A stretch of 64,000 bases of DNA from a candidate division NC10 bacterium CSP1-5. GTDB lineage: Bacteria; Methylomirabilota; Methylomirabilia; Methylomirabilales; CSP1-5. Shown one piece after another: positions 1 to 64,000 of this stretch. Numbering within the stretch: the first letter of the stretch is position 1; every line of letters starts with the position of its first letter. The DNA is taken from the NCBI GenBank assembly GCA_001443495.1, contig LDXR01000013.1:33776-97775 (forward strand), written 5' to 3'. Position numbers and translations under genes: made by a program. The notes under the pieces were generated by a model. That model ran no database searches. It was given only the letters and a program-made list of their open reading frames with translations, and had not been told where the DNA came from.

Positions 1-504
1 GATCTTCTCGTCAATCACCCCCACCGCGAGGGCCCCCCTGGCCGTGGGCATAGGGGCCCGCGCCCGCCAACGGTCTCGATCCGGGTCGTATTCCCAGACC
101 TCTTTCATGGGCCGCCTGAGCGTTGGGATGTCGACAAGCAGGCCCGGGGCGTACCCACCCACGACGTATAATTTGCCGTTCGCCGCGGTCGCAGCGGCAT
201 GGTGCAGCGGTCCAGGCAGGGACGTCTTTGTTTCCCACCGGTCGGTCCGCGGGTCGTACGCCTCGACGGCCCCCGAGGTCCATCCGATGAGGTACTTCAA
301 CCCGCCGATGACATAGATCTTCCCATCAAGCTTCGCGACGGCTACCTCACTCCGCTTGCTGGGCATGGGTGCCCGCATCTCCCAGTGTCCACCAGAAGCC
401 GCTGAACCCACCATGGCGACGCACACGAACATCAAGACGCCGGCCAGGCAGGATCCGTACGTTCTCACTCTCACTCTGTGGTGCACGAAGGCACAGGCGG
501 TCAT
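1..504 (-). CDS. Secreted Kelch-repeat protein, 3' end outside window
   Basis: The 168 codons from ATG at 504 stay open to the window edge. An N-terminal hydrophobic segment (about residues 15-36) ending near SAASG looks like a signal peptide. Kelch motifs follow: KIYVIGG and LYVVGGYA, with repeated YDP..DRW and PMP(S/T) blades. The start is fixed by a strong AGGAGG seven bases upstream. It lies 14 bp after the zinc-ribbon gene, as the last gene of an overlapping minus-strand operon. It closely resembles the second Kelch protein at 47178-48146, so the two are paralogs. The family forms beta-propellers, and the ligand is unknown. Export to the periplasm or surface is inferred. Confidence 0.85.
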   Translation of the reverse strand, partial: MTACAFVHHRVRVRTYGSCLAGVLMFVCVAMVGSAASGGHWEMRAPMPSKRSEVAVAKLDGKIYVIGGLKYLIGWTSGAVEAYDPRTDRWETKTSLPGPLHHAAATAANGKLYVVGGYAPGLLVDIPTLRRPMKEVWEYDPDRDRWRARAPMPTARGALAVGVIDEKI

Positions 505-518
505 CGGTCGTCCTCCTG

Positions 519-707
519 TTACGCCTCCTCTACGTGCTCGTAGATGACGGTTCCGCACGTGGCGCAGCGGTCGGAAAAGCGGATCAAGACTTCGGGATCG
601 TACTTGGCATGGGCCGAGTAGTAGCCTCGGGTCACCTCGGTTCGCTCCACTTCGGTTCCACCGCATGTCGGACACCGGGTCAGGTCGCGCACGGGCCGCT
701 CTTCCAT
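519..707 (-). CDS. Small zinc-ribbon protein (62 aa)
   Basis: Two CxxC knuckles (CPTCGG near the N-terminus and CATCG near the C-terminus) frame a compact basic/aromatic core, the layout of a zinc ribbon. The ATG at 707 overlaps the TGA of the upstream PUA-like gene as TGATG, suggesting translational coupling; a GTG at 710 is an alternative start. It sits between an rRNA-modification pair and a Kelch protein. Nucleic-acid or protein binding is plausible for zinc ribbons, but no specific role can be assigned. Confidence 0.7.
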   Translation of the reverse strand: MEERPVRDLTRCPTCGGTEVERTEVTRGYYSAHAKYDPEVLIRFSDRCATCGTVIYEHVEEA

Positions 708-1192
708 CACTCATCCTCCCCCCTCTGGGGGCGGCCACTCATGAGGGCGTCCACCCACGCCCGAGGAAGCTGTGATCTCAGCCCCGCCTCCCCGTGGAGG
801 GCGCAGCCCAGTATCTTTCCCTCATAGCGCACCGCCACGTACCCCCTGTCCGTCAGGAAGGGCCCCGGCAGGACTTGCCCATGCAAAAAGGGGTCAAGTC
901 GCGCCGGACTGAGCTCGACGACGTTTTTGACAATGGCGTCTTCAAGGAGGAGTAAGGCGGCGGTCGTGGGTTTCCAGTGGCCTCCCCGCTTCCGAAGCAG
1001 CGGCAACCCCGCGGCCTCGACCTTGAACGCGGTGAGGGTCTCTTGAACACCGGCGACGTCCGCTATCGCCCACACGGTCTTTCCGCGGGTGAGAAACCGT
1101 AGGCCTTCCAGCATGGTGCCGGGCACGCCGAACCGCCTGCTCCAGTATTCGAGGATCTCCTGTGCTTCACCCGGGCTTACGGAGACGAGCAA
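707..1192 (-). CDS. Stand-alone RsmF C-terminal / PUA-like RNA-binding domain protein
   Basis: The protein (about 161 aa) has the look of the region that follows the catalytic domain in RsmF/NOL1-NOP2 type rRNA m5C methyltransferases. An N-terminal segment reads EILEYWSRRFG, and a PUA-like end reads ILGCALHGE..LRSQLPRAW. The family usually carries this fused to the methyltransferase; here it is a separate reading frame overlapping the methyltransferase gene by 26 bases. The start is uncertain: TTG at 1192 keeps the whole domain, while a GTG or ATG further in would remove its first helix. An open frame extends upstream to 1411, but that part is a shadow of the methyltransferase gene. It probably helps the neighbouring enzyme bind rRNA. 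Confidence 0.65.
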   Translation of the reverse strand: MLVSVSPGEAQEILEYWSRRFGVPGTMLEGLRFLTRGKTVWAIADVAGVQETLTAFKVEAAGLPLLRKRGGHWKPTTAALLLLEDAIVKNVVELSPARLDPFLHGQVLPGPFLTDRGYVAVRYEGKILGCALHGEAGLRSQLPRAWVDALMSGRPQRGEDE

Positions 1193-2069
1193 TGAAGAAC
1201 CCCCACGAGTTGACGAGGTGTGGATAGAACCGAGTCGCCAGTTTGAGAGAGGGGTGAAACTGGTGTCCGTTCCACGACTCGAGGCCGGGCGCATGAGGCA
1301 AGGGGGTCTCGATCGGAATAAGCTCGGCCCGTCCCTCCTCCACGACCGGATGGAGCACCGCTTCGTTTTCCTCTGGGGCGTAGGTGCAGGTCGAGTAGAC
1401 GAGCGTCCCACCCGGCCGGAGCAACTTGAGGCCGTGAGTCACCAGCATCTGCTGCAGCCGCTGTAGCCGGCGACTGACCTCCGGATCCTCGGTCAGCGGC
1501 GTCCGGGCCCCGACCCGATACGTCCCCTCCGCCGAGCACGGGGGATCGAGAAGAATCCGGGCAAAGCGCATCCGCATCGGAAAGCTCTGCCCCCGATACC
1601 GTGTCACGATAATGCTGGTGATCCCGAGGCGATCGCTGTGCGACCGGAGAATACCGATCCGCCGGTGGCTGACATCGTTGGCCACGATGAGGGCCTGGTT
1701 CCGCGTGAGCTGAGCCAGGTACGTGGCTTTCCCCCCTGGCGCGGCGCACAGATCGAGGAGGTGCTCCCCCGCCTGCGCATCCAGGATGAGCGCTGGAAGC
1801 ATCGATGTCAGTCCCTGGACCTGGTACCATCCCCGGAAATACTCGAGGGTGCTCCCGGGGTTCTCGACGCTCTCCCACCGGAATGCCTCCGGAATCTCCG
1901 TAACTGGTGCGAGAGGATAGCCTTGCTCTGCCATCGCCTGTCGGAATTTGTCCGACTCGACGCGCAATGTATTGGCCCGAATGTGGGTCGGCGGCCGAAT
2001 CTCCACGGCCTTGAGAAACGATGAAAAGTCGGGAATGATGTCGCGGTACCGCTCGAAGGCCGGAACCAT
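1167..2069 (-). CDS. 16S rRNA m5C methyltransferase, RsmF/NOL1-NOP2 family
   Basis: This 300-residue SAM-dependent RNA cytosine-C5 methyltransferase has all key motifs: the SAM loop LDLCAAPGGKATYLA, motif IV DPPCSAEGT, and the catalytic cysteine motif YSTCTYAPEENE. The ATG at 2069 was chosen because the conserved N-terminal helix (MVPAFERYRDIIPDF) begins there and it lies one base after the ribokinase stop (TGA-C-ATG). The open frame extends to 2240, but that part is antisense-like and basic. The C-terminal PUA-like domain is encoded separately downstream. The rRNA target site cannot be told from sequence. Confidence 0.9.
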   Translation of the reverse strand: MVPAFERYRDIIPDFSSFLKAVEIRPPTHIRANTLRVESDKFRQAMAEQGYPLAPVTEIPEAFRWESVENPGSTLEYFRGWYQVQGLTSMLPALILDAQAGEHLLDLCAAPGGKATYLAQLTRNQALIVANDVSHRRIGILRSHSDRLGITSIIVTRYRGQSFPMRMRFARILLDPPCSAEGTYRVGARTPLTEDPEVSRRLQRLQQMLVTHGLKLLRPGGTLVYSTCTYAPEENEAVLHPVVEEGRAELIPIETPLPHAPGLESWNGHQFHPSLKLATRFYPHLVNSWGFFIARLRKPG

Positions 2070-2070
2070 G

Positions 2071-2988
2071 TCACTGCCCTGAGGAGAGGAGCGCATCAAT
2101 GGCGGTGCGGTCGGGAAGCGACTCCTGGGCTCCCCGACGCGTCGTCGCCAGCGCGCCCGCAGCGTTTGCAAAGGGAATGGCCTTTTCGAGCGTCCTGCCC
2201 TCGGCCAATGCTGCAGCGAGTGCTCCGTTAAAGGCGTCACCCGCGCCGGTGGAATCGACCGGGCGGACGGAGAAGGCCGGGAAGTGCCGTGCCCCGCCCT
2301 TGCCTACCCACAGAGCGCCGCGGACTCCGAGGGTCATGATGACATCCCCGCAGCCCATCTCCAGGAGCCGGTCGCCCGCTTTCTTCGCTCCGTTGAGATC
2401 CTTCACCGGCACGCCGGTCAGGGCGGAGGCCTCCGTTTCATTGGGCGTCAAAAGATCCACCAGGGAGAAATCCTCACGACGAAGAGGGGTGGCCGGCGCG
2501 GGATTCAGGATGGTCCGCATCCTCTTCTCTTTCGCTCGTCGAAGGACCCAGTGGACCGTTTCGCGCGGGGTTTCCAACTGTACGAGCAGGATCGCCCCCC
2601 CGAGGAGCTGATCCCGGCTCTCAAGCTCCTCCGGAGTCAGACGGTAGTTGCACCCCGGAACAACCACAATCTGATTTCCCCCTGATGGATCAACGAGGAT
2701 AAAAGCCACACCCGTGCCACAGGCGGCATCTGAGATCAACCCAGCCCCATCGATCCCTACCGTTTCGAGATTCTTGCGGATCTCCTCGCCATGCCGGTCT
2801 TGTCCTACCTTGCCGATGAACATAACGTCCGCCCCGGCGCGTCGAGCGGCCACAGCCTGGTTTGCCCCTTTGCCCCCGAAGGAGACTAGTAGATCCCGAC
2901 CGAAGATCGTCTCGCCCTGCTCGGGTGCTCGATCCACCTGGACGGTGAAGTCGATGTTGGCCGATCCAACGACTACGACCGCCGACAT
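2071..2988 (-). CDS. rbsK: Ribokinase (PfkB family)
   Basis: A 305-residue PfkB-family sugar kinase, cytoplasmic, that phosphorylates ribose to ribose-5-phosphate. The N-terminal signature GGKGANQAVAARRAG and the C-terminal ATP/catalytic signature DSTGAGDAFNGALA, with the catalytic Asp in TGAGD, are intact, and length matches the family. The start overlaps the end of the nucleoside hydrolase gene by 16 bases, so the two are co-translated. Together they form a short salvage route: the hydrolase frees ribose from nucleosides and this kinase returns it to the pentose phosphate pool. Related PfkB kinases with other sugars cannot be fully excluded, but the neighbour supports ribose. Confidence 0.9.
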   Translation of the reverse strand: MSAVVVVGSANIDFTVQVDRAPEQGETIFGRDLLVSFGGKGANQAVAARRAGADVMFIGKVGQDRHGEEIRKNLETVGIDGAGLISDAACGTGVAFILVDPSGGNQIVVVPGCNYRLTPEELESRDQLLGGAILLVQLETPRETVHWVLRRAKEKRMRTILNPAPATPLRREDFSLVDLLTPNETEASALTGVPVKDLNGAKKAGDRLLEMGCGDVIMTLGVRGALWVGKGGARHFPAFSVRPVDSTGAGDAFNGALAAALAEGRTLEKAIPFANAAGALATTRRGAQESLPDRTAIDALLSSGQ

Positions 2989-3944
2989 AGACGTTCCACA
3001 AAGAGGCTAAGGAAACGGTCCGCGTCCACGTCCAGCGCAACCTCAACGTTGGGCTGCCCTTCGGCCCGAAAGGGACGGCGGTCCGCTACTGTCATCCCCG
3101 TAGTGATCTCACCACGCGTCTCTACTTGGACAAAGAGTGGCCGAGTCTTCACCAGATTCGGGTCGATGGCGACGCCTACCGTGAGCGGGTCGTGCAGGGT
3201 GATCCCGGCAAAGCCTTCCCATTTCTCGGAGAAGGCGATGAGATGAGCGGTACAGTCCAGCAGGAACTGAGCAGGGAGATCGGCAAGAGGCTCTACCCAG
3301 GTTCGCAGCGCATCCCCCGAAAGTCGGACCCGCTCCGTCACATCGAGAGGGATGAGCGTGAGTGGCAACCCCGAGCCCAACACAATGCGGGCCGCCTCGG
3401 GATCCGTGGCAATGTTGAACTCTGCCGTCGCCGAGGTGTTCCCCGGGACGAGGACGGCCCCCCCCATACTGATGATCCGGGAAATCTTCTCCATCGTCTT
3501 GCGGTCCCGGCGGAGCGCTTGAGCAATATTGGTGAGGGGTCCTAGCGTGATCAGCGTGATCTCACCGGGATACCGACGAACGAGTTCGAGGATCAGATCT
3601 GCCGCTTCCATCGCCGCCGGGCTCTGTCGCGGTCGGGGATATCGGGGGAGGCCATCCGGATTCCGATGACGGAGGAGTCCTCCAAGCCCGTCCTCTCCGT
3701 GGACATCCAGGGCTGGCCGGAGTTCGCACTCGAGGGGGCGGGCCGCGCCCCGCGCGACGACAGGGCGCGGCTCCGGCGCGAGGAGGTCCAGGATCAGGAA
3801 GACATTCCTGGTGCAGTCCTCGACCCGCGTGTTGCCGGCCACCGTGGTGATCGCCTCAACCGCGAGTTCCGGTGACTGCAAAGCCAGGAAGAGGGCCAGG
3901 GCATCGTCAATCCCCGGATCCGTATCGATGATGACTCGCTTCAT
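2973..3944 (-). CDS. Inosine-uridine-type nucleoside hydrolase
   Basis: A 323-residue IUNH-family hydrolase that splits ribonucleosides into base and ribose. The calcium/ribose-binding motif DTDPGIDDALAL begins at about residue 6. LGPLTNIAQAL and the central GGAV...NT.AEFNIATDPEAA region are also typical. The ATG at 3944 precedes the conserved VIIDTDPG strand; the open frame extends upstream to 4049 through repeat-like DNA and is not used. It is first in an overlapping operon with ribokinase. Base specificity (purine or pyrimidine) cannot be read from the sequence. Confidence 0.92.
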   Translation of the reverse strand: MKRVIIDTDPGIDDALALFLALQSPELAVEAITTVAGNTRVEDCTRNVFLILDLLAPEPRPVVARGAARPLECELRPALDVHGEDGLGGLLRHRNPDGLPRYPRPRQSPAAMEAADLILELVRRYPGEITLITLGPLTNIAQALRRDRKTMEKISRIISMGGAVLVPGNTSATAEFNIATDPEAARIVLGSGLPLTLIPLDVTERVRLSGDALRTWVEPLADLPAQFLLDCTAHLIAFSEKWEGFAGITLHDPLTVGVAIDPNLVKTRPLFVQVETRGEITTGMTVADRRPFRAEGQPNVEVALDVDADRFLSLFVERLCRRS

Positions 3945-3948
3945 CTTG

Positions 3949-3992
3949 CTGTCCGAAGTCCAACGTCCGATTTCCGAAGTCCGAAGTCGCCA
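3949..3992. repeat. Short degenerate tandem repeat (CCGAAGTC units)
   Basis: Units of the form GTCCGAAGTC, separated by a variant GTCCGATTTC, recur about four times immediately upstream of the nucleoside hydrolase start. It belongs to a set of word-like intergenic repeats in this window (see also 45139, 48148, 53862 and 54869). It carries no recognisable coding. Confidence 0.6.
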
Positions 3993-4140
3993 TGAGCGAG
4001 GGCTGGAGGACGGCAAGAAATTCGGGAAGCGGTCGGGTACTCGAGCCAATCGTATAGATGGTTCCGGACTCTCCTTGTAGGCCTCTCGCTTTCTGCTCGG
4101 TTCGCGGCAAGGAGGCAGGAAGGGGCAAACGAAGTGAGGC

Positions 4141-5091
4141 TTAAGGAGTCGACCGCGCGTCGTGAATGCGTTGAGATCGATAGCGGACCGCGACGTAGTA
4201 TAGGAAGAGCATCATCGCGACCCAGCCGAAAAGGGCTGGCCCCACGCCGTCCGCCCCGAAGAGCCACCCTCTCAGCCCCCCTTTGCTCATGAAGAGGTCA
4301 TCGCCCTTGTCCATAAAGTTCCAGGCGGCGTGCAGACCGATGGGAAAATAGAGGCTCCCGGTCCTGATGAAGGTGTAGTTGAGAACCACGCCTATCACGA
4401 AAAAGCTTAGAAAATAGACCACGTAGGTCTCGCCGGGGTTGACGAGCGTCCAGAGGTGCTCCTGAAGCCCGCGCAACCCGAGCCCCCACTCGATGGCCCC
4501 AAGCTTCACCGGGACGCGAGCCTTGAACAGGAAGTGGTAGAAACTGAAGAGGCTGCTGGTCACCACCACGGACCCCACCGTCCCTATCCACCGCTCAACG
4601 ACCTGGAAGATCATTCCGCGAAACATGATCTCCTTGAGCAGACCCACGGCGCTTCCGACAACGAGCAGCTCACCAATATCTCTAAGCAGGGGCCACCCGG
4701 ACTTATGCAGCTCGATGTATCGTGCCCCTACTAGGACGGAAGCCCCGATAATGATCATATAGCCGATAATCGCCCAGAAGAATCCTTGCCAGAGGAGGAG
4801 CCTCCAGCCGGGCTGAAAGCGCAGCCCGAGGGAACTGAGCGAGGTGAAACCCAGCCGCCGCACATTGAAAACGAGAAAGCCCATCGTCACGAACTGGAGG
4901 ATGTTGTACCAGACCTTCGCGTAATCGTACCCGTCCGGATAGAGGTGGGTACCAAGGAGCCGGGGCAGGCCGGGGACGATGGGCAGCAAGAACTCGACAA
5001 TCGGCATGACCAAAGGGGCAAGGATGATCGTGACCACAATGATCCCGGCCACGTTCATGAGAAAGATCAAAGCGCCTCGGCCCTTGTTCAT
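4141..5091 (-). CDS. CPBP-family intramembrane protease-like protein
   Basis: A 316-residue polytopic membrane protein (about seven or eight hydrophobic helices) with the CPBP/Abi glutamic-protease arrangement. Motif 1 is KEIMFRG (residues 153-159), motif 2 is FSFYHF with His186, and motif 3 is HAAWN (His254, Asn258). The family consensus for motif 1 is EExxxR; here the first Glu is Lys153, so activity is uncertain. The ATG at 5091 (MNKGRG) starts just before the first membrane helix; the upstream extension to 5202 is non-coding in character. Such proteins process prenylated peptides, confer bacteriocin immunity, or have no known role. The neighbours give no clue. Confidence 0.8.
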   Translation of the reverse strand: MNKGRGALIFLMNVAGIIVVTIILAPLVMPIVEFLLPIVPGLPRLLGTHLYPDGYDYAKVWYNILQFVTMGFLVFNVRRLGFTSLSSLGLRFQPGWRLLLWQGFFWAIIGYMIIIGASVLVGARYIELHKSGWPLLRDIGELLVVGSAVGLLKEIMFRGMIFQVVERWIGTVGSVVVTSSLFSFYHFLFKARVPVKLGAIEWGLGLRGLQEHLWTLVNPGETYVVYFLSFFVIGVVLNYTFIRTGSLYFPIGLHAAWNFMDKGDDLFMSKGGLRGWLFGADGVGPALFGWVAMMLFLYYVAVRYRSQRIHDARSTP

Positions 5092-5146
5092 CCTGTCCCC
5101 CTCGATGAAAAAAACCGCCTCAGCTTGAAGCGTCCGACGCACCTTG

Positions 5147-5239
5147 TCAAGGGAAAACAATGATCGCGAATTCCACGAGCCGCACGATGATCTCTTTGCC
5201 ATCCATCCCGACCACGTCGGTCTTGAGCAGCTCGCTCAC
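5147..5239 (-). pseudogene. Possible cupin-like N-terminal remnant (30 codons)
   Basis: A GTG-started 30-codon frame reads LLKTDVVGMDGKEIIVRL then VEFA and stops soon after. The first part resembles the opening strands of small cupin proteins (TD..G..GKE.....VEFAPG), where the barrel would normally continue. No continuation was found in either remaining frame. It may instead be chance; the similarity is from memory of the family, not a search. Confidence 0.25.
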
Positions 5240-5316
5240 CCACACAGGCCCCTCCTCCCTCCGCTGAGGGGTTGCTCGATTCACCGGGAGACCCGAAGAG
5301 GCTATGACGGGGCAAT

Positions 5317-6078
5317 TCAAGGAGTTAAATTGTTCATAAATTGCTTTAACTTTTTAAAGTAATCTTCCCCTCCGGCAAGATATGTATCGTTGTGGGTGGC
5401 CCCGCGGATCAGGTAGAACTCTTTGGGCGGAGAGGCCGTCTCGTACAGACGTTTCCCCATCCACAGCGGGATAATCTCGTCATGCTCGCCGTGGATCACC
5501 AGCTTGGGGACCGCCACCTTCCCGATCAGCGCGAGGGAGTCGTATTTGACCGTGCCCGGCGGCAACGCGGGGAGGAAACGAAAATAGAGACGCATCACAT
5601 CGTCGGTCGAGGTAAAGGCCGACTCCAGAATGATCCCAAGACACGGGCGCTCGACCGCAACGGCAGTCGCCAGGGCGCTTCCCAGCGACCGTCCAAAGAG
5701 GACGACGCGGCTCGGGTCAACGTCGGCGCGGGAGCACAGATATCCGAAGGCCGCAAAGGCATCCCGAAACGTGCCGGCCTTCGAGATCTCCCCTTCGCTC
5801 TTGCCGTACTCCCGATAATCGAAGATAAAGATGTTCACCCGCGCGTGCGCATGCAGGAGGGCGATGTTCTCGAGGCGGTGGCTGATGTTCCCGGCATTGC
5901 CGTGAAACCAGAGGAGTGTGATGGAACTCTTCTGAAAAGGGACGTACCATCCGTGAAGGCGAATGCCATCGTCGGTCGTAAAGAACACCTCCTCATAGGC
6001 GAGCCCCAGGTCGGCGGGGGTTCCGATCAGGGTGGGATCGGGAAAAAAGACCGTGCCCTTCTCGGGGAAAAATGTCAT
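5317..6078 (-). CDS. Alpha/beta hydrolase, BEM46/ABHD13-like
   Basis: A 253-residue serine hydrolase. The oxyanion region LLWFHGNAGN (residues 55-64), the nucleophile elbow GRSLGS (Ser131), the acid in HGEHDEIIP and the His in GATHND give a complete catalytic triad. The N-terminal hydrophobic/aromatic stretch FFPDPTLIGTP is typical of this membrane-associated subgroup. It starts three bases after the M48 protease gene ends, so the two are one transcript. The substrate is unknown; lipid or ester hydrolysis is inferred from family behaviour. Confidence 0.85.
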   Translation of the reverse strand: MTFFPEKGTVFFPDPTLIGTPADLGLAYEEVFFTTDDGIRLHGWYVPFQKSSITLLWFHGNAGNISHRLENIALLHAHARVNIFIFDYREYGKSEGEISKAGTFRDAFAAFGYLCSRADVDPSRVVLFGRSLGSALATAVAVERPCLGIILESAFTSTDDVMRLYFRFLPALPPGTVKYDSLALIGKVAVPKLVIHGEHDEIIPLWMGKRLYETASPPKEFYLIRGATHNDTYLAGGEDYFKKLKQFMNNLTP

Positions 6079-6081
6079 GGG

Positions 6082-6900
6082 CTATCTGATACTGAGTCCG
6101 GGGAGGAGACGCGTACTCTCTGCGATCTGGTCTGGAGACGGACGATAGTAGGTCAGGGCGTTGGGCATCAAGCCCTGCAGATCTTGGATGCGAGTCCGGG
6201 GGCTCGGGTGGGTCGAGAGAAATTCAGGGGGCGCCTGGCGGTCTTGCTCCCCCATCCGCTGCCACAGTTGCACCGCCTCTCTGGGATCGTAGCCGGCCTG
6301 GGCCATCAGGACCAGCCCGATCCGGTCTGCCTCCGACTCCTGAAGGCGACCGTAGGGAAGGAGAACACCGACGTTCGCTCCCAGGCCATAGGCGGTCATG
6401 ACCCCCTGCACCACCCCGGGGTCCCTTCCCGCCATCCCGGCCTGGACGGCCACTGCCCCCATCTGGGCCAGCAGCCCATGGCTGAGCCGCTCCCCTCCAT
6501 GTCGCGCCAGCACATGCGCCACCTCGTGGGCCATCACGGCCGCCAATCCCCCCTCGGTCTTTGCCACGGGGAACATGCCGGTATAGACCGCCACTTTCCC
6601 CCCGGGAAGGGCAAACGCGTTCGCCGTCTTGGGATTGTCGACGACCACGAATTGCCACTGAAAATCGGGGCGCCTGGCCGCGTTCGCAACGCGCGACCCG
6701 ATTCGGTCCACCACCGCCTGGAGGACGGGATCGTGTGATACCTTCTCCTTGGAAAGGATCTGCTGAAAGGCTTGCGCGCCCAGCTGATTCTCTTCTCCTA
6801 GTGAGATGAGCATGAGCTGAGAGCGCTGCGTGTATGGCGCGGTGGTGCAGGCCGTCAATAGGAGCACCGGCACTAGGATTATTCCCGGGATCCTTTTCAT
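6082..6900 (-). CDS. M48-family metalloprotease lipoprotein (LoiP/YggG-like)
   Basis: A 272-residue envelope protease. A lipoprotein signal ends in LLTAC (lipidated Cys18), and the zinc motif HEVAH (His125, Glu126, His129) is followed by the third-ligand region ESEAD. The ATG at 6900 directly precedes the signal peptide; the frame is open to 6987 but the extra residues would bury the signal. LoiP/BepA-type enzymes degrade misfolded outer-membrane proteins. The location predicted here is the inner face of the outer membrane. It is co-transcribed with the downstream BEM46-like hydrolase. Confidence 0.9.
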   Translation of the reverse strand: MKRIPGIILVPVLLLTACTTAPYTQRSQLMLISLGEENQLGAQAFQQILSKEKVSHDPVLQAVVDRIGSRVANAARRPDFQWQFVVVDNPKTANAFALPGGKVAVYTGMFPVAKTEGGLAAVMAHEVAHVLARHGGERLSHGLLAQMGAVAVQAGMAGRDPGVVQGVMTAYGLGANVGVLLPYGRLQESEADRIGLVLMAQAGYDPREAVQLWQRMGEQDRQAPPEFLSTHPSPRTRIQDLQGLMPNALTYYRPSPDQIAESTRLLPGLSIR

Positions 6901-7059
6901 GCTCGAGATCACGGTCTTCCCCGTCCCCATGGGTGCTGCGGATCCGAGTGGCGACGGCACACTACCATATTCGGCACCTGTGATCAAGCGCCGCTCGGCC
7001 GCCCATCTCTCAATATCTTTGACGGGGCGAGGCCCATCCTATCCGCCGTTGAGACGGCG

Positions 7060-7353
7060 TCAGGTCTTTTGAAACCACCTTCGGAAGAGTTGTTTCAGGT
7101 AGGAATACCCCTCATTTCCCGCAAGAAGCGACCCGATGAAGAACAGGAGCCAGCTGACCGCCCACCCGGTGACCGCGATACCCGCCTTCGTTTCCGATGA
7201 CACCGGTAAGAATGGGATGATCAAAAAGAGCGCGAAGATGCCAAAACTTGTGGCCATCAGCCCTATCCCCACCCGAAACCCTCTTTCCCTTGGACGCAAA
7301 GGAGCCGGCCCAGCCTCTGGGTGACGTCCATGCGGGATTGGTCTGCTCACCAC
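7060..7353 (-). CDS. Small two-helix membrane protein
   Basis: A 97-residue protein with a basic, Pro-rich N-terminus, two hydrophobic helices (about residues 28-50 and 58-80) and a basic amphipathic tail ending LKQLFRRWFQKT. Two adjacent GTG codons (7353 and 7350) are possible starts. I do not recognise the family. The helices and polar tail suggest a cytoplasmic C-terminus in the inner membrane. It stands alone between the M48 gene and a LOG-family gene. Confidence 0.55.
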   Translation of the reverse strand: MVSRPIPHGRHPEAGPAPLRPRERGFRVGIGLMATSFGIFALFLIIPFLPVSSETKAGIAVTGWAVSWLLFFIGSLLAGNEGYSYLKQLFRRWFQKT

Positions 7354-7400
7354 GATTCCCCTTCAGGTACGGTAGCCCGCGTCAGCGGTTGATGTGGTAT

Positions 7401-7934
7401 TCACTCTCCGCCCCACGTCCCGATCAATGCCCGTATCGCTGCCTCGGGGGTCCTGACCTCCTGCAGGCTGGCTGTGTGGCTCCCCGTTTCACGCTGCGCA
7501 GTGGCGACTACCGGGCGCCACTGTCGGGCCATCAACAGCACCGGTTTCGGCGGCATCAACCGCTTGTGCATGTATTCCAGCACGAGTGCGAGTTCAAGAA
7601 GCGTGCCAGACCCTCCCGGCAGAATCACGTACGCGTCACCCAGTTCCAACAATCGGCCGAGGCGCGCGAAGAGATCCACGGCCTCTTCATGGTGCGTAAT
7701 AAAGGGATTCGGGGGCGCGCCATACAAGGCGCAGGTGACGCCGATCGTTGCGCCGCCGCCCTGCCGCGCACCCTGTGCTGATGCGGCCATCGTCCCCCCG
7801 TAGCCGCCATTACAGACCACCCACCCGCGCTCTGCGATGGCCAGGCCGAGGCGCTCAGCCCGAACGTAGGCGGGGTCGCCGCGACTGGGACGCGAGCTGC
7901 CAAAGATCGTAACGACACGACGCCCCTCCCACAT
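7401..7934 (-). CDS. LOG-family (TIGR00725-like) Rossmann protein
   Basis: A 177-residue nucleotide-binding Rossmann protein of the lysine-decarboxylase-like/LOG group. It shows GSSRP at the first strand, NGGYGGTMAASAQGA, and the hallmark LPGGSGTLLE. LOG enzymes release free cytokinin bases or hydrolyse nucleoside monophosphates to base and ribose-5-phosphate. The hallmark Glu is present, so phosphoribohydrolase activity is possible. Length matches the short bacterial members. Its real substrate is not shown. Confidence 0.85.
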   Translation of the reverse strand: MWEGRRVVTIFGSSRPSRGDPAYVRAERLGLAIAERGWVVCNGGYGGTMAASAQGARQGGGATIGVTCALYGAPPNPFITHHEEAVDLFARLGRLLELGDAYVILPGGSGTLLELALVLEYMHKRLMPPKPVLLMARQWRPVVATAQRETGSHTASLQEVRTPEAAIRALIGTWGGE

Positions 7935-7983
7935 GGCTCCCCTCCTGTCCCGATCTATTTCCTCCCCTGGTATTCCTCGAGTT

Positions 7984-8208
7984 CTATGAGCAAGGTGAGC
8001 CCTCGTACCGCGTGGACTCTGACCCGGGGTATAGGGCGAGATCCTTGATCACCCACACGAGGAAGAGGCCGACCGTCGCCCACAGCGAGAGATCAATCCA
8101 TTGCCGAAGAAGCCAGAGACCCATCCCCGCCAGCACCCACCCCGGTATCTGAAGCAAGAGATACTTGATCACAGGTCGGAGCTCTCTTGTGGCCTTGCGG
8201 GGTTGCAT
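7984..8208 (-). CDS. Small two-helix membrane protein (74 aa)
   Basis: Two hydrophobic segments (about residues 13-33 and 40-58) are preceded by a basic N-terminus and followed by a short polar tail. It is unrecognised and too short for family assignment by eye. It lies between the LOG-family and DUF169 genes on the same strand. Inner-membrane location is inferred from the helices alone. Confidence 0.5.
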   Translation of the reverse strand: MQPRKATRELRPVIKYLLLQIPGWVLAGMGLWLLRQWIDLSLWATVGLFLVWVIKDLALYPGSESTRYEGSPCS

Positions 8209-8268
8209 GCGCTCGCGGTCGGTCGGCCGCGGCGAGGAGAAGTGATCACCCGGCAGCCAGGGTGGGTC

Positions 8269-8982
8269 TCATCGCGGGGATGCGGTTTGGCCCTTCCGCT
8301 GCTGGTGGAACTCTTCCAGCGTGCGGTTCGCCGCAACGATGGCCTCGAGCTTTTCCAGAACAGCGTTGAGCTGCGTGCCCGGGATCGCGACATAGAGCTC
8401 ATTATCGGCGAGCCCCGTGTAGACGCGGTTGCCGATGCACCCCAAGCTCAGACTGACCCGCCCCGCCTCGGTCGCCGTGGGCACGATGGCACAGGTCGGT
8501 CGAAGCTGGGCCGCGGGGGCGTAGTCCAATCCTGCGGCATGCACCGCTTCGGCCAGCAGCATCACCTGCTTGGGATTGCCCTGCACGATGACCACATCCG
8601 GGTCGACCGGCGTAGCCGTCAACGGCGCATAGATCGCAACGCCGAACGACATGCCCAGCCGCGGAATCGTCGGCACTTCGTCCATGCGAATGTACTGGAT
8701 GCGGGCCATCGTCTCAAGCAACCCGCCGAGCTCCCGCGCCGCATTGGCAGGCAGGGTAACGCCGTGGGTGTGGGCGCCAATCGGGCAGTTGTGGTGATCC
8801 GTCGCCCGTGTGAAGAAGACCTGCCCTTCCGCGGCTAGGCGCCAGTACACGCAGCCAGCCGGTGCGGCAGTACCAACGTGCGGGACGTTGGGTGGCGACT
8901 CGGCCCTGAAAGCCACCGCCACAGGCTCGACTTGCAGGCCGAGCAATTTCCGCAACTGGAGTCCGTCTGTCTTGCAGTCCAT
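8269..8982 (-). CDS. DUF169-family protein
   Basis: A 237-residue protein resembling the DUF169 family. It has an N-terminal QLRKLLGLQVEPVAVAF, conserved cysteines near CVYWR and NCPIGA, and a C-terminal SLGCIGNRVYTGL segment. The ATG at 8982 is preceded by AGGGAGGACTTAC, a good ribosome site. DUF169 proteins have no proven activity; the conserved Cys and His residues hint at metal or cofactor binding. It is followed by a small membrane protein and a LOG-family gene on the same strand. Confidence 0.75.
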   Translation of the reverse strand: MDCKTDGLQLRKLLGLQVEPVAVAFRAESPPNVPHVGTAAPAGCVYWRLAAEGQVFFTRATDHHNCPIGAHTHGVTLPANAARELGGLLETMARIQYIRMDEVPTIPRLGMSFGVAIYAPLTATPVDPDVVIVQGNPKQVMLLAEAVHAAGLDYAPAAQLRPTCAIVPTATEAGRVSLSLGCIGNRVYTGLADNELYVAIPGTQLNAVLEKLEAIVAANRTLEEFHQQRKGQTASPR

Positions 8983-9109
8983 GTAAGTCCTCCCTCTGTT
9001 AAGTCCGGCAGCAGGTCAGCGCCGGAAATAGGCCAACCAGGTGCCATGCTACCCCAATAGCCCGTGGGGCTCAACAGGCACCCGTGAGCCGGCACACCGG
9101 TGGGCCGTC

Positions 9110-10030
9110 TCAGGCGAGGTCGGGAACCTCCATTGTCCCCTCGCTGACGAGCACCGAGGTGCCGCCCACCCGAACCGCGATAATGGCGCCGTCTCGCTTG
9201 TCGGCCTCGACATACAAGATGCTGGGGCGGCCCATTTCGAATCCCTGCTCGATGCTCCATCGGAGCGTCGCATCGGACCGTCCATCTCGCACCCCAAGGT
9301 ACCCCGCCAGTGCCGTCGCCGCGGCGCCCGTGGCAGGGTCCTCTTCAATTCCCAAGGCGGGGGCGAACATGCGAGCCCGGAGACTGGAGCCGCTCAACTC
9401 TGCGTCATAGGCGAAGACGTACAGATGCGGAGCCCAGTACGAGGAGAAAGATCGCTCCCACTCTTCCCGATTCACTCGGACCCGTCGGATGGCTTCCCGG
9501 TCGCGGACCGGGACGAACAGAAACGGCACCCCACAGGACACCGCTTGGGGTCCGGCCTCAGCCCGGAGCAGGTCAGAGGGGTGGAGCGACAGAGTCGCCG
9601 CGATCGTCTCCAGGGAAGGGGGCGGCGGGCCAAACTCCGGCAGTCTCGCCGCCGCCAGTTGAGCGAAGACCGGCCGCCCATCCTGGGCGCGGATCATCAC
9701 CGCGACCGGACCCACGCCTTCCTCGAACACGATACTGGTCATTTCCCGTTCCATGGCGATCTCCCCTATCGATGCCAGGACGTGGGCAGTCCCGATCGTT
9801 GGATGGCCCGCAAATGGGAGTTCGGCGCTCGGGGTGAAGATACGCAACCGCCGCGTGTGCCCTGGCAGTTCCGCAGGAAACACGAAAACTGTTTCCGACA
9901 GGTTAAGCTCTCGTGCGATCCGCCGCATCTGCTCGCTACTCAAACCCCGCCCGTCTGGGAAGACCGCGACTGGATTGCCACCAAAGGCGCGATCTGTGAA
10001 GACATCGGCAGTATAGAAACGATACCGCAT
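9110..10030 (-). CDS. PhzF-family isomerase/epimerase
   Basis: A 306-residue PhzF-like protein of two similar halves. The first half begins [20 protein letters not shown]. The catalytic Glu lies in [17 protein letters not shown] follows, and the second half has [17 protein letters not shown]. The family includes diaminopimelate-epimerase-like isomerases and phenazine PhzF; no other phenazine genes are near, so the substrate is unknown. The start could be ATG at 10045 or 10030; the latter gives the canonical N-terminus. Confidence 0.88.
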
Positions 10031-10170
10031 GGCCTCCGCTACCATCGCCTGGCCGTGCGGGACGTGGGCTCAACCACGGCCTGAAGCGCCCGATGTGATT
10101 GATCTCGCTCCGCTCGTTATCGCGTGGAACACTTGATGAACTGGCGACTTCAGAACGTCTTTGTGCGGGA

Positions 10171-10995
10171 TCATTGGTGGTTAGGTTTTTGCAGCACGAA
10201 GCTTGAGTATATCACCTCTCCAGTCCGGAAACCTTCATACATCATAGAGCCTCTGACCCCGGCGAATTCCTGGAATGGTCCTAACAGCATCTTGTGCACT
10301 GCTTCCTGTATCAGCGCCAGTTTGCGTTCGTTGTCCAAATTCAGGGCTTCGATAACATTCGTTGTTATATTCGTCTCTTTGATCAGAGTCATCCCGGAAT
10401 GACGTAACTCTCTACGAAGATTGTCGATTTCGTCTTTGTCACGAAAGTCTGCGTACAGAAAGTAACCACCCTGCCGGAGGACCCTCTTGACTTGCATAAG
10501 AAAGGCATTTATTGAACCATAACAGTGGGAGGATTCCACATTAACAACCGCGTCAAAGCTATCATCCCTAAAAGGCAGACATTCAGCATCGCCAACTACG
10601 AATGAAAGTCCTTCTACGAAAGAATAGCGTTTCTTGCAGAATGCCACTGCTCTTTTTGAAAAATCAACACCGACCACTCTTTTTGGCCTTAAAAAACATT
10701 TGATATAATATGCGCCCCCTCCCCGACCGCTGCCTACTTCCAGCACCTTTAAATCTTTAAGGTCAACAACATTGGCAACATGGTGATAGAGTTGGATGCA
10801 ATAGCGATCTGGCTCGTCAGCATCGTCCAATTGGAGTTTCTCTGTCTGGGGGTCTAATGAAGCGTAGCCATAGTTTATGAATGACCACTCTTCTCTCTTG
10901 TAGGATCGTGCCAGGAACTGGTACCAGTGTCTCCAGATTAACTTTCTCAAATGAGGAGAAAGTCGACAAATGGCCATGAAGAGTTTAGCGATCAT
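10171..10995 (-). CDS. SAM methyltransferase, phthiotriol-methyltransferase-like
   Basis: About 274 residues of class I methyltransferase. The N-terminal arrangement (RHWYQFLA, then FINYGY, then IQLYHHVA) leads into the SAM loop VLEVGSGRGGGAYY and GDAECLPF. It resembles mycobacterial phthiotriol/phenolphthiotriol dimycocerosate O-methyltransferases over its length. Starts at 10995 (GAGGGG seven bases upstream) or 10977 are possible. An upstream in-frame extension to 11247 encodes an unrelated epimerase fragment. The gene is clearly AT-richer than its neighbours, which points to recent acquisition. It converges with the acyl synthase operon; a link with that product is only a guess. Confidence 0.8.
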   Translation of the reverse strand: MIAKLFMAICRLSPHLRKLIWRHWYQFLARSYKREEWSFINYGYASLDPQTEKLQLDDADEPDRYCIQLYHHVANVVDLKDLKVLEVGSGRGGGAYYIKCFLRPKRVVGVDFSKRAVAFCKKRYSFVEGLSFVVGDAECLPFRDDSFDAVVNVESSHCYGSINAFLMQVKRVLRQGGYFLYADFRDKDEIDNLRRELRHSGMTLIKETNITTNVIEALNLDNERKLALIQEAVHKMLLGPFQEFAGVRGSMMYEGFRTGEVIYSSFVLQKPNHQ

Positions 10996-10998
10996 GAA

Positions 10999-11247
10999 GG
11001 ACCCCTCATGATCATCGGGCCCAATCAATAGACCAGGATTCACAACAACGACGTCGCGATCTCGTGCGGCTGCAGCGAGTGCCAGTTCCTCGGCTGTGCG
11101 CTTTGCTTGCACGTACTCTACCTGAAGCCCTCGCAGGTTCCAAGTGTCATCTTCCGTCAGGGGCCGTCCGTGCGATGCGCCGACCGTAACGACGCTGGAG
11201 GTGTGCAGGAGGCGCGCCTGATTCATCAATGACCTGGACCTTGACAC
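10999..11247 (-). pseudogene. Truncated NAD-dependent epimerase remnant
   Basis: The in-frame stretch upstream of the methyltransferase reads as the middle of an extended SDR epimerase. It shows LLHTSSVVTVGAS, a YVQAKRTAEELAL segment (the catalytic Tyr and Lys pair) and DVVVVNPGLLIGP. The N-terminal Rossmann GxxGxxG and the C-terminal half are both missing. GC content is that of the host, whereas the adjoining methyltransferase is AT-rich, so the boundary near 10995 looks like a recombination junction. The 5' break falls close to the promoter of the plus-strand operon. Confidence 0.7.
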
Positions 11248-11269
11248 CCCCCCTCCGCCTTGTAATAAT
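11241..11269 (+). promoter_or_regulatory. Sigma70-type promoter of the acyl synthase operon
   Basis: TTGACA at 11241-11246 is followed after 16 or 17 bases by TAATAA/AATAAT (11263-11269), about 55 bases before the first operon gene. No operator palindrome is evident. The -35 box lies at the broken end of the epimerase remnant. Confidence 0.6.
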
Positions 11270-11321
11270 GAACAGGTTTACCACAGGACCAGAATCAGAG
11301 TCCGAATGAGCAGGGACAGCG

Positions 11322-12077
11322 ATGTCGTACCCACTCAACGGGAAGGTTGCCCTGGTGACCGGCGCCTCCCGGGGCATCGGCCGCGCGATCGCGCGGAAGC
11401 TAGCCTCGGCCGGATGTCACTTGGCGGCGACGTATTACAACAGCCACGACGAGGCGGAGTCTCTGTGTGCGGAGGTCCGGGCAATGGGGCGGCGCGCCTG
11501 CGCGCTCCAGGGCAACGTCGCCAGCCCCGAAAGTGTCGGTGAGGTCATGGAGGCCTTTGGGAAGGAATTTGACCGCCTCGACATCCTGATCAACAATGCC
11601 GCTACCGGCGTGCTCAAGCCCGCTCTCGAGATGACCCTCAAGCAGTGGCGGTGGTGCTTGGAGACCAATGCGTTGGCTGTGAACCTCTTCGCTCAGCGCG
11701 CAGTCCCGCTCATGCCGCGGGGGGGCCGCATCATTGCCATATCCAGTCTCGGTGCGAGCCATGCGATTCCCGGGTACGGTTTCATCGGAGCTTCGAAAGC
11801 CGCCCTGGAGTCGCTCGTACGGACTTTGGCACAGGAGCTGGGGCCGCTCGGCATTTGCGTCAACGCGGTCAGTGCGGGACCCGTAGACACCGATGCCTTG
11901 AAGTTTTTCCCAAACCGCGAAGAGCTGCTCTCCTCATTCACGCAGCGGGCGCCGTCGGGGCGTGCCCTGACGCCCGATGATGTCGCGGGCGCGGTCTACC
12001 TCCTCTGCCTTCCGGAGGCCGACATGGTCACGGGTCACACGCTGGTCGTGGACGGCGGATTTTCCATTGCGAGCTGA
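11322..12077 (+). CDS. FabL-like enoyl-ACP reductase (ER III)
   Basis: A 251-residue SDR. It has the cofactor loop TGASRGIG (residues 13-20), NNAATGVL, and an active-site Tyr152-x6-Lys159 in YGFIGASK. That six-residue spacing and the C-terminal block DTDALKFFPNREELL are what distinguish FabL (enoyl-ACP reductase III) from FabG ketoreductases (Tyr-x3-Lys). It is the first gene of the operon and reduces the enoyl intermediate to a saturated acyl chain. The NADPH preference of FabL is family knowledge. An enoyl reductase in this position separates the cluster from aryl-polyene systems. Confidence 0.82.
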   Translation: MSYPLNGKVALVTGASRGIGRAIARKLASAGCHLAATYYNSHDEAESLCAEVRAMGRRACALQGNVASPESVGEVMEAFGKEFDRLDILINNAATGVLKPALEMTLKQWRWCLETNALAVNLFAQRAVPLMPRGGRIIAISSLGASHAIPGYGFIGASKAALESLVRTLAQELGPLGICVNAVSAGPVDTDALKFFPNREELLSSFTQRAPSGRALTPDDVAGAVYLLCLPEADMVTGHTLVVDGGFSIAS

Positions 12078-12086
12078 GGGACCAGG

Positions 12087-12845
12087 ATGTTCCAGGCCTC
12101 CGGTTTGGCGGACAAAGCAGTCATCATTACGGGCGGGACCCGCGGCATCGGGCGGGCAAGCGTGGAGCTCTTTGCAGCCGAGGGGGCTGATGTCACCTTT
12201 TTCTTTCGGCAAAGCCAGGCCCTTGCTAATGAGCTCGTCGCCGCCGGTCGTGCCGTAAAGCAGCGGATCACGGCGGACCAGGTCGATGTCCGAGACGGCA
12301 AAGCATGTGAAGCGGCCGTCGAGCGGATGGTGAGTCGCTGCGGCCGGATCGATGTGCTTGTCAACAACAGCGGGGTGATCCGCGATAACCTGCTCGGGCT
12401 CCTCGAGGACGACGACGTGAAGACTGTCCTCGACACCAATGTCGTCGGGATCTTTAACGTCACGCGTGCGGTGGTCACGCACATGATCTCCCGCCGCGCA
12501 GGTAAGATTATCAACGTGAGTTCGGTCGCGGGCGAAAAGGGGGGCCGAGGTCAGACAAACTACGCGGCAAGCAAGGGGGCAATCAACGCCTTCACCAGGG
12601 CGCTCGCCGTCGAGTTGGCCCCCCGCGGAATCACCGTGAATGCCGTGGCTCCCGGCGTCATCGAAACTGATATGTCACGCGATCTCCTCGAACAGGCACC
12701 TGACGAAGTAAAGTCGCGCATTCTCCTCCGGAGGGTCGGCATGCCGAGGGAGGTGGCCTACGCGATCATGTTCCTCGCTTCGAAGTATGCGGACTACATC
12801 ACTGGGCAGATCCTCCACGTTGATGGCGGATTCAAGATGGAGTGA
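12087..12845 (+). CDS. 3-oxoacyl-ACP reductase (FabG-like ketoreductase)
   Basis: A 252-residue classical SDR. It has TGGTRGIG near residue 15, NNSGV, Ser145/Ser146 in NVSSVAG, the catalytic pair Tyr159-x3-Lys163 (YAASK) and the FabG-type tail ITGQILHVDGGF. It reduces beta-ketoacyl-ACP to hydroxyacyl-ACP. It sits nine bases after the FabL-like gene and just before the carrier protein. A second housekeeping FabG is presumably elsewhere in the genome. Confidence 0.9.
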   Translation: MFQASGLADKAVIITGGTRGIGRASVELFAAEGADVTFFFRQSQALANELVAAGRAVKQRITADQVDVRDGKACEAAVERMVSRCGRIDVLVNNSGVIRDNLLGLLEDDDVKTVLDTNVVGIFNVTRAVVTHMISRRAGKIINVSSVAGEKGGRGQTNYAASKGAINAFTRALAVELAPRGITVNAVAPGVIETDMSRDLLEQAPDEVKSRILLRRVGMPREVAYAIMFLASKYADYITGQILHVDGGFKME

Positions 12846-12849
12846 ACGG

Positions 12850-13290
12850 ATGCAGAGCTCATACGACACAATATCGAAGGATGAGGTCATGGAGGTTTAT
12901 CCGAAGGTGGCGGAGACCATTGCGGAGGCTCTGGGTCGCGATCTCGACGACGTAAAACTGACGGCCCCGCTCATGGAAGGCCTCGACGCAGAATCGATTG
13001 ACTTCCTTGACATCGTCTTCCGTCTCGAACGACAATTCAAGGTCAAGATCCCACGGGGAAAGATCGCGGAGGACGCGCGTGGAACCCTGTCGGAGGAGGA
13101 GTTTGAGCAGAAGGGTTACCTCACGCAAGCGGGCCTGAAGCGGTTGCAGGAGCACCTCAGCGAGGTTTCTCCAGAGCGCTTCAGATCTCCGATTAAGGCC
13201 CGCGACATTCCACGCCTCTTTACCGTGGAGACCTTTTGCAAACTGGTGGTGCGAGCCCAGAAGCAAGCCACAAAGTCCCCGGATGGCTAG
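12850..13290 (+). CDS. Acyl carrier protein, C-terminally extended (146 aa)
   Basis: The phosphopantetheine site is GLDAESIDFLD, with Ser49 as the attachment residue (the usual DSL appears as ESI). Residues 10-75 form the ACP helical bundle. A further 60-70 residues, including TLSEEEFEQKGYLT and a final helix, exceed the usual 80-residue ACP. The same long form is known for carriers in dedicated acyl synthases. The ATG at 12850 lies four bases after the ketoreductase stop; the frame is open upstream only as a shadow. The fused AcpS domain four genes downstream probably activates it. Confidence 0.85.
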   Translation: MQSSYDTISKDEVMEVYPKVAETIAEALGRDLDDVKLTAPLMEGLDAESIDFLDIVFRLERQFKVKIPRGKIAEDARGTLSEEEFEQKGYLTQAGLKRLQEHLSEVSPERFRSPIKARDIPRLFTVETFCKLVVRAQKQATKSPDG

Positions 13291-13441
13291 AAGACCTTCA
13301 GTCCACCCGGATCACAGAGCACCGCATGCAAAGGCGTCAGGTCGGGAGAACCCGGCGTGCGGTTGATGAGTTGCGCGCGGTACGGCACATGCCGGTTCAG
13401 AACCTCGGTATGGGGCCCCTTTCCAAGAACGGTGGCCAGGA

Positions 13442-14275
13442 ATGGCATTCTTATTTGTCGATCGAATCACAGAGATCGTGCCCGGCAGGCGGGCCCGCGG
13501 CACCTTCTCCATCCCAAAAGATCTCCGAAGTCTGTCACCATGCCTTGTCGGTGAAGCGCTTGGACAGCTCGCAGCGTGGGTCGCGATGGCACAGGTAGCG
13601 TTTCGCAGTCGACCGGTTGCGGGAATAACCGGTGAGTTCAGAATAAAGCGAGATGCTTCTCCGGGGGCAATTCTCGACCTGGAAGTGGAGCTCGACACCT
13701 GTGAGAGTGATGCAATCCTGTATGGCGGATCGGCGCGTGTCGAGGACCGTCCGATCGTGGAACTCAGCCGGTGCGTCGGTCCCATGCTTCCGATGGAGGA
13801 CTTCGACGATCCCGAGGTCGTGCGCGACCGCTTCGAGTTGCTCTGCGGCGCAGGGGCACCTCCCCAAAGCTTCTCCGGTGACGTCGCGCCAAGCCCCCGC
13901 ATTGTGGTTATTGATCACAATCCCGGCAAGCGGCTTCGTGCGGAAATGCAAGTTCCCAGTTCGGCCCCGTTTTTCGCAGATCACTTCCCGCGGAGGCCGG
14001 TGTTTCCCGGAACGCTCCTCATCGATGCAAACGTGCATCTTGCAGTTCGCCTAGCCAGAGAGGTAGTTGACCCGAGCGTCCGTATGCTGCTCAGGACGAC
14101 GCGCATCTCGAACGTGAAAATGCGCTCGTTCCTGCCCCCCGGTCAGTCACTGGAGATTGATGCGGAGATCGTAACGGCGAGCCGGAGTTCTGCCGAGATT
14201 ACGCTCATCTCGGAAGCCGAAGGCCAACGGGTGTCGACCGCCCGTGTGGAGACAGGCCTGTGGGTGGCATCGTGA
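13442..14275 (+). CDS. Double-hotdog 3-hydroxyacyl-ACP dehydratase
   Basis: The 277 residues contain two FabA/FabZ-type hotdog folds. The first opens MAFLFVDRITEIVPG and keeps the central-helix Glu38 (LVGEALGQLA), but its His loop is absent. The second carries the full loop FFADHFPRRPVFPG (His181) with Asp195 (LLIDANVHL), as in FabA. One complete active site therefore lies in the second fold, and the first may be structural. It should dehydrate hydroxyacyl-ACP made by the ketoreductase. A 150-bp gap separates it from the ACP gene and holds only a 27-codon frame of no evident meaning. Confidence 0.8.
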   Translation: MAFLFVDRITEIVPGRRARGTFSIPKDLRSLSPCLVGEALGQLAAWVAMAQVAFRSRPVAGITGEFRIKRDASPGAILDLEVELDTCESDAILYGGSARVEDRPIVELSRCVGPMLPMEDFDDPEVVRDRFELLCGAGAPPQSFSGDVAPSPRIVVIDHNPGKRLRAEMQVPSSAPFFADHFPRRPVFPGTLLIDANVHLAVRLAREVVDPSVRMLLRTTRISNVKMRSFLPPGQSLEIDAEIVTASRSSAEITLISEAEGQRVSTARVETGLWVAS

Positions 14276-15573
14276 CGCGCGCACGAGTTCGGGTAGCGAT
14301 CACCGGACTGGGCCTCGTGACTCCCCTCGGCAACGACACCAGGACCACGTGGGAGGCCCTCCTCACTGGTCGCACGGGAATCGCTCCTATCATGACCTTT
14401 GACGCCAGCGGCTTTCCGGTCCGAATCGGTGCCGAGGTAAAGGGATTTGACCCAAGAACCGCCATCGAGGACCGCAAGCTCCTCAAGTTTTCCAATCGGT
14501 ATCACGGCTTCGCCCTCGGCGCAGCCGAAGAGGCGATTCGGGACGCCGGCATCCGCCCTGAGAACGCTAGCGCAGCCCGCTGGGGTTGCGTCGTCGGAAG
14601 CGGGATGATGGGGATCGAGTTCGGTGAACTCGTTGAGGCGCATCGCCGATTTGCTGTGGATGGCCATATCGCTCCGGAGCGATTCGGCATCGACGGAATC
14701 GCTGGTGCGGACCCGCTCGTGTTCTGCCGAAGTCAGGCGAACAACGGACTTTCGCTCTTGCTCCAACATTTCGGGATCCGCGGCTATGCCACAGCCGTTC
14801 ACACCGCGTGCGCCTCGGGAGGGCAGGCAGTCGGAACGGCGGTGAAGTTGATTCGACGCGGGACCGCTGACTTTGTCCTCACCGGCGGCTTCGACTCGAT
14901 GCTGAACCCGGTTGGGCTCGCGGCGTTCTGTCTCCTTGGCGCCCTTTCACCGGACAATGATGAGCCCGAACGGGCGAGCCGTCCGTTCGACCGCACGCGC
15001 AACGGTTTCATCCTCGGAGAGGGGGCCGGGTTTCTCGTTCTCGAGGAGTGGAATGCGGCCTGCCGGCGCGGGGCGCGGATTTATGCTGAACTCGCCGGTG
15101 ACGGGAACTCCCTCAGCAGTTACAGAATCACCGATTCCCATCCATCAGGCGATGGGCCGATCCAGGCGATGGCTCAGGCCCTCGCCGATGCCCGCGCACG
15201 CCCTGAAGATGTCGACTACCTCAACGCCCACGGGACGTCGACTCCCATGAACGACCGGAGCGAGTGTGCAGCGGTCCGCGCCGTGTTCGGCGCCCATGCG
15301 GACCGGATCGCGGTCAGCTCGACAAAGAGTCTCATGGGGCACCTCATCGCGGGGGCCGGGGCGGTCGAGGCCGCGATCTGCGCCCTGGCGATCCACCATG
15401 GGCTCCTTCCGCTCAACGCAAATCTCCACGAGCCCGACCCTGAATGCGACCTGGATTTCGTCCGCGACCTCCCGCACCCCCGAAGAGTAGGCGTTGCCAT
15501 ATCGAACTCCTTCGGCTTCGGCGGGTCGAACAATTGCGTCATCCTTCGAAACCCTGAGGACGTTCACATATGA
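14272..15573 (+). CDS. 3-oxoacyl-ACP synthase, FabF-like (KS-alpha)
   Basis: A 433-residue condensing enzyme with a complete thiolase-fold active site: Cys180 in HTACASG, His320 in NAHGTSTP, and Lys352/His357 in STKSLMGHL. The GTG at 14272 overlaps the stop of the dehydratase (GTGA), and the frame upstream adds only four residues. It elongates the chain on the operon's ACP. The next gene is a KS homologue without the cysteine, so the two probably form a KS-alpha/KS-beta heterodimer like that of type II polyketide and aryl-polyene synthases. Confidence 0.9.
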   Translation: MTRARVRVAITGLGLVTPLGNDTRTTWEALLTGRTGIAPIMTFDASGFPVRIGAEVKGFDPRTAIEDRKLLKFSNRYHGFALGAAEEAIRDAGIRPENASAARWGCVVGSGMMGIEFGELVEAHRRFAVDGHIAPERFGIDGIAGADPLVFCRSQANNGLSLLLQHFGIRGYATAVHTACASGGQAVGTAVKLIRRGTADFVLTGGFDSMLNPVGLAAFCLLGALSPDNDEPERASRPFDRTRNGFILGEGAGFLVLEEWNAACRRGARIYAELAGDGNSLSSYRITDSHPSGDGPIQAMAQALADARARPEDVDYLNAHGTSTPMNDRSECAAVRAVFGAHADRIAVSSTKSLMGHLIAGAGAVEAAICALAIHHGLLPLNANLHEPDPECDLDFVRDLPHPRRVGVAISNSFGFGGSNNCVILRNPEDVHI

Positions 15574-16847
15574 GCAAGAAGGTGATGATAACCGGCGAGG
15601 GCGCCATCTGCGCCGCGGGGAAGGACCCGGATGAGATCTGGAAAGCGGCGAGGGCTGGGCGATCCGCGATCGACGCAATCCAGCAGTGGGACTCCTCAAA
15701 TTGGCCATCCAGACTAGCGGGAGAGATTGCCGACCTCAACCCGCGAGCATTAGTGGAGGATCGAAAGCTCCACAAGCTCGTCCGGCGCACCGATCTTCTC
15801 GGGTTGTACGCCGCATCGAAGGCGATAGAAGATGCCGGGCTCATCCCGCATCGTGACGCCCTTGATCCCGCCCAAGCCGACCTGTTCAATGATCGCACGG
15901 GGGTCTATGTCGGGGGGGGCGGCGGTGCCTACCAAGACCAGTACGATTACTTCCCCCTGCTCACCGCTGCGAGGGGGGACCTGGGGATCTTCGGTCGCCA
16001 ACTCGCCACGACCGTAAACCCGATGTGGCTTCTCCGGACCCTGCCCAACAACGTCCTCTGCCATATCGGAATCCGATACGCCTTCAAGGGGCCGAATGCG
16101 TGCATAACAAACCACACCGCCAGCGGGATGCTCGCCGTCGCCGAGGCGGCCGCTGCCCTTCGCGCAGGCGAGGCAGACCGTGCAGTCGCCGTCGGGCACG
16201 ACTCCCCCATCGAACCGGAGACAATCCTCTATTTCCATGCGCTTGGCCTCCTCGCTGCGGATACGATTCGGCCCTTTGACAGCGCCCGGAGCGGGACTCT
16301 TTTAGGGGAGGGTGCCGCGGCGCTCGTCCTCGAAACGGCAGCGGCAGCCCGGGCACGCGGCGCGAAGGTTCGCGGCGAGTTTCTCGGCAGCGCCTGTGTC
16401 GCCGAGGGGGAAGGGCTCCTCTCGATCCGCACGGACGGGGATGGGCTCGTACGCGCTATTGTCCTGGCGCTCGAGGACGCGGAGATCGGCCCGGCAGACG
16501 TCGGGATGATCGTGGCCCACGGAAACGGCACACCACCGTCGGACGCGTCGGAGGCATCGGCAATTCGCCATATCTTTGGGACGAAGCCGCCACCGACCAC
16601 GGCCTTCAAGTGGGCCTTCGGGCATCTCTTGGCCGCCTCAGGGATCCTCGACACCGTATTGGCCCTCGACTCGCTCCGGCATGGGGATGTTCCCGGGATC
16701 GCAACCCTCCGCGAGCTGGACCCGGCCTGCGCAACCCTGGCAGTATCTACAACGGCGCAACCGCCGCGCAGCGGCGTCGCACTCGTTCTCGGCCGTGGCT
16801 TTGCAGGAACAAACGCCGCACTGCTCTTGCGAGCCTCGGCTGACTAA
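15570..16847 (+). CDS. KS-beta / chain-length-factor-like protein lacking the active Cys
   Basis: A 425-residue KAS-fold protein starting in an ATGA overlap with the previous KS gene. Where KS enzymes have TACASG it reads NHTASG, so the nucleophile is Thr183. The His in VAHGNGTPPSD and the KWAFGHL block remain. Such Cys-less partners (KS-beta, CLF) set chain length or decarboxylate the primer in type II systems, usually with Gln in place of Cys; Thr is unusual. A Gly-rich loop (VGGGGGAY, residues 114-121) and many substitutions show divergence from its partner. Confidence 0.82.
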   Translation: MSKKVMITGEGAICAAGKDPDEIWKAARAGRSAIDAIQQWDSSNWPSRLAGEIADLNPRALVEDRKLHKLVRRTDLLGLYAASKAIEDAGLIPHRDALDPAQADLFNDRTGVYVGGGGGAYQDQYDYFPLLTAARGDLGIFGRQLATTVNPMWLLRTLPNNVLCHIGIRYAFKGPNACITNHTASGMLAVAEAAAALRAGEADRAVAVGHDSPIEPETILYFHALGLLAADTIRPFDSARSGTLLGEGAAALVLETAAAARARGAKVRGEFLGSACVAEGEGLLSIRTDGDGLVRAIVLALEDAEIGPADVGMIVAHGNGTPPSDASEASAIRHIFGTKPPPTTAFKWAFGHLLAASGILDTVLALDSLRHGDVPGIATLRELDPACATLAVSTTAQPPRSGVALVLGRGFAGTNAALLLRASAD

Positions 16848-16856
16848 GGGAGACGG

Positions 16857-18101
16857 ATGGTGGACGACTCTGGTCCCCGGACGCGCTGCGGCATTGACTC
16901 CGTCCAGATCGCGCGCATAGAACGTCTGCTTCGCGAGACACCCCAGGAGGACCTCCTCCGGATCTTCTCCGCGGAGGAACTCCAGGACGCCGGGGATGGA
17001 GTCGGTCGACTGGCCAGCCTCGCGGCACGGTTTGCTGCCAAAGAAGCGTGCCTGAAACTCTTTCCCCGTGAGACCGCACTCGGACAGATCGGTCCAGGGG
17101 ACTTTGCGGTGGCACGCGACGGTTACGGCGCGCCCAGCGTCGTCTATAGTCCGAAGATTCAGGAACTCCTCGATCGTTATCGGCTCAAAACGATCGCGCT
17201 CTCTCTCACGCACGACGGAGCTACCGCTTCCGCCGTCGCGGTGACCGAGCCTGCGGAGACGCGGGTGCCCCTCGCCGGCAGGCTTATCTACCATCTCCTT
17301 CCCATACGCCGTCGGGTAGTCCTCTCGAATCTCCGTCGCGTCTTCGGGGGAAAGGTCCCGGAGGAGGAGATCGTGCGGCTGGCGCAAGCCTTCTACGGGC
17401 ACCTGGCCCGTTTCGTCGTCGAGTTCCTCCGCTTCCCGCTCATCCCTGCGCAGCGCCGCGCCGCCCTCGTGCGTGTAGAGAATGTCGAGGCAATTCTTCG
17501 TGCGCATGCGCTGGGGAAAGGGGTTCTCGTTCTCACCGGCCACTTCGGGAACTGGGAGTTGGCAACCGCCGCGGGGATCGCACAATTTCCCGAATACCGG
17601 GGCCGGTTCCACATCACGCGGAAACCCCTTCGCCCCCTCTGGCTCGACAGCTTCGTCTACGGACGATCCCGTCGCGAGGGTTTCGGCGTCCTTCTTAAGA
17701 AGGGGGCGCTTGAGGCCATCCTAGATCGGCTGGCTGCTCAGGATATCGTCGTATTCATCCTCGACCAGCACGCCGGTGGCAGGGACGGTGTGGTGGTGCA
17801 GTTCTTCGGTCATCCAGCCGGGACGTTTCGAAGCCTTGCGACCATTGCGCTTGCGACCGGGGCACCAGTGGTTCCGGCAGCGACGTGGCGTGAGGCGGAT
17901 GGCCACCACGTGCTCCGGTTCGACGAGGCTCTCCCTTTGGTGGAGTGTAACGACGTTGATGAGGCGATCCGCGCGAACACACGTATGTACAATGCCGTCC
18001 TCGAGCGGTTCGTTCTCCGGCATCCCGAGCAGTGGTTCTGGATGCACCGTCGCTGGAAAGGACCTCGTTTGTCCACCAGCCATTCTTCCCCAGGCTCCTG
18101 A
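16857..18101 (+). CDS. AcpS-type phosphopantetheinyl transferase fused to LpxL-type acyltransferase
   Basis: Residues 1-130 are a holo-ACP synthase. CGIDSVQIARIERL carries the metal-binding Asp14, and FAAKEACLKLF carries Glu63. Residues 140-400 are an HtrB/LpxL-family acyltransferase: the HX4E motif is HFGNWE (His229-Glu234), followed by ITRKPLRP, DQHAGGRDGV and the terminal PEQWFWMHRRWK. I know of no common architecture joining these two. The protein would both activate the carrier and unload the finished acyl chain onto a membrane acceptor. The usual N-terminal membrane anchor of LpxL is absent. It lies nine bases after the KS-beta gene and ends the operon. Confidence 0.85.
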   Translation: MVDDSGPRTRCGIDSVQIARIERLLRETPQEDLLRIFSAEELQDAGDGVGRLASLAARFAAKEACLKLFPRETALGQIGPGDFAVARDGYGAPSVVYSPKIQELLDRYRLKTIALSLTHDGATASAVAVTEPAETRVPLAGRLIYHLLPIRRRVVLSNLRRVFGGKVPEEEIVRLAQAFYGHLARFVVEFLRFPLIPAQRRAALVRVENVEAILRAHALGKGVLVLTGHFGNWELATAAGIAQFPEYRGRFHITRKPLRPLWLDSFVYGRSRREGFGVLLKKGALEAILDRLAAQDIVVFILDQHAGGRDGVVVQFFGHPAGTFRSLATIALATGAPVVPAATWREADGHHVLRFDEALPLVECNDVDEAIRANTRMYNAVLERFVLRHPEQWFWMHRRWKGPRLSTSHSSPGS

Positions 18102-18143
18102 CCGCCCTGTCCGCACGCGTTCCGGTATACACATCCTGCGATC

Positions 18144-19193
18144 CTAACGACCATGCGGGTCCGACATCGTCAGGACAGCCGCACCCCGGAGCTCTCCTCG
18201 CCGGAGACACCCCAAGGCGTCATTCACCCGCCGAAGCCCAAAAATTCGTACCTCCGTTCTGACCGGGACTTGCGGCGCGATGGCCAGGAATTCTTCGCCA
18301 TCCCTCCGCGTCAGATTGGCCACCGAGCGCACTACGCGTTCTCCCCACAACAGGCGATAGGCGAACGATGGAATATCACTCATGTGAATGCCGGCGCAGA
18401 CGACGATTGCGCCTTTGGTGCTTGCGTTCAGTGCCGCCGGAAGTAGCGAACCGACCGGCGCAAAGATTATTACGCCATCTAGTTTCTCGGGTGGCAGCTC
18501 CGTCGAGTCGCCCGCCCAACTGGCCCCCAGTTGACGGGCAAACTCTTGGGCCTCGGTGTCACCCGGTTTTGTGAAGGCATAGACACGCTTCCCCTCGTAC
18601 ACGGCCACCTGGGCGATCACGTGGGCGGCGGCGCCAAATCCGTAAATTCCCAGTCGTTCGATATCTTTCCCGACCATCCGATACGATCGGTACCCAATGA
18701 ACCCCGCGCACAACAAGGGAGCTGCCTCAGTGTCACCGTAGACTGCGGGGAGACGAAAGCAATAGCGCTGATGCGCGGCCGTGTATTCCGCATACCCCCC
18801 GTCGAGCGTATAACCGGTGAACCGCGCCTCGTTACACAGGTTTTCTTGCTCCTTCCGGCAGTAAGGGCACCGGCCGCACGTCGCACCGAGCCAGGGCACG
18901 CCAATCCGGTCACCCACGCAAAACTCTTGGACGTGCTCCCCTTTGTGAACAATGGTGCCGACGATTTCGTGTCCCGGGATCAAAGGGAGCTTTGGGTCCG
19001 GGAGTTCACCGTCCACGATATGCAGATCCGTCCGGCAGACGCCGCAGGCCTGAACCCGAATCAGAACCTGGTCTGGACCTGGCCGAGGAACAGGTACCTC
19101 CGTCGCTCGGAGCGGCTGCCCCGGAGCCTCGAGTACCATCGCACGCATATGTGTCGGGAGCTCCATGCTTTGCGCCGCCGCGATGTCGCCCAT
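18144..19193 (-). CDS. Zinc-dependent alcohol dehydrogenase (MDR superfamily)
   Basis: A 349-residue MDR enzyme. It has catalytic-zinc residues in CGVCRTD and GHEIVG, a structural zinc cluster with four cysteines in CGRCPYCRKEQENLC, and a Rossmann motif GIYGFGAAAH. The start is placed at ATG 19193, preceded by AGGTGA; ATGs at 19166 and 19148 are alternatives. The sequence resembles the AdhP/YahK-like group that oxidises primary alcohols or reduces aldehydes. It converges with the acyl synthase operon, so a shared pathway is possible but unsupported. Confidence 0.88.
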   Translation of the reverse strand: MGDIAAAQSMELPTHMRAMVLEAPGQPLRATEVPVPRPGPDQVLIRVQACGVCRTDLHIVDGELPDPKLPLIPGHEIVGTIVHKGEHVQEFCVGDRIGVPWLGATCGRCPYCRKEQENLCNEARFTGYTLDGGYAEYTAAHQRYCFRLPAVYGDTEAAPLLCAGFIGYRSYRMVGKDIERLGIYGFGAAAHVIAQVAVYEGKRVYAFTKPGDTEAQEFARQLGASWAGDSTELPPEKLDGVIIFAPVGSLLPAALNASTKGAIVVCAGIHMSDIPSFAYRLLWGERVVRSVANLTRRDGEEFLAIAPQVPVRTEVRIFGLRRVNDALGCLRRGELRGAAVLTMSDPHGR

Positions 19194-19222
19194 AGGCTCA
19201 CCTGCAGAACAGCACGATTCTC

Positions 19223-19810
19223 TCATGACGGCCGGCGCTCCGGATGGAGCGCGCGAATCTCGGCATGCCGAAAGCAGGAAACCAGGTGGTCATTGACCAT
19301 GCCGGCGGCCTGCATGAACGCATAGCAGACCGTCGAGCCGGCGAACGCAAAGCCCTGCTCCCTCAAGGCTTCACTCATCCTGTCCGACTCCCTCGTTTTG
19401 GCCGGAACTCGACGGATCGTCTTCCAGGAGTTGTGTCGCGGGCTACCGCCCACGAATTGCCACACGAAGGCATCAAACGATCCGAACCTGTCCTGGATTC
19501 GGAGAAATGCCCGGGCGTTCGTGACCGCGGCCTCGACCTTTTGCTTGTTCCGGACGATCCCGGGATCTGCCAGCAGCCGCTCGATGTCCCGTCTCGTGTA
19601 ACGGGCGATCTTCTCCGGGTCGAAGTTGGCGAACGCCTTGCGGAAATTCTTCCTCTTGTGGAGGATGATCGCCCAACTGAGACCGGCCTGAAAGGCATCC
19701 AGTACCAGGTGCTCGAATAGCTTGCGGTCGTTGTGAACGGGCACCCCCCACTCGTGATCGTGGTAGGCAATCATCAACTCACTTAGCTCGGCCCAGCAGC
19801 ATCGCTTCAT
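19223..19810 (-). CDS. tag: DNA-3-methyladenine glycosylase I
   Basis: A 195-residue Tag glycosylase, which excises 3-methyladenine from DNA. The N-terminal RCCWAELSE and AYHDHEWGVP carry the zinc Cys and His. LDAFQAGLSWAIIL precedes the helix-hairpin region, and the C-terminal HLVSCFRH supplies the remaining His and Cys ligands. The ATG at 19810 gives the canonical start. It lies 29 bases after an alkyltransferase-like gene, forming a small alkylation-repair pair. Confidence 0.92.
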   Translation of the reverse strand: MKRCCWAELSELMIAYHDHEWGVPVHNDRKLFEHLVLDAFQAGLSWAIILHKRKNFRKAFANFDPEKIARYTRRDIERLLADPGIVRNKQKVEAAVTNARAFLRIQDRFGSFDAFVWQFVGGSPRHNSWKTIRRVPAKTRESDRMSEALREQGFAFAGSTVCYAFMQAAGMVNDHLVSCFRHAEIRALHPERRPS

Positions 19811-19839
19811 TGAAGCTCCTGCCACCCGGTCCGTAGCCA

Positions 19840-20169
19840 CTATTCCGGACCTGCCCAACCGACCACGCTCAAATCCACACGCCCCTGTTGGTCAAAGCGA
19901 ATGTCTTCTCCCTCGAGCAGCTGGCGTTGTCTCGCGCTCCCCTCCCCGCAACGTCGGGGACTGATCTTGCCCTGGGAATTGATGACCCGATGCCAGGGCA
20001 CATCCGTATCACAGGGAAGAGCAGCCATGGCATACCCGACGGCCCGGGCCGTACACCTTCCCACGATCCTTGCAATCTGAGCATAGGTAGCTACCTGGCC
20101 GGCCGGAACGTGATGAACCGTGCTATATATCCGATCGTAGAGGCCGTTCACGTACGCAAATCTACTCAT
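19840..20169 (-). CDS. Alkyltransferase-like (ATL) DNA repair protein
   Basis: A 109-residue protein of the MGMT DNA-binding-domain family. It shows VPAGQVATYAQIARI, the arginine-finger/Ala-Arg region CTARAVGYA, and PWHRVIN in place of the alkyl-acceptor PCHR. Replacement of the acceptor Cys by Trp is the hallmark of ATL proteins, which bind O6-alkylguanine and pass it to nucleotide excision repair. The frame is open upstream to 20505 only antisense to a membrane-protein gene. It is transcribed with tag. Confidence 0.92.
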   Translation of the reverse strand: MSRFAYVNGLYDRIYSTVHHVPAGQVATYAQIARIVGRCTARAVGYAMAALPCDTDVPWHRVINSQGKISPRRCGEGSARQRQLLEGEDIRFDQQGRVDLSVVGWAGPE

Positions 20170-20174
20170 TCTCT

Positions 20175-20549
20175 TTACCGCCGGATTATGAGAATCTCGA
20201 ATCCACCCCTTGGACCAATGTACCACGAGGCAAACCAACCGGTGGCGCTCACGACAAGTGATCCGGCGATTGCTGAAAAGAACCCGCTCAGCATGAAACC
20301 ATCCAGGAGCCATGCAACCAGGCCCAACATCGCCGCGTTGATGACTAGAAGGAATAACCCCAGGGTCACGATGGTAATAGGGAATGTCAAAATAACAATG
20401 AGTGGACGGACGACAGCGTTGACGATACCTAAGAGGAATGCGGCTGCCACCAGCGTCCCCATCCCAGTGATCTCCATGCCTGGAACGAGTTCCGACGCGA
20501 TCCAAAGCCCCATGGCGCTGATGAACATGCGTATGAGAAGTCCAGGCAT
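20175..20549 (-). CDS. Phage-holin-IV/YvlD-like membrane protein
   Basis: A 124-residue protein with four hydrophobic helices. The segment LGIVNAVVRPLIVILTFPIT followed by TLGLFLLVINA is typical of the YvlD/mycobacterial four-helix holin superfamily. These are envelope proteins of unclear role and not usually phage-borne. The ATG at 20549 was chosen because the upstream part of the frame lacks family character. It ends five bases before the ATL gene. Confidence 0.85.
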   Translation of the reverse strand: MPGLLIRMFISAMGLWIASELVPGMEITGMGTLVAAAFLLGIVNAVVRPLIVILTFPITIVTLGLFLLVINAAMLGLVAWLLDGFMLSGFFSAIAGSLVVSATGWFASWYIGPRGGFEILIIRR

Positions 20550-20642
20550 CTTAGCCTGCCCTCCACTTTCTGCAGAAGCTCGGAAGTTTACTTGACGTCC
20601 GACCGGCTGGCGAAAAGCCGTGCCGGGAAGCAAAGAGGAAGA

Positions 20643-21113
20643 TCAGCAGGTCATACCATGCTTTTCGAAGTACTGCTGGTGGTACTCCTCTGCCATGTAG
20701 AACTCCGAGGCGGGAATGATCGCGGTCGCGATCGGCTTCCTGTATCGCCCGCTCTTTTCGAGATGCGCCTTCGCAGCCTTGGCCGCAGCCTCTTGCTCGG
20801 CAGTGTAGAAGAATATCGCGGATCTGTATTGGGTACCCACGTCCGGCCCCTGTCGATTTATTTGCGTCGGATCATGGACGCCCCAGAACACGTTCAAGAG
20901 TTCCTCGTAAGAGGTCTTCGAAGGGTCGTACTCCACCTGTACGACTTCCGCATGGCCGGTCCTCCCCGAGCATACGTCTCTATACGTCGGATTCTTGGAG
21001 GAACCACCGGAGTAGCCCACCGTCGTTGATACAACCCCTTCGATTTTGCGAAACGCTGCCTCTACCCCCCAAAAACACCCTGCCCCAAACGTCGCCTTCT
21101 CAGTCATCTCCAC
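20643..21113 (-). CDS. msrA: Peptide-methionine (S)-S-oxide reductase
   Basis: A 156-residue MsrA with the catalytic GCFWG motif (Cys13). VGYSGG, the [18 protein letters not shown] block and the C-terminal [12 protein letters not shown] are also present. It repairs oxidised methionine with thioredoxin as reductant. Only the N-terminal Cys lies in the motif and the penultimate Cys (MTC) may serve as resolver. Start is ATG 21113 or the Met two codons on. Confidence 0.95.
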
Positions 21114-21251
21114 ACTCCAGTGTGTTCGTCAGCGAGCGGTATATTTTTCCCTGGCCAGAATAATTATTGCAGAGCGAGCAGGATATGTCCACCGAGTCCA
21201 GCCGTTGGCTGCCGTATGGACTCGCATGGTCACGTCAGGAGCGAATGGATC

Positions 21252-21590
21252 CTACGGGCGTTCGTCGCGATACCGTTGCTCCTGAAAAATAGTCGAGAGT
21301 TGCCAGAATCGGTTCAGGAGGCCTTCGGGGAAGATGTCCATCTCACCCTTCTTCGCGGCGCCGTTTACTTCATACATCACCCCCTTGATCTCCGCCATAG
21401 CCCGAAGAATCTCCGAATGGTCGGTCCGCTTGTCAATCAGCGACCGCAGGTCCTCGACGAGCGGAACCAACCGACGCTGGAGATGCTCGGTGTACTCCCT
21501 CTGCACCGGCGAACCTCGAAACGCACCGAGGCTGGCGGCGACAGACTGTAACGTCTCGAGCAGCCTCTGTGCATCTTCCCAGAGCCCCAT
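21252..21590 (-). CDS. Conserved-looking hypothetical protein (112 aa)
   Basis: Mostly alpha-helical and soluble, with several Leu-rich amphipathic helices (LLETLQSVAASL, LVEDLRSLID) and no cysteine or recognisable motif. It starts 23 bases after the phosphoesterase gene on the same strand and is probably co-transcribed. I do not recognise it. Confidence 0.6.
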   Translation of the reverse strand: MGLWEDAQRLLETLQSVAASLGAFRGSPVQREYTEHLQRRLVPLVEDLRSLIDKRTDHSEILRAMAEIKGVMYEVNGAAKKGEMDIFPEGLLNRFWQLSTIFQEQRYRDERP

Positions 21591-21613
21591 CGTGTCGTTT
21601 CCTCTGACAGCGG

Positions 21614-22108
21614 CTAGTCGTTCAGTTGGACGATTTCCACTTCGAGCTTGCTATCCCGGACATGTATGCGGGCCACAGATACCGGGAGGGTGAAGCGTCG
21701 GGGGCCGGCACTTCCCGGGTTCAGAAACAGGACCCCGTTTCGGTGCTCGATGCGGGGCTGGTGGGAGTGGCCACTGATCACGGCGTGGAATCCGGCGGCC
21801 CTCGGATCGAGGTCGAGGTCGCTCACGTCATGGAGAACGTACAGATCCATTGCGGCCACCCGGACGGACTCGGCGGTGGGAAGCGTCTTTGCCCAAGGGC
21901 CTCGATCGGCATTCCCCCGCACCGCGACCACGCTCGCGATCTTGCGCAACCGGTCCAGAATCTCCGGTCCTCCGATGTCCCCCGCATGGATGATCAGGTC
22001 GCTCCCCGTAAGTTCCATGATGACCTCAGGTCGCAACAGCCCGTGCGTGTCAGAGATGACCCCCACGACGCGAGTCGCTGCCTGTTGCCCTCGATTCATC
22101 CCGGACAT
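21614..22108 (-). CDS. YfcE/MJ0936-type metallophosphoesterase
   Basis: A 164-residue calcineurin-like phosphoesterase. The metal motifs are in order: VISDTHG (DxH), HAGDIGG (GDxxx), VRGNAD (GNxD) and ISGHSHQPR (GHxH). The family hydrolyses phosphodiester model substrates, with dimetal binding, and has no confirmed natural substrate. The length is normal and the motifs complete. Confidence 0.92.
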   Translation of the reverse strand: MSGMNRGQQAATRVVGVISDTHGLLRPEVIMELTGSDLIIHAGDIGGPEILDRLRKIASVVAVRGNADRGPWAKTLPTAESVRVAAMDLYVLHDVSDLDLDPRAAGFHAVISGHSHQPRIEHRNGVLFLNPGSAGPRRFTLPVSVARIHVRDSKLEVEIVQLND

Positions 22109-22287
22109 TTGGCCAAACCCGAATCACGTGGTCAGTTGAAAATACAGGTGTATCCTCGGGACCCACAGCACGCTAACCATAGCCACATCCTAGCTCATCC
22201 ATCTTCGGCGCAACTGACCCTTAAGTAAAGCACCATTCCCTGATATCCTTTGTCATGCTCCTCATTCTACCAGGTAGAGGACGGGCG

Positions 22288-22530
22288 TCAGCAGTAAGAG
22301 AAGAGGCCCACTCGTATCGGGACGATCATGGTCTTTGACCGAAAGTACATGTACCCTTCGTAGAGCGCGCAGAGAGCCCAGAGAGCCGCGGCAACCAGCG
22401 CAGCGTGCGCCGGTTTGCGGCGTCGCGAGGCGCGATAAGCGAGCCTAACGATGAGCGCTGGAACCAACGCCAGGTACGGACGTTTAATCAGGAGGACCAC
22501 GGGACTGTAGAAGACCGTTAGGAAATCCAT
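22288..22530 (-). CDS. Small membrane protein (80 aa)
   Basis: Two hydrophobic segments surround a very basic loop (RASRRRKP), consistent with a two-helix inner-membrane protein with a cytoplasmic loop. It is unrecognised. The frame is compatible with host codon use, but nothing else supports it; treat as provisional. Confidence 0.4.
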   Translation of the reverse strand: MDFLTVFYSPVVLLIKRPYLALVPALIVRLAYRASRRRKPAHAALVAAALWALCALYEGYMYFRSKTMIVPIRVGLFSYC

Positions 22531-22571
22531 CCGCGGCAGGCAGGAGCTCCGCCGCTACGTGCGCTGAGGTC

Positions 22572-22973
22572 TCATGGCACGAGAAACTTCGTTACGGCCG
22601 TTTCGGAATGCACCCAAATCACCGCACTGAGGTCTCTGGCTCCGTAAATCCGTACTTCCCACACCCGATCGCCCTTCCGCGAAAAACCTTTGATCTCAAC
22701 ATCCAACTTGTGAATGGAAACCACCTTCGCCGTTTGAATTGCCCGCTTGCCACCCATCTTCTTGAAGTATGCGTCAGTCGCTAGCTTCTCGGCGTGATCC
22801 TCGGTTGACACCTTCGCTCCTGCAATCCTCAGCGGCGCGTCGGCCGACGCCTTGACCTGTCGCAGATGACTAGTGCTCTCCGCGACCCCAGGCAGGTACA
22901 CAACCATGACTACGGCAAGGACGGAGAAAATCCGCAGCAGCTTCTTCCTCCAAGGAGCCCGTGGCTCCACCAC
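22572..22973 (-). CDS. Secreted hypothetical protein (about 133 aa)
   Basis: From GTG 22973 the protein opens with a basic stretch and a hydrophobic signal-like helix (LLRIFSVLAVVMVVYLPG), then a mature domain of about 95 residues ending TAVTKFLVP. The mature part alternates beta-like strands (VVSIHKLDVEIKGF, VWEVRIYGA). The open frame continues upstream to 23096, but that part overlaps the DinB-like gene and is a shadow. No family was recognised; an exported protein is likely. Confidence 0.55.
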   Translation of the reverse strand: MVEPRAPWRKKLLRIFSVLAVVMVVYLPGVAESTSHLRQVKASADAPLRIAGAKVSTEDHAEKLATDAYFKKMGGKRAIQTAKVVSIHKLDVEIKGFSRKGDRVWEVRIYGARDLSAVIWVHSETAVTKFLVP

Positions 22974-22987
22974 GCGCTCCCGGCCTC

Positions 22988-23386
22988 TTATCCTGGCAGG
23001 CGTTTGCAAAGCCAGCGGATCTGGCCCCGGTGATTGATCTCGTCTTCGAATACGTGGAACCATTTGAAGTAATTGTTTGCCGGTTGACCGCCCCAAAATG
23101 GGGTCTTCTCGTACAGCCAGTCGTCATCCCGCTTGGCAAACTCGCCCAGCGTTTTCTGCCGGACGTCCTTGAGCAGATGCAAGTAATAGGCCACTGGGCG
23201 GCCGCGAATCTCCCTTCTCGCCCTCTCGCCGAGATCAAGAAGTGCGCCCCACTCTTGTCTCTCCCTGGGAGTCAGACCTCGCCCCTCGAACGTATCAACC
23301 TGGTATGCCACCTCTACGGCAGCGATGTGGCCCAGCAGCGCCCCGATCGTATTGCTCTCGGGGTCGTGCAGGTAGTCCGGAGACAT
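22988..23386 (-). CDS. DinB/YfiT-like four-helix protein, short N-terminus
   Basis: The frame encodes LLGHIAAVEVAYQVDTFEG and the closing HEDEINHRGQIR-type helix (here FEDEINHRGQIRWL), both typical of DinB-superfamily proteins that bind a metal through three histidines. Homologues usually have about 20 more residues at the N-terminus; here ATG 23386 falls just inside the end of the thioesterase gene, so the first helix seems lost or shortened. Transferase activity with thiol cofactors is known for some members. Confidence 0.65.
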   Translation of the reverse strand: MSPDYLHDPESNTIGALLGHIAAVEVAYQVDTFEGRGLTPRERQEWGALLDLGERARREIRGRPVAYYLHLLKDVRQKTLGEFAKRDDDWLYEKTPFWGGQPANNYFKWFHVFEDEINHRGQIRWLCKRLPG

Positions 23387-23397
23387 AACCCCAGGGC

Positions 23398-23868
23398 CTA
23401 CGGAGCTTGGCGCCAGGTCGCGGGAACACGCACCGCCACCACCTCTCCCCGCGCGCACTCCTCTCCCCTGGCAAAGAGCGAGCAGGTCACGATCGTCTTC
23501 TTTCCCGTCGATTCCTTGACCGACGCTCGCAAACTCACAGGGCCGTCGATCGGTGTCGGTTTGAGGTAGGCAACCTGGAGAGAGGCCGTCACGTACCAGA
23601 TGCTCGGCTCCGTATCCATGGACCGCCCCTCTGCGCGGTAGGCGGCGGCAATCGCCGTGCAGATGCAATGACAATCTATAATGGTTGCGATGACTCCACC
23701 ATTCAGAATGTGTTTGGGACCCGCCGCATGATACGGCCTGGGCTGCCAGGTGCAGACTGCCTGATCGCCTGACCAGTAGCTCCGTATTTGCAAGCCATGT
23801 TCGTTCAGGACCCCACAACCCCAGCAGTACCTCTCCGCGATACACTCCTGGAATGCCTGTTGAGCCAT
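23398..23868 (-). CDS. PaaI-type hotdog thioesterase
   Basis: A 156-residue single hotdog protein. CWGCGVLNEHGLQ opens the fold, and GGVIATIIDCHCICT is the central helix with the catalytic-type Asp. LQVAYLKPTPI and a late VTCSLFA strand complete it. Such enzymes hydrolyse acyl-CoA thioesters. The Cys-rich start (CWGCG) is common in this subgroup. The start at ATG 23868 follows GGGAGA. The DinB-like gene follows after 11 bases. Confidence 0.85.
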   Translation of the reverse strand: MAQQAFQECIAERYCWGCGVLNEHGLQIRSYWSGDQAVCTWQPRPYHAAGPKHILNGGVIATIIDCHCICTAIAAAYRAEGRSMDTEPSIWYVTASLQVAYLKPTPIDGPVSLRASVKESTGKKTIVTCSLFARGEECARGEVVAVRVPATWRQAP

Positions 23869-23993
23869 CACTTTCTCTCCCGAAGAGACAGGCTCAAGGC
23901 GCCTCTCCTCATCTGTGTACTGAATGGCGAAAGACTTTCCGCCGACCCGGGAGGCAGGCCGCCCCGTTCCTTGTTCCCACGGCGCCCGGGTCG

Positions 23994-25259
23994 TCACGCC
24001 AACAGTCGGAGGCCGGTCGCGTTCTTTTCGTAGCTGAGCGATTCGAAGTGGAGTTCGAGGTCTTTCGCGTAGCGAAAGGCCTGTTCGATTTCCTTAGAGG
24101 TGGGTCCGCGCGAGATCTCCTCGTATTTCTTGTCGTACTTCACGCCGGAGGGATTGCAGAAGTTGTCCGGGTGGTACTGGTCCATGACATTGACCGGTAC
24201 GTCCGGCATGGTCTGGGCGATCCATTCCAGAACAGGCCGGGTGCAGCACTCCACGTGATTCGGCATGACCAGATGGCGGATGGTAAACTCCTCGCCCCAG
24301 CCGTGGATCAACTGCATATTACCCGTCACGGTCTCCCAGTACCAGGGGGTCCGCGAGAGGTTGATCGCGCATCTGCCGGGCCCGAACTTGAGATCCGGAA
24401 GCCAGACGTCCATCAGGAGCCTCAGGATCTTCATCGCCTCGGACGACATGAAGAAGTTGCTGTTCCACAGCATCGGCGCGTTGAAGGCGCCCTGGTACGT
24501 GGCGCCCTCCGGATTCCGGCGGTAGCTGGTGTAGTAGTCGCTCTTCACCCCGAGCGCCTCCCGAAGGTCCTCATTATTGGGACGCAGGTCTTCGAGCAGC
24601 GAGATCGCCTCGACGATGCTGTGCAGATGGATGGTCACCTCACCCCCGACCCAGTTCACGTTGTGGCAACCCTCCATCCGCAGAACCCAGGCCATCGTGG
24701 CGAGCGTGCGGGCAGAGACCACCTCGCCGTTGTCCTTGTCGGTGCTGATGTCGCCATTCTGGCAGAACGCGCACCGCATGTTGCAGGAGGTAAAGAAGAT
24801 CGTCCCCGAGCCGAGCCGCCCCCGGTAGATCAACTCTTCGCCCGGATGGTGAAAATAGCTTGAGACGCGGGAGTCCTCGGCCAGCTTGCAGGTGCCGAAT
24901 TTCGTGCCCTTTTGCCGGTCCACCCGGCAGTTCCAGCGGCAAAAGTTGCAGTGCGCGAGCATTCGGATGCTCAGCTCGCGGCAGAGGTCGACCAGATTGG
25001 GCCGTGGTCTGGGAGAGGCTGGCAGGTCATCGATGCCACGTCGGATCCGATCCCAGAGGTCCAGAAAGACGGGCGTTTTTGCCTCCAGCTCTTCCCAGAG
25101 GGCCTCTTCCGAGGCCTCACCCAAAGAAACCTCTACAGGGATGTGCCCGGCAATCCGGAATTTCGCAGGCATCCGGTTGGCGGATACCTGACGATACCAC
25201 ATGAGCTTTCTCCGGAGATCATCCTCGGCCCACACCCACAGGCCGTCCAACCCACCCAT
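23994..25259 (-). CDS. Radical SAM protein, PflX-like (COG1313 group)
   Basis: The 421 residues carry a central radical SAM motif CNMRCAFCQ (Cys-x3-Cys-x2-Cys), GGEVTIH and the NSNFFMS block. An N-terminal extension has additional cysteines (CNFCRWNCRV...GTCKL), which may bind a second cluster or zinc. The group is related to pyruvate-formate-lyase-activating enzymes but its substrate is unknown. ATG 25259 is preceded by AGGAG ten bases upstream. Confidence 0.85.
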   Translation of the reverse strand: MGGLDGLWVWAEDDLRRKLMWYRQVSANRMPAKFRIAGHIPVEVSLGEASEEALWEELEAKTPVFLDLWDRIRRGIDDLPASPRPRPNLVDLCRELSIRMLAHCNFCRWNCRVDRQKGTKFGTCKLAEDSRVSSYFHHPGEELIYRGRLGSGTIFFTSCNMRCAFCQNGDISTDKDNGEVVSARTLATMAWVLRMEGCHNVNWVGGEVTIHLHSIVEAISLLEDLRPNNEDLREALGVKSDYYTSYRRNPEGATYQGAFNAPMLWNSNFFMSSEAMKILRLLMDVWLPDLKFGPGRCAINLSRTPWYWETVTGNMQLIHGWGEEFTIRHLVMPNHVECCTRPVLEWIAQTMPDVPVNVMDQYHPDNFCNPSGVKYDKKYEEISRGPTSKEIEQAFRYAKDLELHFESLSYEKNATGLRLLA

Positions 25260-25427
25260 CGCTCTTGTGCTCCTCTTTCTCTCCGCAACCCAGGGAGGCC
25301 GCCCGGTCTTCCCCTAGCCCCTAGGAGCACGGCCTCCTGCACTTTCCTATCATAATCGGAGGTGTCCTCCCCTGCTAGAAAAAACCACGGCTCGGATCCG
25401 CCGCCGCCCCCTACCGGTGATGCAGGT

Positions 25428-26267
25428 CTAGGGCCTCCGTGCAATCGCCAGCACTGCCGGCATCGGAAGCTCGACGCCATCGCCCTTCTGATAGGGCATC
25501 GCCGCCTGGCGAACCGCTTTCCGAATGGCACGAATCGCATCAGCAGACTGAGCTCGCAGCAAGCCTGCTGTTCGTACCGTGCCTTCGAACATGTGTTCGA
25601 ACAACGCGTCAGGCGAGTCAAGCCGCCATGTCAGAGGGATGGTTTTCACGGTGGGAGCAACGAAACCGGCGCACGATAAAGACCGATGGCATTCCTGCGG
25701 ATCGCTAAACCGGAAGAAGTGGGGACCTTGCGGAAGTTGTATATCCAACTTTCCGTAGATCTCGACCGCCCGCAGCACCACTTGGAATCCGATTGCCTCC
25801 TCCGGCCTCGCCCACACCGTAAACCCGAACCTTCCTTCTGGGCGGAGCACACGGTGCGCCTCCGCAAGCGCCCGTTCAGGTCTGGCCAAATGGAGGAGTC
25901 CAAAATTCATGGTCACCGCGTCAAAAGAGGCCTCGGGGAATGGGAGGTCCTCGGCGTCACCTTCCCGAAAGTCGACCGCGGGATGGCGCCGCCGCGCTTC
26001 AGCAACCATCGCGGGAGCAAAGTCGACACCAACGACCTTGGCTCCCCGTTTGGCTGCCGCCGCCGCCGCGTACCCGGGGCCGGCCGCAACATCGAGCAAC
26101 TGCACCCCGCTTCTCACACCGACAGCATCGAGAAGCGGCGTGGTCATTTGACTGGTCAAGGAGGCAAAGGCATTGTGGTATCGCTCCGGGATCCTCTCCC
26201 AACCCTCGTGTTCAAACGCGCGAAACGCCTCGGGGTCAATGGGCGGATTGGGCATCTTTTTCCCCAT
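25428..26267 (-). CDS. UbiE/COQ5-like class I SAM methyltransferase
   Basis: About 279 residues. The SAM loop is LLDVAAGPGYAA, with the acidic strand end VVGVDFAP, GDAEDLPFP and the post-II LRPEGRFGFTVWA. The C-terminal part lacks recognisable substrate motifs. Starts at 26267 or 26255 are both possible; a GGAGG lies just ahead of the first. It is transcribed toward the PflX-like gene with 168 bases between. The substrate is unknown, likely a small molecule or lipid. Confidence 0.82.
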   Translation of the reverse strand: MGKKMPNPPIDPEAFRAFEHEGWERIPERYHNAFASLTSQMTTPLLDAVGVRSGVQLLDVAAGPGYAAAAAAKRGAKVVGVDFAPAMVAEARRRHPAVDFREGDAEDLPFPEASFDAVTMNFGLLHLARPERALAEAHRVLRPEGRFGFTVWARPEEAIGFQVVLRAVEIYGKLDIQLPQGPHFFRFSDPQECHRSLSCAGFVAPTVKTIPLTWRLDSPDALFEHMFEGTVRTAGLLRAQSADAIRAIRKAVRQAAMPYQKGDGVELPMPAVLAIARRP

Positions 26268-26327
26268 GGGCCTCCGTCTTCTCCTGCCCGCCGCCTTCAA
26301 CCGGGGGCGAATACTGAGAAGGCCTGC

Positions 26328-27104
26328 TCACATTGCAGCCTGCGGCCGGTAGAACGCCACGGCATTCTCGTAGAGGATCTTTCTCGCGCTCTCCTCGTCG
26401 AACGCGTCCAGGATCACGTTCACATCCTCATCCCGAAACGGCCGGTCGGCTCGTGTGGAGGGCAGGTCGGTGCCGAACATCAGGGCATCGGGATTGATGG
26501 AAACAATCGCCTTCATGGCCGGCACGACGTCAAAGTCGACCCGGCCGAATCCGGTGGCCTTCACGTGCATCCCATGTTCGACCAACTTGAGGAGGGTGTC
26601 GAAACCGGTTCGGGAGAGGCCGAGATGGTCAATCGAGACGGACGGCAACGCCACGAGAATGCAATACAATTCGGTCAGGTGGCGGGAATCGATATAGAGC
26701 TCGACATGCCAGCCGGCGATTTCGTGCACGCGCCGGGCGAGATCGTCCAGCCGCTCGACGCCTTCCGAGCCGCCTCGCTTGAGATTGAAGCGCACGGCCC
26801 GGACCCCGGCGGCGTCCAGTCTCATGATCTCTTCATCCGAAACGGAGGCCGGGAGCTGCGTTACCCCGACAAAGGTCGGGCCGAGGTCCTCGATCGCTGC
26901 CACGAGGTAGCTCTGATCAAATGCCTGAAAGGAGCCGGAGACAATCGCCCCCCCGGCGATCTTGAGCTTTCTGGCCCGCTCGAGATAATCGGCGCATGTG
27001 AAATTGTTAGGAAGATACCCCTGGTTCGCCACGAGGGGGAACCGGTCGTCAATAATGTGAAAATGGCTATCGAAGATCATGATCTCGTTTTTCAGCATAC
27101 GCAT
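26328..27104 (-). CDS. Amidohydrolase-2-type metal hydrolase
   Basis: A 258-residue TIM-barrel protein of the amidohydrolase-2 group. The N-terminal HFHIID metal pair, DHLGLSR, and the late MFGTDLPSTR Asp motif match the pattern. Members include lactonases for pyrone carboxylates and decarboxylases. Start is ATG 27104, with 27080 (MIFDSHFHI) as a plausible alternative that gives the more canonical N-terminus. Substrate unknown. Confidence 0.82.
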   Translation of the reverse strand: MRMLKNEIMIFDSHFHIIDDRFPLVANQGYLPNNFTCADYLERARKLKIAGGAIVSGSFQAFDQSYLVAAIEDLGPTFVGVTQLPASVSDEEIMRLDAAGVRAVRFNLKRGGSEGVERLDDLARRVHEIAGWHVELYIDSRHLTELYCILVALPSVSIDHLGLSRTGFDTLLKLVEHGMHVKATGFGRVDFDVVPAMKAIVSINPDALMFGTDLPSTRADRPFRDEDVNVILDAFDEESARKILYENAVAFYRPQAAM

Positions 27105-27140
27105 GGTATTGCTGACAAGGCGCGGGGCGGGGAGCCTGTG

Positions 27141-28298
27141 TTACTGATCGCGTCCCTCGAGCAGCTCTAGGACTACAGATGCGAGGGCGAAGGTCTTCAG
27201 GTCAATGTCGGGATCGAGATAGTAATGGTCGAGTCCTATGTCGGTAATGACAATGCCCCCTTCGACCAACTCATCCGCCAACAGGGTCAGCCCGTCATTC
27301 GGCCCGAGACTCTTGAGATCATCATACCGCCCTTTCACATACTCGGCAATCTGCCCCGAAAGCGGCGCGCCCACATATTGCAGCGTCAGTATATCCCCCG
27401 GAAATTCGAGTTGTGCAAATACCTCCCTCCTCTTCTTGGTGCTCAAGTCTTCAATCACCTCGCCCCGAAGACCTGTGAAGAAAAAGGCCGTTCTGACCAA
27501 CCAGCTCTTGGGCCATTGTAGCGCCTGGTCTGCCGAGGGGGTTCCTCTCAGCAGGCCACCAATGCTAATCCATGCTTTTACGCCTTGGAGTCGTTCCGGA
27601 GGCAATAGTTTTCCGATGGCGAGCGCGACCTCGGTCCCGCCTTTGCTGGTGCTGACCAGAATGATTCTGTCGTGCTCTTCCTTCAGCCGCAGTATCTCAC
27701 TTGCGATGATTGTCGCATTCTTCTCGATCGTGGCGAGCTCATCGGTCTCGATCAGTACGTTCTTGAACCCCGCGTGATTCATCAGACGTCGCTGCCGGGC
27801 GAAGTCAGCACCGGTGGTCGGGTCCCTCTTATACGCGTAACCCGGAACAAAGGCGATAAGGTACGGCGCAAATCTTTTGGCGATTCGAGATATCTCTTTT
27901 GCTGCCTTCGCTCTGAGAGTTGCAACATGGGCATGGAATGCATCCTGCGCCTTTTGACTTATTGGATCCTGATACACGCGAGAGACGAAATACAATGTTG
28001 CAAAGTCCGGGGAGAGCTCCTGCGTCAGGTCTCTCAAGCTATCGCTATCCAGCGGTCGTCTGTCCCATACGGCGAGTGCCCGATCGATCTCCTGGTCGTA
28101 CGCAGGATTGATCCGATCATTGCTCAGGTAATGCACGAGGTAATACTTCGATAGCTCCGAGTCGATGGTGGTCGCTACGGCCTGACCGGCCAAAGTGCCC
28201 TGCACTGGATATCTCGGAACGGTGGCACAACCGAAGGAAAGGAGAAAGAGAAGAGCGGATAACAGAAAACACAGTATTTCAAATCTTTTGCGGTTCAT
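27141..28298 (-). CDS. Lipoprotein with alpha/beta-hydrolase fold
   Basis: A 385-residue protein with a lipoprotein signal (LLFLLSFGCAT, lipidated Cys about 24). The catalytic-like elbow is STSKGG, a variant of GxSxG; a late GLDHYY supplies a His and FVPGYAYK lies near the first strand. The family was not recognised beyond the fold. The gene is AT-richer than its surroundings and begins 17 bases from a broken polB copy. It may cleave an ester in the periplasm. Confidence 0.65.
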   Translation of the reverse strand: MNRKRFEILCFLLSALLFLLSFGCATVPRYPVQGTLAGQAVATTIDSELSKYYLVHYLSNDRINPAYDQEIDRALAVWDRRPLDSDSLRDLTQELSPDFATLYFVSRVYQDPISQKAQDAFHAHVATLRAKAAKEISRIAKRFAPYLIAFVPGYAYKRDPTTGADFARQRRLMNHAGFKNVLIETDELATIEKNATIIASEILRLKEEHDRIILVSTSKGGTEVALAIGKLLPPERLQGVKAWISIGGLLRGTPSADQALQWPKSWLVRTAFFFTGLRGEVIEDLSTKKRREVFAQLEFPGDILTLQYVGAPLSGQIAEYVKGRYDDLKSLGPNDGLTLLADELVEGGIVITDIGLDHYYLDPDIDLKTFALASVVLELLEGRDQ

Positions 28299-28314
28299 TC
28301 ATAAAGCTCAAGAG

Positions 28315-28453
28315 GCATCGAGCCAGGATCGGAGCCGGCGGGCGGCCAGCCGACCGGGCCAAGGAGTGTCTCGGCCGCCCGCACGAGCAGCTCGACGTAC
28401 CTCTTTGTATCATAGCGCTCGCCCCGTGTCAGCAGGACCGCGGGCCGCGCCCG
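28315..28453 (-). pseudogene. Second, broken copy of the polB 3' end
   Basis: About 139 bp match the last ~46 codons of the DNA polymerase gene at 30672-30810 at roughly 85-90% identity (my estimate by eye), in the same orientation and frame. Translation gives ARPAVLLTRGERYDTK then LLVRAAETLLGPVGWP, against ARPAVLLTGDESYDTK in the intact copy. It then diverges and ends in a short unrelated tail. It overlaps the last codons of the neighbouring hydrolase gene. Confidence 0.8.
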
Positions 28454-29682
28454 TGCCACCATCGCCGCACGGACCAGATAAGGACCACCACGAGCAAACT
28501 AAGTAAGATCCACAGTAAGATCCAACACCATAGGTATGGTATCCGGGGAATCTGACCAATCTTCTCACATGCGAATGTATTTAGGTTGCTGGGTATCCGA
28601 TGATATGCAACCGCATACAGCGCGAGGCAAATCACCTCCGGCGTGTGAATAGTGTTTATATGAACCTCGGTGGGGTTTTGCCCGGGGATCGCGCTCACCT
28701 CAATATTCTCCGCGTCCGGGGCGAGGTTTCGTGCCAAGACCCGTCCTTGGCAGTCATTGGACGGGTAATGCCCCCCGACGAAATCCCGAGCCACGTTGTT
28801 CACATCACTGTTGGCGTAGAGCGCCACGTACAAAGTTCCAGCTGAGGATGTGCTACTGTTGCTTCGGCTTCCCCGTGCCTCTGTGGGGTACGTACCTGGA
28901 GACCAGTTGAGACCTGCCGAGGGCGGCGGCTTGCTGTCCTCGATGGCGTGGCCGTTGAGGTTCTCGATAAAATCCTGGCTCGCCGCCTGATCCAGGATGT
29001 AGGGCGAACAGTCATCTCTGTAGCCGTTATTAAGCTGCTTGAGCGCCAGGCTGAAAGCGGTGACTATGCCCGCCCTCAGGCCGTGATTGGGGGGCGCTAT
29101 CGCGATGAACTCCGTAACGGGATTAAATCCCGGTCGGGGAGCTGGAAGATCGTACTGCTGCTCGTGCAGGCTCTTGAGGTAGAGTCGGGAGCTAATCGTA
29201 CCTTTACTGTAGCCGATGATAGCGACCTTGACGTTCATCGAGGGGTTTGAGGTGAACGGGACGTGGTTCGGGTCGTGGCGATGCAGGATGTGCTCCACCG
29301 CCCAGCCGATCTCGCGGGCGTCCTCCACAATCGATCGATCTTGATCCTGAAAACGAATGTAGTAGGGCTCGATATCGAGCCAGGCGTTTTCGGGCAGCTC
29401 CAAGGCCTGCCTGAACGACGGCAACCCGTCGTGCGAGTCCTGCCAGTTCTTGCGAAAGCTGAAGTCAGCGTCGTCCGGACTAATCAGGTTGTGCCCGTGA
29501 ACGAAAAGCACCGGGATCTTTCCCTGCAGCGCTGGTGTCGCTGCGTTCAGGGTAGTTTCTTCCTTGACGCCGTCGCCGTCGAGATCGACGTACAAATATA
29601 CCTCGGCCTGCGCCCAAACCGTACTGACCCGGAACGCGACCCAAAACGCGACCAGGAAAATGCCGAGGATTTTCGGGTTCAA
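28429..29682 (-). CDS. Exported lipase-like alpha/beta hydrolase with C-terminal membrane helix
   Basis: A 417-residue protein. A signal peptide ends near VWAQA, VLFVHGHN is the first hydrolase motif, GYSKGT carries the probable nucleophile Ser, and a hydrophobic C-terminal helix (about residues 385-405) precedes a basic end. It starts with TTG (29682), 18 bases after the DUF6134-like gene. The final dozen codons are read from the broken polB copy in another frame, so the natural C-terminus was probably changed by recombination. AT-richer than the neighbours. Substrate unknown. Confidence 0.65.
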   Translation of the reverse strand: MNPKILGIFLVAFWVAFRVSTVWAQAEVYLYVDLDGDGVKEETTLNAATPALQGKIPVLFVHGHNLISPDDADFSFRKNWQDSHDGLPSFRQALELPENAWLDIEPYYIRFQDQDRSIVEDAREIGWAVEHILHRHDPNHVPFTSNPSMNVKVAIIGYSKGTISSRLYLKSLHEQQYDLPAPRPGFNPVTEFIAIAPPNHGLRAGIVTAFSLALKQLNNGYRDDCSPYILDQAASQDFIENLNGHAIEDSKPPPSAGLNWSPGTYPTEARGSRSNSSTSSAGTLYVALYANSDVNNVARDFVGGHYPSNDCQGRVLARNLAPDAENIEVSAIPGQNPTEVHINTIHTPEVICLALYAVAYHRIPSNLNTFACEKIGQIPRIPYLWCWILLWILLSLLVVVLIWSVRRWWHGRGPRSC

Positions 29683-29700
29683 AAGAGCACCGGGCGTGTG

Positions 29701-30513
29701 TCAATTCTCCTTATTCCGTAATCCTCTGAGACAATCCGATCTCCTGACGAACGACGGTAACTCAGATTCCATCTTTGCGGGGTTGGCGGCTGCGAATGTC
29801 ACAGCGTCGCCGTGAAGAAACATCTGGATCCATACCCCCCGCGAGTCGTACCAGAGCTCTCGATTGTGACCATCTTGATCCTGTACAAGATACCGTTCCG
29901 TCTTTTCGGATTTGTTTCCGATCGATAAATGTTCCACTCCCTTATTGGCGATGATCATGGATTTAAGTTCTCCTGTAATTGGGCTGATGACCTGGACGAT
30001 ATGGTCCGACCTTCGAAGGGCAGGGTTCAAGAAGTTCGTTGGGACGGCCTCTGCGGAAATTTGCTGACTCTTCTCTGAGCCAAATGTTTTGAAGAGCGCC
30101 TTGTCTTTCCGAACAACCGAGACCGTGATCGGATCGCCGAATTCATCCCATGGACACACACTCGGTCGTGCCATTCGTACAAAAATGGAACACGAGCCCG
30201 CGGTGGAAGAATCGAAGGCTGTCAGTGTTCCGTGGCGCCACGTCTCCTTCCGTTTTGAGGCACGGCAGTACCCGGTGTCATCCACCCATTCCTCAGTTTC
30301 CACGACGACGTCTTCGCCCTGTCGTTTAGATACAATCTTATGTATTCCTATTTGGTCGCTGCTGCGAGTAATCTCATAGTAGAACGTCCCCATAGGCCAA
30401 TCTTGGGATAAAGCGGTTCCGCTCAAAAAGAGAGAGGTGATACAGACGAAGAGCAAGCTGCCAGATGTGATCCAGGCTTTTGTATTCCTCTTATGAGTTC
30501 GACGGTGAGCCAT
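29701..30513 (-). CDS. Secreted DUF6134-like protein
   Basis: A 270-residue protein with a basic N-terminus and a hydrophobic signal (about residues 17-35, ending GTALSQ). The mature domain has the FYYEITRSSDQIGIHKI strand pair resembling DUF6134 proteins, which are exported and uncharacterised. It forms a two-gene unit with the hydrolase downstream, in AT-richer DNA flanked by the two polB 3' ends. The family assignment is from memory and uncertain. Confidence 0.55.
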   Translation of the reverse strand: MAHRRTHKRNTKAWITSGSLLFVCITSLFLSGTALSQDWPMGTFYYEITRSSDQIGIHKIVSKRQGEDVVVETEEWVDDTGYCRASKRKETWRHGTLTAFDSSTAGSCSIFVRMARPSVCPWDEFGDPITVSVVRKDKALFKTFGSEKSQQISAEAVPTNFLNPALRRSDHIVQVISPITGELKSMIIANKGVEHLSIGNKSEKTERYLVQDQDGHNRELWYDSRGVWIQMFLHGDAVTFAAANPAKMESELPSFVRRSDCLRGLRNKEN

Positions 30514-30662
30514 GTCTCAGGTTTTCCCCCATCGGATGTCTGGGAAACCGACTCGACTGCCCTTCGCTGGGATAGAGAGGGTGCGTGCCAGGCTCGTCGT
30601 GCGTTTGGCTAGGAGTGCAATTCGCGCACCAGCGATCGGCAAGAGGAGAGGGACTAGGAAGC

Positions 30663-32870
30663 TCACGGGGTTGCCAGCCAGGACTGGAGCCGGCCGGCGG
30701 GCCAGCCGACGGGGCCGAGGAGGGTCTCGGCCGCCCGCACGAGCAGCTCCTCGTAGGTCTTTGTATCATAGCTCTCGTCCCCTGTCAGCAGGACCGCAGG
30801 CCGCGCCCGGTCCCCCTTCACTTTGGCCTTTCGATCGAGGATGAGGTAGTCGATCTGCTGCCCCGGGTGGAGCTCGACTCCGGCCCGGGCCAATGTCTTG
30901 GCGGCGATCGCACCCGCGTCCTCCCGGACGTACTGCATCGGCTCCTTGGAGAGGGTCCGGGTGATGACGAGGTCTTCCAGCGGGACCCGCCCACCCCGGA
31001 TCGCCTCGACATGCCGCCTCAGGATCTCGAGCGCCTCCGGAACCCGGGCCATAAATTCAGCGGCGCTCTCGGCCCGGGCCAGGCAGTCGAGCATCTCCTG
31101 TTGAGCCGTCGCGATCCGTGGGGCGGTATCGTGCCGCCTGAGCTCGAGACCGCGGACCTTTTGCTCGCCATGCTGAAAGACGCCGTAGAAGCGGTTCGGC
31201 ACCGTGAGGGCCGGCGTCTCGCGCGACGGGCAAAAGACGATCCACCGGTAGATCCCCTCCACGGCAATGGGGATCTTTGTCGCCTCCTCGATCTCACGGC
31301 AGAGCGCCTCGAGCTCTGCGACCGAAAGGCCCGGCTTCTGGAGATAGATCGAGTCCACGATGGCGTGGATCGCGCGAAAGCCGTAGGCCTCGGCAATCGT
31401 CCGCGCCCGAAGGAGCATCTCGCGCCCGAGGCTTGTCACCGATTCGTGCGCCATGATCTGCCCCCACCGGGCGTTCTTGTACCCCAGGTACCCGAAGCTC
31501 ACCAGCAGGCACCAGCGCAGCGCCGCCTGGAGCAGGTCGTATCGCCGCCGCGTTTCCCCCTCGTTCGCCTTTTTGAGGGCTTTGTACCTGAGCCGCTTGT
31601 CGAGCAGTGGCCGCAGCACCCGGGGGACAAGCCCCTCGCGCCGCTCGCAGAGGCTGTATCCCGCCTCGGGCACCGCGCCCCTGGGACAGCAGGCGCAGTT
31701 CACCGTCTCGGGCGAGATATTGTAGGCCACCATGAGCGCGGGATACATGCTGGCAAAATCGATCTCGGCCACGTGCTCGTGGAGCCCCATCGGCGGCAGG
31801 TACACCATCCCTCCCTTGTCCACCGTGAGCAGCTCGTTGAGCGTCTTGGCCTCTTCCACCTCCGCCTTCTTCCAGGGGATGAGCGCCCCCATCCGCGTGG
31901 CCTCGTCCATCTGCATCGAGGTGATGGCGACGCCGGTCGAGAGGCGAGCCTGCCGCTGGACAGGGACCTTGGCGACGCGAGCAATCTCGAGCAACCCGGG
32001 CAGCTCTCCATCGTGGTAGATGAACGAGTTGTGCAGATCGATGTGCCAGCGGCCGTGCAGCAGAAAAGGCGGCGTCATGTAGACGACGCGGCCGTAGGTG
32101 AAGAAGCTGCGTCCCGCGCGCGGCGGCGTGCGGAGGACCGGCTCGCGGTCGAGGGGAAGCGCTACCCCCTGCCTCTTCGCCAGCCAAAGAAGGGTGGGCA
32201 GCACAAAGGCGTCGCCATCTTTTGTCATCAGGACGTCGGGGTCGTGCCGCTCGAGCAGTCCCGTGAAGGCATGGAGCAGCTCCACCTCTCTTCCCTGGCA
32301 CAGCTCGTACGTCTCCCCTTCGACCGTAACCTGAAGCGTGCTCAAGCGCCTCGAGAAGCGGCCGGCCGGCCCCGTCCCTTTGAGCTCCATGATTCGGAGC
32401 GGTGGCAGCGCGTACTCGAGCGCCCAGGGATCATCCCGGCATTCGACTCTTTGGAGGATCCCATCCTCGTGCTCGATCGTGCAGAAGGCCAATGGGAAGA
32501 GCTGCCGCTCGTAGCAGTAGAGCTGTGCCAGGTGGATCCCGCAGTTCCAGAAGAGGACCCGCGGATGCTCCAGGAAGAGGCGGTCAGGGAGGACGGGGTA
32601 CTGATTCAGGTCCGCCAGGGCGATCTGCAGAACCTCGACCTGCTCCCGGCTGACGAGATCCCACCGCTTGACCCACTCGAGCCCCGCGATCGAGGGCTTG
32701 GCTTCGAGCTCGCGGATGAGCGGCCGCAGATCCCGCGGCCTCCCCTCGGCGTAAAACGCCGGGGTGAAGGGATCCTCCAGGCGCAGCCGCTCCCCCGCCT
32801 CGGTGATCCACCAGAGGACCATTCCACGCTTGGCGGGATAGAGATCAAAGAGCCAGCCTTGGGTCTTCAT
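30663..32870 (-). CDS. B-family DNA polymerase, PolB2-like, with degenerate motifs
   Basis: A 735-residue protein. Motif A is EIDFASMYP (Asp371). Motif B is replaced by LLVSFGYLGY (about 455-464) without the usual Lys and Asn. Motif C reads HAIVDSIY: the first Asp of DTD is Ile, but the second, Asp506, which binds metal in characterised B-family enzymes, remains. Exonuclease I (IMELKG) and II (DAFVLP) lack their Asp residues, so proofreading is probably lost. The pattern recalls the PolB2 group. It overlaps the upstream small gene by 26 bases and ends a lexA-controlled operon. Confidence 0.8.
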   Translation of the reverse strand: MKTQGWLFDLYPAKRGMVLWWITEAGERLRLEDPFTPAFYAEGRPRDLRPLIRELEAKPSIAGLEWVKRWDLVSREQVEVLQIALADLNQYPVLPDRLFLEHPRVLFWNCGIHLAQLYCYERQLFPLAFCTIEHEDGILQRVECRDDPWALEYALPPLRIMELKGTGPAGRFSRRLSTLQVTVEGETYELCQGREVELLHAFTGLLERHDPDVLMTKDGDAFVLPTLLWLAKRQGVALPLDREPVLRTPPRAGRSFFTYGRVVYMTPPFLLHGRWHIDLHNSFIYHDGELPGLLEIARVAKVPVQRQARLSTGVAITSMQMDEATRMGALIPWKKAEVEEAKTLNELLTVDKGGMVYLPPMGLHEHVAEIDFASMYPALMVAYNISPETVNCACCPRGAVPEAGYSLCERREGLVPRVLRPLLDKRLRYKALKKANEGETRRRYDLLQAALRWCLLVSFGYLGYKNARWGQIMAHESVTSLGREMLLRARTIAEAYGFRAIHAIVDSIYLQKPGLSVAELEALCREIEEATKIPIAVEGIYRWIVFCPSRETPALTVPNRFYGVFQHGEQKVRGLELRRHDTAPRIATAQQEMLDCLARAESAAEFMARVPEALEILRRHVEAIRGGRVPLEDLVITRTLSKEPMQYVREDAGAIAAKTLARAGVELHPGQQIDYLILDRKAKVKGDRARPAVLLTGDESYDTKTYEELLVRAAETLLGPVGWPAGRLQSWLATP

Positions 32871-33165
32871 CCGGCTTCTGCTCCCGGGTTGCCTCGAGCT
32901 TTTCCAGGCGGCCTGCCTCGAGCTTGTCGAGACGGCTTCGGATCTCGGCGAGCGCCTTTTCCTGTTCGAGCAGGACGGCCATCACCACCGCCTCGAAGGG
33001 AGTGGGCCGGGCCACGTAGGACGCCTCGGCGGCGTGCCGCCTCGCATGCTCGAAGAGGCGGTCGAAGGCATCGCGGTCATCCCGCGTGAGCGCCCGGCGG
33101 AACTTTCTCCAGGATTCCTGTTCCTGATGGAAGGCCTGGACGATGCTTACGACAGTTCGGCCCAT
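32845..33165 (-). CDS. Small helical protein of the lexA-polB cassette (106 aa)
   Basis: An unrecognised, charged, mostly helical protein. VQAFHQEQESWRKFRRAL leads into RPTPFEAVVMAVLLEQEKAL and a final coiled-coil-like segment. It starts after GGAGGTGAACC and overlaps the polymerase start by 26 bases, so the two are translationally coupled. Its position suggests a polymerase partner or clamp-like adaptor, but nothing in the sequence proves this. Confidence 0.75.
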   Translation of the reverse strand: MGRTVVSIVQAFHQEQESWRKFRRALTRDDRDAFDRLFEHARRHAAEASYVARPTPFEAVVMAVLLEQEKALAEIRSRLDKLEAGRLEKLEATREQKPDEDPRLAL

Positions 33166-33207
33166 GGTTCACCTCCTGGGCTCACCGCTGGCGGTTCGAC
33201 TCATGGT

Positions 33208-33915
33208 CTACCTCAAGAAAGCAACAAGTTGGTCGGCCGGCAAGACCTCGACTAGATGCGAGAACGGCTTCTCGCGTTGAAAGACCAAACCCTCACCGCC
33301 CTGCTTAACCCGGATGCTTCGTGACGCGACGTCAAGCCACGGCAGATGCAGGCGTGCGCGCCCGGACTCACGCGGCGGATCCGCCGCGGTCACGAGGATC
33401 CTGCACCCCGCCTGTGCCTGCCGGTTCACCTCGGCCGCGATCTCGCGGAGCAGCCAGCTTGCCTCTTTGTAAGGGACGTTAGCGTCGGCAAAGAGGGATG
33501 TCGCGCCGGACAGGATCACCAGGCCGGGTGCGCGGTCCCGGATGAAACGCTCCAGGCGACGAAAAGCCAGCGCCGCGAGCTGGTGCACGGTGAAGGTGCG
33601 GATGATGTGGACCCGTGAGAGGACCGGCCTGGGTTCCTGCCGCGCTGCAAGGGCTAGGCGCGAGACGATGTAGGGGTCGGTACTGTTGCCTGCATCCACC
33701 AGGAGGACCCGATGCCCCTTGAGGGCATAGAGTCCCGCGGCAAAGGTCGCCAGGGAGAGGACAAGATCAGGCCCGCGGAGCAGCGCGATGAGGCCTGCCG
33801 GCGGAGGCTGAAACAGGGATTGAATGAGTGCCGGCAAACGCTGACTTTGGAGCGACTCACCGGCGACCTGAGCTTTGGAGACGGCTGTGGTGTGCAACTG
33901 ATGCATGGGGAGCAT
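33208..33915 (-). CDS. RecA/Rad55-like protein with a degenerate P-loop
   Basis: The 235 residues look like a RecA-fold ATPase core. A strand and putative P-loop region reads LIALLRGPDLVLSLATFAAGLYAL but lacks GKT/S; HRVLLVDAGN and LVILSG mimic the Walker B and flanking strands, and LTVAADPPRES-like text (ILVTAADPP) the sensor strand. Such degenerate RecA-like proteins (ImuA-type) accompany error-prone polymerases in SOS cassettes. It begins five bases after lexA ends. ATP hydrolysis is doubtful. Confidence 0.65.
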   Translation of the reverse strand: MLPMHQLHTTAVSKAQVAGESLQSQRLPALIQSLFQPPPAGLIALLRGPDLVLSLATFAAGLYALKGHRVLLVDAGNSTDPYIVSRLALAARQEPRPVLSRVHIIRTFTVHQLAALAFRRLERFIRDRAPGLVILSGATSLFADANVPYKEASWLLREIAAEVNRQAQAGCRILVTAADPPRESGRARLHLPWLDVASRSIRVKQGGEGLVFQREKPFSHLVEVLPADQLVAFLR

Positions 33916-33919
33916 GACT

Positions 33920-34588
33920 TTAGACCCGATGGAGCTCTTCTTGTGATGATTGTGATGAAACCGACCCGTTGAACCGGCGAAGCAGGCCGACGACCTTGCC
34001 GAGAATCTGGATCCCCTCCCCCCGCGGAAACGTTATCAGAGCGTAGGCCGGGTTGTCCGAGACGAGGAGGATCGTATCGACCTCGCGCGCGAAGCGCTTG
34101 AGCACCGCCTCTTCTTCAAGAAGCGCTACCACGATATCCCCGGATCCGGCGACCGGCTGCCGGCGCACGATAACGATATCGCCACGGGTTACCGTGGGGG
34201 CCATGCTATCGCTCGCAACCCGGACGGCAAAGCCCTCGCCGCCGCCCAGCCACGCGGCCGGCACCGGGACATAATCCACGACTTCCTCACGGGCGAGGAC
34301 CGGCGGCCCGGCCGTGACCCGGTCGAAAAGAGGGAGATATCCTACCTGTTCTTCGGGGGGCAGAGGGTTCCCTGACGGGTCCTTCAGGACCTGGATGCCG
34401 CGGGGGCCCGGCAGGCGGCGGATGTAGCCCTTTTGCTCGAGGGCCCGGACGTGGCGAAAGGCGCCGAAGCGGCTCTTGACCCCGATCGCCTCGGCAATCT
34501 CGTCCAGGATCGGCGGCATCCCCCGCTGCCGCAGTGAGCGGAGGATCGCTTCTAGGGCCTGCCGTTGTTTCGGACTCAGGCTCTTCAT
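33920..34588 (-). CDS. lexA: LexA repressor
   Basis: The 222 residues comprise an N-terminal winged-helix DNA-binding domain (residues 1-65) and a C-terminal S24 autoprotease. The cleavage site is Ala93-Gly94 in VTAGPP, the catalytic Ser128 lies in SDSMAP, and Lys164 in AVLKRF. DNA damage (RecA filament) triggers self-cleavage and derepression. ATG 34588 gives the canonical N-terminus; the frame opens to 34612. It is the first gene of the cassette and likely represses its own promoter through the palindrome at 34614-34629. Confidence 0.93.
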   Translation of the reverse strand: MKSLSPKQRQALEAILRSLRQRGMPPILDEIAEAIGVKSRFGAFRHVRALEQKGYIRRLPGPRGIQVLKDPSGNPLPPEEQVGYLPLFDRVTAGPPVLAREEVVDYVPVPAAWLGGGEGFAVRVASDSMAPTVTRGDIVIVRRQPVAGSGDIVVALLEEEAVLKRFAREVDTILLVSDNPAYALITFPRGEGIQILGKVVGLLRRFNGSVSSQSSQEELHRV

Positions 34589-34613
34589 AGAGGTCCCTCG
34601 CTGGGACCCCATG

Positions 34614-34642
34614 GATAACCCGTGTTATCTATACCCTGTCAA
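34614..34642 (-). promoter_or_regulatory. lexA promoter with a perfect palindromic operator
   Basis: GATAACCCGTGTTATC (34614-34629) is a perfect 6-4-6 palindrome 26 bases before the lexA start. On the minus strand TTGACA (34642-34637) lies just upstream; the palindrome covers the spacer and expected -10. It is the obvious candidate LexA box and differs from the E. coli CTGT-N8-ACAG and B. subtilis GAAC-N4-GTTC forms. Confidence 0.7.
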
Positions 34643-34934
34643 GCACAAAATTTCGGCAGGGGTTGAAGACGGGAATCCATCAGATTACCAGGCAGTCAAA
34701 TATTTAATGTTGTTTCTGAAGAAATCTGGAAGAAATCGGCGTCAGAGTACATTTTTCTTGGTCTGCCATTCGGCGACATTCCTTTCCGTGGTATCAGCAC
34801 CCCGCCCAGGCACATGTCCAGCCTTCTCACCCACAGCTTCGCCCCGCAGGGTCGCCCCGTCCGGAGCCAAGAAGTCTATTCTCAATTTCCACTCTGTATA
34901 GAAAGCAGACCGCTTGGTTGGGCGGCGGAACCTC
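34643..34934. other. Intergenic region upstream of lexA, no gene seen
   Basis: About 290 bases between the lexA promoter and the GlsB-like gene hold only short overlapping frames without ribosome sites. It is slightly AT-rich near 34690-34760. No repeat, tRNA or attachment site was noted. Confidence 0.5.
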
Positions 34935-35177
34935 TCAGGCCCGCTTGCCGACACGCAACAACGCGATCAGGACGATCGCGCCGACCGTGGCCATGACCAG
35001 GTTTCCCAGGAGGCCGGTCGCATGCAGGCCGAACAGGTCGAAGAGGAAACCGCCCAGCAACGCGCCGATGACACCGACGACGAGATCGCCGATTAGCCCA
35101 AAACCCCCACCCTTCATAATCTGACCGGCCAGCCACCCCGCGGCGAGCCCGATAAGCAAAAACCAAAAAATGTGCAT
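34935..35177 (-). CDS. GlsB/YeaQ/YmgE-family membrane protein
   Basis: An 80-residue three-helix membrane protein with the family Gly-rich helix pattern GLAAGWLAGQIMKGGGFG and DLVVGVIGALLGGFL. These proteins are linked to general or transglycosylase-associated stress. Length and composition match the family. No mechanism is established. Confidence 0.9.
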   Translation of the reverse strand: MHIFWFLLIGLAAGWLAGQIMKGGGFGLIGDLVVGVIGALLGGFLFDLFGLHATGLLGNLVMATVGAIVLIALLRVGKRA

Positions 35178-35255
35178 CCTTTCCCCCTCTAAGCCTACTT
35201 ATCTCAATTGCCTAAGTGGGATCCGTCTCCGTGGTCTCAGGGCCCTTCCCAGGCC

Positions 35256-35579
35256 CTATTCGGCGAACATCTCGGTCAGGGCCTCCAGCACTTCCCGCTG
35301 CGTGGCCGGGCTGATTCGGCCCAGCCTTTTGACGAGCCGCGCCCGATCCACGGTCCGCAACTGATCAAGCACGATCTGCCCAGACTTGCCTTGAAACCGA
35401 CAGGGAATTCGGGTCGGGTAAGGACGACCTTTGGTCGTCATCGGGGCGACGAGCACGGTGGCGATGTGGGCATTCATCTCGTCCGGCGAGACGACCAAGC
35501 ATGGGCGGGTCTTCTTGATTTCGCTCCCGATGGTGGGATCCAGGGCAACCAGATGGACGTCGAAGCGCCTGACTACCAC
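35256..35579 (-). CDS. mazF: MazF/PemK-family endoribonuclease toxin
   Basis: The 107-residue PemK-fold toxin shows IGSEIKKTRPCLVVSPDEMN, the core ribonuclease strand with the catalytic Arg, then VLVAPMTTK and the LDQLRTVDRARL block. GTG 35579 lies within the TAG stop region of the antitoxin gene, so the pair is coupled. MazF-type toxins cut mRNA at short sequences; the specificity cannot be predicted. Confidence 0.9.
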   Translation of the reverse strand: MVVRRFDVHLVALDPTIGSEIKKTRPCLVVSPDEMNAHIATVLVAPMTTKGRPYPTRIPCRFQGKSGQIVLDQLRTVDRARLVKRLGRISPATQREVLEALTEMFAE

Positions 35580-35833
35580 TCCCACTCTTCCCGGTCCCAC
35601 TTGGTCACTGCTGGCTTGTCAAGGAGGCGGTCATCTCGGTGCTCGGCCATCGACCGAAACGCCTCCTCCCATCCCTCGCGGGGCCGCCGGGCTCGGCGAA
35701 TCACCAGCCTGTCTTTCTGAACAGCAAGCTCGACTTCGTTGTCGAGATCGAGCTGATCCAGCCAGACCTTGGGGATACGGATCCCCCGGGAGTTTCCGAT
35801 CCGCACTACTCTGGCTTTAACGACTTTCCCCAT
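35573..35833 (-). CDS. mazE: MazE/PemI-like antitoxin, AbrB-fold
   Basis: The 86 residues have an N-terminal swapped-hairpin DNA-binding domain (ARVVRIGNSRGIRIPKVWL) and a disordered acidic/Trp-rich tail (DREEWEW) that binds the toxin. ATG 35833 follows GGAGGT and a strong promoter. The antitoxin usually autoregulates through its own promoter. It overlaps mazF. Confidence 0.9.
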   Translation of the reverse strand: MGKVVKARVVRIGNSRGIRIPKVWLDQLDLDNEVELAVQKDRLVIRRARRPREGWEEAFRSMAEHRDDRLLDKPAVTKWDREEWEW

Positions 35834-35867
35834 TCGTATGACCTCCAAGACGATGCGAAGTAATTAC

Positions 35868-35896
35868 ATTGTAAGTCTCGATTGATCACGTGTCAA
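35868..35896 (-). promoter_or_regulatory. mazEF promoter, near consensus
   Basis: On the minus strand TTGACA (35896-35891), a 17-base spacer and TACAAT (35873-35868) lie 35 bases ahead of mazE. A diverged copy of this whole leader precedes the next gene upstream (36792-36820). Confidence 0.75.
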
Positions 35897-35913
35897 GATC
35901 GAAAAATCAAGGG

Positions 35914-35939
35914 AATGCTAGATCCTGCCCCCGAAAATG
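35914..35939. repeat. Direct repeat flanking the methyltransferase, left copy
   Basis: AATGCTAGATCCTGCCCC at 35914 recurs at 36884 and both are followed by near-identical GAAAATG/GGAAATG. The two copies bracket the SAM methyltransferase at 35993 together with its leader. They are beyond chance for 18 identical bases in 64 kb. Confidence 0.75.
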
Positions 35940-35992
35940 TGTCCCGAAAATGGCTCCCTTGGTTGCTAATCCCCTGCCTCTCTTAGGTGGCA

Positions 35993-36757
35993 TTAGGGCG
36001 TGGACACCTTCTCAGTACAAATAATCAACGACTTCCCGAACAGGACAGCAGAGCTCAACATGTGCTCCGCCAGCTCCTTTTTGCAGGCTCTCTGCCCCAC
36101 CCCGGACTTCCCATCCTCCTTCAAAGCATCACTCCAAGTGCGCCACCAGATGAGTGGAATCAAGGGCGCAAGAAACAAGCTCGACCTCCTCAGTTTTTCT
36201 GTCGCGACGCATACGATGCGGAAGCCATTTGTGTGAAGTGAATGTCTGAGCTGCCAGTAGCTACACGGCGAGATATGATTCTGAGGTCGAAAGTATCCCC
36301 CTGCATCACAAATCTCATATTGGTACCCGAACAGTGGGTAAAAACCGGCAAGCAGAAACTTGAGCCGGGATGCGAGGTTTAGAATGTTGGGCGTCGTAAT
36401 CACAAACAAGCCTCCGGGGACCAACACTTTATGGCACTTCCTGACGAGGTTGTAATGATTCTCAAGGTGTTCAACAACTTCGATACAAACCAGCGCATCG
36501 AAAGACTCCGGTTCAAACGGCAAATCTCCCGGGCCGTTAAGGTCGCAGGGGCTAAACGGAACTCCCTCTGCTCCAAACTGAACTAGTCCGTGAGGAGCAT
36601 CCGTCGCATGCACAGCGTAACCGGCTCTCGCCAACTCCCTGGAAAAGTAACCGCTGCCGGCGCCAACATCGAGTATCCGGCTACCTGGCTTCAGCCTCAG
36701 CAGAGACAAAACCTTGGGATAGGTGGCCGGGTGTCCAAACTCTCGAAGCGCGCTCAC
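35993..36757 (-). CDS. Class I SAM methyltransferase in acquired segment
   Basis: About 254 residues. The SAM loop is ILDVGAGSGYFSREL, followed by HATDAPHGLV, a middle acidic stretch, VCIEVVEHLENH and the post-motif LVPGGLFVITTPN, all typical of UbiG/Coq3-like enzymes. GTG 36757 uses the same GGAGGT as mazE through the copied leader, so the ATG at 36787 in the same frame is probably not used. AT-richer than neighbours and flanked by direct repeats, so it looks transferred. Substrate unknown. Confidence 0.78.
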   Translation of the reverse strand: MSALREFGHPATYPKVLSLLRLKPGSRILDVGAGSGYFSRELARAGYAVHATDAPHGLVQFGAEGVPFSPCDLNGPGDLPFEPESFDALVCIEVVEHLENHYNLVRKCHKVLVPGGLFVITTPNILNLASRLKFLLAGFYPLFGYQYEICDAGGYFRPQNHISPCSYWQLRHSLHTNGFRIVCVATEKLRRSSLFLAPLIPLIWWRTWSDALKEDGKSGVGQRACKKELAEHMLSSAVLFGKSLIICTEKVSTP

Positions 36758-36759
36758 TC

Positions 36760-36820
36760 GTGACACCTCCAAGATTATCCGGCGCAACTACATTGCAATG
36801 CTTGATTCATCGCGCGCCAA
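36760..36820 (-). promoter_or_regulatory. Diverged copy of the mazE promoter and ribosome site
   Basis: The leader of the methyltransferase aligns with that of mazE: TTGGCG (36820-36815), 17 bases, TGCAAT (36797-36792), then CTTGGAGGTG before GTG 36757. The -35 and -10 are weaker than in the mazE copy. Confidence 0.7.
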
Positions 36821-36883
36821 GATCGAAGGCAAAGCTCGACGGGGCGGGGGAATTTATCGCTTCCCTGCCCCACCGCCCCGCGC

Positions 36884-36908
36884 AATGCTAGATCCTGCCC
36901 CGGAAATG
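36884..36908. repeat. Direct repeat flanking the methyltransferase, right copy
   Basis: AATGCTAGATCCTGCCCC here matches the left copy at 35914. Between this copy and the -35 box lies a GC-rich stretch absent from the left copy. Confidence 0.75.
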
Positions 36909-36917
36909 CTGGACGAT

Positions 36918-37199
36918 CTATTTGTCATGTCGGCCGAGGTGCCAATCTTCCGGAATCGGAATATCGAGGTGGGACAGTTCGGTTTCGGGTAGATCGGGTC
37001 TCGCCGCGGAGAAAGGTCTTGCAGGAACCTGCTGCTCGCGGATGATTTGTAGGTCGTCGCGGATGGCCTGGAGTCTGTTCAAGATTTCGTTCACTCCCAG
37101 CAGCCACCGCAGGATCCACACGACCATGACGAGTGCTATCACTCCTACACTGGCCCAGAAGAGCAGCATCAGGAGGCTAGACGAACTAATCTGTTCCAT
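36918..37199 (-). CDS. Single-helix membrane protein with coiled tail (93 aa)
   Basis: From ATG 37199 the protein has one N-terminal hydrophobic helix (residues 8-32) followed by a helix rich in Leu, Ile and charged residues (LNRLQAIRDDLQIIREQQ) and a Pro-rich tail. It is unrecognised. The upstream extension to 37265 adds basic residues without membrane character. An inner-membrane protein with a cytosolic tail is likely. Confidence 0.55.
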   Translation of the reverse strand: MEQISSSSLLMLLFWASVGVIALVMVVWILRWLLGVNEILNRLQAIRDDLQIIREQQVPARPFSAARPDLPETELSHLDIPIPEDWHLGRHDK

Positions 37200-37328
37200 G
37201 GCTCTCCTTCCTTTTAGCAGACGCCGCCCACAGAAGCCCGTGCGGTGCGACGTACGGTGCCACACTACTCCATCGAAGATATGCCCTGCAAGAGGAAATG
37301 CACGTATCGCCTCTTGGAGCGCTTCGTT

Positions 37329-37676
37329 TCACCTCGTACGCCTAAACCGCCCGACACTCCGCCAAGCAAAATAAATGATAAACCACGTCGCGAGGATCGG
37401 ACCGATGGCGAAAAGGAACAAAACCCCTAGGAGGACTCCGGAATCTTCCCAATTCGCGTGGAGAAAAACGAGCATGGCGGACAAGAGGGCGGGAGTGATT
37501 GTTCCCCCGTGTCCAGCTCCGAAAAACCCGGGGGCAAACGCGACGGCCAGAACACCGGATCGCCAAAAAATGCGCTGGCGCTTGTCTTCAATGCGGCGCG
37601 TGAGTATCCAACCTACGCATAGCATGACAACTACCAGAATCACATACCCAATGGTGATGGGGTATTGGATGCCCAT
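37329..37676 (-). CDS. Membrane protein with three to four helices (115 aa)
   Basis: The protein opens MGIQYPITIGYVILVVVML, has several hydrophobic helices and a basic C-terminus. It is unrecognised. ATG 37676 is chosen because the upstream part of the frame overlaps another gene. Confidence 0.5.
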   Translation of the reverse strand: MGIQYPITIGYVILVVVMLCVGWILTRRIEDKRQRIFWRSGVLAVAFAPGFFGAGHGGTITPALLSAMLVFLHANWEDSGVLLGVLFLFAIGPILATWFIIYFAWRSVGRFRRTR

Positions 37677-37722
37677 AGATGGTTTACCCTCGTGAGGCGG
37701 CGGGAGGCCGATGGCCCTCGCG

Positions 37723-38148
37723 TCAGTCCTCGGCAAACGGAACGATGCGGTCCCAGTCGCTCATCTCTACGCCGTAGGTGAAATGCTCTTCACCCTCGAG
37801 GTCATACCACAGCCGCCACGTGCGACTCTGTTGGTCGCGAAATGAGGGAATATAGATGACGGTTAAGCGAAAGCGTTCCTGCGGTGGATGATCTTCCCGA
37901 TAGGCACTCAGGGCCTGGCGAATTCTCGGCGCGAGCTCGGCGTATCGCGTAGAGAGTTCATCAAAGAAATGCCGCTGGGCCTGGGTGGGACCGCCCTCAT
38001 CCCCGTCCACCAGGAGCTGTACGGGCTCGGTGCCTGCAAAGCGGAATGCGCGGTTCTCCCAGCATTTCTCCGACGTCATGGAGATAGCCCCGAAGGTCCG
38101 GTCGTCCAGACTCGGTTGGGGCTTGCGGCCAAACGGACTTAATATCAT
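37723..38148 (-). CDS. Hypothetical soluble protein (141 aa)
   Basis: A 141-residue soluble protein with a conserved-looking centre (RFRLTVIYIPSFRDQQS), then aromatic LWYDLEGEEHFTYGVEMSDWD, which recalls small immunity or dinucleotide-binding proteins without a firm match. Start may be ATG 38148 or the Met at residue 24. It ends beside the membrane-protein gene and is on the same strand as its neighbours. Confidence 0.5.
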   Translation of the reverse strand: MILSPFGRKPQPSLDDRTFGAISMTSEKCWENRAFRFAGTEPVQLLVDGDEGGPTQAQRHFFDELSTRYAELAPRIRQALSAYREDHPPQERFRLTVIYIPSFRDQQSRTWRLWYDLEGEEHFTYGVEMSDWDRIVPFAED

Positions 38149-38189
38149 GACTGACTTCCCATGATGCCCTGCGTCCGTGAACGAAAAGC

Positions 38190-38214
38190 GGCGGCCCGCC
38201 GGAAGCGGGCCGCC
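38190..38214 (-). terminator. Rho-independent-like terminator for the SWIB-like gene
   Basis: GGCGGCCCGC and GCGGGCCGCC form a perfect 10-bp stem with a five-base loop; on the minus strand it is followed by CTTTTCG. It lies 29 bases beyond the SWIB-like gene stop. Confidence 0.7.
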
Positions 38215-38242
38215 AGAGAGCGATGGGACAGGTGCAGGCGCC

Positions 38243-38440
38243 TCAGCGGCGCTTGCCGAGCTTCCTCCGCTTCACGTACGTCCAGAGCTTCTTCGTCATG
38301 ACCGAGGGTCCGATAGGGACGCTCCCGAAGACCGACTCAAGCGTGTCCTTGCGCCCCTTGAAGCTGATCGAATAGCCTCCGAACGCCTTCTTCGACCCTT
38401 TAGCCCTTTTAGCCCTTTTCCTCTTTCTCGCCTTCGCCAT
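38243..38440 (-). CDS. SWIB-like small basic protein (65 aa)
   Basis: A very Lys/Arg-rich protein: a basic head (residues 1-19), then GYSISFKG, TLESVFGSVPIGPS and KKLWTYVKRRKLGKRR. The tail resembles the SWIB/MDM2 fold (LWEYIK..L at the conserved helix). Bacterial SWIB proteins are rare outside chlamydiae and a few lineages; nucleoid or nucleic-acid binding is a reasonable guess. It has its own promoter and terminator. Confidence 0.5.
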   Translation of the reverse strand: MAKARKRKRAKRAKGSKKAFGGYSISFKGRKDTLESVFGSVPIGPSVMTKKLWTYVKRRKLGKRR

Positions 38441-38488
38441 TCACTCCTCCTCCCTTGTTAGCGGTCAGGCCCCCATGGCCTTCGGGAC

Positions 38489-38517
38489 CTAATACTACTA
38501 CATATAGGATGGGTCAA
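38489..38517 (-). promoter_or_regulatory. Promoter of the SWIB-like gene
   Basis: Minus-strand TTGACC (38517-38512), a 17-base spacer and TATTAG (38494-38489) lie about 50 bases before the start. The spacer is AT-rich and includes TACTACTACATATAGG on the plus strand. Confidence 0.55.
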
Positions 38518-38709
38518 CAAGAAAAAATACTACCAGTAGGGGTGGCCCCTCAGGTACAGGCACTCGCTAGACGGAGACTCGCTAGGCCGACCCCAGCGCC
38601 AGCAAGAAGGCCAGCAGACCGGCGCTCGCCCAATCAGAAGACTGGGGAAGCGCGGGCAGGTGCCTTTTCCCCGTTGCAGGATATGGTGATGATGAGGGAG
38701 TGTAAGGGC

Positions 38710-39072
38710 TCAGAGGCTACGCTTCCTGGCGCGAATGTTGCGGCGACTACCTTTTCGCTTAAATTCCCCTCGACCGCGAGGCATTCCGAATGACCCGGTG
38801 TCAGCAAAGGCCGGTGAGCGCGGCCGCCGCTCCTCCGCTTGGTTGACACGAAGACTCCTACCCTTGAGCTGGTAGCCGTCCAACCTCTCGATGGCCTTTG
38901 CGGCAGTCGCCTCCTCGGCGAATTCGACGAAGGCGAATCCTCGTGGACGCCCCGTAATGCGGTCGGCCGGCATGAATACCCCGACCACCTGGCCCACCTC
39001 AGAAAAAAGACTTTCGATCTCGCTTTGCGTCGTATCGTAGCTCAAGTTCCCGACGAACACCTTGGCGCTAAT
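38710..39072 (-). CDS. Bacterial RRM-type RNA-binding protein, probable AUU start
   Basis: One RRM: FVGNLSYDTT (RNP2) and GFAFVEFAEE (RNP1), followed by a basic Arg/Gly/Lys-rich tail. Members act as cold-shock-like RNA chaperones. AGGAGG lies five bases before ATT 39072, giving the usual SAKVFVGNL opening, whereas the nearest GTG (39060) is 17 bases from it. An AUU start, as known for infC, is therefore favoured. Without it the first four residues are lost. Confidence 0.85.
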   Translation of the reverse strand: MSAKVFVGNLSYDTTQSEIESLFSEVGQVVGVFMPADRITGRPRGFAFVEFAEEATAAKAIERLDGYQLKGRSLRVNQAEERRPRSPAFADTGSFGMPRGRGEFKRKGSRRNIRARKRSL

Positions 39073-39355
39073 GGTGACCTCCTCTCAAGTCGATTGTTGG
39101 TCGCTGCCCACGTTTGCGGAGTGTAACATGGCCAGGCCGATATGACAAGCGGATCAATCGCACCGGCATGCAAATTGGCCGGCTACTCTTCCGACTATCG
39201 TAGTTTGAGGACGAAGTCAAAGGCAGCCTCTCTGCCGCCGGCCGTATCCCACACCTGCAGCAACAAGCCCGGCTTGTACAGCCAGTCCCAACGCCCCGGC
39301 GCTCGCCACCCGCATGATACCCCGCCCCTCCTGACATGAAAAGCAGAATGTCGCC
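39073..39355. other. Gene-poor stretch between the RRM and DsbA-like genes
   Basis: About 280 bases with no supported gene. A hydrophobic 32-codon minus-strand frame (ATG near 39317, preceded by GAGGAGGGGCGGGG) is the only candidate and was not promoted. The dsbA-like promoter lies at the right end. Confidence 0.5.
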
Positions 39356-39384
39356 TTGACACTCCTTGATCAACCGGGGATACT
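39356..39384 (+). promoter_or_regulatory. Promoter of the DsbA-like gene
   Basis: TTGACA (39356-39361), 17 bases and GATACT (39379-39384), about 50 bases before the start. A second, AT-rich promoter-like area precedes the selenoprotein (40200-40262). Confidence 0.55.
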
Positions 39385-39435
39385 TGATAATGAAATGCGA
39401 TAATGATGAAAGCAGTGGGGCTGAGGGGGGAGCGG

Positions 39436-40143
39436 ATGAGATTGATCAACTGGAGACTCTGCATTGTCGTTCTGTGCCTCACGATCATCGGCAGCCAGGG
39501 CCCAAGGCTCGAATCGCCCCCGGCCCTGGCGCAGTCACAGACCGGTTCGCAGGGACGTCCCCAACCGATCCAGCCTGGCTCGGCCGCGGCCAGCGTGAGC
39601 ATCGCAGGGAATCTCATCATGGGAAAGAAGGACGCCCCGGTCACCATGATCGAATTCTCTGATTACCAGTGCCCCTTCTGCAGGCGATTCTTCGAGACCA
39701 CCCTGCCGACTCTCAAGGCAGAGTATGTCGAGACGGGGAAGGTCCGCTACGTCTTCCGGGACTTTCCCTTGGACCAGATCCATCCGCACGCGCGCAAAGC
39801 AGCCGAGGCAGCGCATTGCGCCGGCGACCAGGGAAAATACTGGGAGATGCACGACCTGCTCTTCCAGAATCCGCAGGCGCTCCGGGTCGAGAGCCTCAAG
39901 ACGCATGCACGAAGCCTCCGCTTGAACGGCGCAACCTTTGATGCCTGCCTGGATCGCAGCAAGTATGCCGCCGAGGTCCAGAAGGACTTCGACGATGGGA
40001 TGGCAGTCGGCGTTCGAGGGACACCAAGCTTTTTCGTCGGCAAGACCAGATCTGACGATACGATTCAGGGGGTCTTCCTGAGCGGCGCCCTTCCCACTCC
40101 GATCTTTCGGCAGGCCATCGACAACGCCCTTCGAGAACACTAG
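39436..40143 (+). CDS. DsbA/BdbD-like exported thiol-disulfide protein
   Basis: The 235 residues include a signal-like hydrophobic helix (about residues 6-20), a Pro/Gln-rich linker, and a DsbA-type thioredoxin fold with CPFC in SDYQCPFCRRFF. FRDFPLDQIHPHA and VRGTPSFFV (cis-Pro) are typical of the BdbD/ScsC group. ATG 39436 is preceded by GGGGGGAGCGG. It is likely a periplasmic oxidant or isomerase. The next gene is a thioredoxin-fold selenoprotein. Confidence 0.9.
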   Translation: MRLINWRLCIVVLCLTIIGSQGPRLESPPALAQSQTGSQGRPQPIQPGSAAASVSIAGNLIMGKKDAPVTMIEFSDYQCPFCRRFFETTLPTLKAEYVETGKVRYVFRDFPLDQIHPHARKAAEAAHCAGDQGKYWEMHDLLFQNPQALRVESLKTHARSLRLNGATFDACLDRSKYAAEVQKDFDDGMAVGVRGTPSFFVGKTRSDDTIQGVFLSGALPTPIFRQAIDNALREH

Positions 40144-40277
40144 ACGATACGCGAGACCGCAACTGGCCACCCGAAGCAGGCGGCATCCACACAGGGGCAG
40201 ATCACACGCTATAATATACTTAAATAAATATTCTATAAATAGTTATTATTAAATAGAAAGTAATGCATGAGGATATG

Positions 40278-41750
40278 ATGAGTGACCCCATGGTCCGAGC
40301 CCCGGACTTTCCCCCTGGCCTCGAGTGGCTGAACAGTGACCGGCCCGTCAGTCTCAAGGAGCTTCGGGGCAAGGTGGTCCTCCTGGATTTCTGGACCTAT
40401 TGCTGAATCAACTGCATGCACGTGCTCCCAGAGCTGGACGCTCTGGAAAAGGCCTTTCCTGTCGAACTGGTCATCATCGGTATCCATTCGGCCAAATTCC
40501 CGAACGAGCGAGAGGCTGGGAACGTCCGCCAGGCCATCCTACGCCACGGACTGGCCCATCCGGTCGTCAACGACGACCAGTTCCTCATCTGGCGGAGCTA
40601 TACGGTTCGCGCCTGGCCCACCCTTGTGCTGATCGACCCTCAGGGATACATCGTGGCGACGCTGGCCGGCGAGGGGCATGGCAATCATCTCCGCCAGATG
40701 ATCGTCACGCTGATCCAGGAGCACCGGAAGAAGGGCACGCTGAAGGAAGACCCGGTCCGCTTCCACCGGGATCAGATGCCCGAGACAACCCTCGCCTTTC
40801 CTGGGAAGGTCCTCGCCGATGGCGACAGAAGTCGCCTCTTCATCGCCGATACGGGACACCATCGGATCCTGATCAGCGGCCTGAGCGGGAAGATTTTCGA
40901 GGTCGCCGGGACGGGGAGGATGGGGGCCACGGATGGATCCTTCGAGCAGGCGGCCTTTCGTTCGCCGCAGGGCCTGGCCTTGGCCGGCAACTCCCTGTAC
41001 ATCGCCGACACGGAGAACCACCTCATCCGCCGTCTCGATCTCGACACCCGGACGGCAGAGACGATCGCCGGCACCGGGCGACAGGGCTCTGTCATCCGGG
41101 GACGGGGGCCGGCTCGGCAGATGTCGCTGAACTCCCCATGGGACCTGTGCCATGTGGACGGCACACTCTACATCGCCATGGCGGGTTGCCACCAGATCTG
41201 GGTGATGGACCTGGCCACGGCGGAGCTCGCGCTCTACGCGGGGACGGGCAAGGAGCAGATCATCGACGGGCCCCGCCTGGAAGGGGCGTTGGCCCAGCCA
41301 AGCGGGCTCTCGACGGACGGGCAGGCACTCTTCATCGCTGACAGTGAGATCAGTGCGATCCGAACCATCGATCTGTATGGCGCTGAGAGGCTGCGCACCC
41401 TGGTCGGCCAGGGGCTCTTTATCTTTGGGGACCAGGACGGGATCGGTGAGGAGGTTCGACTCCAGCACCCCCTGGGGATTTCCTGTGCCGGGGGCCGTGT
41501 CTACGTGGCCGATACCTACAACCATAAGATCAAGGTCCTCTACCCCACCATGCGGGCGGTCAAGACCCTCTTCGGCAGTGGTCAAGCGGGGCAGCGGGAC
41601 GGGCAGCATGCCGAGTTCTCCGAGCCCGGGGGTCTGAGTGTGGTCGAGGACCGGATCTACATCGCGGACACCAATAATCACCGAGTCCGCGTCGCCGACC
41701 TTAGCTCCGCTCAGGTCACAACCCTTGACCTTTTCATGGGAGAACGTTAG
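40278..41750 (+). CDS. Thioredoxin/NHL-repeat selenoprotein (UGA-encoded Sec)
   Basis: Reading through TGA 40404-40406 gives a 490-residue protein. Residues 1-150 form a thioredoxin-like domain with the redox motif Cys42-Sec43-Ile-Asn-Cys46; relatives (NHLRC2-like) have CCINC here. Six NHL beta-propeller blades follow ([31 protein letters not shown] and similar). A 7-bp hairpin 21 bases after the UGA fits a bacterial SECIS. ATG 40278, with GAGG five bases upstream, gives the full domain. Without read-through the product would start at ATG 40416 and lack the redox pair. It is probably cytoplasmic; substrate unknown. Confidence 0.85.
40404..40446 (+). promoter_or_regulatory. Sec UGA codon and bacterial SECIS-like hairpin
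   Basis: After TGA (40404-40406), CCAGAGC (40428-40434) pairs perfectly with GCTCTGG (40440-40446) across a five-base loop TGGAC with G as its second base. Spacing (21 bases) and loop G fit the bacterial SECIS rule for SelB recruitment. Confidence 0.75.
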
Positions 41751-41760
41751 GGGGCAAGCG

Positions 41761-41997
41761 ATGGACGGAGAAAGAGCGATGCGATGGATCGTCATTGAGG
41801 ATACCGGCACTTTCCTCCTGGTCAATTGCCCGATGGCAGGGTTGAAGGTGACCCTCGACGAGTGCGAACGGTGCCCCCATCACGGCGGCAAGAGGAAGGA
41901 CACCCTAAAAGAGACGATCATAGGCGACCCCCAGCATCTTTTCATCACAGGGTCCATCGCCTGCAACTATCCCGGGGAATCACCGCCGAAGCCGTAG
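41761..41997 (+). CDS. Small Cys-rich hypothetical protein (78 aa)
   Basis: The frame shows four cysteines (NCPMAG, ECERCPHH, GSIACNY), a likely metal or Fe-S site, and starts ten bases after the selenoprotein gene, so it is probably co-transcribed. It is unrecognised. Internal Met at residue 7 is an alternative start. Confidence 0.55.
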   Translation: MDGERAMRWIVIEDTGTFLLVNCPMAGLKVTLDECERCPHHGGKRKDTLKETIIGDPQHLFITGSIACNYPGESPPKP

Positions 41998-42088
41998 GCT
42001 GGCACGGGTGCCTCTCTCTGCGCCCCACCGCAAGGCGTCAATCGAGGGAGGGCCGGATATCCGGCTCGGAAATTGCACTTTAGCTGGG

Positions 42089-42117
42089 TTGACACTTGTG
42101 AGGAAGCCTCGTATGAT
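42089..42117 (+). promoter_or_regulatory. Sigma70-type promoter of cdaA
   Basis: TTGACA (42089-42094), 17 bases and TATGAT (42112-42117), 47 bases before the cdaA start. One of the best promoter matches in the window. Confidence 0.75.
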
Positions 42118-42164
42118 CTTCTTGAGTTCTCCTCATTTCCATCCTCGGAGTCCTGGGAAGAGGG

Positions 42165-43412
42165 ATGAACGTCAGCGTAGAAATTGCAAAATTCATTGAA
42201 TCCGTGTTCAGTTGGGTAGGGAATCTCGTGTGGGATCTGCCCTGGCGTCACTCCGTCGACGTCGCCCTCATGAGCTTCATCGTGTATCAGGTCTACATTC
42301 GCATTCGTGGCACACGGGCGATGCGGATCCTGGCGGGGATCGTCGCCTTGGGACTCGGATATCTCACCGCGCAGGCCGCCGGACTGTTTCTGACATCGTG
42401 GGTCCTGGGAGGGATCTGGGCCGCCGCCCTTATCCTCGTCATCGTGATCTTTCAACGCGAGATCCGCCATATGCTGGAGCAGGTCAACCCCAGCCTGCCC
42501 CTGACGACCCTCCTGGGCTGGGGAAGCCCGGTGCAGTTCCGGGAGGAGACCCTGGCCACCCTCGCCCAAACCGCCATGGCCTTCGCGGCCAAGCGCCGCG
42601 GCGCACTTTTCGTGCTCGAGCGGAGCGACTTCGTCGAACCGCTGCTGAAAAGTCCGGGAACGTTGATCGACGCCCAGATCAGTGAAGAGCTGCTCGAGAC
42701 GATCTTTGCCGACCCTGCCCCGCTCCATGACGGAGCGCTCTACGTCCGAGGCGGGAGGGCCTATCGCGCCGGCTGTGTGCTCCCGCTGTCGGACGATCCG
42801 CAGCTCTCCTACTTCTACGGAACCCGCCACCGGGCGGCCGTGGGTATTACAGAGCAGTCGGATGCGGTCGCCGTGGCCGTCTCCGAGGAGCGGGGGACGG
42901 TCTCGGTCGTGGAGGGGGGGACGATCCACCTCGTCGATAATGCCACCGAGCTGCTCACCTGGCTCACCGAGCGGCTCAGCGCGCGGGGGGACACGGGGAA
43001 GCGGCCAGAATCCGCCCTCGCCCTCATCACCCGGAACTGGCGTCCCAAGTTGGCAACGGTGGTGGGGGTGAGCCTTCTCTTATTCGTCCTGGTGGGACAA
43101 AAGAATGACGAGGTAGGGATCTCGATCCCGGTGGTCTTCGTCAACATCCCAAAGGATCTCACCATCGAGGACAATCGGGTTCAGGAGGTGCAGGTCCGGG
43201 TGCGAGGGTCCCGGATGATGCTGAACTTCCTGGATCCTAGCCAGCTCCAGGTCTCTATCGACCTGAACAGGGCCAGCGCTGGCTTCAAGCGCTACAGCAT
43301 TTCTGCCAAGAACATCAACCTCCCCGTGGGCCTGCAGATTGCAGGCACCAACCCTTCCCAGATCGAGCTGCACCTGCGCAGGAAGCCCGCGACCCCCGAG
43401 GGCAAAGGCTAA
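42165..43412 (+). CDS. cdaA: Diadenylate cyclase CdaA fused to a YbbR-like domain
   Basis: A 415-residue membrane protein. Three N-terminal helices (residues 25-110) lead to a DAC domain with LHDGALY (the DGA loop) and GTRHRAAVGITE (the RHR loop) that makes c-di-AMP. A fourth helix (about 290-308) is followed by one YbbR-like repeat (VVFVNIPKDL to LHLRRKP). In most bacteria the YbbR-containing regulator (CdaR) is a separate gene; here both are one chain. The extracytoplasmic YbbR part probably regulates the cyclase. Confidence 0.9.
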   Translation: MNVSVEIAKFIESVFSWVGNLVWDLPWRHSVDVALMSFIVYQVYIRIRGTRAMRILAGIVALGLGYLTAQAAGLFLTSWVLGGIWAAALILVIVIFQREIRHMLEQVNPSLPLTTLLGWGSPVQFREETLATLAQTAMAFAAKRRGALFVLERSDFVEPLLKSPGTLIDAQISEELLETIFADPAPLHDGALYVRGGRAYRAGCVLPLSDDPQLSYFYGTRHRAAVGITEQSDAVAVAVSEERGTVSVVEGGTIHLVDNATELLTWLTERLSARGDTGKRPESALALITRNWRPKLATVVGVSLLLFVLVGQKNDEVGISIPVVFVNIPKDLTIEDNRVQEVQVRVRGSRMMLNFLDPSQLQVSIDLNRASAGFKRYSISAKNINLPVGLQIAGTNPSQIELHLRRKPATPEGKG

Positions 43413-43442
43413 GAAAAGCTGTTGCATGGAGGCAACCGCGCC

Positions 43443-43742
43443 CTATTGGGGGGCAGGCGTCGGGAGGGTGCTGAACACCTTGTAGACCCAGGAATCTTCG
43501 GAGACGATCCTGAGATAGCGCGACCCGAGAATCACCGATTGCAGGACTGTCGCCGCATGGGGCAGCACCGATTCCAGCCATTTTCGAAGCCGTTTTTCGG
43601 CCTCCGCCTCGGTCACGTGGGGCTGCTGGAGCTCCTTGAGCAGCTTCCCCAATGCCTCCACCGTCTCCCTGCTCACTGCCGGGGTGGCCTGGAGGCCGGT
43701 GATCAGTCGAGAAACGATGCTCTTGTCTAATGCGGCTGCCAT
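43443..43742 (-). CDS. Hypothetical protein (99 aa)
   Basis: A helical, soluble protein with several Leu-rich amphipathic helices (VEALGKLLKELQQPH, EKRLRKWLESVLPHA) and no motif I recognise. It precedes a protease remnant on the same strand. Confidence 0.5.
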   Translation of the reverse strand: MAAALDKSIVSRLITGLQATPAVSRETVEALGKLLKELQQPHVTEAEAEKRLRKWLESVLPHAATVLQSVILGSRYLRIVSEDSWVYKVFSTLPTPAPQ

Positions 43743-43828
43743 AGCACCTCCTCAGGGATTTGCGTCCTGTCCGCGTTCAACTCGACCTCGCAGAGCTCCG
43801 GTATACGCTAGCAAGTTTCCTCCTCTTG

Positions 43829-44310
43829 TCAAGCGGAGTGGGCACCTCCGGACGGGCCCGCGGGACGCGTGCGATACGGCAGCGGGATGTACTCGACCGA
43901 GGGGCGCTGCCGGGCGGGCTGGGGAAACAGGGCCATCAACTGGTGGATCTCATCGGGGATGGCTGGGCTCACCGGCAGCCCCATCTCTTTGGCCTCCTCA
44001 AACGTGATGGGGTAATCGTGGGTCCAGGTGCCCTGGCTCAGGGTCTCTGCCAGGACCGCCGCACGGTCGCGGCCGACCCGCTCTTCCAGGATCCAGGTGA
44101 CACACTGGCGGACCTGGCGCAGAGCCTTCTCGGCCATGTCGGCGTGGATCAGGGTGGCGTCGTCGATCTCGTTCTTGTCTTTCTGCTCCAAGACCCGGAG
44201 GATCGAAGCCGCCGGCTTCTGGCCAAGCTGAGGGTCGACGGGGCCCAGGACGGCACTTTCATCCATCACGATCTCATCGGCAGCCAGCGCGATGAGGGTT
44301 CCCCCTCTGG
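43829..44310 (-). pseudogene. N-terminally truncated SDH/ClpP-class serine protease remnant
   Basis: The frame reads GGTLIALAADEIVMDESAVL then GPVDPQLGQ, the conserved core of SDH-type ClpP-fold proteases, and a full C-terminal half. The N-terminal half is missing, and the position of the catalytic Ser (usually SGGT) is Arg (RGGT). The open frame begins inside the 3' end of tatD at 44404. It is therefore a remnant, not a working enzyme. Confidence 0.65.
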
Positions 44311-44348
44311 GGAATCGCCCCTTTCCCCGCTGCCCATGGGGTGGGCAG

Positions 44349-45131
44349 TTACGGGACGCTGGGACAGGACGAGGAAAATGCCTTCGGAAAGAGCCGCCGG
44401 GCATTCTCGGTCGTCACGCGAGCCACCTCCTCTATCGATACGCCTTTCGCCGCGGCGATGGCCTGGCAGGAGACCAGGACGTTCCTTGGCTCGTTTCTGG
44501 CGGCCGGGTCGGGTCCGAGAACCGGCGAGTCGGTCTCAAGAATCAGACGATCGAGTGGGAGGCGTTCGAGCAGCTTCTGCTTCTGCCGGGATCGCACCAC
44601 CGAGGGGGGAATGGAAAAGTAATAGCCGGCTTCTATCCCCTCCAGGGCCGCCGACGCCTTCCCATCGAAGGCGTGCAGGAGCACTTTCCGCGCGCCATGC
44701 TGCTGCAGGAACCGGACCGTGTGCCCCCCGGCAGACCGGGAATGGATGTTGAGGGGGAGATCCAACTCCTCCGACAACGCGACAAACTTGGCGAGCGCCT
44801 GCTCCTGGACCTCCCATCCATTCGTCTCCTTGACAACCCAATGGTCGAGCCCCACCTCTCCGATCCCGACCACGCGGTCCTCGTGGGCCCGGATAAAGGC
44901 CACCATGGCCTCGGCCGCCTCGAGATCCAGGACGTCAGGATACAGGCCTGCACAGGGTTTGAGGAGGGGAAATCTTTCGGCCAGCTCCAGAACGGTGCGC
45001 GCATCATCCAGGTTCTCACTGACCGTCACAATCCCCACGACTCCCGCCTCGGCCGCCGCCTGCAGCACGGTCTCGAGATCAGTCCCAAAGGCCCTGTCAC
45101 TCATATGGGCGTGGGCGTCAATGAGCTCCAT
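44349..45131 (-). CDS. TatD-family metal-dependent deoxyribonuclease
   Basis: A 260-residue TIM-barrel nuclease. The metal ligands lie in IDAHAHMSD, GIGEVGLD, NIHSR, LLHAFDG and ETDSPVL. TatD enzymes act in DNA repair or RNA quality control. Length and motifs are complete. It is preceded by a repetitive intergenic stretch. Confidence 0.92.
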   Translation of the reverse strand: MELIDAHAHMSDRAFGTDLETVLQAAAEAGVVGIVTVSENLDDARTVLELAERFPLLKPCAGLYPDVLDLEAAEAMVAFIRAHEDRVVGIGEVGLDHWVVKETNGWEVQEQALAKFVALSEELDLPLNIHSRSAGGHTVRFLQQHGARKVLLHAFDGKASAALEGIEAGYYFSIPPSVVRSRQKQKLLERLPLDRLILETDSPVLGPDPAARNEPRNVLVSCQAIAAAKGVSIEEVARVTTENARRLFPKAFSSSCPSVP

Positions 45132-45138
45132 GGTTGTT

Positions 45139-45217
45139 TACTGGTGATTGGTGAATGGTGGTTGGTGATTGGTGAAAAGCACGAGTCACTAACCACTAAT
45201 CACTATTCACTCGTCAC
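45139..45217. repeat. Degenerate GGTGATTGGTGAA / CACTAATCACT repeat
   Basis: Units like TTGGTGATTGGTGA and their near complements (CACTAACCACTAATCACT) fill the stretch between tatD and the pepF stop. The two halves can pair as an imperfect hairpin. It overlaps the final codons of the oligopeptidase gene. Confidence 0.6.
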
Positions 45218-47011
45218 CCCGGCGAGGGCTTTGGCTCGCTCCACGAGGGTCCTGATCTCATCGAAGCCCTTCTGCCAGAAGCTGCGGTCGCGGAAATCCA
45301 CGCCGAGCGGCTTCAGGAGGGCTTCGGGGGCGCTCGAACTCCCCGCCGCGAGAAACTCCAGGTATCGTGGAACAAAGGACGACCCTTCCTCCTTGTACAA
45401 CCGGTACAGGGAGAGGACCAACAGATGACCGAAGACATAGCTGTAGCAGTAGAAGCGGGTGTGAATAAAGTGCGGGATATAGGACCATCCCAGGCGGTAT
45501 CCGGGAACCATCTCGACTGCGTCACCGTAGTAGCGGCCATTTGCCGCCAGCCAGGCCGCGGCCAGCCCCTCGGACGTCAGGCGTCCGCGCCCCCGCGCCC
45601 GAAACACCGCCTCCTCAAACCGCGTTAGGACGTTCTGTCGGAAGACGGTTGCACACGCATCCTCGATCTTGCTGCACAGCAGGGCGAGTTCCACGCGCGG
45701 ATCCCGGTGTCTGTCAAGCATCTGGTCGAACACGAGAAATTCCCCAAAGACCGAAGCCGTCTCACAGGTAATCAGGGACGGATCGTAATTGAAGAGGGTT
45801 TGGCCGCTGGCCAGGACACCATGGACCCCGTGGCCAAGCTCATGGGCAACTGTCATGACATCCCGGAGCGTATCGGTATAGTTGCACAGAATGTACGGGT
45901 GCAGTCCGGGGGAGGGAGAAGCACAGAAAGCCCCGCCGCGTTTCCCCTTTCGAATCTCCGCATCGATCCAGCCCCGGGTGAAGAAGTCCTGTGCGATTTC
46001 GCTGAACCGGGGCGCAAAGGCCCGAAAGGCCTCGACGATGGCGGCCCGGGCCTCTCCGAAGGTGCACGCGGGAAGCTCCCCGCTGACCGGAGCGTACTGG
46101 TCGTAGAGAGCAAGCCGGTCGAGTCCCAGGAGCTTTGCCTTGAGGCGGAAGTAGTCCTGGGCGACCCAGTAGTTGGCCTCGGTGACCTCCATCATCTGCT
46201 CGACCGCTGTGTGGTCGATCTCGTTTGACAGGTGCCGTTCGGCCATCGGGTCGGGATAGTGGCGCAGCCGATCCATGGTGAGGTGGTCTTGGATCAGCGT
46301 GTCATAGGTCAAGGTGAGGACGAGCTCGTTCCGGCCCAGGACCTCAAAGAGGGTCTCCATCGCCCGGGCCCGCAGTCCTCGGTCGGCGCGGTGGAGCATC
46401 GACAGGAGTTCAGGCATCGTCAGGTCCCGAACGGTCCCCTCGTGCTCGAGGGGGAAACTCAGGGAGGAGAGGAGCTCGGTGAAGAGACGCCCGAATGCCC
46501 GCCGGCCGGTGTTGTCCTTTTCATTGACGACCTGTTCCTCTGCCTCGCTCAGTTTGTGAGGTCGGTACCGCCGTCCGTGGGCAAGGTAATGGCGGTAGCC
46601 TATCAGGACAGGGTCGGCGATCAGCCGCGCCGCCGCCGACTCCTCCAGCTCGAGCCACTCTAGGTCAAAGAAGAACAGGCGGTTCCGGACGCCGGTCAGC
46701 CACTGTTCGACCCGTTGTTGCAGGTCCTGGTGCTCCGGCCGGAGGCTATCCGAGGCGTACAGGAGACCGGCGTACGTGGCCACGCGGCTCATGCCTTCCT
46801 CGATCGCCTCAAGACCGCGAAGGGCTTCCAGGACGTGCGATGCCGCTGGCCCCCCGGGGACGTTGATGGTCTCGCGGTACCGCTGGGCGAAGGTCTCGGC
46901 GCGCCCCTGCAGCGACTCGAGCCTCTCACGGAGGCGCGGGTCATCGTGCGCGGCAAAGAGATCACTCAGGTCCCAGACGACCCCAGCGGTGCTCGACGTC
47001 TTCACCTCCAC
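45203..47011 (-). CDS. M3-family oligoendopeptidase, PepF-like
   Basis: A 602-residue cytoplasmic zinc peptidase. The HExxH motif is in VAHELGHGVHG with the distant Glu in ETASVFGEF. GTG 47011, preceded by GAGGAG seven bases away, starts the family-typical N-terminus; the frame is open to 47092. It cleaves short peptides. It precedes a TatD gene on the same strand. Confidence 0.93.
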   Translation of the reverse strand: MEVKTSSTAGVVWDLSDLFAAHDDPRLRERLESLQGRAETFAQRYRETINVPGGPAASHVLEALRGLEAIEEGMSRVATYAGLLYASDSLRPEHQDLQQRVEQWLTGVRNRLFFFDLEWLELEESAAARLIADPVLIGYRHYLAHGRRYRPHKLSEAEEQVVNEKDNTGRRAFGRLFTELLSSLSFPLEHEGTVRDLTMPELLSMLHRADRGLRARAMETLFEVLGRNELVLTLTYDTLIQDHLTMDRLRHYPDPMAERHLSNEIDHTAVEQMMEVTEANYWVAQDYFRLKAKLLGLDRLALYDQYAPVSGELPACTFGEARAAIVEAFRAFAPRFSEIAQDFFTRGWIDAEIRKGKRGGAFCASPSPGLHPYILCNYTDTLRDVMTVAHELGHGVHGVLASGQTLFNYDPSLITCETASVFGEFLVFDQMLDRHRDPRVELALLCSKIEDACATVFRQNVLTRFEEAVFRARGRGRLTSEGLAAAWLAANGRYYGDAVEMVPGYRLGWSYIPHFIHTRFYCYSYVFGHLLVLSLYRLYKEEGSSFVPRYLEFLAAGSSSAPEALLKPLGVDFRDRSFWQKGFDEIRTLVERAKALAGVTSE

Positions 47012-47177
47012 GGGCTTGCTCCTCTCGCAACCGACGGACGTTTTCACCTGACCCGGGTTATTGTACGGGAGCAGAGGAGAGAAGGCAACCACAGAGGGCT
47101 TGCCCAGGCCCTCCCCTTCCCGGTATGCTTCTCCAGGCGGAGGGAACGGGAAGGGATATCACACAGATGAGACGGCG

Positions 47178-48146
47178 ATGAGGTGCCACAAGGGATTGGG
47201 GGGCAGGATGGCACTCATGGTCCTGTTCCTGTTCGGCCTTCCCCTGCTCGCTCTGGCGGCATCGCTGGGAGAATGGACGAAGGCCGCCCCCATGCCGAGC
47301 AAACGAACCGAGGTGGCCGTCGCCGAACTTCATGGCAAGATCTACGTGATCGGCGGCTTCGGCTACTTTTTCCTGGGAGGGGTCTCGGATGCCGTCGAGG
47401 CCTATGATCCGGAGACCGATCGGTGGCAGAAAAAGGCGCCCCTGCTCGAGTCTCTCCACCATACCGCTGTCGCGGCGGTCAACGGGAAATTATACGTGGT
47501 CGGCGGGTACGCAAGGATCTGGCCGTGGAGGGCGGTGAACACCGTCTGGGAATACGATCCCGCGCGGGACCAATGGCAGCGGAAGGCCCCGATGCCCACC
47601 GCCCGCGGCGCCCTGGCAATCGGGGTGATCGATGGAAAGATATACGCTGCGGGAGGAAAGACGAACGGCGAGGTCCTACGAATCTTCGAAGTCTATGATC
47701 CCACCACGGACACCTGGCAGACGCTTGCCCCGATGCCTAGCCCCCGGGATCACCTGGCGGTCGCGGCCGTGGACGGCCGCCTCTACGCCATAGGGGGACG
47801 CATGGGAACCATGAGCCGCAACGTAGGCGCCAATGAATCCTACGACCCCCAAAGGAAGGAATGGACCGTCCGGACTCCCATGCCGACCGCGCGAGGTGGC
47901 ATTGCTGCCGCAGCTGTTGGCGGTCGGATCTACATCTTTGGCGGCGAGGACCCCGAACGCACCTTTGCCGACGCCGAGGCCTATGATCCGAAGACGGATC
48001 GGTGGGTCAAGCTCAAACCGATGCCCACGGCCCGTCACGGACTGGGGGCTGCCTCTTTCGAAGGCCGCATCTACGTGATTGCCGGAGGCCCCGAGCCGGG
48101 GGCTTCTCGGAGCGATCTGAATGAGGTCTTTACGCCACCGCAGTAG
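47178..48146 (+). CDS. Secreted Kelch-repeat protein, complete paralog
   Basis: The 322 residues comprise a signal peptide (about residues 11-27, ending LALAA) and six Kelch blades. Repeating YDP..D.W.. and GRIY(V/I/A)(I/F)GG motifs are visible at roughly 50-residue spacing. It is a close relative of the partial protein at 1-504. Start 47178 or 47208. It is divergent from the oligopeptidase gene and is followed by a repeat and squalene synthase. A binding scaffold in the periplasm is inferred. Confidence 0.88.
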   Translation: MRCHKGLGGRMALMVLFLFGLPLLALAASLGEWTKAAPMPSKRTEVAVAELHGKIYVIGGFGYFFLGGVSDAVEAYDPETDRWQKKAPLLESLHHTAVAAVNGKLYVVGGYARIWPWRAVNTVWEYDPARDQWQRKAPMPTARGALAIGVIDGKIYAAGGKTNGEVLRIFEVYDPTTDTWQTLAPMPSPRDHLAVAAVDGRLYAIGGRMGTMSRNVGANESYDPQRKEWTVRTPMPTARGGIAAAAVGGRIYIFGGEDPERTFADAEAYDPKTDRWVKLKPMPTARHGLGAASFEGRIYVIAGGPEPGASRSDLNEVFTPPQ

Positions 48147-48147
48147 A

Positions 48148-48265
48148 CAGCTGGGATGCTGGAACGCTGGGAAGCTAGGATGCTTGAAGGCCGCACTGCG
48201 GGTATTCGGAGGACAAAGCCTTCGCTTTCCAGCTTTCAAGCCTTCTAGCGTGCCAGCCTTCTAGC
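48148..48265. repeat. Word-like intergenic repeat (GGGATGCTGGAACG / CTTCTAGC units)
   Basis: Degenerate units (GCTGGGAAGCTAGGATGCTT and the complementary AGCTTTCAAGCCTTCTAGC) occur twice across about 115 bases between the Kelch and squalene synthase genes. Halves are complementary, so a hairpin is possible. Confidence 0.6.
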
Positions 48266-48281
48266 CGGAGTATCAAAGCAT

Positions 48282-49319
48282 ATGGGAAGAAGTGAGTCGG
48301 AACTCCTCGGTGAGATCTTGAAGCGCGTCAGCCGGACCTTTTTTCTCAGCCTGAAGGTCCTGCCCAAAGATCTCAGGCGCCCAGTGGGCCTCGCCTACCT
48401 CTTCGCCCGTGCCGCCGACACCATCGCTGACACCCGGCTGGTCAGCCGGGACAAGCGCCTCGAGTACCTGGAGCTGTTTCGAGCGGAGATTCAGGAGAAC
48501 GGCCCGAGTCGTATCCGCGAGGTCAAGGAGGCGCTGACCGGTCCGCAGCAGATCCCGGAAGAGCGAGAACTCCTCGCCCGACTCGAGGAGTGTTTTGCGA
48601 TCTACCGGGGGCTGAATCCCGCAGACCGGGCGCGGATCCGAGATCTCATCCTGACCATCACCCAGGGCATGCAGATGGATCTCACGACCTTTCCCGGAGA
48701 GGAAGACGGCCGCCTCATTGCGTTGAAGACCCGGAACGACCTCGACCGGTACACGTATTTTGTCGCGGGATGCGTCGGGGAATTCTGGACCGAGATACAC
48801 ATGGCCCACCGTCCCTCCCTCAGGGCATGGGACGTCGCCGAGATGGAGAGACGGGGGGTCCGGTTCGGCAAGGGGCTCCAGATGACCAACATCCTTCGGG
48901 ACCTTCCCCGAGATCTACGCATCGGCCGCTGTTATCTCCCGGAGCAGGATTTAGCCGCCCTGGGCATCACCCCGGAAGATCTGCTGGAGCCCAAGTCCAT
49001 CACCCAACTGCGCCCCCTCCTGCACGACCTGCTCGCAGAGACCCTGGCGCACTACCAGAGCGGCTGGAACTACACGTTGGCCATTCCCCGGCGGGAGATC
49101 CGCATGCGGCTGGCCTGCGCCTGGCCCCTCCTCATCGGGCTCAAGACGCTCGCCCTCATCGCGCAATCGGAGAATCTGCTGGACCCTTCCGCACCCACGA
49201 AGATCTCTCGCCCTGAGGTCTACCGCATCATGGCCTCCTCCCTGCTGATGATCGGCTCCAACCGGCGCCTCAGCCGCTACTACGAGGCGCTGCGCCGAAC
49301 CATCCCCACCGTGCCATGA
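48282..49319 (+). CDS. Squalene/phytoene synthase family protein
   Basis: A 345-residue head-to-head prenyl transferase. The first Asp motif is ARAADTIADT and the second is MTNILRDLPRDL, with QGMQMDL nearby. It resembles eukaryotic-type squalene synthases and the HpnC/HpnD hopanoid enzymes. It probably makes squalene or an intermediate from two farnesyl diphosphates. The ATGA junction with the next gene (49316) couples it to a Rieske protein. Confidence 0.88.
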   Translation: MGRSESELLGEILKRVSRTFFLSLKVLPKDLRRPVGLAYLFARAADTIADTRLVSRDKRLEYLELFRAEIQENGPSRIREVKEALTGPQQIPEERELLARLEECFAIYRGLNPADRARIRDLILTITQGMQMDLTTFPGEEDGRLIALKTRNDLDRYTYFVAGCVGEFWTEIHMAHRPSLRAWDVAEMERRGVRFGKGLQMTNILRDLPRDLRIGRCYLPEQDLAALGITPEDLLEPKSITQLRPLLHDLLAETLAHYQSGWNYTLAIPRREIRMRLACAWPLLIGLKTLALIAQSENLLDPSAPTKISRPEVYRIMASSLLMIGSNRRLSRYYEALRRTIPTVP

Positions 49320-51055
49320 AGACGTCGCGATTCGTCAAGGCGGCCAGGATGGCCGATCTCGAACGAAAGGGCTGCATGGTCCTCCAGGTGGAGGGACACA
49401 CTATTGCCCTATTCCTGCACCAGGGCTCCCTGTACGCCATTGACAACCGATGCCCGCACATGGGGTTTCCCCTGGACCGCGGGACGCTCCAGGACGGGGT
49501 CTTGACCTGCCACTGGCACCACGCCCGCTTTGATCTTGCGAGTGGCGGCACCTTTGACCCCTGGGCTGATGATGTCCGGAGCTTCCCCGTCCGTGTGGAG
49601 GGGGACGAGGTCTGGATCGATCCCTCGCCACGGGCGGATGAGCAGGGCCGACAGCTCCAGAGACTTGAGGACGGCTTGCAGCGCAACATCCGGCTCGTGA
49701 TTGCGAAGTCGGTCATCGCCCTTGTCGAAAAAGAGGGCGGCGGGCACGAACCCCTTCGGACCGGTCTCAGCTTTGGTGCCAGATTCCGCCGCGATGGCTG
49801 GTCGATGGGCCTCACCATCCTCACCTGCGCAGCCAATCTCCTCCGCTCCCTGCACGCCGATGACCGGGCACGAGCGCTGTACCACGGCCTCTCGGCGGTG
49901 GCCCAGGACTGCGACGGCCAGCCGCCCCGTGTTCCCATGCGACCGCTCCCCATGCCGTCGACGGGCCCCGACTCCTTGAAGCGCTGGTTCCGCCGGTATA
50001 TCGAGGTGCGGGACGCTGAAGGGGCCGAGCGGTGCCTGGCCAGCGTCCTCCGAGGTGGAGGAGACCCCGCCCAGGTCGCCGATCTCCTCTTTGCGGCGGC
50101 CACCGACCATCGGTACCTGAGCACCGGACACGTGCTGGACTTCACCAACAAGGCCCTTGAGGCCCTGGACACGGTCGGCTGGCCGCATGCCGAAGCCGTT
50201 CTGCCCAGCCTGGTCCTGAACTATGCGACGGCGGATCGGATGGAGGAATCGAACGCCTGGCGGCATCCTGTTGACCTCGTTGCGATCCTCCATGCCGCCT
50301 TTGATCGCCTGCCAGAAGCATTGGAGGCTGGGGCAAGGCGTCAGGTCGTCTGGGGCGGGCGAACGGCATTGATTCCGGTCCTGTTGGGTGAAGATCCCCG
50401 AGCTATCGCCGACGCCCTTCTGACCGCTCTACGGGAGGGGGCAACCCTTCAGGCCCTGGGCGGCGCGGTGGCGTATGCGGCAGCGCTGCGCATCGCCCGC
50501 TTCCACACGGCAAACGAGTTCGGGGACTGGGATACGGTCCTTCACACGTTCACCTTTGCCAATGCCGTCTTCCAGGGACTCCGCCGAGCGCCGTCCCCTG
50601 AACTGGCGCGCGGGCTCTTTGACGCCGCCATGAGTATCTACCTCGACCGCTTCCTGAACGTCCCCGTTGCCCGTCTGCCCGAGGGAGGGCCTGGTCCGGC
50701 CCAAGACCGCATGATGCTTGATGAACTCCTCACGACGTTCGACCGAAGGCATCAGGTGGATGAGGCAGGTCTGCTCGTCGCTCGCTATCTGGCCTCCGGC
50801 GCCGGTGCCGGCCCCCTTCTCGCCACTCTAGGCCATGCCCTGTTCCGGGAGGATCGGGACTTTCACACCATCCAGGCGCTGGAGGCTGCCTTCCGCGTCT
50901 ATGCGCTCACGGAAGATCCGGCGGAAAAGGCCCACGTCTTGATCGCGGCTGCTCGCTATCTGGCGGCCCATGCCCCCACTCCGCGCGCCCAGGGGCAGAC
51001 TTTCCAGATCGCCTACCGTCTCCACCGGGGTGAACGGATCTATGAAGAGACCTAG
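49316..51055 (+). CDS. Rieske [2Fe-2S] N-domain fused to an unknown large domain
   Basis: The 579 residues begin with a Rieske fold (residues 1-105): the ligands are Cys-His in CPHMGF and Cys-His in CHWHH. The remaining 470 residues are mostly helical with repeated Leu-rich helices (ALDTVGWPHAEAVLPSLVLN) and many His, and I do not recognise them. The gene overlaps squalene synthase by four bases, so the two proteins are made together. A role in oxidising a terpenoid product is a reasonable hypothesis but unproven. Confidence 0.75.
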   Translation: MKTSRFVKAARMADLERKGCMVLQVEGHTIALFLHQGSLYAIDNRCPHMGFPLDRGTLQDGVLTCHWHHARFDLASGGTFDPWADDVRSFPVRVEGDEVWIDPSPRADEQGRQLQRLEDGLQRNIRLVIAKSVIALVEKEGGGHEPLRTGLSFGARFRRDGWSMGLTILTCAANLLRSLHADDRARALYHGLSAVAQDCDGQPPRVPMRPLPMPSTGPDSLKRWFRRYIEVRDAEGAERCLASVLRGGGDPAQVADLLFAAATDHRYLSTGHVLDFTNKALEALDTVGWPHAEAVLPSLVLNYATADRMEESNAWRHPVDLVAILHAAFDRLPEALEAGARRQVVWGGRTALIPVLLGEDPRAIADALLTALREGATLQALGGAVAYAAALRIARFHTANEFGDWDTVLHTFTFANAVFQGLRRAPSPELARGLFDAAMSIYLDRFLNVPVARLPEGGPGPAQDRMMLDELLTTFDRRHQVDEAGLLVARYLASGAGAGPLLATLGHALFREDRDFHTIQALEAAFRVYALTEDPAEKAHVLIAAARYLAAHAPTPRAQGQTFQIAYRLHRGERIYEET

Positions 51056-51133
51056 TGCCGTAGATGCCGGCCCCCTTCTCCGCAAACTCTGCTATAATAG
51101 CGGCGGGTCGAAAGGACACCAGGCGTGCCAGAG

Positions 51134-51331
51134 ATGGCTGAAGACAGGATGGAGAGACCCTTGGTCGCGATTACCGTTCATAAGGTGCCGAACAAAGAGT
51201 TCTGTGGCGTGGTGGTCTTGAGACAAGAGTCTGACGGCTCGTGGACAGGACAGTGCAGCAAATGTGGAGAGGCCTTTCAGGTCGAAGAGGACCCCAAGTT
51301 CAAGGCCCGCATCCTCGCCCTACGCAACTAA
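51134..51331 (+). CDS. Small zinc-ribbon-like protein (65 aa)
   Basis: One CSKCG knuckle follows a beta-like half (VAITVHKVPNKEFCGVVVL). It is unrecognised. GTG 51125 or ATG 51134 may start it. A TATAAT lies at 51093-51098 upstream. It is downstream of the Rieske gene by about 80 bases. Confidence 0.5.
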   Translation: MAEDRMERPLVAITVHKVPNKEFCGVVVLRQESDGSWTGQCSKCGEAFQVEEDPKFKARILALRN

Positions 51332-51391
51332 ACCGAACAGCCTAGATCAAGGGATGAAGGGATCCTTCATCCAACGACGCCGAGCAGGGAG

Positions 51392-51703
51392 TCAGTCGAG
51401 GTCAATGTCGCGCGGGGGCGGCGTGGTCAATGGATCATCCTTGGCCTTCTTGAGCAGCTCCTGAAACTTCCGATCCAGGACTTTCCCCTTTTCCTTTTCC
51501 GCCTGCATCAGCTCCTTGAACCTGGCCTCACGCTGGGCGGTCTCTGTCTTGAGGGATTTCACCGCCTCTTTCAGATCCGTCACGCTGCTCGGCTTGGGCG
51601 GTGGCTCGTGATGGAGGACCACCCCGAGGGAGAGGTCAATGGTGAGGCGGGCTTGGCAACAGGGACACGTGATCTCTGTCGTGCTCTCTGGAGTGTCAGT
51701 CAT
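51392..51703 (-). CDS. Zinc-finger/coiled-coil protein (103 aa)
   Basis: CPCCQA near the N-terminus suggests a one-knuckle zinc site, and residues 43-85 form a charged coiled coil (VKSLKTETAQREARFKELM). A proline-rich, acidic tail ends it. It is unrecognised. It starts 16 bases after the DUF1054-like gene. Confidence 0.55.
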   Translation of the reverse strand: MTDTPESTTEITCPCCQARLTIDLSLGVVLHHEPPPKPSSVTDLKEAVKSLKTETAQREARFKELMQAEKEKGKVLDRKFQELLKKAKDDPLTTPPPRDIDLD

Positions 51704-51718
51704 TCGCTCTCTCCTCCG

Positions 51719-52348
51719 CTATGCACCCTGGTAGAGCGGAGCCAACACCCGAAACACGTCGAGGGCGGCTTTCTGAAACGCCTCGGCCGTCATGCCGGTC
51801 ACCTCGGCCCGCGACAGTCGACGCCCGAGAACGAGCTGCCCATCCCGCCGCCGAGTCAGCTCGCCGAGCATCATCCGGATCTCAGTGGGATCCGCCTCCC
51901 CTGCCGACGCCGCCGGGTCCTCGTCATGCTCGTTCTTGAACCAGCCGATGTCCTGCCCCCGCTTCACGATCGCGATCAGATCCGCCGGGCGCCGCTCCCA
52001 CCGGCGTGCCCAGCCTCGCTTATCTTCATGCTCTGCGCCTACCTCGAACAGGTAACGAACGCAATTCTTCGACACCGCCACTTTGAAGTGCGTGTGTTTC
52101 TTGTACCCCCGGCGTTCGGGGCCAAAGGCGACCCACGTATCCTCGGGGGGGTTCACCGTACGCCGCGCGTGCTTGGCCACGTGGGGAAAGACCTCACCTT
52201 TGACCAGACGCCCGATATGCGGCGCCAAGGACTCCCCGAGCGCGGTCAGCTTCGGCCGAACCTGTTCCCGGATCGCCCGCATCCGCCCCGCAAAATCGGG
52301 AATCTCGAAGACCCGGAAATCATTCGCGGTAAAAAAACTCGATCCCAC
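51719..52348 (-). CDS. DUF1054-family protein (YktB-like)
   Basis: A 209-residue protein. FTANDFRVFEIPDFAGRM and AIREQVRPKLTALGE resemble the family opening, and the central HTHFKVAVSKNCVRYLF and late FDEFRR-type helix follow. Most known relatives are in Firmicutes. GTG 52348 is preceded by AAAGGGGCC. Function unknown. Confidence 0.65.
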   Translation of the reverse strand: MGSSFFTANDFRVFEIPDFAGRMRAIREQVRPKLTALGESLAPHIGRLVKGEVFPHVAKHARRTVNPPEDTWVAFGPERRGYKKHTHFKVAVSKNCVRYLFEVGAEHEDKRGWARRWERRPADLIAIVKRGQDIGWFKNEHDEDPAASAGEADPTEIRMMLGELTRRRDGQLVLGRRLSRAEVTGMTAEAFQKAALDVFRVLAPLYQGA

Positions 52349-52564
52349 GACGGCCCCTTTCGACGAGACGTGTCCTGAGTGATCGCATTCTACGGAATCC
52401 TCGCCAGGAGCGCAATAGCGCCCAGCCACTCTCAGCGAAAACCACCGGCCAGCCCTTAGCAGCCACCCCCGTCAAACATTCATATTTTACTTTATGAATT
52501 AACTATAACTATCTAATATTGAGGTATTTAATCCAACGTATTCTTGCGGATCCTAACTGCTTCG
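52349..52564. other. AT-rich intergenic region
   Basis: About 215 bases, with a strongly AT-rich core around 52480-52535 (TTTACTTTATGAATTAACTA). No gene is seen; the core may contain a promoter for one of the flanking minus-strand genes. Confidence 0.4.
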
Positions 52565-52804
52565 TTACGGTCGCTTACAATCCTTTGGCTGATCGCAGAA
52601 GTGCCAGGCTACCTCCGGTTTATCGTGGGTCACATGGATGACCCGCATGCTCCCGCCGGGTGCAACCAGCTCGTACAGATGCTTGAAACCGGGCCCGGTC
52701 GCCGGGTGCTCCGTCGGGATCCGGTACTTGCTGGTCGCGGGCTGGATCCGCGATCCGTCCGGAGCCTCAACTGCGCAACTGCCACCGGCAAAGCGAATTT
52801 CCAT
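52565..52804 (-). CDS. Hypothetical small protein (79 aa)
   Basis: From ATG 52804 the protein contains SCAVEAPDGSRIQP and VIHVTHDKPEVAWHFC, a mix of beta strands with two Cys and two His. No family was recognised. The frame upstream of this Met lacks character. Confidence 0.45.
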   Translation of the reverse strand: MEIRFAGGSCAVEAPDGSRIQPATSKYRIPTEHPATGPGFKHLYELVAPGGSMRVIHVTHDKPEVAWHFCDQPKDCKRP

Positions 52805-52969
52805 CACACGCCTCCAGTCCCCTCCTCTACTCACTCCTGTCCGCAAAGGTCCGCCCCTTGATAGCACGATCCTCTCGAGGCCGGAAGGGCTTTGTCTTCA
52901 TCTTGACGCGGATCCCTCAACGCGCTATGGTCGCAGCGATCCTGACCGCCTTTCGGGGGGCAATCAAGG

Positions 52970-53857
52970 ATGCGAGAGATTCGCGGGGTCATCCCGCCCG
53001 TCATTACGCCGTTTACCGAGTCGGGCGAGGTGGACTACCCCGCCCTGGTGAGTAATCTCGCGCGGTGGAATCGGACGGCCCTGGCGGGCTACCTCATCCT
53101 GGGGAGCAACTCGGAGTTCGTCTATCTCAGTGAGGAGGAAAAGGTCCGGATCCTGGAGATCACGCGAGAGCACATCCCCCGCGACAAGGTGTTGATCGCC
53201 GGCACCGGCTGTGAGGCGACGCAGGCCACGATCACGCTGACCCGGCGCGCGGCGGACATCGGGGCGGACGCCGTCATGGTCGTCACTCCCTCGTACTACA
53301 AGCCCCACATGCGCCCCCACGTTCTGATCGAGCATTACCGACGGGTGGGCGACGCTTCCCCGGTCCCCGTGTTCCTCTACAACGTACCGATCTTCACCGG
53401 GATCGTCCTCGACCCCGACGTGGTCGGCCGTTTGGCGGAGCACGGCAACATCGTCGGTATGAAGGACAGCGCAGGCAATATGGCGCTCTTCGCCCAGTAC
53501 CTGCAGGTGAGTCCTCGCGAATTCATCCTCTTCGTGGGCTCAGGCCCGGTCTTTCTCCCGGCCCTCTCGCTTGGCGCACGGGGCGGCATCCTCGCCTTTG
53601 CCAACTGCGCGCCCGAGGCGTGTCTCAACCTCTATTCACTTTTCCGGGAGGGGAAGCTCGACGAGGCACGGGAGCAACAGCTCAAGCTGCTTCCGGCGAT
53701 GCAGGCGGTGACCACCCGCTTCGGCATCGGAGGCTTGAAGGCAGCCATGGATATGGTGGGACATACCGGAGGATGGCCGCGGCCGCCGCTCCTCCACCCC
53801 AAAGATGAAGAGCGCCTCGAGATCCGACGCGCCTTTGAACGGGCCGGCCTCGTATGA
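52970..53857 (+). CDS. DapA-family aldolase (dihydrodipicolinate synthase/HOGA-like)
   Basis: A 295-residue TIM-barrel lyase of the N-acetylneuraminate-lyase superfamily. The Schiff-base Lys is in GMKDSAGN, the catalytic Tyr in LYNVP, and the substrate loop LGSNSEF replaces the GTTGE of true DapA. The family condenses pyruvate with an aldehyde or cleaves the reverse reaction; the loop suggests a 4-hydroxy-2-oxoglutarate aldolase-like or other specificity. No lysine-pathway gene is near. Confidence 0.82.
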   Translation: MREIRGVIPPVITPFTESGEVDYPALVSNLARWNRTALAGYLILGSNSEFVYLSEEEKVRILEITREHIPRDKVLIAGTGCEATQATITLTRRAADIGADAVMVVTPSYYKPHMRPHVLIEHYRRVGDASPVPVFLYNVPIFTGIVLDPDVVGRLAEHGNIVGMKDSAGNMALFAQYLQVSPREFILFVGSGPVFLPALSLGARGGILAFANCAPEACLNLYSLFREGKLDEAREQQLKLLPAMQAVTTRFGIGGLKAAMDMVGHTGGWPRPPLLHPKDEERLEIRRAFERAGLV

Positions 53858-53861
53858 AGCA

Positions 53862-53965
53862 GTGTTGAACGATGAGTGCTGAGGGCTGAGCGCTTACGCT
53901 TCAGTGCTGAGGACTGAGCTATGAGTGCTGAGTTCTCGAATCTCAGTCCTCATCGCTGCTCTCAA
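53862..53965. repeat. Word-like intergenic repeat (GAGTGCTGAGG units)
   Basis: Repeated, slightly changing units (TGAGTGCTGAG, GGACTGAG, AGTCCTCA) fill the stretch between the DapA-family gene and the NmrA-like gene. Complementary parts allow a hairpin. No coding is seen. Confidence 0.65.
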
Positions 53966-54864
53966 CGGTCAACGCCTACGCGGCCGGTCTGCCGCCGGAC
54001 AAAGGCCTCAAAGGAACTCGGGGCCCACAGCTTATCGGGAAATGGAGGACGGCGGGGCGCACGCAGACCATATCGGTCGACAAAGTGTAGAATCGCAAAG
54101 AATTCCCGGAGGGCCGGGGACCATAGGCGAGCCACGCCCGCAGCCAGATGAAGCACCGGGAAGGGAATAGGACAAATCCGTGCGGACCTGTCCAAGACTC
54201 TGGCGACTATCTGCACGCACTGGCGGTTGCTCAGATCTTCGGGGCCGCCGAACTCGATGGTAGCTCCCTTCGCCTCCGGATGTCCAATCGCCAGAACGGC
54301 GACACGGGCCACATCCTTGCCCGCGATGTAGGTAATGGGTGTCGTCCCCTTTCCCGGCAGAGGCGCGACGCCAAAGCGCCGGATGGGGGGGAGCACAGTC
54401 AACAGGTTCTCCATGAAGCCAGACGGGCGTAGGATGGTATAAGGGATCCCGCATGACTGCACGACCTCCTCCACCCGACGTTTCACTTGAAACTGTCTGG
54501 GAGCTGCCGGATGGTCCACCCCGATCGCGGACAGGTAGATGATCTGGTCAACCCCGGCGTCCCGAGCGGCCTCCAGGAGATCCCGGTGTCCCTGCTCTTC
54601 AACGGTTTCGGGGCGATATGACTGGTTCAATGCCCTGGGGTTCAACGAGGTGACCGCACTGAAGATGGTGCGAACTCCCTCACAGGCTGCGACCAAGGCC
54701 CGACGATCCGTGAGGTCGCCTAACGTGATCTCGACCCCGGCCTCGCGGAGCGGCTTGGATTTGACCTCGCTCCTGCACAGGGCCCGCACCGCCCTCCCCT
54801 GCTGTCGCAGTAGATCGACAACCAGGCTTCCCACGCGCCCAGTCGCTCCAGCCACCAGGATCAT
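53962..54864 (-). CDS. NmrA-like NAD(P)-binding protein
   Basis: A 300-residue atypical SDR. GATGRVGS near the N-terminus is the cofactor loop, YLSAIGVDH the central strand and RRVEEVVQSCGIPYTILRPSG the family block. The usual Tyr-x3-Lys pair is missing, as in NmrA-type regulators and in atypical reductases. Cofactor binding is likely; the reaction is unknown. Confidence 0.85.
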   Translation of the reverse strand: MILVAGATGRVGSLVVDLLRQQGRAVRALCRSEVKSKPLREAGVEITLGDLTDRRALVAACEGVRTIFSAVTSLNPRALNQSYRPETVEEQGHRDLLEAARDAGVDQIIYLSAIGVDHPAAPRQFQVKRRVEEVVQSCGIPYTILRPSGFMENLLTVLPPIRRFGVAPLPGKGTTPITYIAGKDVARVAVLAIGHPEAKGATIEFGGPEDLSNRQCVQIVARVLDRSARICPIPFPVLHLAAGVARLWSPALREFFAILHFVDRYGLRAPRRPPFPDKLWAPSSFEAFVRRQTGRVGVDR

Positions 54865-54868
54865 GTTG

Positions 54869-54962
54869 CACCTGAGTGTCGGGTGTCGGGTGTTAGGCAG
54901 TCATCCATGAACTATCGGCTCCCCGGTCTGGGATCTGTAGGCTGTGGTCTCCAGTCTGCCGT
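54869..54962. repeat. Word-like intergenic repeat (GGTGTCGGGTGTTAGG units)
   Basis: GTGTCGGGTGTCGGGTGTTAG and the related GGTCTGGGATC, GGCTGTGGTCTCC recur over about 90 bases between the NmrA-like and radical SAM genes. Confidence 0.55.
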
Positions 54963-55828
54963 CACTCCTGGCCACTATAGAAGGAAGCTACAGGAAGAGG
55001 AATCTGGCGGACCGCTTCTGTGATGGCGTCCACCTCGGCATTGGAGAGCGGGGTGACGTAGTCTTGGGCGGGGCGCCGGGCCACGGTATAGACCTGAACC
55101 AGGTTGATCTTTCCCCCCTTCACTACGATCTCGCGTAACCGGTCGCAGAATGCTCTGACCTCCTTCTTGTCCGGCCCCACCCCGTGTACCCGCATGAAGA
55201 GGCCTTGAATCACGATCGGCCGACGACGGGCCGCCTCGAGAATATTGTCCAGGACTCGCTGGAAAGGGATCGTGGTCACATCTACCAGGTGATAGTACTC
55301 CTCGGTCCCCGCATCGAGCTTTGCCCAGATCTCTCCATTGTGCCGATCCAATACAGCGAGAGCCTCCCGGACCCTTGGCCGGTGAAACATCGTCGCGTTG
55401 GTAATGACCACGATTTTCAGGTGGCCGAGGCCAGCCTCGTTTCTCGCCCGGATGGCCAGCTCCACTACCTCTTTGAAGCGCGGATAGGTCGTCGGCTCAC
55501 CATCACCGCTGAAGGCGATGTCCTTCACCTGGCGGAGCGGCGCGGGGATGCCGGAGAAGGGTAGATGCCCAACGAGGTCGCCCGATCTGACCCTGGTCAG
55601 GATGTCCCTGAGTTCCTGTTCGAGGACTTTGAGGTCAACCCTGCGGTAGCGCCCGGGGGTTGTCCGATCCACCTGGCAATAGATGCAATCGAAATTGCAG
55701 ACCTTGTCGGGATTCAGATTGATGCCGATCGACACCCCTCCCGAACGCCGGCTGAGGACGGCATAGACGTACCGGTTTTCGTCGAGCTCCCGTCGATGAT
55801 CGTAAATGGTGAGCGTCCGCTGTGCCAT
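54962..55828 (-). CDS. Radical SAM protein (COG0731-like)
   Basis: A 288-residue radical SAM protein. CNFDCIYCQVDR is the cluster motif, GDGEPTTYP the SAM-binding block, and VVITNATMF and GKINLVQVYTVARRP follow. Homologues include wybutosine-related and sulfatase-maturase-like enzymes of unclear substrate. It has no partner gene here. Confidence 0.82.
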   Translation of the reverse strand: MAQRTLTIYDHRRELDENRYVYAVLSRRSGGVSIGINLNPDKVCNFDCIYCQVDRTTPGRYRRVDLKVLEQELRDILTRVRSGDLVGHLPFSGIPAPLRQVKDIAFSGDGEPTTYPRFKEVVELAIRARNEAGLGHLKIVVITNATMFHRPRVREALAVLDRHNGEIWAKLDAGTEEYYHLVDVTTIPFQRVLDNILEAARRRPIVIQGLFMRVHGVGPDKKEVRAFCDRLREIVVKGGKINLVQVYTVARRPAQDYVTPLSNAEVDAITEAVRQIPLPVASFYSGQE

Positions 55829-55922
55829 ACCTTCTAGCTTACCGCTTCCGAGCGCTCGCAGGCAAGTGGTTCTGACGCACGAGCAAGATTCGACGAAAAT
55901 CGGAGACTTTCATAGAAAATGC

Positions 55923-55952
55923 TTGACATGGGTCGAACCGGTCCGCTACAAA
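55923..55952 (+). promoter_or_regulatory. Promoter before a small plus-strand ORF
   Basis: TTGACA (55923-55928), 18 bases and TACAAA (55947-55952), about 70 bases before GTG 56022. Confidence 0.5.
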
Positions 55953-56021
55953 GCCTCGATTGGGGACTCACCCACATAAGGCTGAATCTGCCGGGCCAGC
56001 CTTCTTGCCGGAGGACACATC

Positions 56022-56243
56022 GTGGAAGAACCACGCCAGGACGGTCACCGCATGTTTATCACGGAAGAGGACCACGCTGCTGTGTACGGCTTCTGTGAGG
56101 TCTGTCTCGATCACCATGACATGGTTCTTCTGAAGCTGGATGGGACCGGTGCTTTCGAACCGGATCCCAGGATCTATCCGAGCCGGCACGCCTGGAACAC
56201 CTGGAGAAGGGGGGAAGGAATCTTTCGCGCCATTCACGTGTGA
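56022..56243 (+). CDS. Small hypothetical protein (73 aa)
   Basis: FITEEDHAAVYGFCEVCL and a tail of aromatic residues (HAWNTWRRGEG). GTG 56022 or ATG 56052 may start it. A promoter-like site precedes it. Unrecognised. Confidence 0.45.
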   Translation: MEEPRQDGHRMFITEEDHAAVYGFCEVCLDHHDMVLLKLDGTGAFEPDPRIYPSRHAWNTWRRGEGIFRAIHV

Positions 56244-56516
56244 CCAATTCCCCCGATACCCTTCCCCGACGCCCGGCGGGCTATACACCCCCGGGCGTTT
56301 GGCATTCGTACATAAGGGCAGCGTCCAACGATATCCCCCAACCGCTTACCCATTGGCCCGCCTTTTACGCATCACCTTCCCGGTAAGTTGCGACCGGCAT
56401 CTAGGCGAGGATATCAATGCGTCGGATGAACGCGCTTCGGAGAGTGTTGCAGAGGGTCGTGATCTCGGGGAGGTCGTTAGAGGTTCTCGGGTAACGCCGT
56501 GTCAGGTATTGGGAGA

Positions 56517-56924
56517 TCAGGACGGACCGCTGGACGTGCCGGTCTGGATGAACACGTCAACGATATTCATCAGCCGATCGTGGGACATCGATTTGAGCAC
56601 GGTCGCTTGCGCACCGGCCTCGAAGGCCATCTGGTTTAGCTCCACGCTCTCTTCTGCAGTCAGAATAATGACAGGAATAGCACGCGTAGCCTGATCGGCC
56701 TTGAGAATCTTGCAGGTGGCAATCCCGTCGAGGCCGGGCATGTGGAAATCGAGAATGATGACGTCCGGCCGGAGACGCCCCGCCTGTCTCACACCCTCCT
56801 CGCCAGTGGACGCAGTCACCACCCGGCATTGTCCTTGCCCAAAGAGCTCAGAAAGGACCTTGTGGAAGAATGGTTCGTCGTCAACGATGAGGACAGTCGT
56901 CTCAGGCCTGTGCTTGGCAGTCAT
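56517..56924 (-). CDS. Single-domain response regulator (CheY-like)
   Basis: A 135-residue receiver domain. The acidic pair is in LIVDDEPFFHKVL, the phospho-acceptor Asp in VIILDFHMPGLDG, the Thr in IILTAEES and the Lys in TVLKSM. No output domain is fused, so it works in a phosphorelay or by protein contact. ATG 56924 is the family-typical start; the frame is open far upstream. No sensor kinase gene is near. Confidence 0.9.
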   Translation of the reverse strand: MTAKHRPETTVLIVDDEPFFHKVLSELFGQGQCRVVTASTGEEGVRQAGRLRPDVIILDFHMPGLDGIATCKILKADQATRAIPVIILTAEESVELNQMAFEAGAQATVLKSMSHDRLMNIVDVFIQTGTSSGPS

Positions 56925-57198
56925 TGGGCGGCACCCTCCTTCTGTCTGGAGACGTCCTTGCAAGGGGCATACCAGCCTCCCCCTTTTCCCCGGAACGAGG
57001 TCCGACATTTGCGTCCCCGGCGTCCCGCACCTCAGCAGAAAGAGACGAGGGGCCGGCCGCTTTGCCCGGCCGGCGGAGGGACCGACCCGGGGGTGCGATG
57101 CGACATCCAGGTTGACAATCATCGCGGTTTCCGGTTTCCTAGAAGAAGAGCAATATGCAGATCGGATCCCGTTTGGGGTTTGCATAGGACAAACCATC

Positions 57199-59685
57199 AT
57201 GCGAAAACTGACGATCGCGGCGGTCATTCTCCTCATCCTGGCGGCAGGTGTCGCCTTTGCATTGCTCAACCTGGATAAACTGGTCAAGCGCAACAAGGAC
57301 TACATTCTCGCGCAGGCCGAACAGGCCCTTGGGCGCAAGGTCGGGGTCGAAGACATTGGCGTCACCCTGTGGGGGGGAATCGGGGTTCGCTTGAAGAACC
57401 TCACCCTTGCAGACGACCAGGCGTTCTCGACGCAGGACTTCCTGCGCGCGGCCGACCTGCAGGTGAACGTAGAGTTCCTCCCGCTCCTCAGGAAAGAGCT
57501 ACGGGTCAAGCGGCTGATCTTGCATAAGCCGGTCGTGAGGACAATCCGCAACAAAGGGGGTGTGTTCAACTTCGCCAGTATCGGGGGTCCCGGCCGAGCG
57601 GAACGACAACAGAAGACGGAGGGTCCCCCGCCCTCGTCAACAGCTAAAGCCCTCCCGCTCCTTGTCTCGCTCGTGGACGTGGCCGGTGGCGAGCTCTACT
57701 ACGTCGACCGCAAGGCGGGTGTGGAGCTTCGCGCGAGCCAGGTGGACCTCAAGGTCAGCGACTTCGGCTTTGACCAACCGGTCTCGATTACGTTGGCCGC
57801 AGCCGTCAACAGTGACCGCCGGAACCTCACCCTCCAGGGAAAGATAGGCCCGTTGCCCCCGACGTTTGCGTTGGACGACCCCAAAGGCCTCCGTCTGAGT
57901 GGCGATGTCAACCTGGGACCAGTAACTCTGGCTGACGTGAAGCGTCTGCCCTTTCTTGCTGAGACTCTCCCTCCCACGCTCAAGGCGGACGGGCCCTTCT
58001 CGCTCACCGCCCACGTGGACGGGACCCTGGAAGACCTGGCCGTGACAGGCAAGGGGGAGGGCACGGCGACCACTATGAGCTTCGGGGAGCACTTCCGGAA
58101 ACCTCAGGGCCTGCCTCTGCTTCTCTCCTGGGACGCCCGGGTGACACGGAACGAGATCGCGCTGAAGAAGGCCAAGATCGAACTCCACACCCTGGAGCTT
58201 ACAGCCACCGGAGCGGTGTCACGGGATGCGTTGCCTGTAGTGCGCCTTACGCTAGACTCGAACCGCTCAGGCCTCGCCGGTTGGGAGAAGATCCTGCCGG
58301 TACTTCGGGAGCAGAACCTCGCCGGGAGCTTCGAGGTGCACGCCCGGATCCAGGGCCGGATGGCCAAAGACCGGCTCCCGGATATGGACGGCTCACTCAC
58401 GCTGACCGAGCTTCGCGCCACGCTGCCACAGGTTCCTCAGCCGCTCACAGCCAAGAGCGCCACCGTCAACTTCACCGGCCAGGGGGCGGTGCTCGGAGAG
58501 ACCCCGCTCAGCATCGGAAAGTCCCAGATGCGACTTGCCGCCCAGGCCGAACGATTGGTCCCGGTCTCCCTCACCTATCGCCTCACTGCCCCTGAACTCT
58601 GGCTTGCCGATCTTCGAGAGGCCCGAGGGGCCAGCAAGGCTCCGGAAGTCCTGCGCCAGGTAACCGGTGAGGGGCGGGCCTGGATGGAAAAGGGAATGTT
58701 CTCATCTCGGGGAACAATCTCCTCCGCCCGGGGAACGATCAATGACGTAAACTACGCCGACCTCCAGGCGGCCTTCTCCATGGCCGGTCAGGTGGTCAAC
58801 ATTGACAGCTTCGCGCTCAAAGCCCTGAACGGTTCGCTACAGGGCCGGGGACAGTACGACATGCGCGAGAGCACGCCCCGGTTCACCGCGACGACCCAGG
58901 TGCGCGGCTTCGATCTCGCCGAGCTGCTCGGCTGGGCAGCGCCCGCCGCTCCCCGTCATCTCCGCGGTGGCATCAACCTTGATCTGAACCTCGCCGGATC
59001 CGGCAACCGCTGGGAAGAGATCCAGCGGACCCTCTCGGGCCAGGGGCAGGCCGAGATCATGCGGGGCGCTTTGCTCGACGTCAATGTGGCCGAGAGCACG
59101 TTGGCGGGGCTTACGCGCGTCCCGGGTCTCTCCATGCTTATCTCTCCGCGGGTGCGCAACAAGTACCCGGTGCTCTTCGCGACCCGGAACACCGAGTTCG
59201 GTCAACTCAAGGGGTCCCTCGCGCTCCGGGATGGGAGGCTTCAACTCGACAATCTCCTCGTTGCCGCGACCGACTGGGTCGCCCGGGGCCAAGGCTCCAT
59301 GGGGCTGGATCAAAGCCTCGACATGCGAACGGTCGTCCTCCTCTCGCGTGAACTCACGACGGACCTCGTAGCGGATGTCAAGGGGCTCAAATACCTGGCT
59401 AACAAGGAGGGCCGCCTCGAGATTCCGGTAGCCCTGACCGGGACCCTCCCGCGGGTCACGCCTCAACCGGACCTGGCCTACGTCACCCGTCTCCTTCAGC
59501 GCCGTCTCGTCGGGGAGGGGATCGAGGAGGTCACGAAGGGGCTACTGAAGCCGAAATCGCCACCCGCAGAGCAGCCCCCGCCATCAGGACAGGGATCGAC
59601 TCCTCCGGCAGCACCAGCAAAGCCCCCCGAGAAAAAGCCGGAGGAGGAACTTTTGAAGGGATTGAAGGATCTCTTGCGTCGCTAA
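57199..59685 (+). CDS. AsmA-family protein (828 aa)
   Basis: A membrane-anchored AsmA-like protein. One N-terminal helix (residues 4-24) precedes an AsmA domain (VGVEDIGVTLWGGIGVRLKN) and a long beta-rich middle with many repeats. A C-terminal AsmA2-type region (GQAEIMRGALLDVNV, LQLDNLLVAATD) precedes a Pro/Lys-rich tail. AsmA-like proteins are proposed bridges that move phospholipid across the periplasm or assist outer-membrane biogenesis. ATG 57199 follows a 274-bp divergent region shared with the response-regulator gene. Confidence 0.88.
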   Translation: MRKLTIAAVILLILAAGVAFALLNLDKLVKRNKDYILAQAEQALGRKVGVEDIGVTLWGGIGVRLKNLTLADDQAFSTQDFLRAADLQVNVEFLPLLRKELRVKRLILHKPVVRTIRNKGGVFNFASIGGPGRAERQQKTEGPPPSSTAKALPLLVSLVDVAGGELYYVDRKAGVELRASQVDLKVSDFGFDQPVSITLAAAVNSDRRNLTLQGKIGPLPPTFALDDPKGLRLSGDVNLGPVTLADVKRLPFLAETLPPTLKADGPFSLTAHVDGTLEDLAVTGKGEGTATTMSFGEHFRKPQGLPLLLSWDARVTRNEIALKKAKIELHTLELTATGAVSRDALPVVRLTLDSNRSGLAGWEKILPVLREQNLAGSFEVHARIQGRMAKDRLPDMDGSLTLTELRATLPQVPQPLTAKSATVNFTGQGAVLGETPLSIGKSQMRLAAQAERLVPVSLTYRLTAPELWLADLREARGASKAPEVLRQVTGEGRAWMEKGMFSSRGTISSARGTINDVNYADLQAAFSMAGQVVNIDSFALKALNGSLQGRGQYDMRESTPRFTATTQVRGFDLAELLGWAAPAAPRHLRGGINLDLNLAGSGNRWEEIQRTLSGQGQAEIMRGALLDVNVAESTLAGLTRVPGLSMLISPRVRNKYPVLFATRNTEFGQLKGSLALRDGRLQLDNLLVAATDWVARGQGSMGLDQSLDMRTVVLLSRELTTDLVADVKGLKYLANKEGRLEIPVALTGTLPRVTPQPDLAYVTRLLQRRLVGEGIEEVTKGLLKPKSPPAEQPPPSGQGSTPPAAPAKPPEKKPEEELLKGLKDLLRR

Positions 59686-59710
59686 GCGTGCGGTGTGACG
59701 AGGGGGGTCG

Positions 59711-60772
59711 ATGACGAGCGATCATGTTGTGATCCGCGGCCGTGGCGCCGCCCGGAACCCCCCGAACCGGTTTGAGATTCTGGCGTATCATCCTGATCCC
59801 GAGGGAGTCGATCCCGAGGGGCCCGCTCCCGAAACCCAGTTTTTCAAGGACCCCTCCCGCTCGCTCATCACGGTTAACGACAGTCCCGACGTCGGGTTCG
59901 AGGCCAGCATCAACCCGTACCGGGGGTGCGAACACGGCTGCATCTACTGCTATGCGCGGCCGACCCACGAATACCTGGGCTTCTCGGCCGGCCTCGACTT
60001 CGAGACGAAGATCCTCGTGAAGGAAGATGCCCCGGAGCTGCTACGACGTGAGCTCAGCTCGCCCCGTTGGAAGCCCCAGGTCCTGGCGATCAGCGGAGTG
60101 ACGGACCCCTATCAGCCGGTCGAGCGACGCTTGCAACTGACGCGTCGATGTCTCGCCGTGCTGGCCGAGTTCCGGAATCCCGTCATCATCATCACAAAGA
60201 ACCATCTCGTCACGCGAGATCTGGAGCTGCTCGGCGAGCTGGCGCGCCATGAGGCAGCCGCCGTGTATCTTTCGGTGACGACCCTCGATGCGCGTCTGGC
60301 CCGGACCATGGAGCCCCGGACCTCTCATCCGACCCGCCGTCTGGCTGCGATCGAGGCCCTCTCCCGAGCTGGCGTGCCCACCGGGGTGCTGGTCGCGCCG
60401 GTGATACCGGGGCTCACGGACCACGAGATGCCCGCGATCATCAGCAGAGCGGCCGAGGGAGGGGCGCAATACGCAGGCTATGTCCTGCTCCGGCTGCCGC
60501 ACGCGGTCGCCCCGATCTTCGAAGCATGGCTCGCCGAGCACCGGCCAGCGCGAAAAGACAAGGTGCTCAATCGCATCCGGGCGGTCCGGGGAGGACGGCT
60601 CAATGATCCGCGGTTCGGCTCGCGGATGAAGGGCGAAGGGATCTTCGCCGAGCAGATAAAGGACCTGTTCAGCCTGGCATGCCGCAAGGCCGGCATCGGC
60701 GCGCGCGGCCCACACCTTTCCACCGCCGCCTTCCGTCGCCCCGCCTCCGCTCAACCGTCCCTCTTCGAGTAG
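59711..60772 (+). CDS. PA0069-family radical SAM protein
   Basis: A 353-residue protein with an unusual spacing CEHGCIYCYARPTHEY, the SPL-like radical SAM motif Cys-x3-Cys-x2-Cys, an N-terminal RGRGAARNPPNRFE block, GVTDPYQPVERRL and ITKNHLVTRD. The group resembles spore photoproduct lyase but its job is unknown. Located alone on the plus strand. Confidence 0.88.
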   Translation: MTSDHVVIRGRGAARNPPNRFEILAYHPDPEGVDPEGPAPETQFFKDPSRSLITVNDSPDVGFEASINPYRGCEHGCIYCYARPTHEYLGFSAGLDFETKILVKEDAPELLRRELSSPRWKPQVLAISGVTDPYQPVERRLQLTRRCLAVLAEFRNPVIIITKNHLVTRDLELLGELARHEAAAVYLSVTTLDARLARTMEPRTSHPTRRLAAIEALSRAGVPTGVLVAPVIPGLTDHEMPAIISRAAEGGAQYAGYVLLRLPHAVAPIFEAWLAEHRPARKDKVLNRIRAVRGGRLNDPRFGSRMKGEGIFAEQIKDLFSLACRKAGIGARGPHLSTAAFRRPASAQPSLFE

Positions 60773-60797
60773 AGCTCCTTGGCCAGACCCGCTCCCG

Positions 60798-61163
60798 TCA
60801 GTCATCGTCATTGTTGTCGTCATCTTCTTCCTCATCCTCGTCATCTTCTTCGTCTTCGTCTTCGTCCTCCCAGTCCTCTTCCTCGTCCGGCTCGACCTCG
60901 AATCCCCGTTCTTCCATCTCGAGGGCGAAGAGGGCGAGGTACTTGAGCTTGGCCGGAGGCTCGACGACCGGGACCGCGAAGCTTGTGCCGTCGTAGTGCT
61001 CGGGGGCATGGACCGGGATCGTCTGGGGCGTCTTGAGGATCTCGTCGGCGGCCTTGCGCAGCTCGGCATCCTCCGTCTCGACCACCAAGGACTGCTGATC
61101 CGCCCGCCACCTCCCGACCACCTCCGCCCCCTTCCCCTTTCTCCGGATGACGCCTGTCTTCAT
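60798..61163 (-). CDS. Hypothetical protein with a strongly acidic tail (121 aa)
   Basis: Residues 1-88 are a globular-looking part (VIRRKGKGAEVVGRW, KLKYLALFALEMEERGFEVE) and the last ~33 residues are almost all Asp and Glu. ATG 61163 follows GGAGGA six or seven bases upstream, and the frame is open to 61277 without support. Acidic tails often bind basic proteins or metal; no function is known. Confidence 0.7.
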   Translation of the reverse strand: MKTGVIRRKGKGAEVVGRWRADQQSLVVETEDAELRKAADEILKTPQTIPVHAPEHYDGTSFAVPVVEPPAKLKYLALFALEMEERGFEVEPDEEEDWEDEDEDEEDDEDEEEDDDNNDDD

Positions 61164-61468
61164 CGCAATCTCCTCCAGCGCCTGTACGGTCGGTGTGTTC
61201 CGCCCCCAATCTACCAGATACCCCCACGATTTGGAAACTCCGCTCATCTGGAAATTTTGACTTCTTCTCACTTCCATTAGGATGCCAGCGGGGCGGCATT
61301 TCTCGGTCAGAACCAGATTGACACATGACGGGTGTCTAACTGAAAATATGGTTGTTTTTCTGCTTCATTGTGGACTAGTGTGCAGGTGATAGGCCGCCGG
61401 GAAAAACAGACGGCCCTACGGCTCACTTAATAGTTGGGCAGTGTCCCAGCAAATCAAGGAGGCAACGT
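61164..61468. other. Divergent intergenic region
   Basis: About 305 bases between the acidic-tail gene and the spherulin-like gene. TTGACA occurs at 61318-61323 but lacks a good -10. GACAC and GTGTC form a weak inverted repeat there. No gene is seen. Confidence 0.4.
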
Positions 61469-62239
61469 ATGGCAGTACGGAAGATGGCAGCAAGGATCAT
61501 TACAATAATCATTATCATGGGCGGATTGAGCATGGGGTTCATCTCAACAGGTCACGCGGCCGTCTGCCAAAGAATGGCCATTCCGGCTTATTTTTATCCA
61601 GGTCCATTGTGGGATCAAGCAACTGCGGGCGCTCCCAAAGTCGGGGTGATGATCATGAATCCAAACAGTGGTCCGGGTGCCAGCCAGAATCCGGATTACG
61701 TTGCCGTAGTCACGAGAGCCAAGGCCGCTGGGATCAAGGTGCTTGGCTACGTCCATACGAGCTACGGGACGCTGAGCGCCGCAACGGTGAAGGCGGAAAT
61801 AGATGCTTATAAAGCCTGGTATCAGGTAAATGATATCTTTTTGGATGAGGTATCGGCCGACAAAGCGCTGATCCCATACTATGACGAGTTGGCAACGTAC
61901 ATCCGTACAACACCGGGAACGCTGGTCATGTTGAATCCAGGTATCGTGCCAGACCAAGGGTACATGAATGTCGGGGATATCGTCGTGGTCTTTGAGGGAA
62001 GCTATAATACCTACAAGACGTTGAAGTTGCCCTCCTGGGTGTTCAACTACCCCGCGAGCAAATTTGCTCATCTGGTACACGCGACATCAAGCACCACTGC
62101 GATGAAGAATGCGATTCCCCTTGCCAAGAAACGCAATGCTGCGAACGTATTCGTAACGAATGATGTTTTGCCGAATCCCTGGGATACACTTCCGGGTTAT
62201 TGGTCTCAAGAGTTGCGGACATTACCTGCTACCTGCTAG
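61469..62239 (+). CDS. Secreted spherulin-4-like protein (GH135-type fold)
   Basis: A 256-residue protein. A signal peptide ends near STGHAAV, and the mature part has IPAYFYPGP, VKVLGYVHTSYG and IFLDEVSAD, the strand ends typical of the spherulation-specific family 4 proteins, which include fungal galactosaminogalactan hydrolases. The conserved Asp and Glu residues are present. AGGAGGCAACGT before the ATG is a good ribosome site. AT-richer than the surrounding genes. Confidence 0.8.
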   Translation: MAVRKMAARIITIIIIMGGLSMGFISTGHAAVCQRMAIPAYFYPGPLWDQATAGAPKVGVMIMNPNSGPGASQNPDYVAVVTRAKAAGIKVLGYVHTSYGTLSAATVKAEIDAYKAWYQVNDIFLDEVSADKALIPYYDELATYIRTTPGTLVMLNPGIVPDQGYMNVGDIVVVFEGSYNTYKTLKLPSWVFNYPASKFAHLVHATSSTTAMKNAIPLAKKRNAANVFVTNDVLPNPWDTLPGYWSQELRTLPATC

Positions 62240-62306
62240 GCCCATCTCCGTTTTTTGGTCGGGCTTGCGCCATTCGTGTCAGGTTTTGCGATAGCGCATC
62301 AGCATG

Positions 62307-62402
62307 TAAAGGTACCGGACACCTTTGGAGAGGTAACTGACTGATTTCCTGGGACCTAATTTTCCATTCCTGGCGTGCGGGGAATCGGGAGCAGGATGAA
62401 GA
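62307..62402. repeat. Direct repeat flanking the attC cassette, left copy
   Basis: About 95 bp starting GTACCGGACAC then TTTGGAGAGGTAACTG recur at 63306 with roughly 85% identity (by eye), in the same orientation. Both end near GGGGAATCGGGAGC. Its minus strand carries a short read-through frame of the type QLPLQ.CPVPL in both copies, probably non-coding. Confidence 0.75.
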
Positions 62403-62604
62403 GCTGAATGGTGTTCGGTACATTTTCCTAATTGCTAAGGGCCGAGAAAGCTTATAGGATTTGCCGTAACTGCAAAACTCATCAGTGGAGATAGGCTGAC
62501 CAATCTACTCAATAGTTATGCTCTTCTGTGTATATTCGGCATGATGAAACACTGACAAGTACAGAACAGCTGATTTTGCCATTTCCAATTCAAGGGGGGT
62601 TGAT

Positions 62605-62709
62605 ATGGGCGATAAAGGAAAGAAAGACAAAGCGAGAAGAGAAGATCAAAAAAAGCCTAAGCTAACAATTAAGGAGAAAAGGCAAAAGAAGAAGGAGAAA
62701 GGGAAATAG
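62605..62709 (+). CDS. Lys-rich small protein (34 aa), integron-cassette ORF
   Basis: ATG 62605, preceded by AAGGGGGG, encodes GDKGKKDKARRED and more Lys-rich sequence to TAG 62709, with Lys/Arg over half of all residues. It is followed 12 bases later by an attC-like site, as expected for a mobile integron cassette. Basic small proteins of this kind are often found in cassettes; function unknown. Confidence 0.65.
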   Translation: MGDKGKKDKARREDQKKPKLTIKEKRQKKKEKGK

Positions 62710-62721
62710 TTACTCGAAAGA

Positions 62722-62811
62722 GCATAACAACTCGCTGCAGCGGACCCGGCCAGCGCGCGGCCTTCGATCGAGAATCGATTTGCCGGGCCGCTGAGCTCGC
62801 AGCCGTTAGGC
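62722..62811 (+). other. Integron attC-like recombination site (90 bp)
   Basis: GCATAAC (62722-62728) and GTTAGGC (62805-62811) are the R'' and R' core boxes (consensus RYYYAAC and GTTRRRY; the left has one mismatch). The arms pair as AGCGGACCCGGC with GCCGGGCCGCT, leaving one unpaired A, the extrahelical base typical of attC. A palindromic centre (TTCGATCGAGAATCGA) ends the hairpin. No integrase gene is in the window. Confidence 0.8.
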
Positions 62812-62839
62812 CGATCACCACCATCAAGAGGGGGCGCCT

Positions 62840-63343
62840 CTGAAGATCTGGGTCGATGCTGACGCCGCACCGCGCGACGTGAAGGAGCTCGTCTTTCGGG
62901 CCGCCAAGCGCCTCAATGTGCCCACGGTACTCGTGACGAACCAGCGGCTGCAGCCGCCGCCTGGCAATCTCCTTGTCACGGCGATCTGGGTCGATGGCGG
63001 CGCCGATGTGGCCGACCAGCATATCGCCGCCCACGCTGAACCCGGCGACTTGGTTGTCACCCAAGACATTCCACTGGCGGCGGTGCTCGTGCCGAAGCAG
63101 GTCGCCGTGCTGGATCCCCGCGGCGACGAGCACACGGCCGAGACGATCGGGGAGCGGCTGTCGGTCCGGGACTTCATGGACCAGTTGCGCACGGCCGGGG
63201 CGGTGACCGGCGGCCCTCCACCCTACGACGCGCGGGCCAAGCAGGCGTTCGCCGCAGCACTGGATCGCGTGCTGACGCGGCTACTCCGGCCCCGCTCAAG
63301 GGGCCTAAAGGTACCGGACACTTTTGGAGAGGTAACTGGCTGA
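62840..63343 (+). CDS. YaiI/YqxD-family (DUF188) protein, probable CTG start
   Basis: From CTG 62840 the protein reads LKIWVDADAAPRDVKELVF, like the opening MTIWVDADACPNVIKE of E. coli YaiI. It continues through GDLVVTQDIPLAAVLVP, NPRGEHT-type (DPRGDEHTAETIGERL) and RDFMDQLRTAG. DADAC is DADAA here. No ATG or GTG precedes this Leu; the first GTG (62879) would cut off the first strand. The final residues (KVPDTFGEVTG) are read from the flanking repeat. PIN-like nuclease fold; activity unknown. Confidence 0.75.
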   Translation: MKIWVDADAAPRDVKELVFRAAKRLNVPTVLVTNQRLQPPPGNLLVTAIWVDGGADVADQHIAAHAEPGDLVVTQDIPLAAVLVPKQVAVLDPRGDEHTAETIGERLSVRDFMDQLRTAGAVTGGPPPYDARAKQAFAAALDRVLTRLLRPRSRGLKVPDTFGEVTG

Positions 63344-63399
63344 TTTCCTTGGAGCTGATTTTCGATTCCTCGTGTGCGGGGAATCGGGAGCGAGATGAA
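63306..63399. repeat. Direct repeat flanking the attC cassette, right copy
   Basis: The second copy of the 95-bp repeat of 62307. It overlaps the 3' end of the YaiI-like gene. Confidence 0.75.
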
Positions 63400-63511
63400 G
63401 GGGCGAAAGGAGCCCGGTGCCCTTTACGCGGGGACGACGCAAAAAGAAATACCAGGGGACCCGCGAAAATGTACTCTGACCCCGATTTCGGACACAAGAA
63501 AGGAGAAAATC

Positions 63512-63952
63512 ATGAAACGGCTCACGCTGTTACTTTTTGCGGTGTTGGTCCCGATGGTGGGCTACGTAGTGGGTTACGCGTCCGCCCAGCAACAAGTGGA
63601 CCGAAAGGGGGTAGCTTCGATAGTCAAGGTTGATCAGGTGATGTCCGGCTACCTGACCGAACTCAATGGCAAGTACAAATTGATCGTCACCGAGATAACC
63701 TTTGAACCAGGAGGAAACATAGCCGAGCATCACCACGTCGGGCCCGGGATTCGATTTGTCGCCTCCGGTGAATTGACGCTTGTTGGGGAGGGCAAGACGA
63801 GAACCTACAAGACCGGCGAATACTTTTATGAATCGGGAGACGTGACCACTGCCGCGTACAACAAGACCACTTCACCCGTTCGCATAATCAATTTCGAGAT
63901 CTTGCCTGCGGACTGGAAGGGAGGATCGGCGGTGCCACCGAAATCTAAATGA
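63512..63952 (+). CDS. Secreted cupin protein
   Basis: A 146-residue single cupin. A hydrophobic signal (residues 5-25, ending ASAQQ) is followed by the metal motif EHHHVGPGIRFVASGELTLV and a second part KTGEYFYESGDV. The usual G(X)5HXH pattern is seen as NIAEHHH. ATG 63512, with AAAGGAGAAAATC before it, gives the signal peptide. Likely a periplasmic metal-binding protein of unknown catalytic role. Confidence 0.85.
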   Translation: MKRLTLLLFAVLVPMVGYVVGYASAQQQVDRKGVASIVKVDQVMSGYLTELNGKYKLIVTEITFEPGGNIAEHHHVGPGIRFVASGELTLVGEGKTRTYKTGEYFYESGDVTTAAYNKTTSPVRIINFEILPADWKGGSAVPPKSK

Positions 63953-64000
63953 AAAGGTAGAACACTTTCGTCCCTTCCAGAACTCGGCCCTAACTAGGGC

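Follow-up and report, generated by a model that had tools for sequence, protein, structure and literature searches.

Lipid A is the membrane anchor of lipopolysaccharide, and its acylation is normally fed by the general fatty acid pool. The nearest described system to the operon reported here is the rhizobial acpXL-fabZXL-fabF2XL-fabF1XL-adhA2XL-lpxXL cluster, which, as mutants show, makes a very-long-chain fatty acid carried by lipid A (PMC11901934, PMC5613085). Two further groups share parts with the operon, namely the aryl polyene clusters, represented by that of E. coli CFT073, and the late acyltransferases LpxL and LpxM of the Raetz pathway. Neither an AcpS-LpxL fusion nor the seven-gene set presented below was found described in the open-access papers searched, in which the Methylomirabilis papers among the matches listed were general genomics and lipid papers only. 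An earlier sequence-only reading knew of no pathway with exactly this set and left the close rhizobial counterpart unnamed.

Gene content and predicted functions

The window is a stretch of 64,000 nucleotides from the candidate division NC10 bacterium CSP1-5 (GCA_001443495.1, contig LDXR01000013.1, positions 33,776 to 97,775 of the forward strand). Seven adjacent plus-strand open reading frames at 11322-18101 were assigned by Pfam and NCBIfam profile searches, and these are the same seven functions, at the same place, that the sequence-only reading had proposed: an enoyl reductase, a ketoreductase, a carrier protein, a dehydratase, a ketosynthase, a Cys-less ketosynthase and a phosphopantetheinyl transferase-acyltransferase fusion. 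Neighboring genes overlap or are separated by gaps of 10 bp or less, with the sole exception of 151 bp between the ACP and DH genes. The features are as follows.

11241..11269, plus strand: candidate sigma-70-type promoter, TTGACA-17-AATAAT with TG before the -10 element (11/12 consensus match only)
11322-12077, plus strand: FabL-type (SDR) enoyl-ACP reductase (ER); NF005975 at 331.4 bits, cut-off 328; YX6K kept
12087-12845, plus strand: FabG-type 3-oxoacyl-ACP reductase (KR); FabG family match, YX3K invariant
12850-13290, plus strand: acyl carrier protein (ACP); PF00550 (PP-binding), Ser49 invariant, long insert before the last helix
13442-14275, plus strand: double-hotdog 3-hydroxyacyl-ACP dehydratase (DH); FabZ/FabA match in the C-terminal half only, which holds His181
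14260-15573, plus strand: KSalpha, FabF-like condensing enzyme; Cys-His-Lys-His present, own clade
15570-16847, plus strand: KSbeta, FabF-like partner; FabF-like match, active Cys replaced by Thr
16857-18101, plus strand: AcpS phosphopantetheinyl transferase fused to an LpxL-family acyltransferase; PF01648 and PF03279 (ACPS and Lip_A_acyltrans) in one protein

A single promoter at the 5′-end had also been claimed; a match does begin at 11241, and a promoter scan returned 4 promoter-like sites where 1.1 ± 1.1 were expected, but as a consensus match it is only suggestive of an operon promoter. The minus-strand ORF at 10171-11247 is a composite of an HpnA-like NAD-dependent epimerase fragment and a SAM methyltransferase resembling phthiotriol/fatty-acid O-methyltransferases, and may be a chimeric remnant or have a mis-extended start. 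An ADH-family gene (18147-19226) adjoins the operon on the opposite strand; no tie between the two was established.

The residues expected for each activity are largely conserved in the alignment of the operon loci. The ER lies above the FabL equivalog cut-off and its YX6K motif is present in 26 of 27 rows, and the KR YX3K motif, ACP Ser49 and DH His181 are conserved. The N-terminal domain of the fusion is an ACPS domain whose catalytic Asp, Glu and Lys (D14/E63/K67) are conserved except in two or three rows, which show gaps or a single change; this domain and the gene content as a whole bear out the proposed dedicated type II acyl synthase that activates its own carrier. In the LpxL domain, the catalytic HX4D/E motif of PF03279 takes the form HX4E (H229/E234) and is conserved. 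The PF03279 match begins at profile position 42, indicating that the usual N-terminal segment is missing and that AcpS sits in its place. The AF2 model of the DH (pLDDT 91.4) contains two hotdog halves, the second of which holds the only FabZ-type His, and matches the double hotdogs of PKS DH and TesB with Z 16-20. In the model of the fusion (pLDDT 87.9), the N-terminal part matches AcpS and the C-terminal part matches PatA and LpxM, with PatA ranked above LpxM.

The two ketosynthases differ in their nucleophile. KSalpha carries TACASG in the window, and its Cys is found in 36 of 38 rows and its His, Lys and His in 38 of 38. In the KSbeta of the window (NHTASG), the Cys is replaced by Thr while both His and the Lys are kept; of the 38 loci, 18 have Ser here, 16 have Cys, and Thr and Gly occur in 2 each, and the His, Lys and His are present in every row where aligned. 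The 16 Cys-keeping proteins are those of Verrucomicrobiota and of one genome of the order to which the window belongs (G005). This variation indicates that the Cys loss is genuine in the window's genome and lineage-specific, so that the description of a Cys-less ketosynthase holds here and is not a general property of the operon.

Distribution of the operon and the loss of lpxL

The operon was found in 6 of 95 Methylomirabilota genomes, the five besides that of the window being recognized by close KSbeta relatives (65-78% identity); the full seven-gene order is present in G009, G013, G004 and G005, and the copy in G028 is cut by the contig end. When 84,980 species genomes were scanned with the KSbeta alignment, 37 loci were identified in Methylomirabilota, Betaproteobacteria (Burkholderiales), Verrucomicrobiota and Binataceae, mostly in metagenome-assembled genomes. 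The gene order is identical in all 37 wherever the contig is long enough, and its repetition in several phyla indicates that the arrangement is not due to chance. Comparison with NC10 and other genomes, as suggested by the sequence-only reading, therefore shows a conserved order, and no known cluster with a defined product was matched. Genes flanking the operon vary from genus to genus. Upstream of it in betaproteobacterial and verrucomicrobial loci (L073 1488-5687, L097 1625-5757 and similar ones) is a recurrent group of genes, encoding a methyltransferase similar to ICMT/PEMT, a protein with a condensation domain, and a related pair of proteins that match no Pfam family, carry a GHSQGG motif and in some cases have lipoprotein signals. 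In a plasmid search, none of 66 records covered 80% of the fusion, and all KSbeta matches were below 60% identity (33-35% among the matches listed).

In the window's genome (G000), the profile search detected no PF03279 protein other than the fusion. The lipid A pathway is otherwise represented by LpxK, identified by Pfam, and by KdtA, LpxB, LpxI and LpxA, recognized in the same cluster from sequence and synteny. Between lpxK and waaF, G012, a member of the same genus, carries a stand-alone lpxL, as do G030, G024, G001 and G005. This slot lacks lpxL in five of the six operon-bearing Methylomirabilota (G000, G009, G013, G004 and G028), and in G000 lpxK and waaF are approximately 24 bp apart. 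Among genomes of the order that are at least 80% complete, LpxL is absent in 4 of 4 operon carriers vs. 2 of 25 genomes without the operon (Fisher p = 6e-4, not corrected for kinship).

Other genes of lipopolysaccharide biology are found near the operon in further lineages. In Proteobacteria, a gene for an LpxO-like lipid A hydroxylase lies 69-130 bp downstream of the operon in L080, L081 and L103 and 1.2 kb downstream in L079; the model NF033391 gave 452 bits, below its cut-off of 500, in the two loci scanned. In Binataceae, lptF, lptG and kdoO come after the operon in L101, together with the beginning of an ABC transporter gene; in L105 an LptF-like ORF and a transporter resembling MsbA take this place. 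These independent contexts, together with the loss of lpxL from its slot, point to lipid A as the most likely acceptor of the acyl chain, which narrows the membrane acceptor that had been predicted before.

Several observations stand against this assignment. Three genomes of the same genus, G008, G010 and G011 (68, 92 and 85% complete), were found to contain neither the operon nor any PF03279 protein, and in them (L118-L120) lpxK adjoins waaF without lpxL, indicating that the operon is not required for the loss of lpxL; these bacteria may make under-acylated lipid A or use another, unknown enzyme. Both the operon and a stand-alone lpxL are present in G005, further PF03279 proteins are retained in many betaproteobacterial and verrucomicrobial carriers, and replacement of lpxL is seen in few operon-bearing lineages, namely three. 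The case of G005 (L041) possibly reflects a separate acquisition: it groups with Verrucomicrobiota at both ketosynthase forks (that of KSalpha weak, that of KSbeta supported), which suggests transfer, and it has kept the KSbeta Cys alongside its lpxL.

The alternative that survives best is that the specialized chain is destined for some other glycolipid or phospholipid of the envelope and that the LpxL-family domain has a different acceptor, as in PatA or VexE. PatA is indeed the top structural match of this domain, VexE is an LPLAT enzyme that acts on a UDP sugar (PMC9597891), and the condensation-domain, ICMT-like and hydrolase-like lipoprotein genes upstream of some loci hint at additional chemistry. 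This alternative is nevertheless considered unlikely, because lpxL has gone from a conserved slot in three operon-carrying lineages and because of the LpxO, LptFG, KdoO and MsbA-like neighbors.

Relation to housekeeping fatty acid synthesis and proposed mechanism

A complete housekeeping cluster, plsX-fabH-fabD-fabG-acpP-fabF, is located on contig C24 of the same genome, and a separate stand-alone AcpS is encoded on contig C20. A tree of 47 ketosynthases places KSalpha and KSbeta each in a supported clade of its own, apart from the housekeeping FabF clade that includes the C24 FabF; the rhizobial, aryl polyene and type II polyketide enzymes lie on long branches (that of FabF2XL being very long), and their placement is unsure. 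The identification of KSalpha as the housekeeping FabF was accordingly rejected. Two weak ketosynthase-family matches outside the operon (G000:C10:34842-37515) are possibly thiolase-like.

It is very improbable that the operon is a redundant housekeeping synthase that feeds phospholipid synthesis in general: KSalpha is FabF-like, the KR is FabG-like and the ER is the only FabL over the cut-off in the genome (in a search of enoyl reductases of the FabL type alone), but a complete cluster and a separate AcpS exist elsewhere, the operon ends in an LpxL-family fusion and lacks FabD and FabH, and its distribution within the phylum is patchy. No FabD, FabH or starter enzyme was found among the seven genes, so malonyl loading and the starter must come from the host, which encodes such enzymes on C24, and the earlier proposal that the operon works without host help does not hold.

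On balance, the operon is likely a type II acyl synthase dedicated to lipid A, whose LpxL domain would replace the ordinary LpxL; this reading draws on sequence-derived evidence, namely gene content, catalytic residues, conservation, the emptied lpxL slot and the lipopolysaccharide gene neighborhoods. In the proposed mechanism, the AcpS domain of the fusion would arm the operon's own ACP, and KSalpha, probably as a heterodimer with KSbeta, would condense malonyl units loaded by the host FabD onto a host-derived starter acyl chain. The FabG-type KR, the double-hotdog DH and the FabL-type ER would reduce each cycle fully, giving a presumably saturated chain, which, if the analogy with rhizobia holds, may be long or very long. 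Finally, the LpxL domain, if active as predicted, would move the finished chain from ACP to a lipid A precursor, standing in for the ordinary LpxL.

Comparison with described systems

The aryl polyene locus of CFT073 shares with the operon a type II ketosynthase pair with a chain-length-factor-like member, ACPs, a DH, a KR and an LPLAT, a resemblance that would favor an aryl-polyene-like or other specialized polyene or polyketide cluster with a KS/CLF pair. Such an identity is highly unlikely, since that locus has a ligase, an MMPL exporter, a thioesterase and a LolA-like protein and no ER, whereas the operon lacks these four and has an ER, pointing to full reduction, and since KSalpha and KSbeta belong to lineages other than those of the aryl polyene enzymes and match FabF models ahead of other ketosynthase models. 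With LpxL and LpxM, the fusion shares PF03279, the HX4E motif and the fold match to LpxM; it differs from them in its N-terminus and in being encoded beside its own acyl synthase. For the activity of these enzymes, transfer of an acyl chain from ACP to Kdo-lipid IVA, the emptied lpxL slot is an indirect sign in the case of the fusion. This natural AcpS-acyltransferase fusion is offered for study.

The rhizobial XL cluster and the operon have in common a dedicated ACP, a DH, two ketosynthases and an LpxL-family transferase as the last gene, all on one strand. AcpXL also carries an insert before the last helix, shorter than that of the operon ACP but located at the same point; E. coli AcpP has no such insert. 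The lipid A chain that typifies the rhizobial system is hydroxylated as well as very long. In both systems a ketosynthase is paired with a second one without the active Cys; FabF2XL of S. meliloti (L122 5016-6218) has GEEAAG where the window KSbeta has Thr, which suggests that the rhizobial pair is also an active/inactive one, although the likeness is partial given the 16 of 38 loci in which KSbeta keeps its Cys. The operon differs in having its own FabG-type KR and an SDR FabL-type ER instead of a zinc dehydrogenase, a double-hotdog DH, the reversed order of ketosynthases and AcpS fused to the transferase, as well as in the disappearance of the ordinary lpxL from several carriers. The zinc-type dehydrogenase AdhXL of the rhizobial cluster is absent in Bradyrhizobium, and it gave no significant match to the seven operon proteins. 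Identity to the rhizobial XL proteins is 25-36% where alignable (ACP 35%, DH 32%, KSalpha to FabF1XL 36%, transferase 27%), and the operon proteins do not reach the models PRK06508 (36.2 bits vs. 83), PRK06501 (312.9 vs. 629) and PRK06553 (106.2 vs. 273), which we take to be those for AcpXL, FabF1XL and LpxXL, respectively. The operon would work like the rhizobial cluster but, given the low identity, these scores and the differing gene content, is not classified as a member of it.

A broader view can be put forward tentatively: the operon may be a transferable, cross-phylum lipid A cassette in which a full elongation system, with its ACP-arming enzyme fused to the acyltransferase, displaces the lpxL already present and endows its carriers with a lipid A chain that is unusual and possibly very long. 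The lipid A of the lineages concerned (Methylomirabilota, Verrucomicrobiota and Binataceae) is little known, and the operon leads to a prediction about lipid A structure that is open to a direct check. Such a dedicated and apparently horizontally spread synthase, replacing lpxL in several lineages and either independent of the rhizobial system or at most a very distant relative of it, would represent a second route to custom lipid A chains, next to the rhizobial one.
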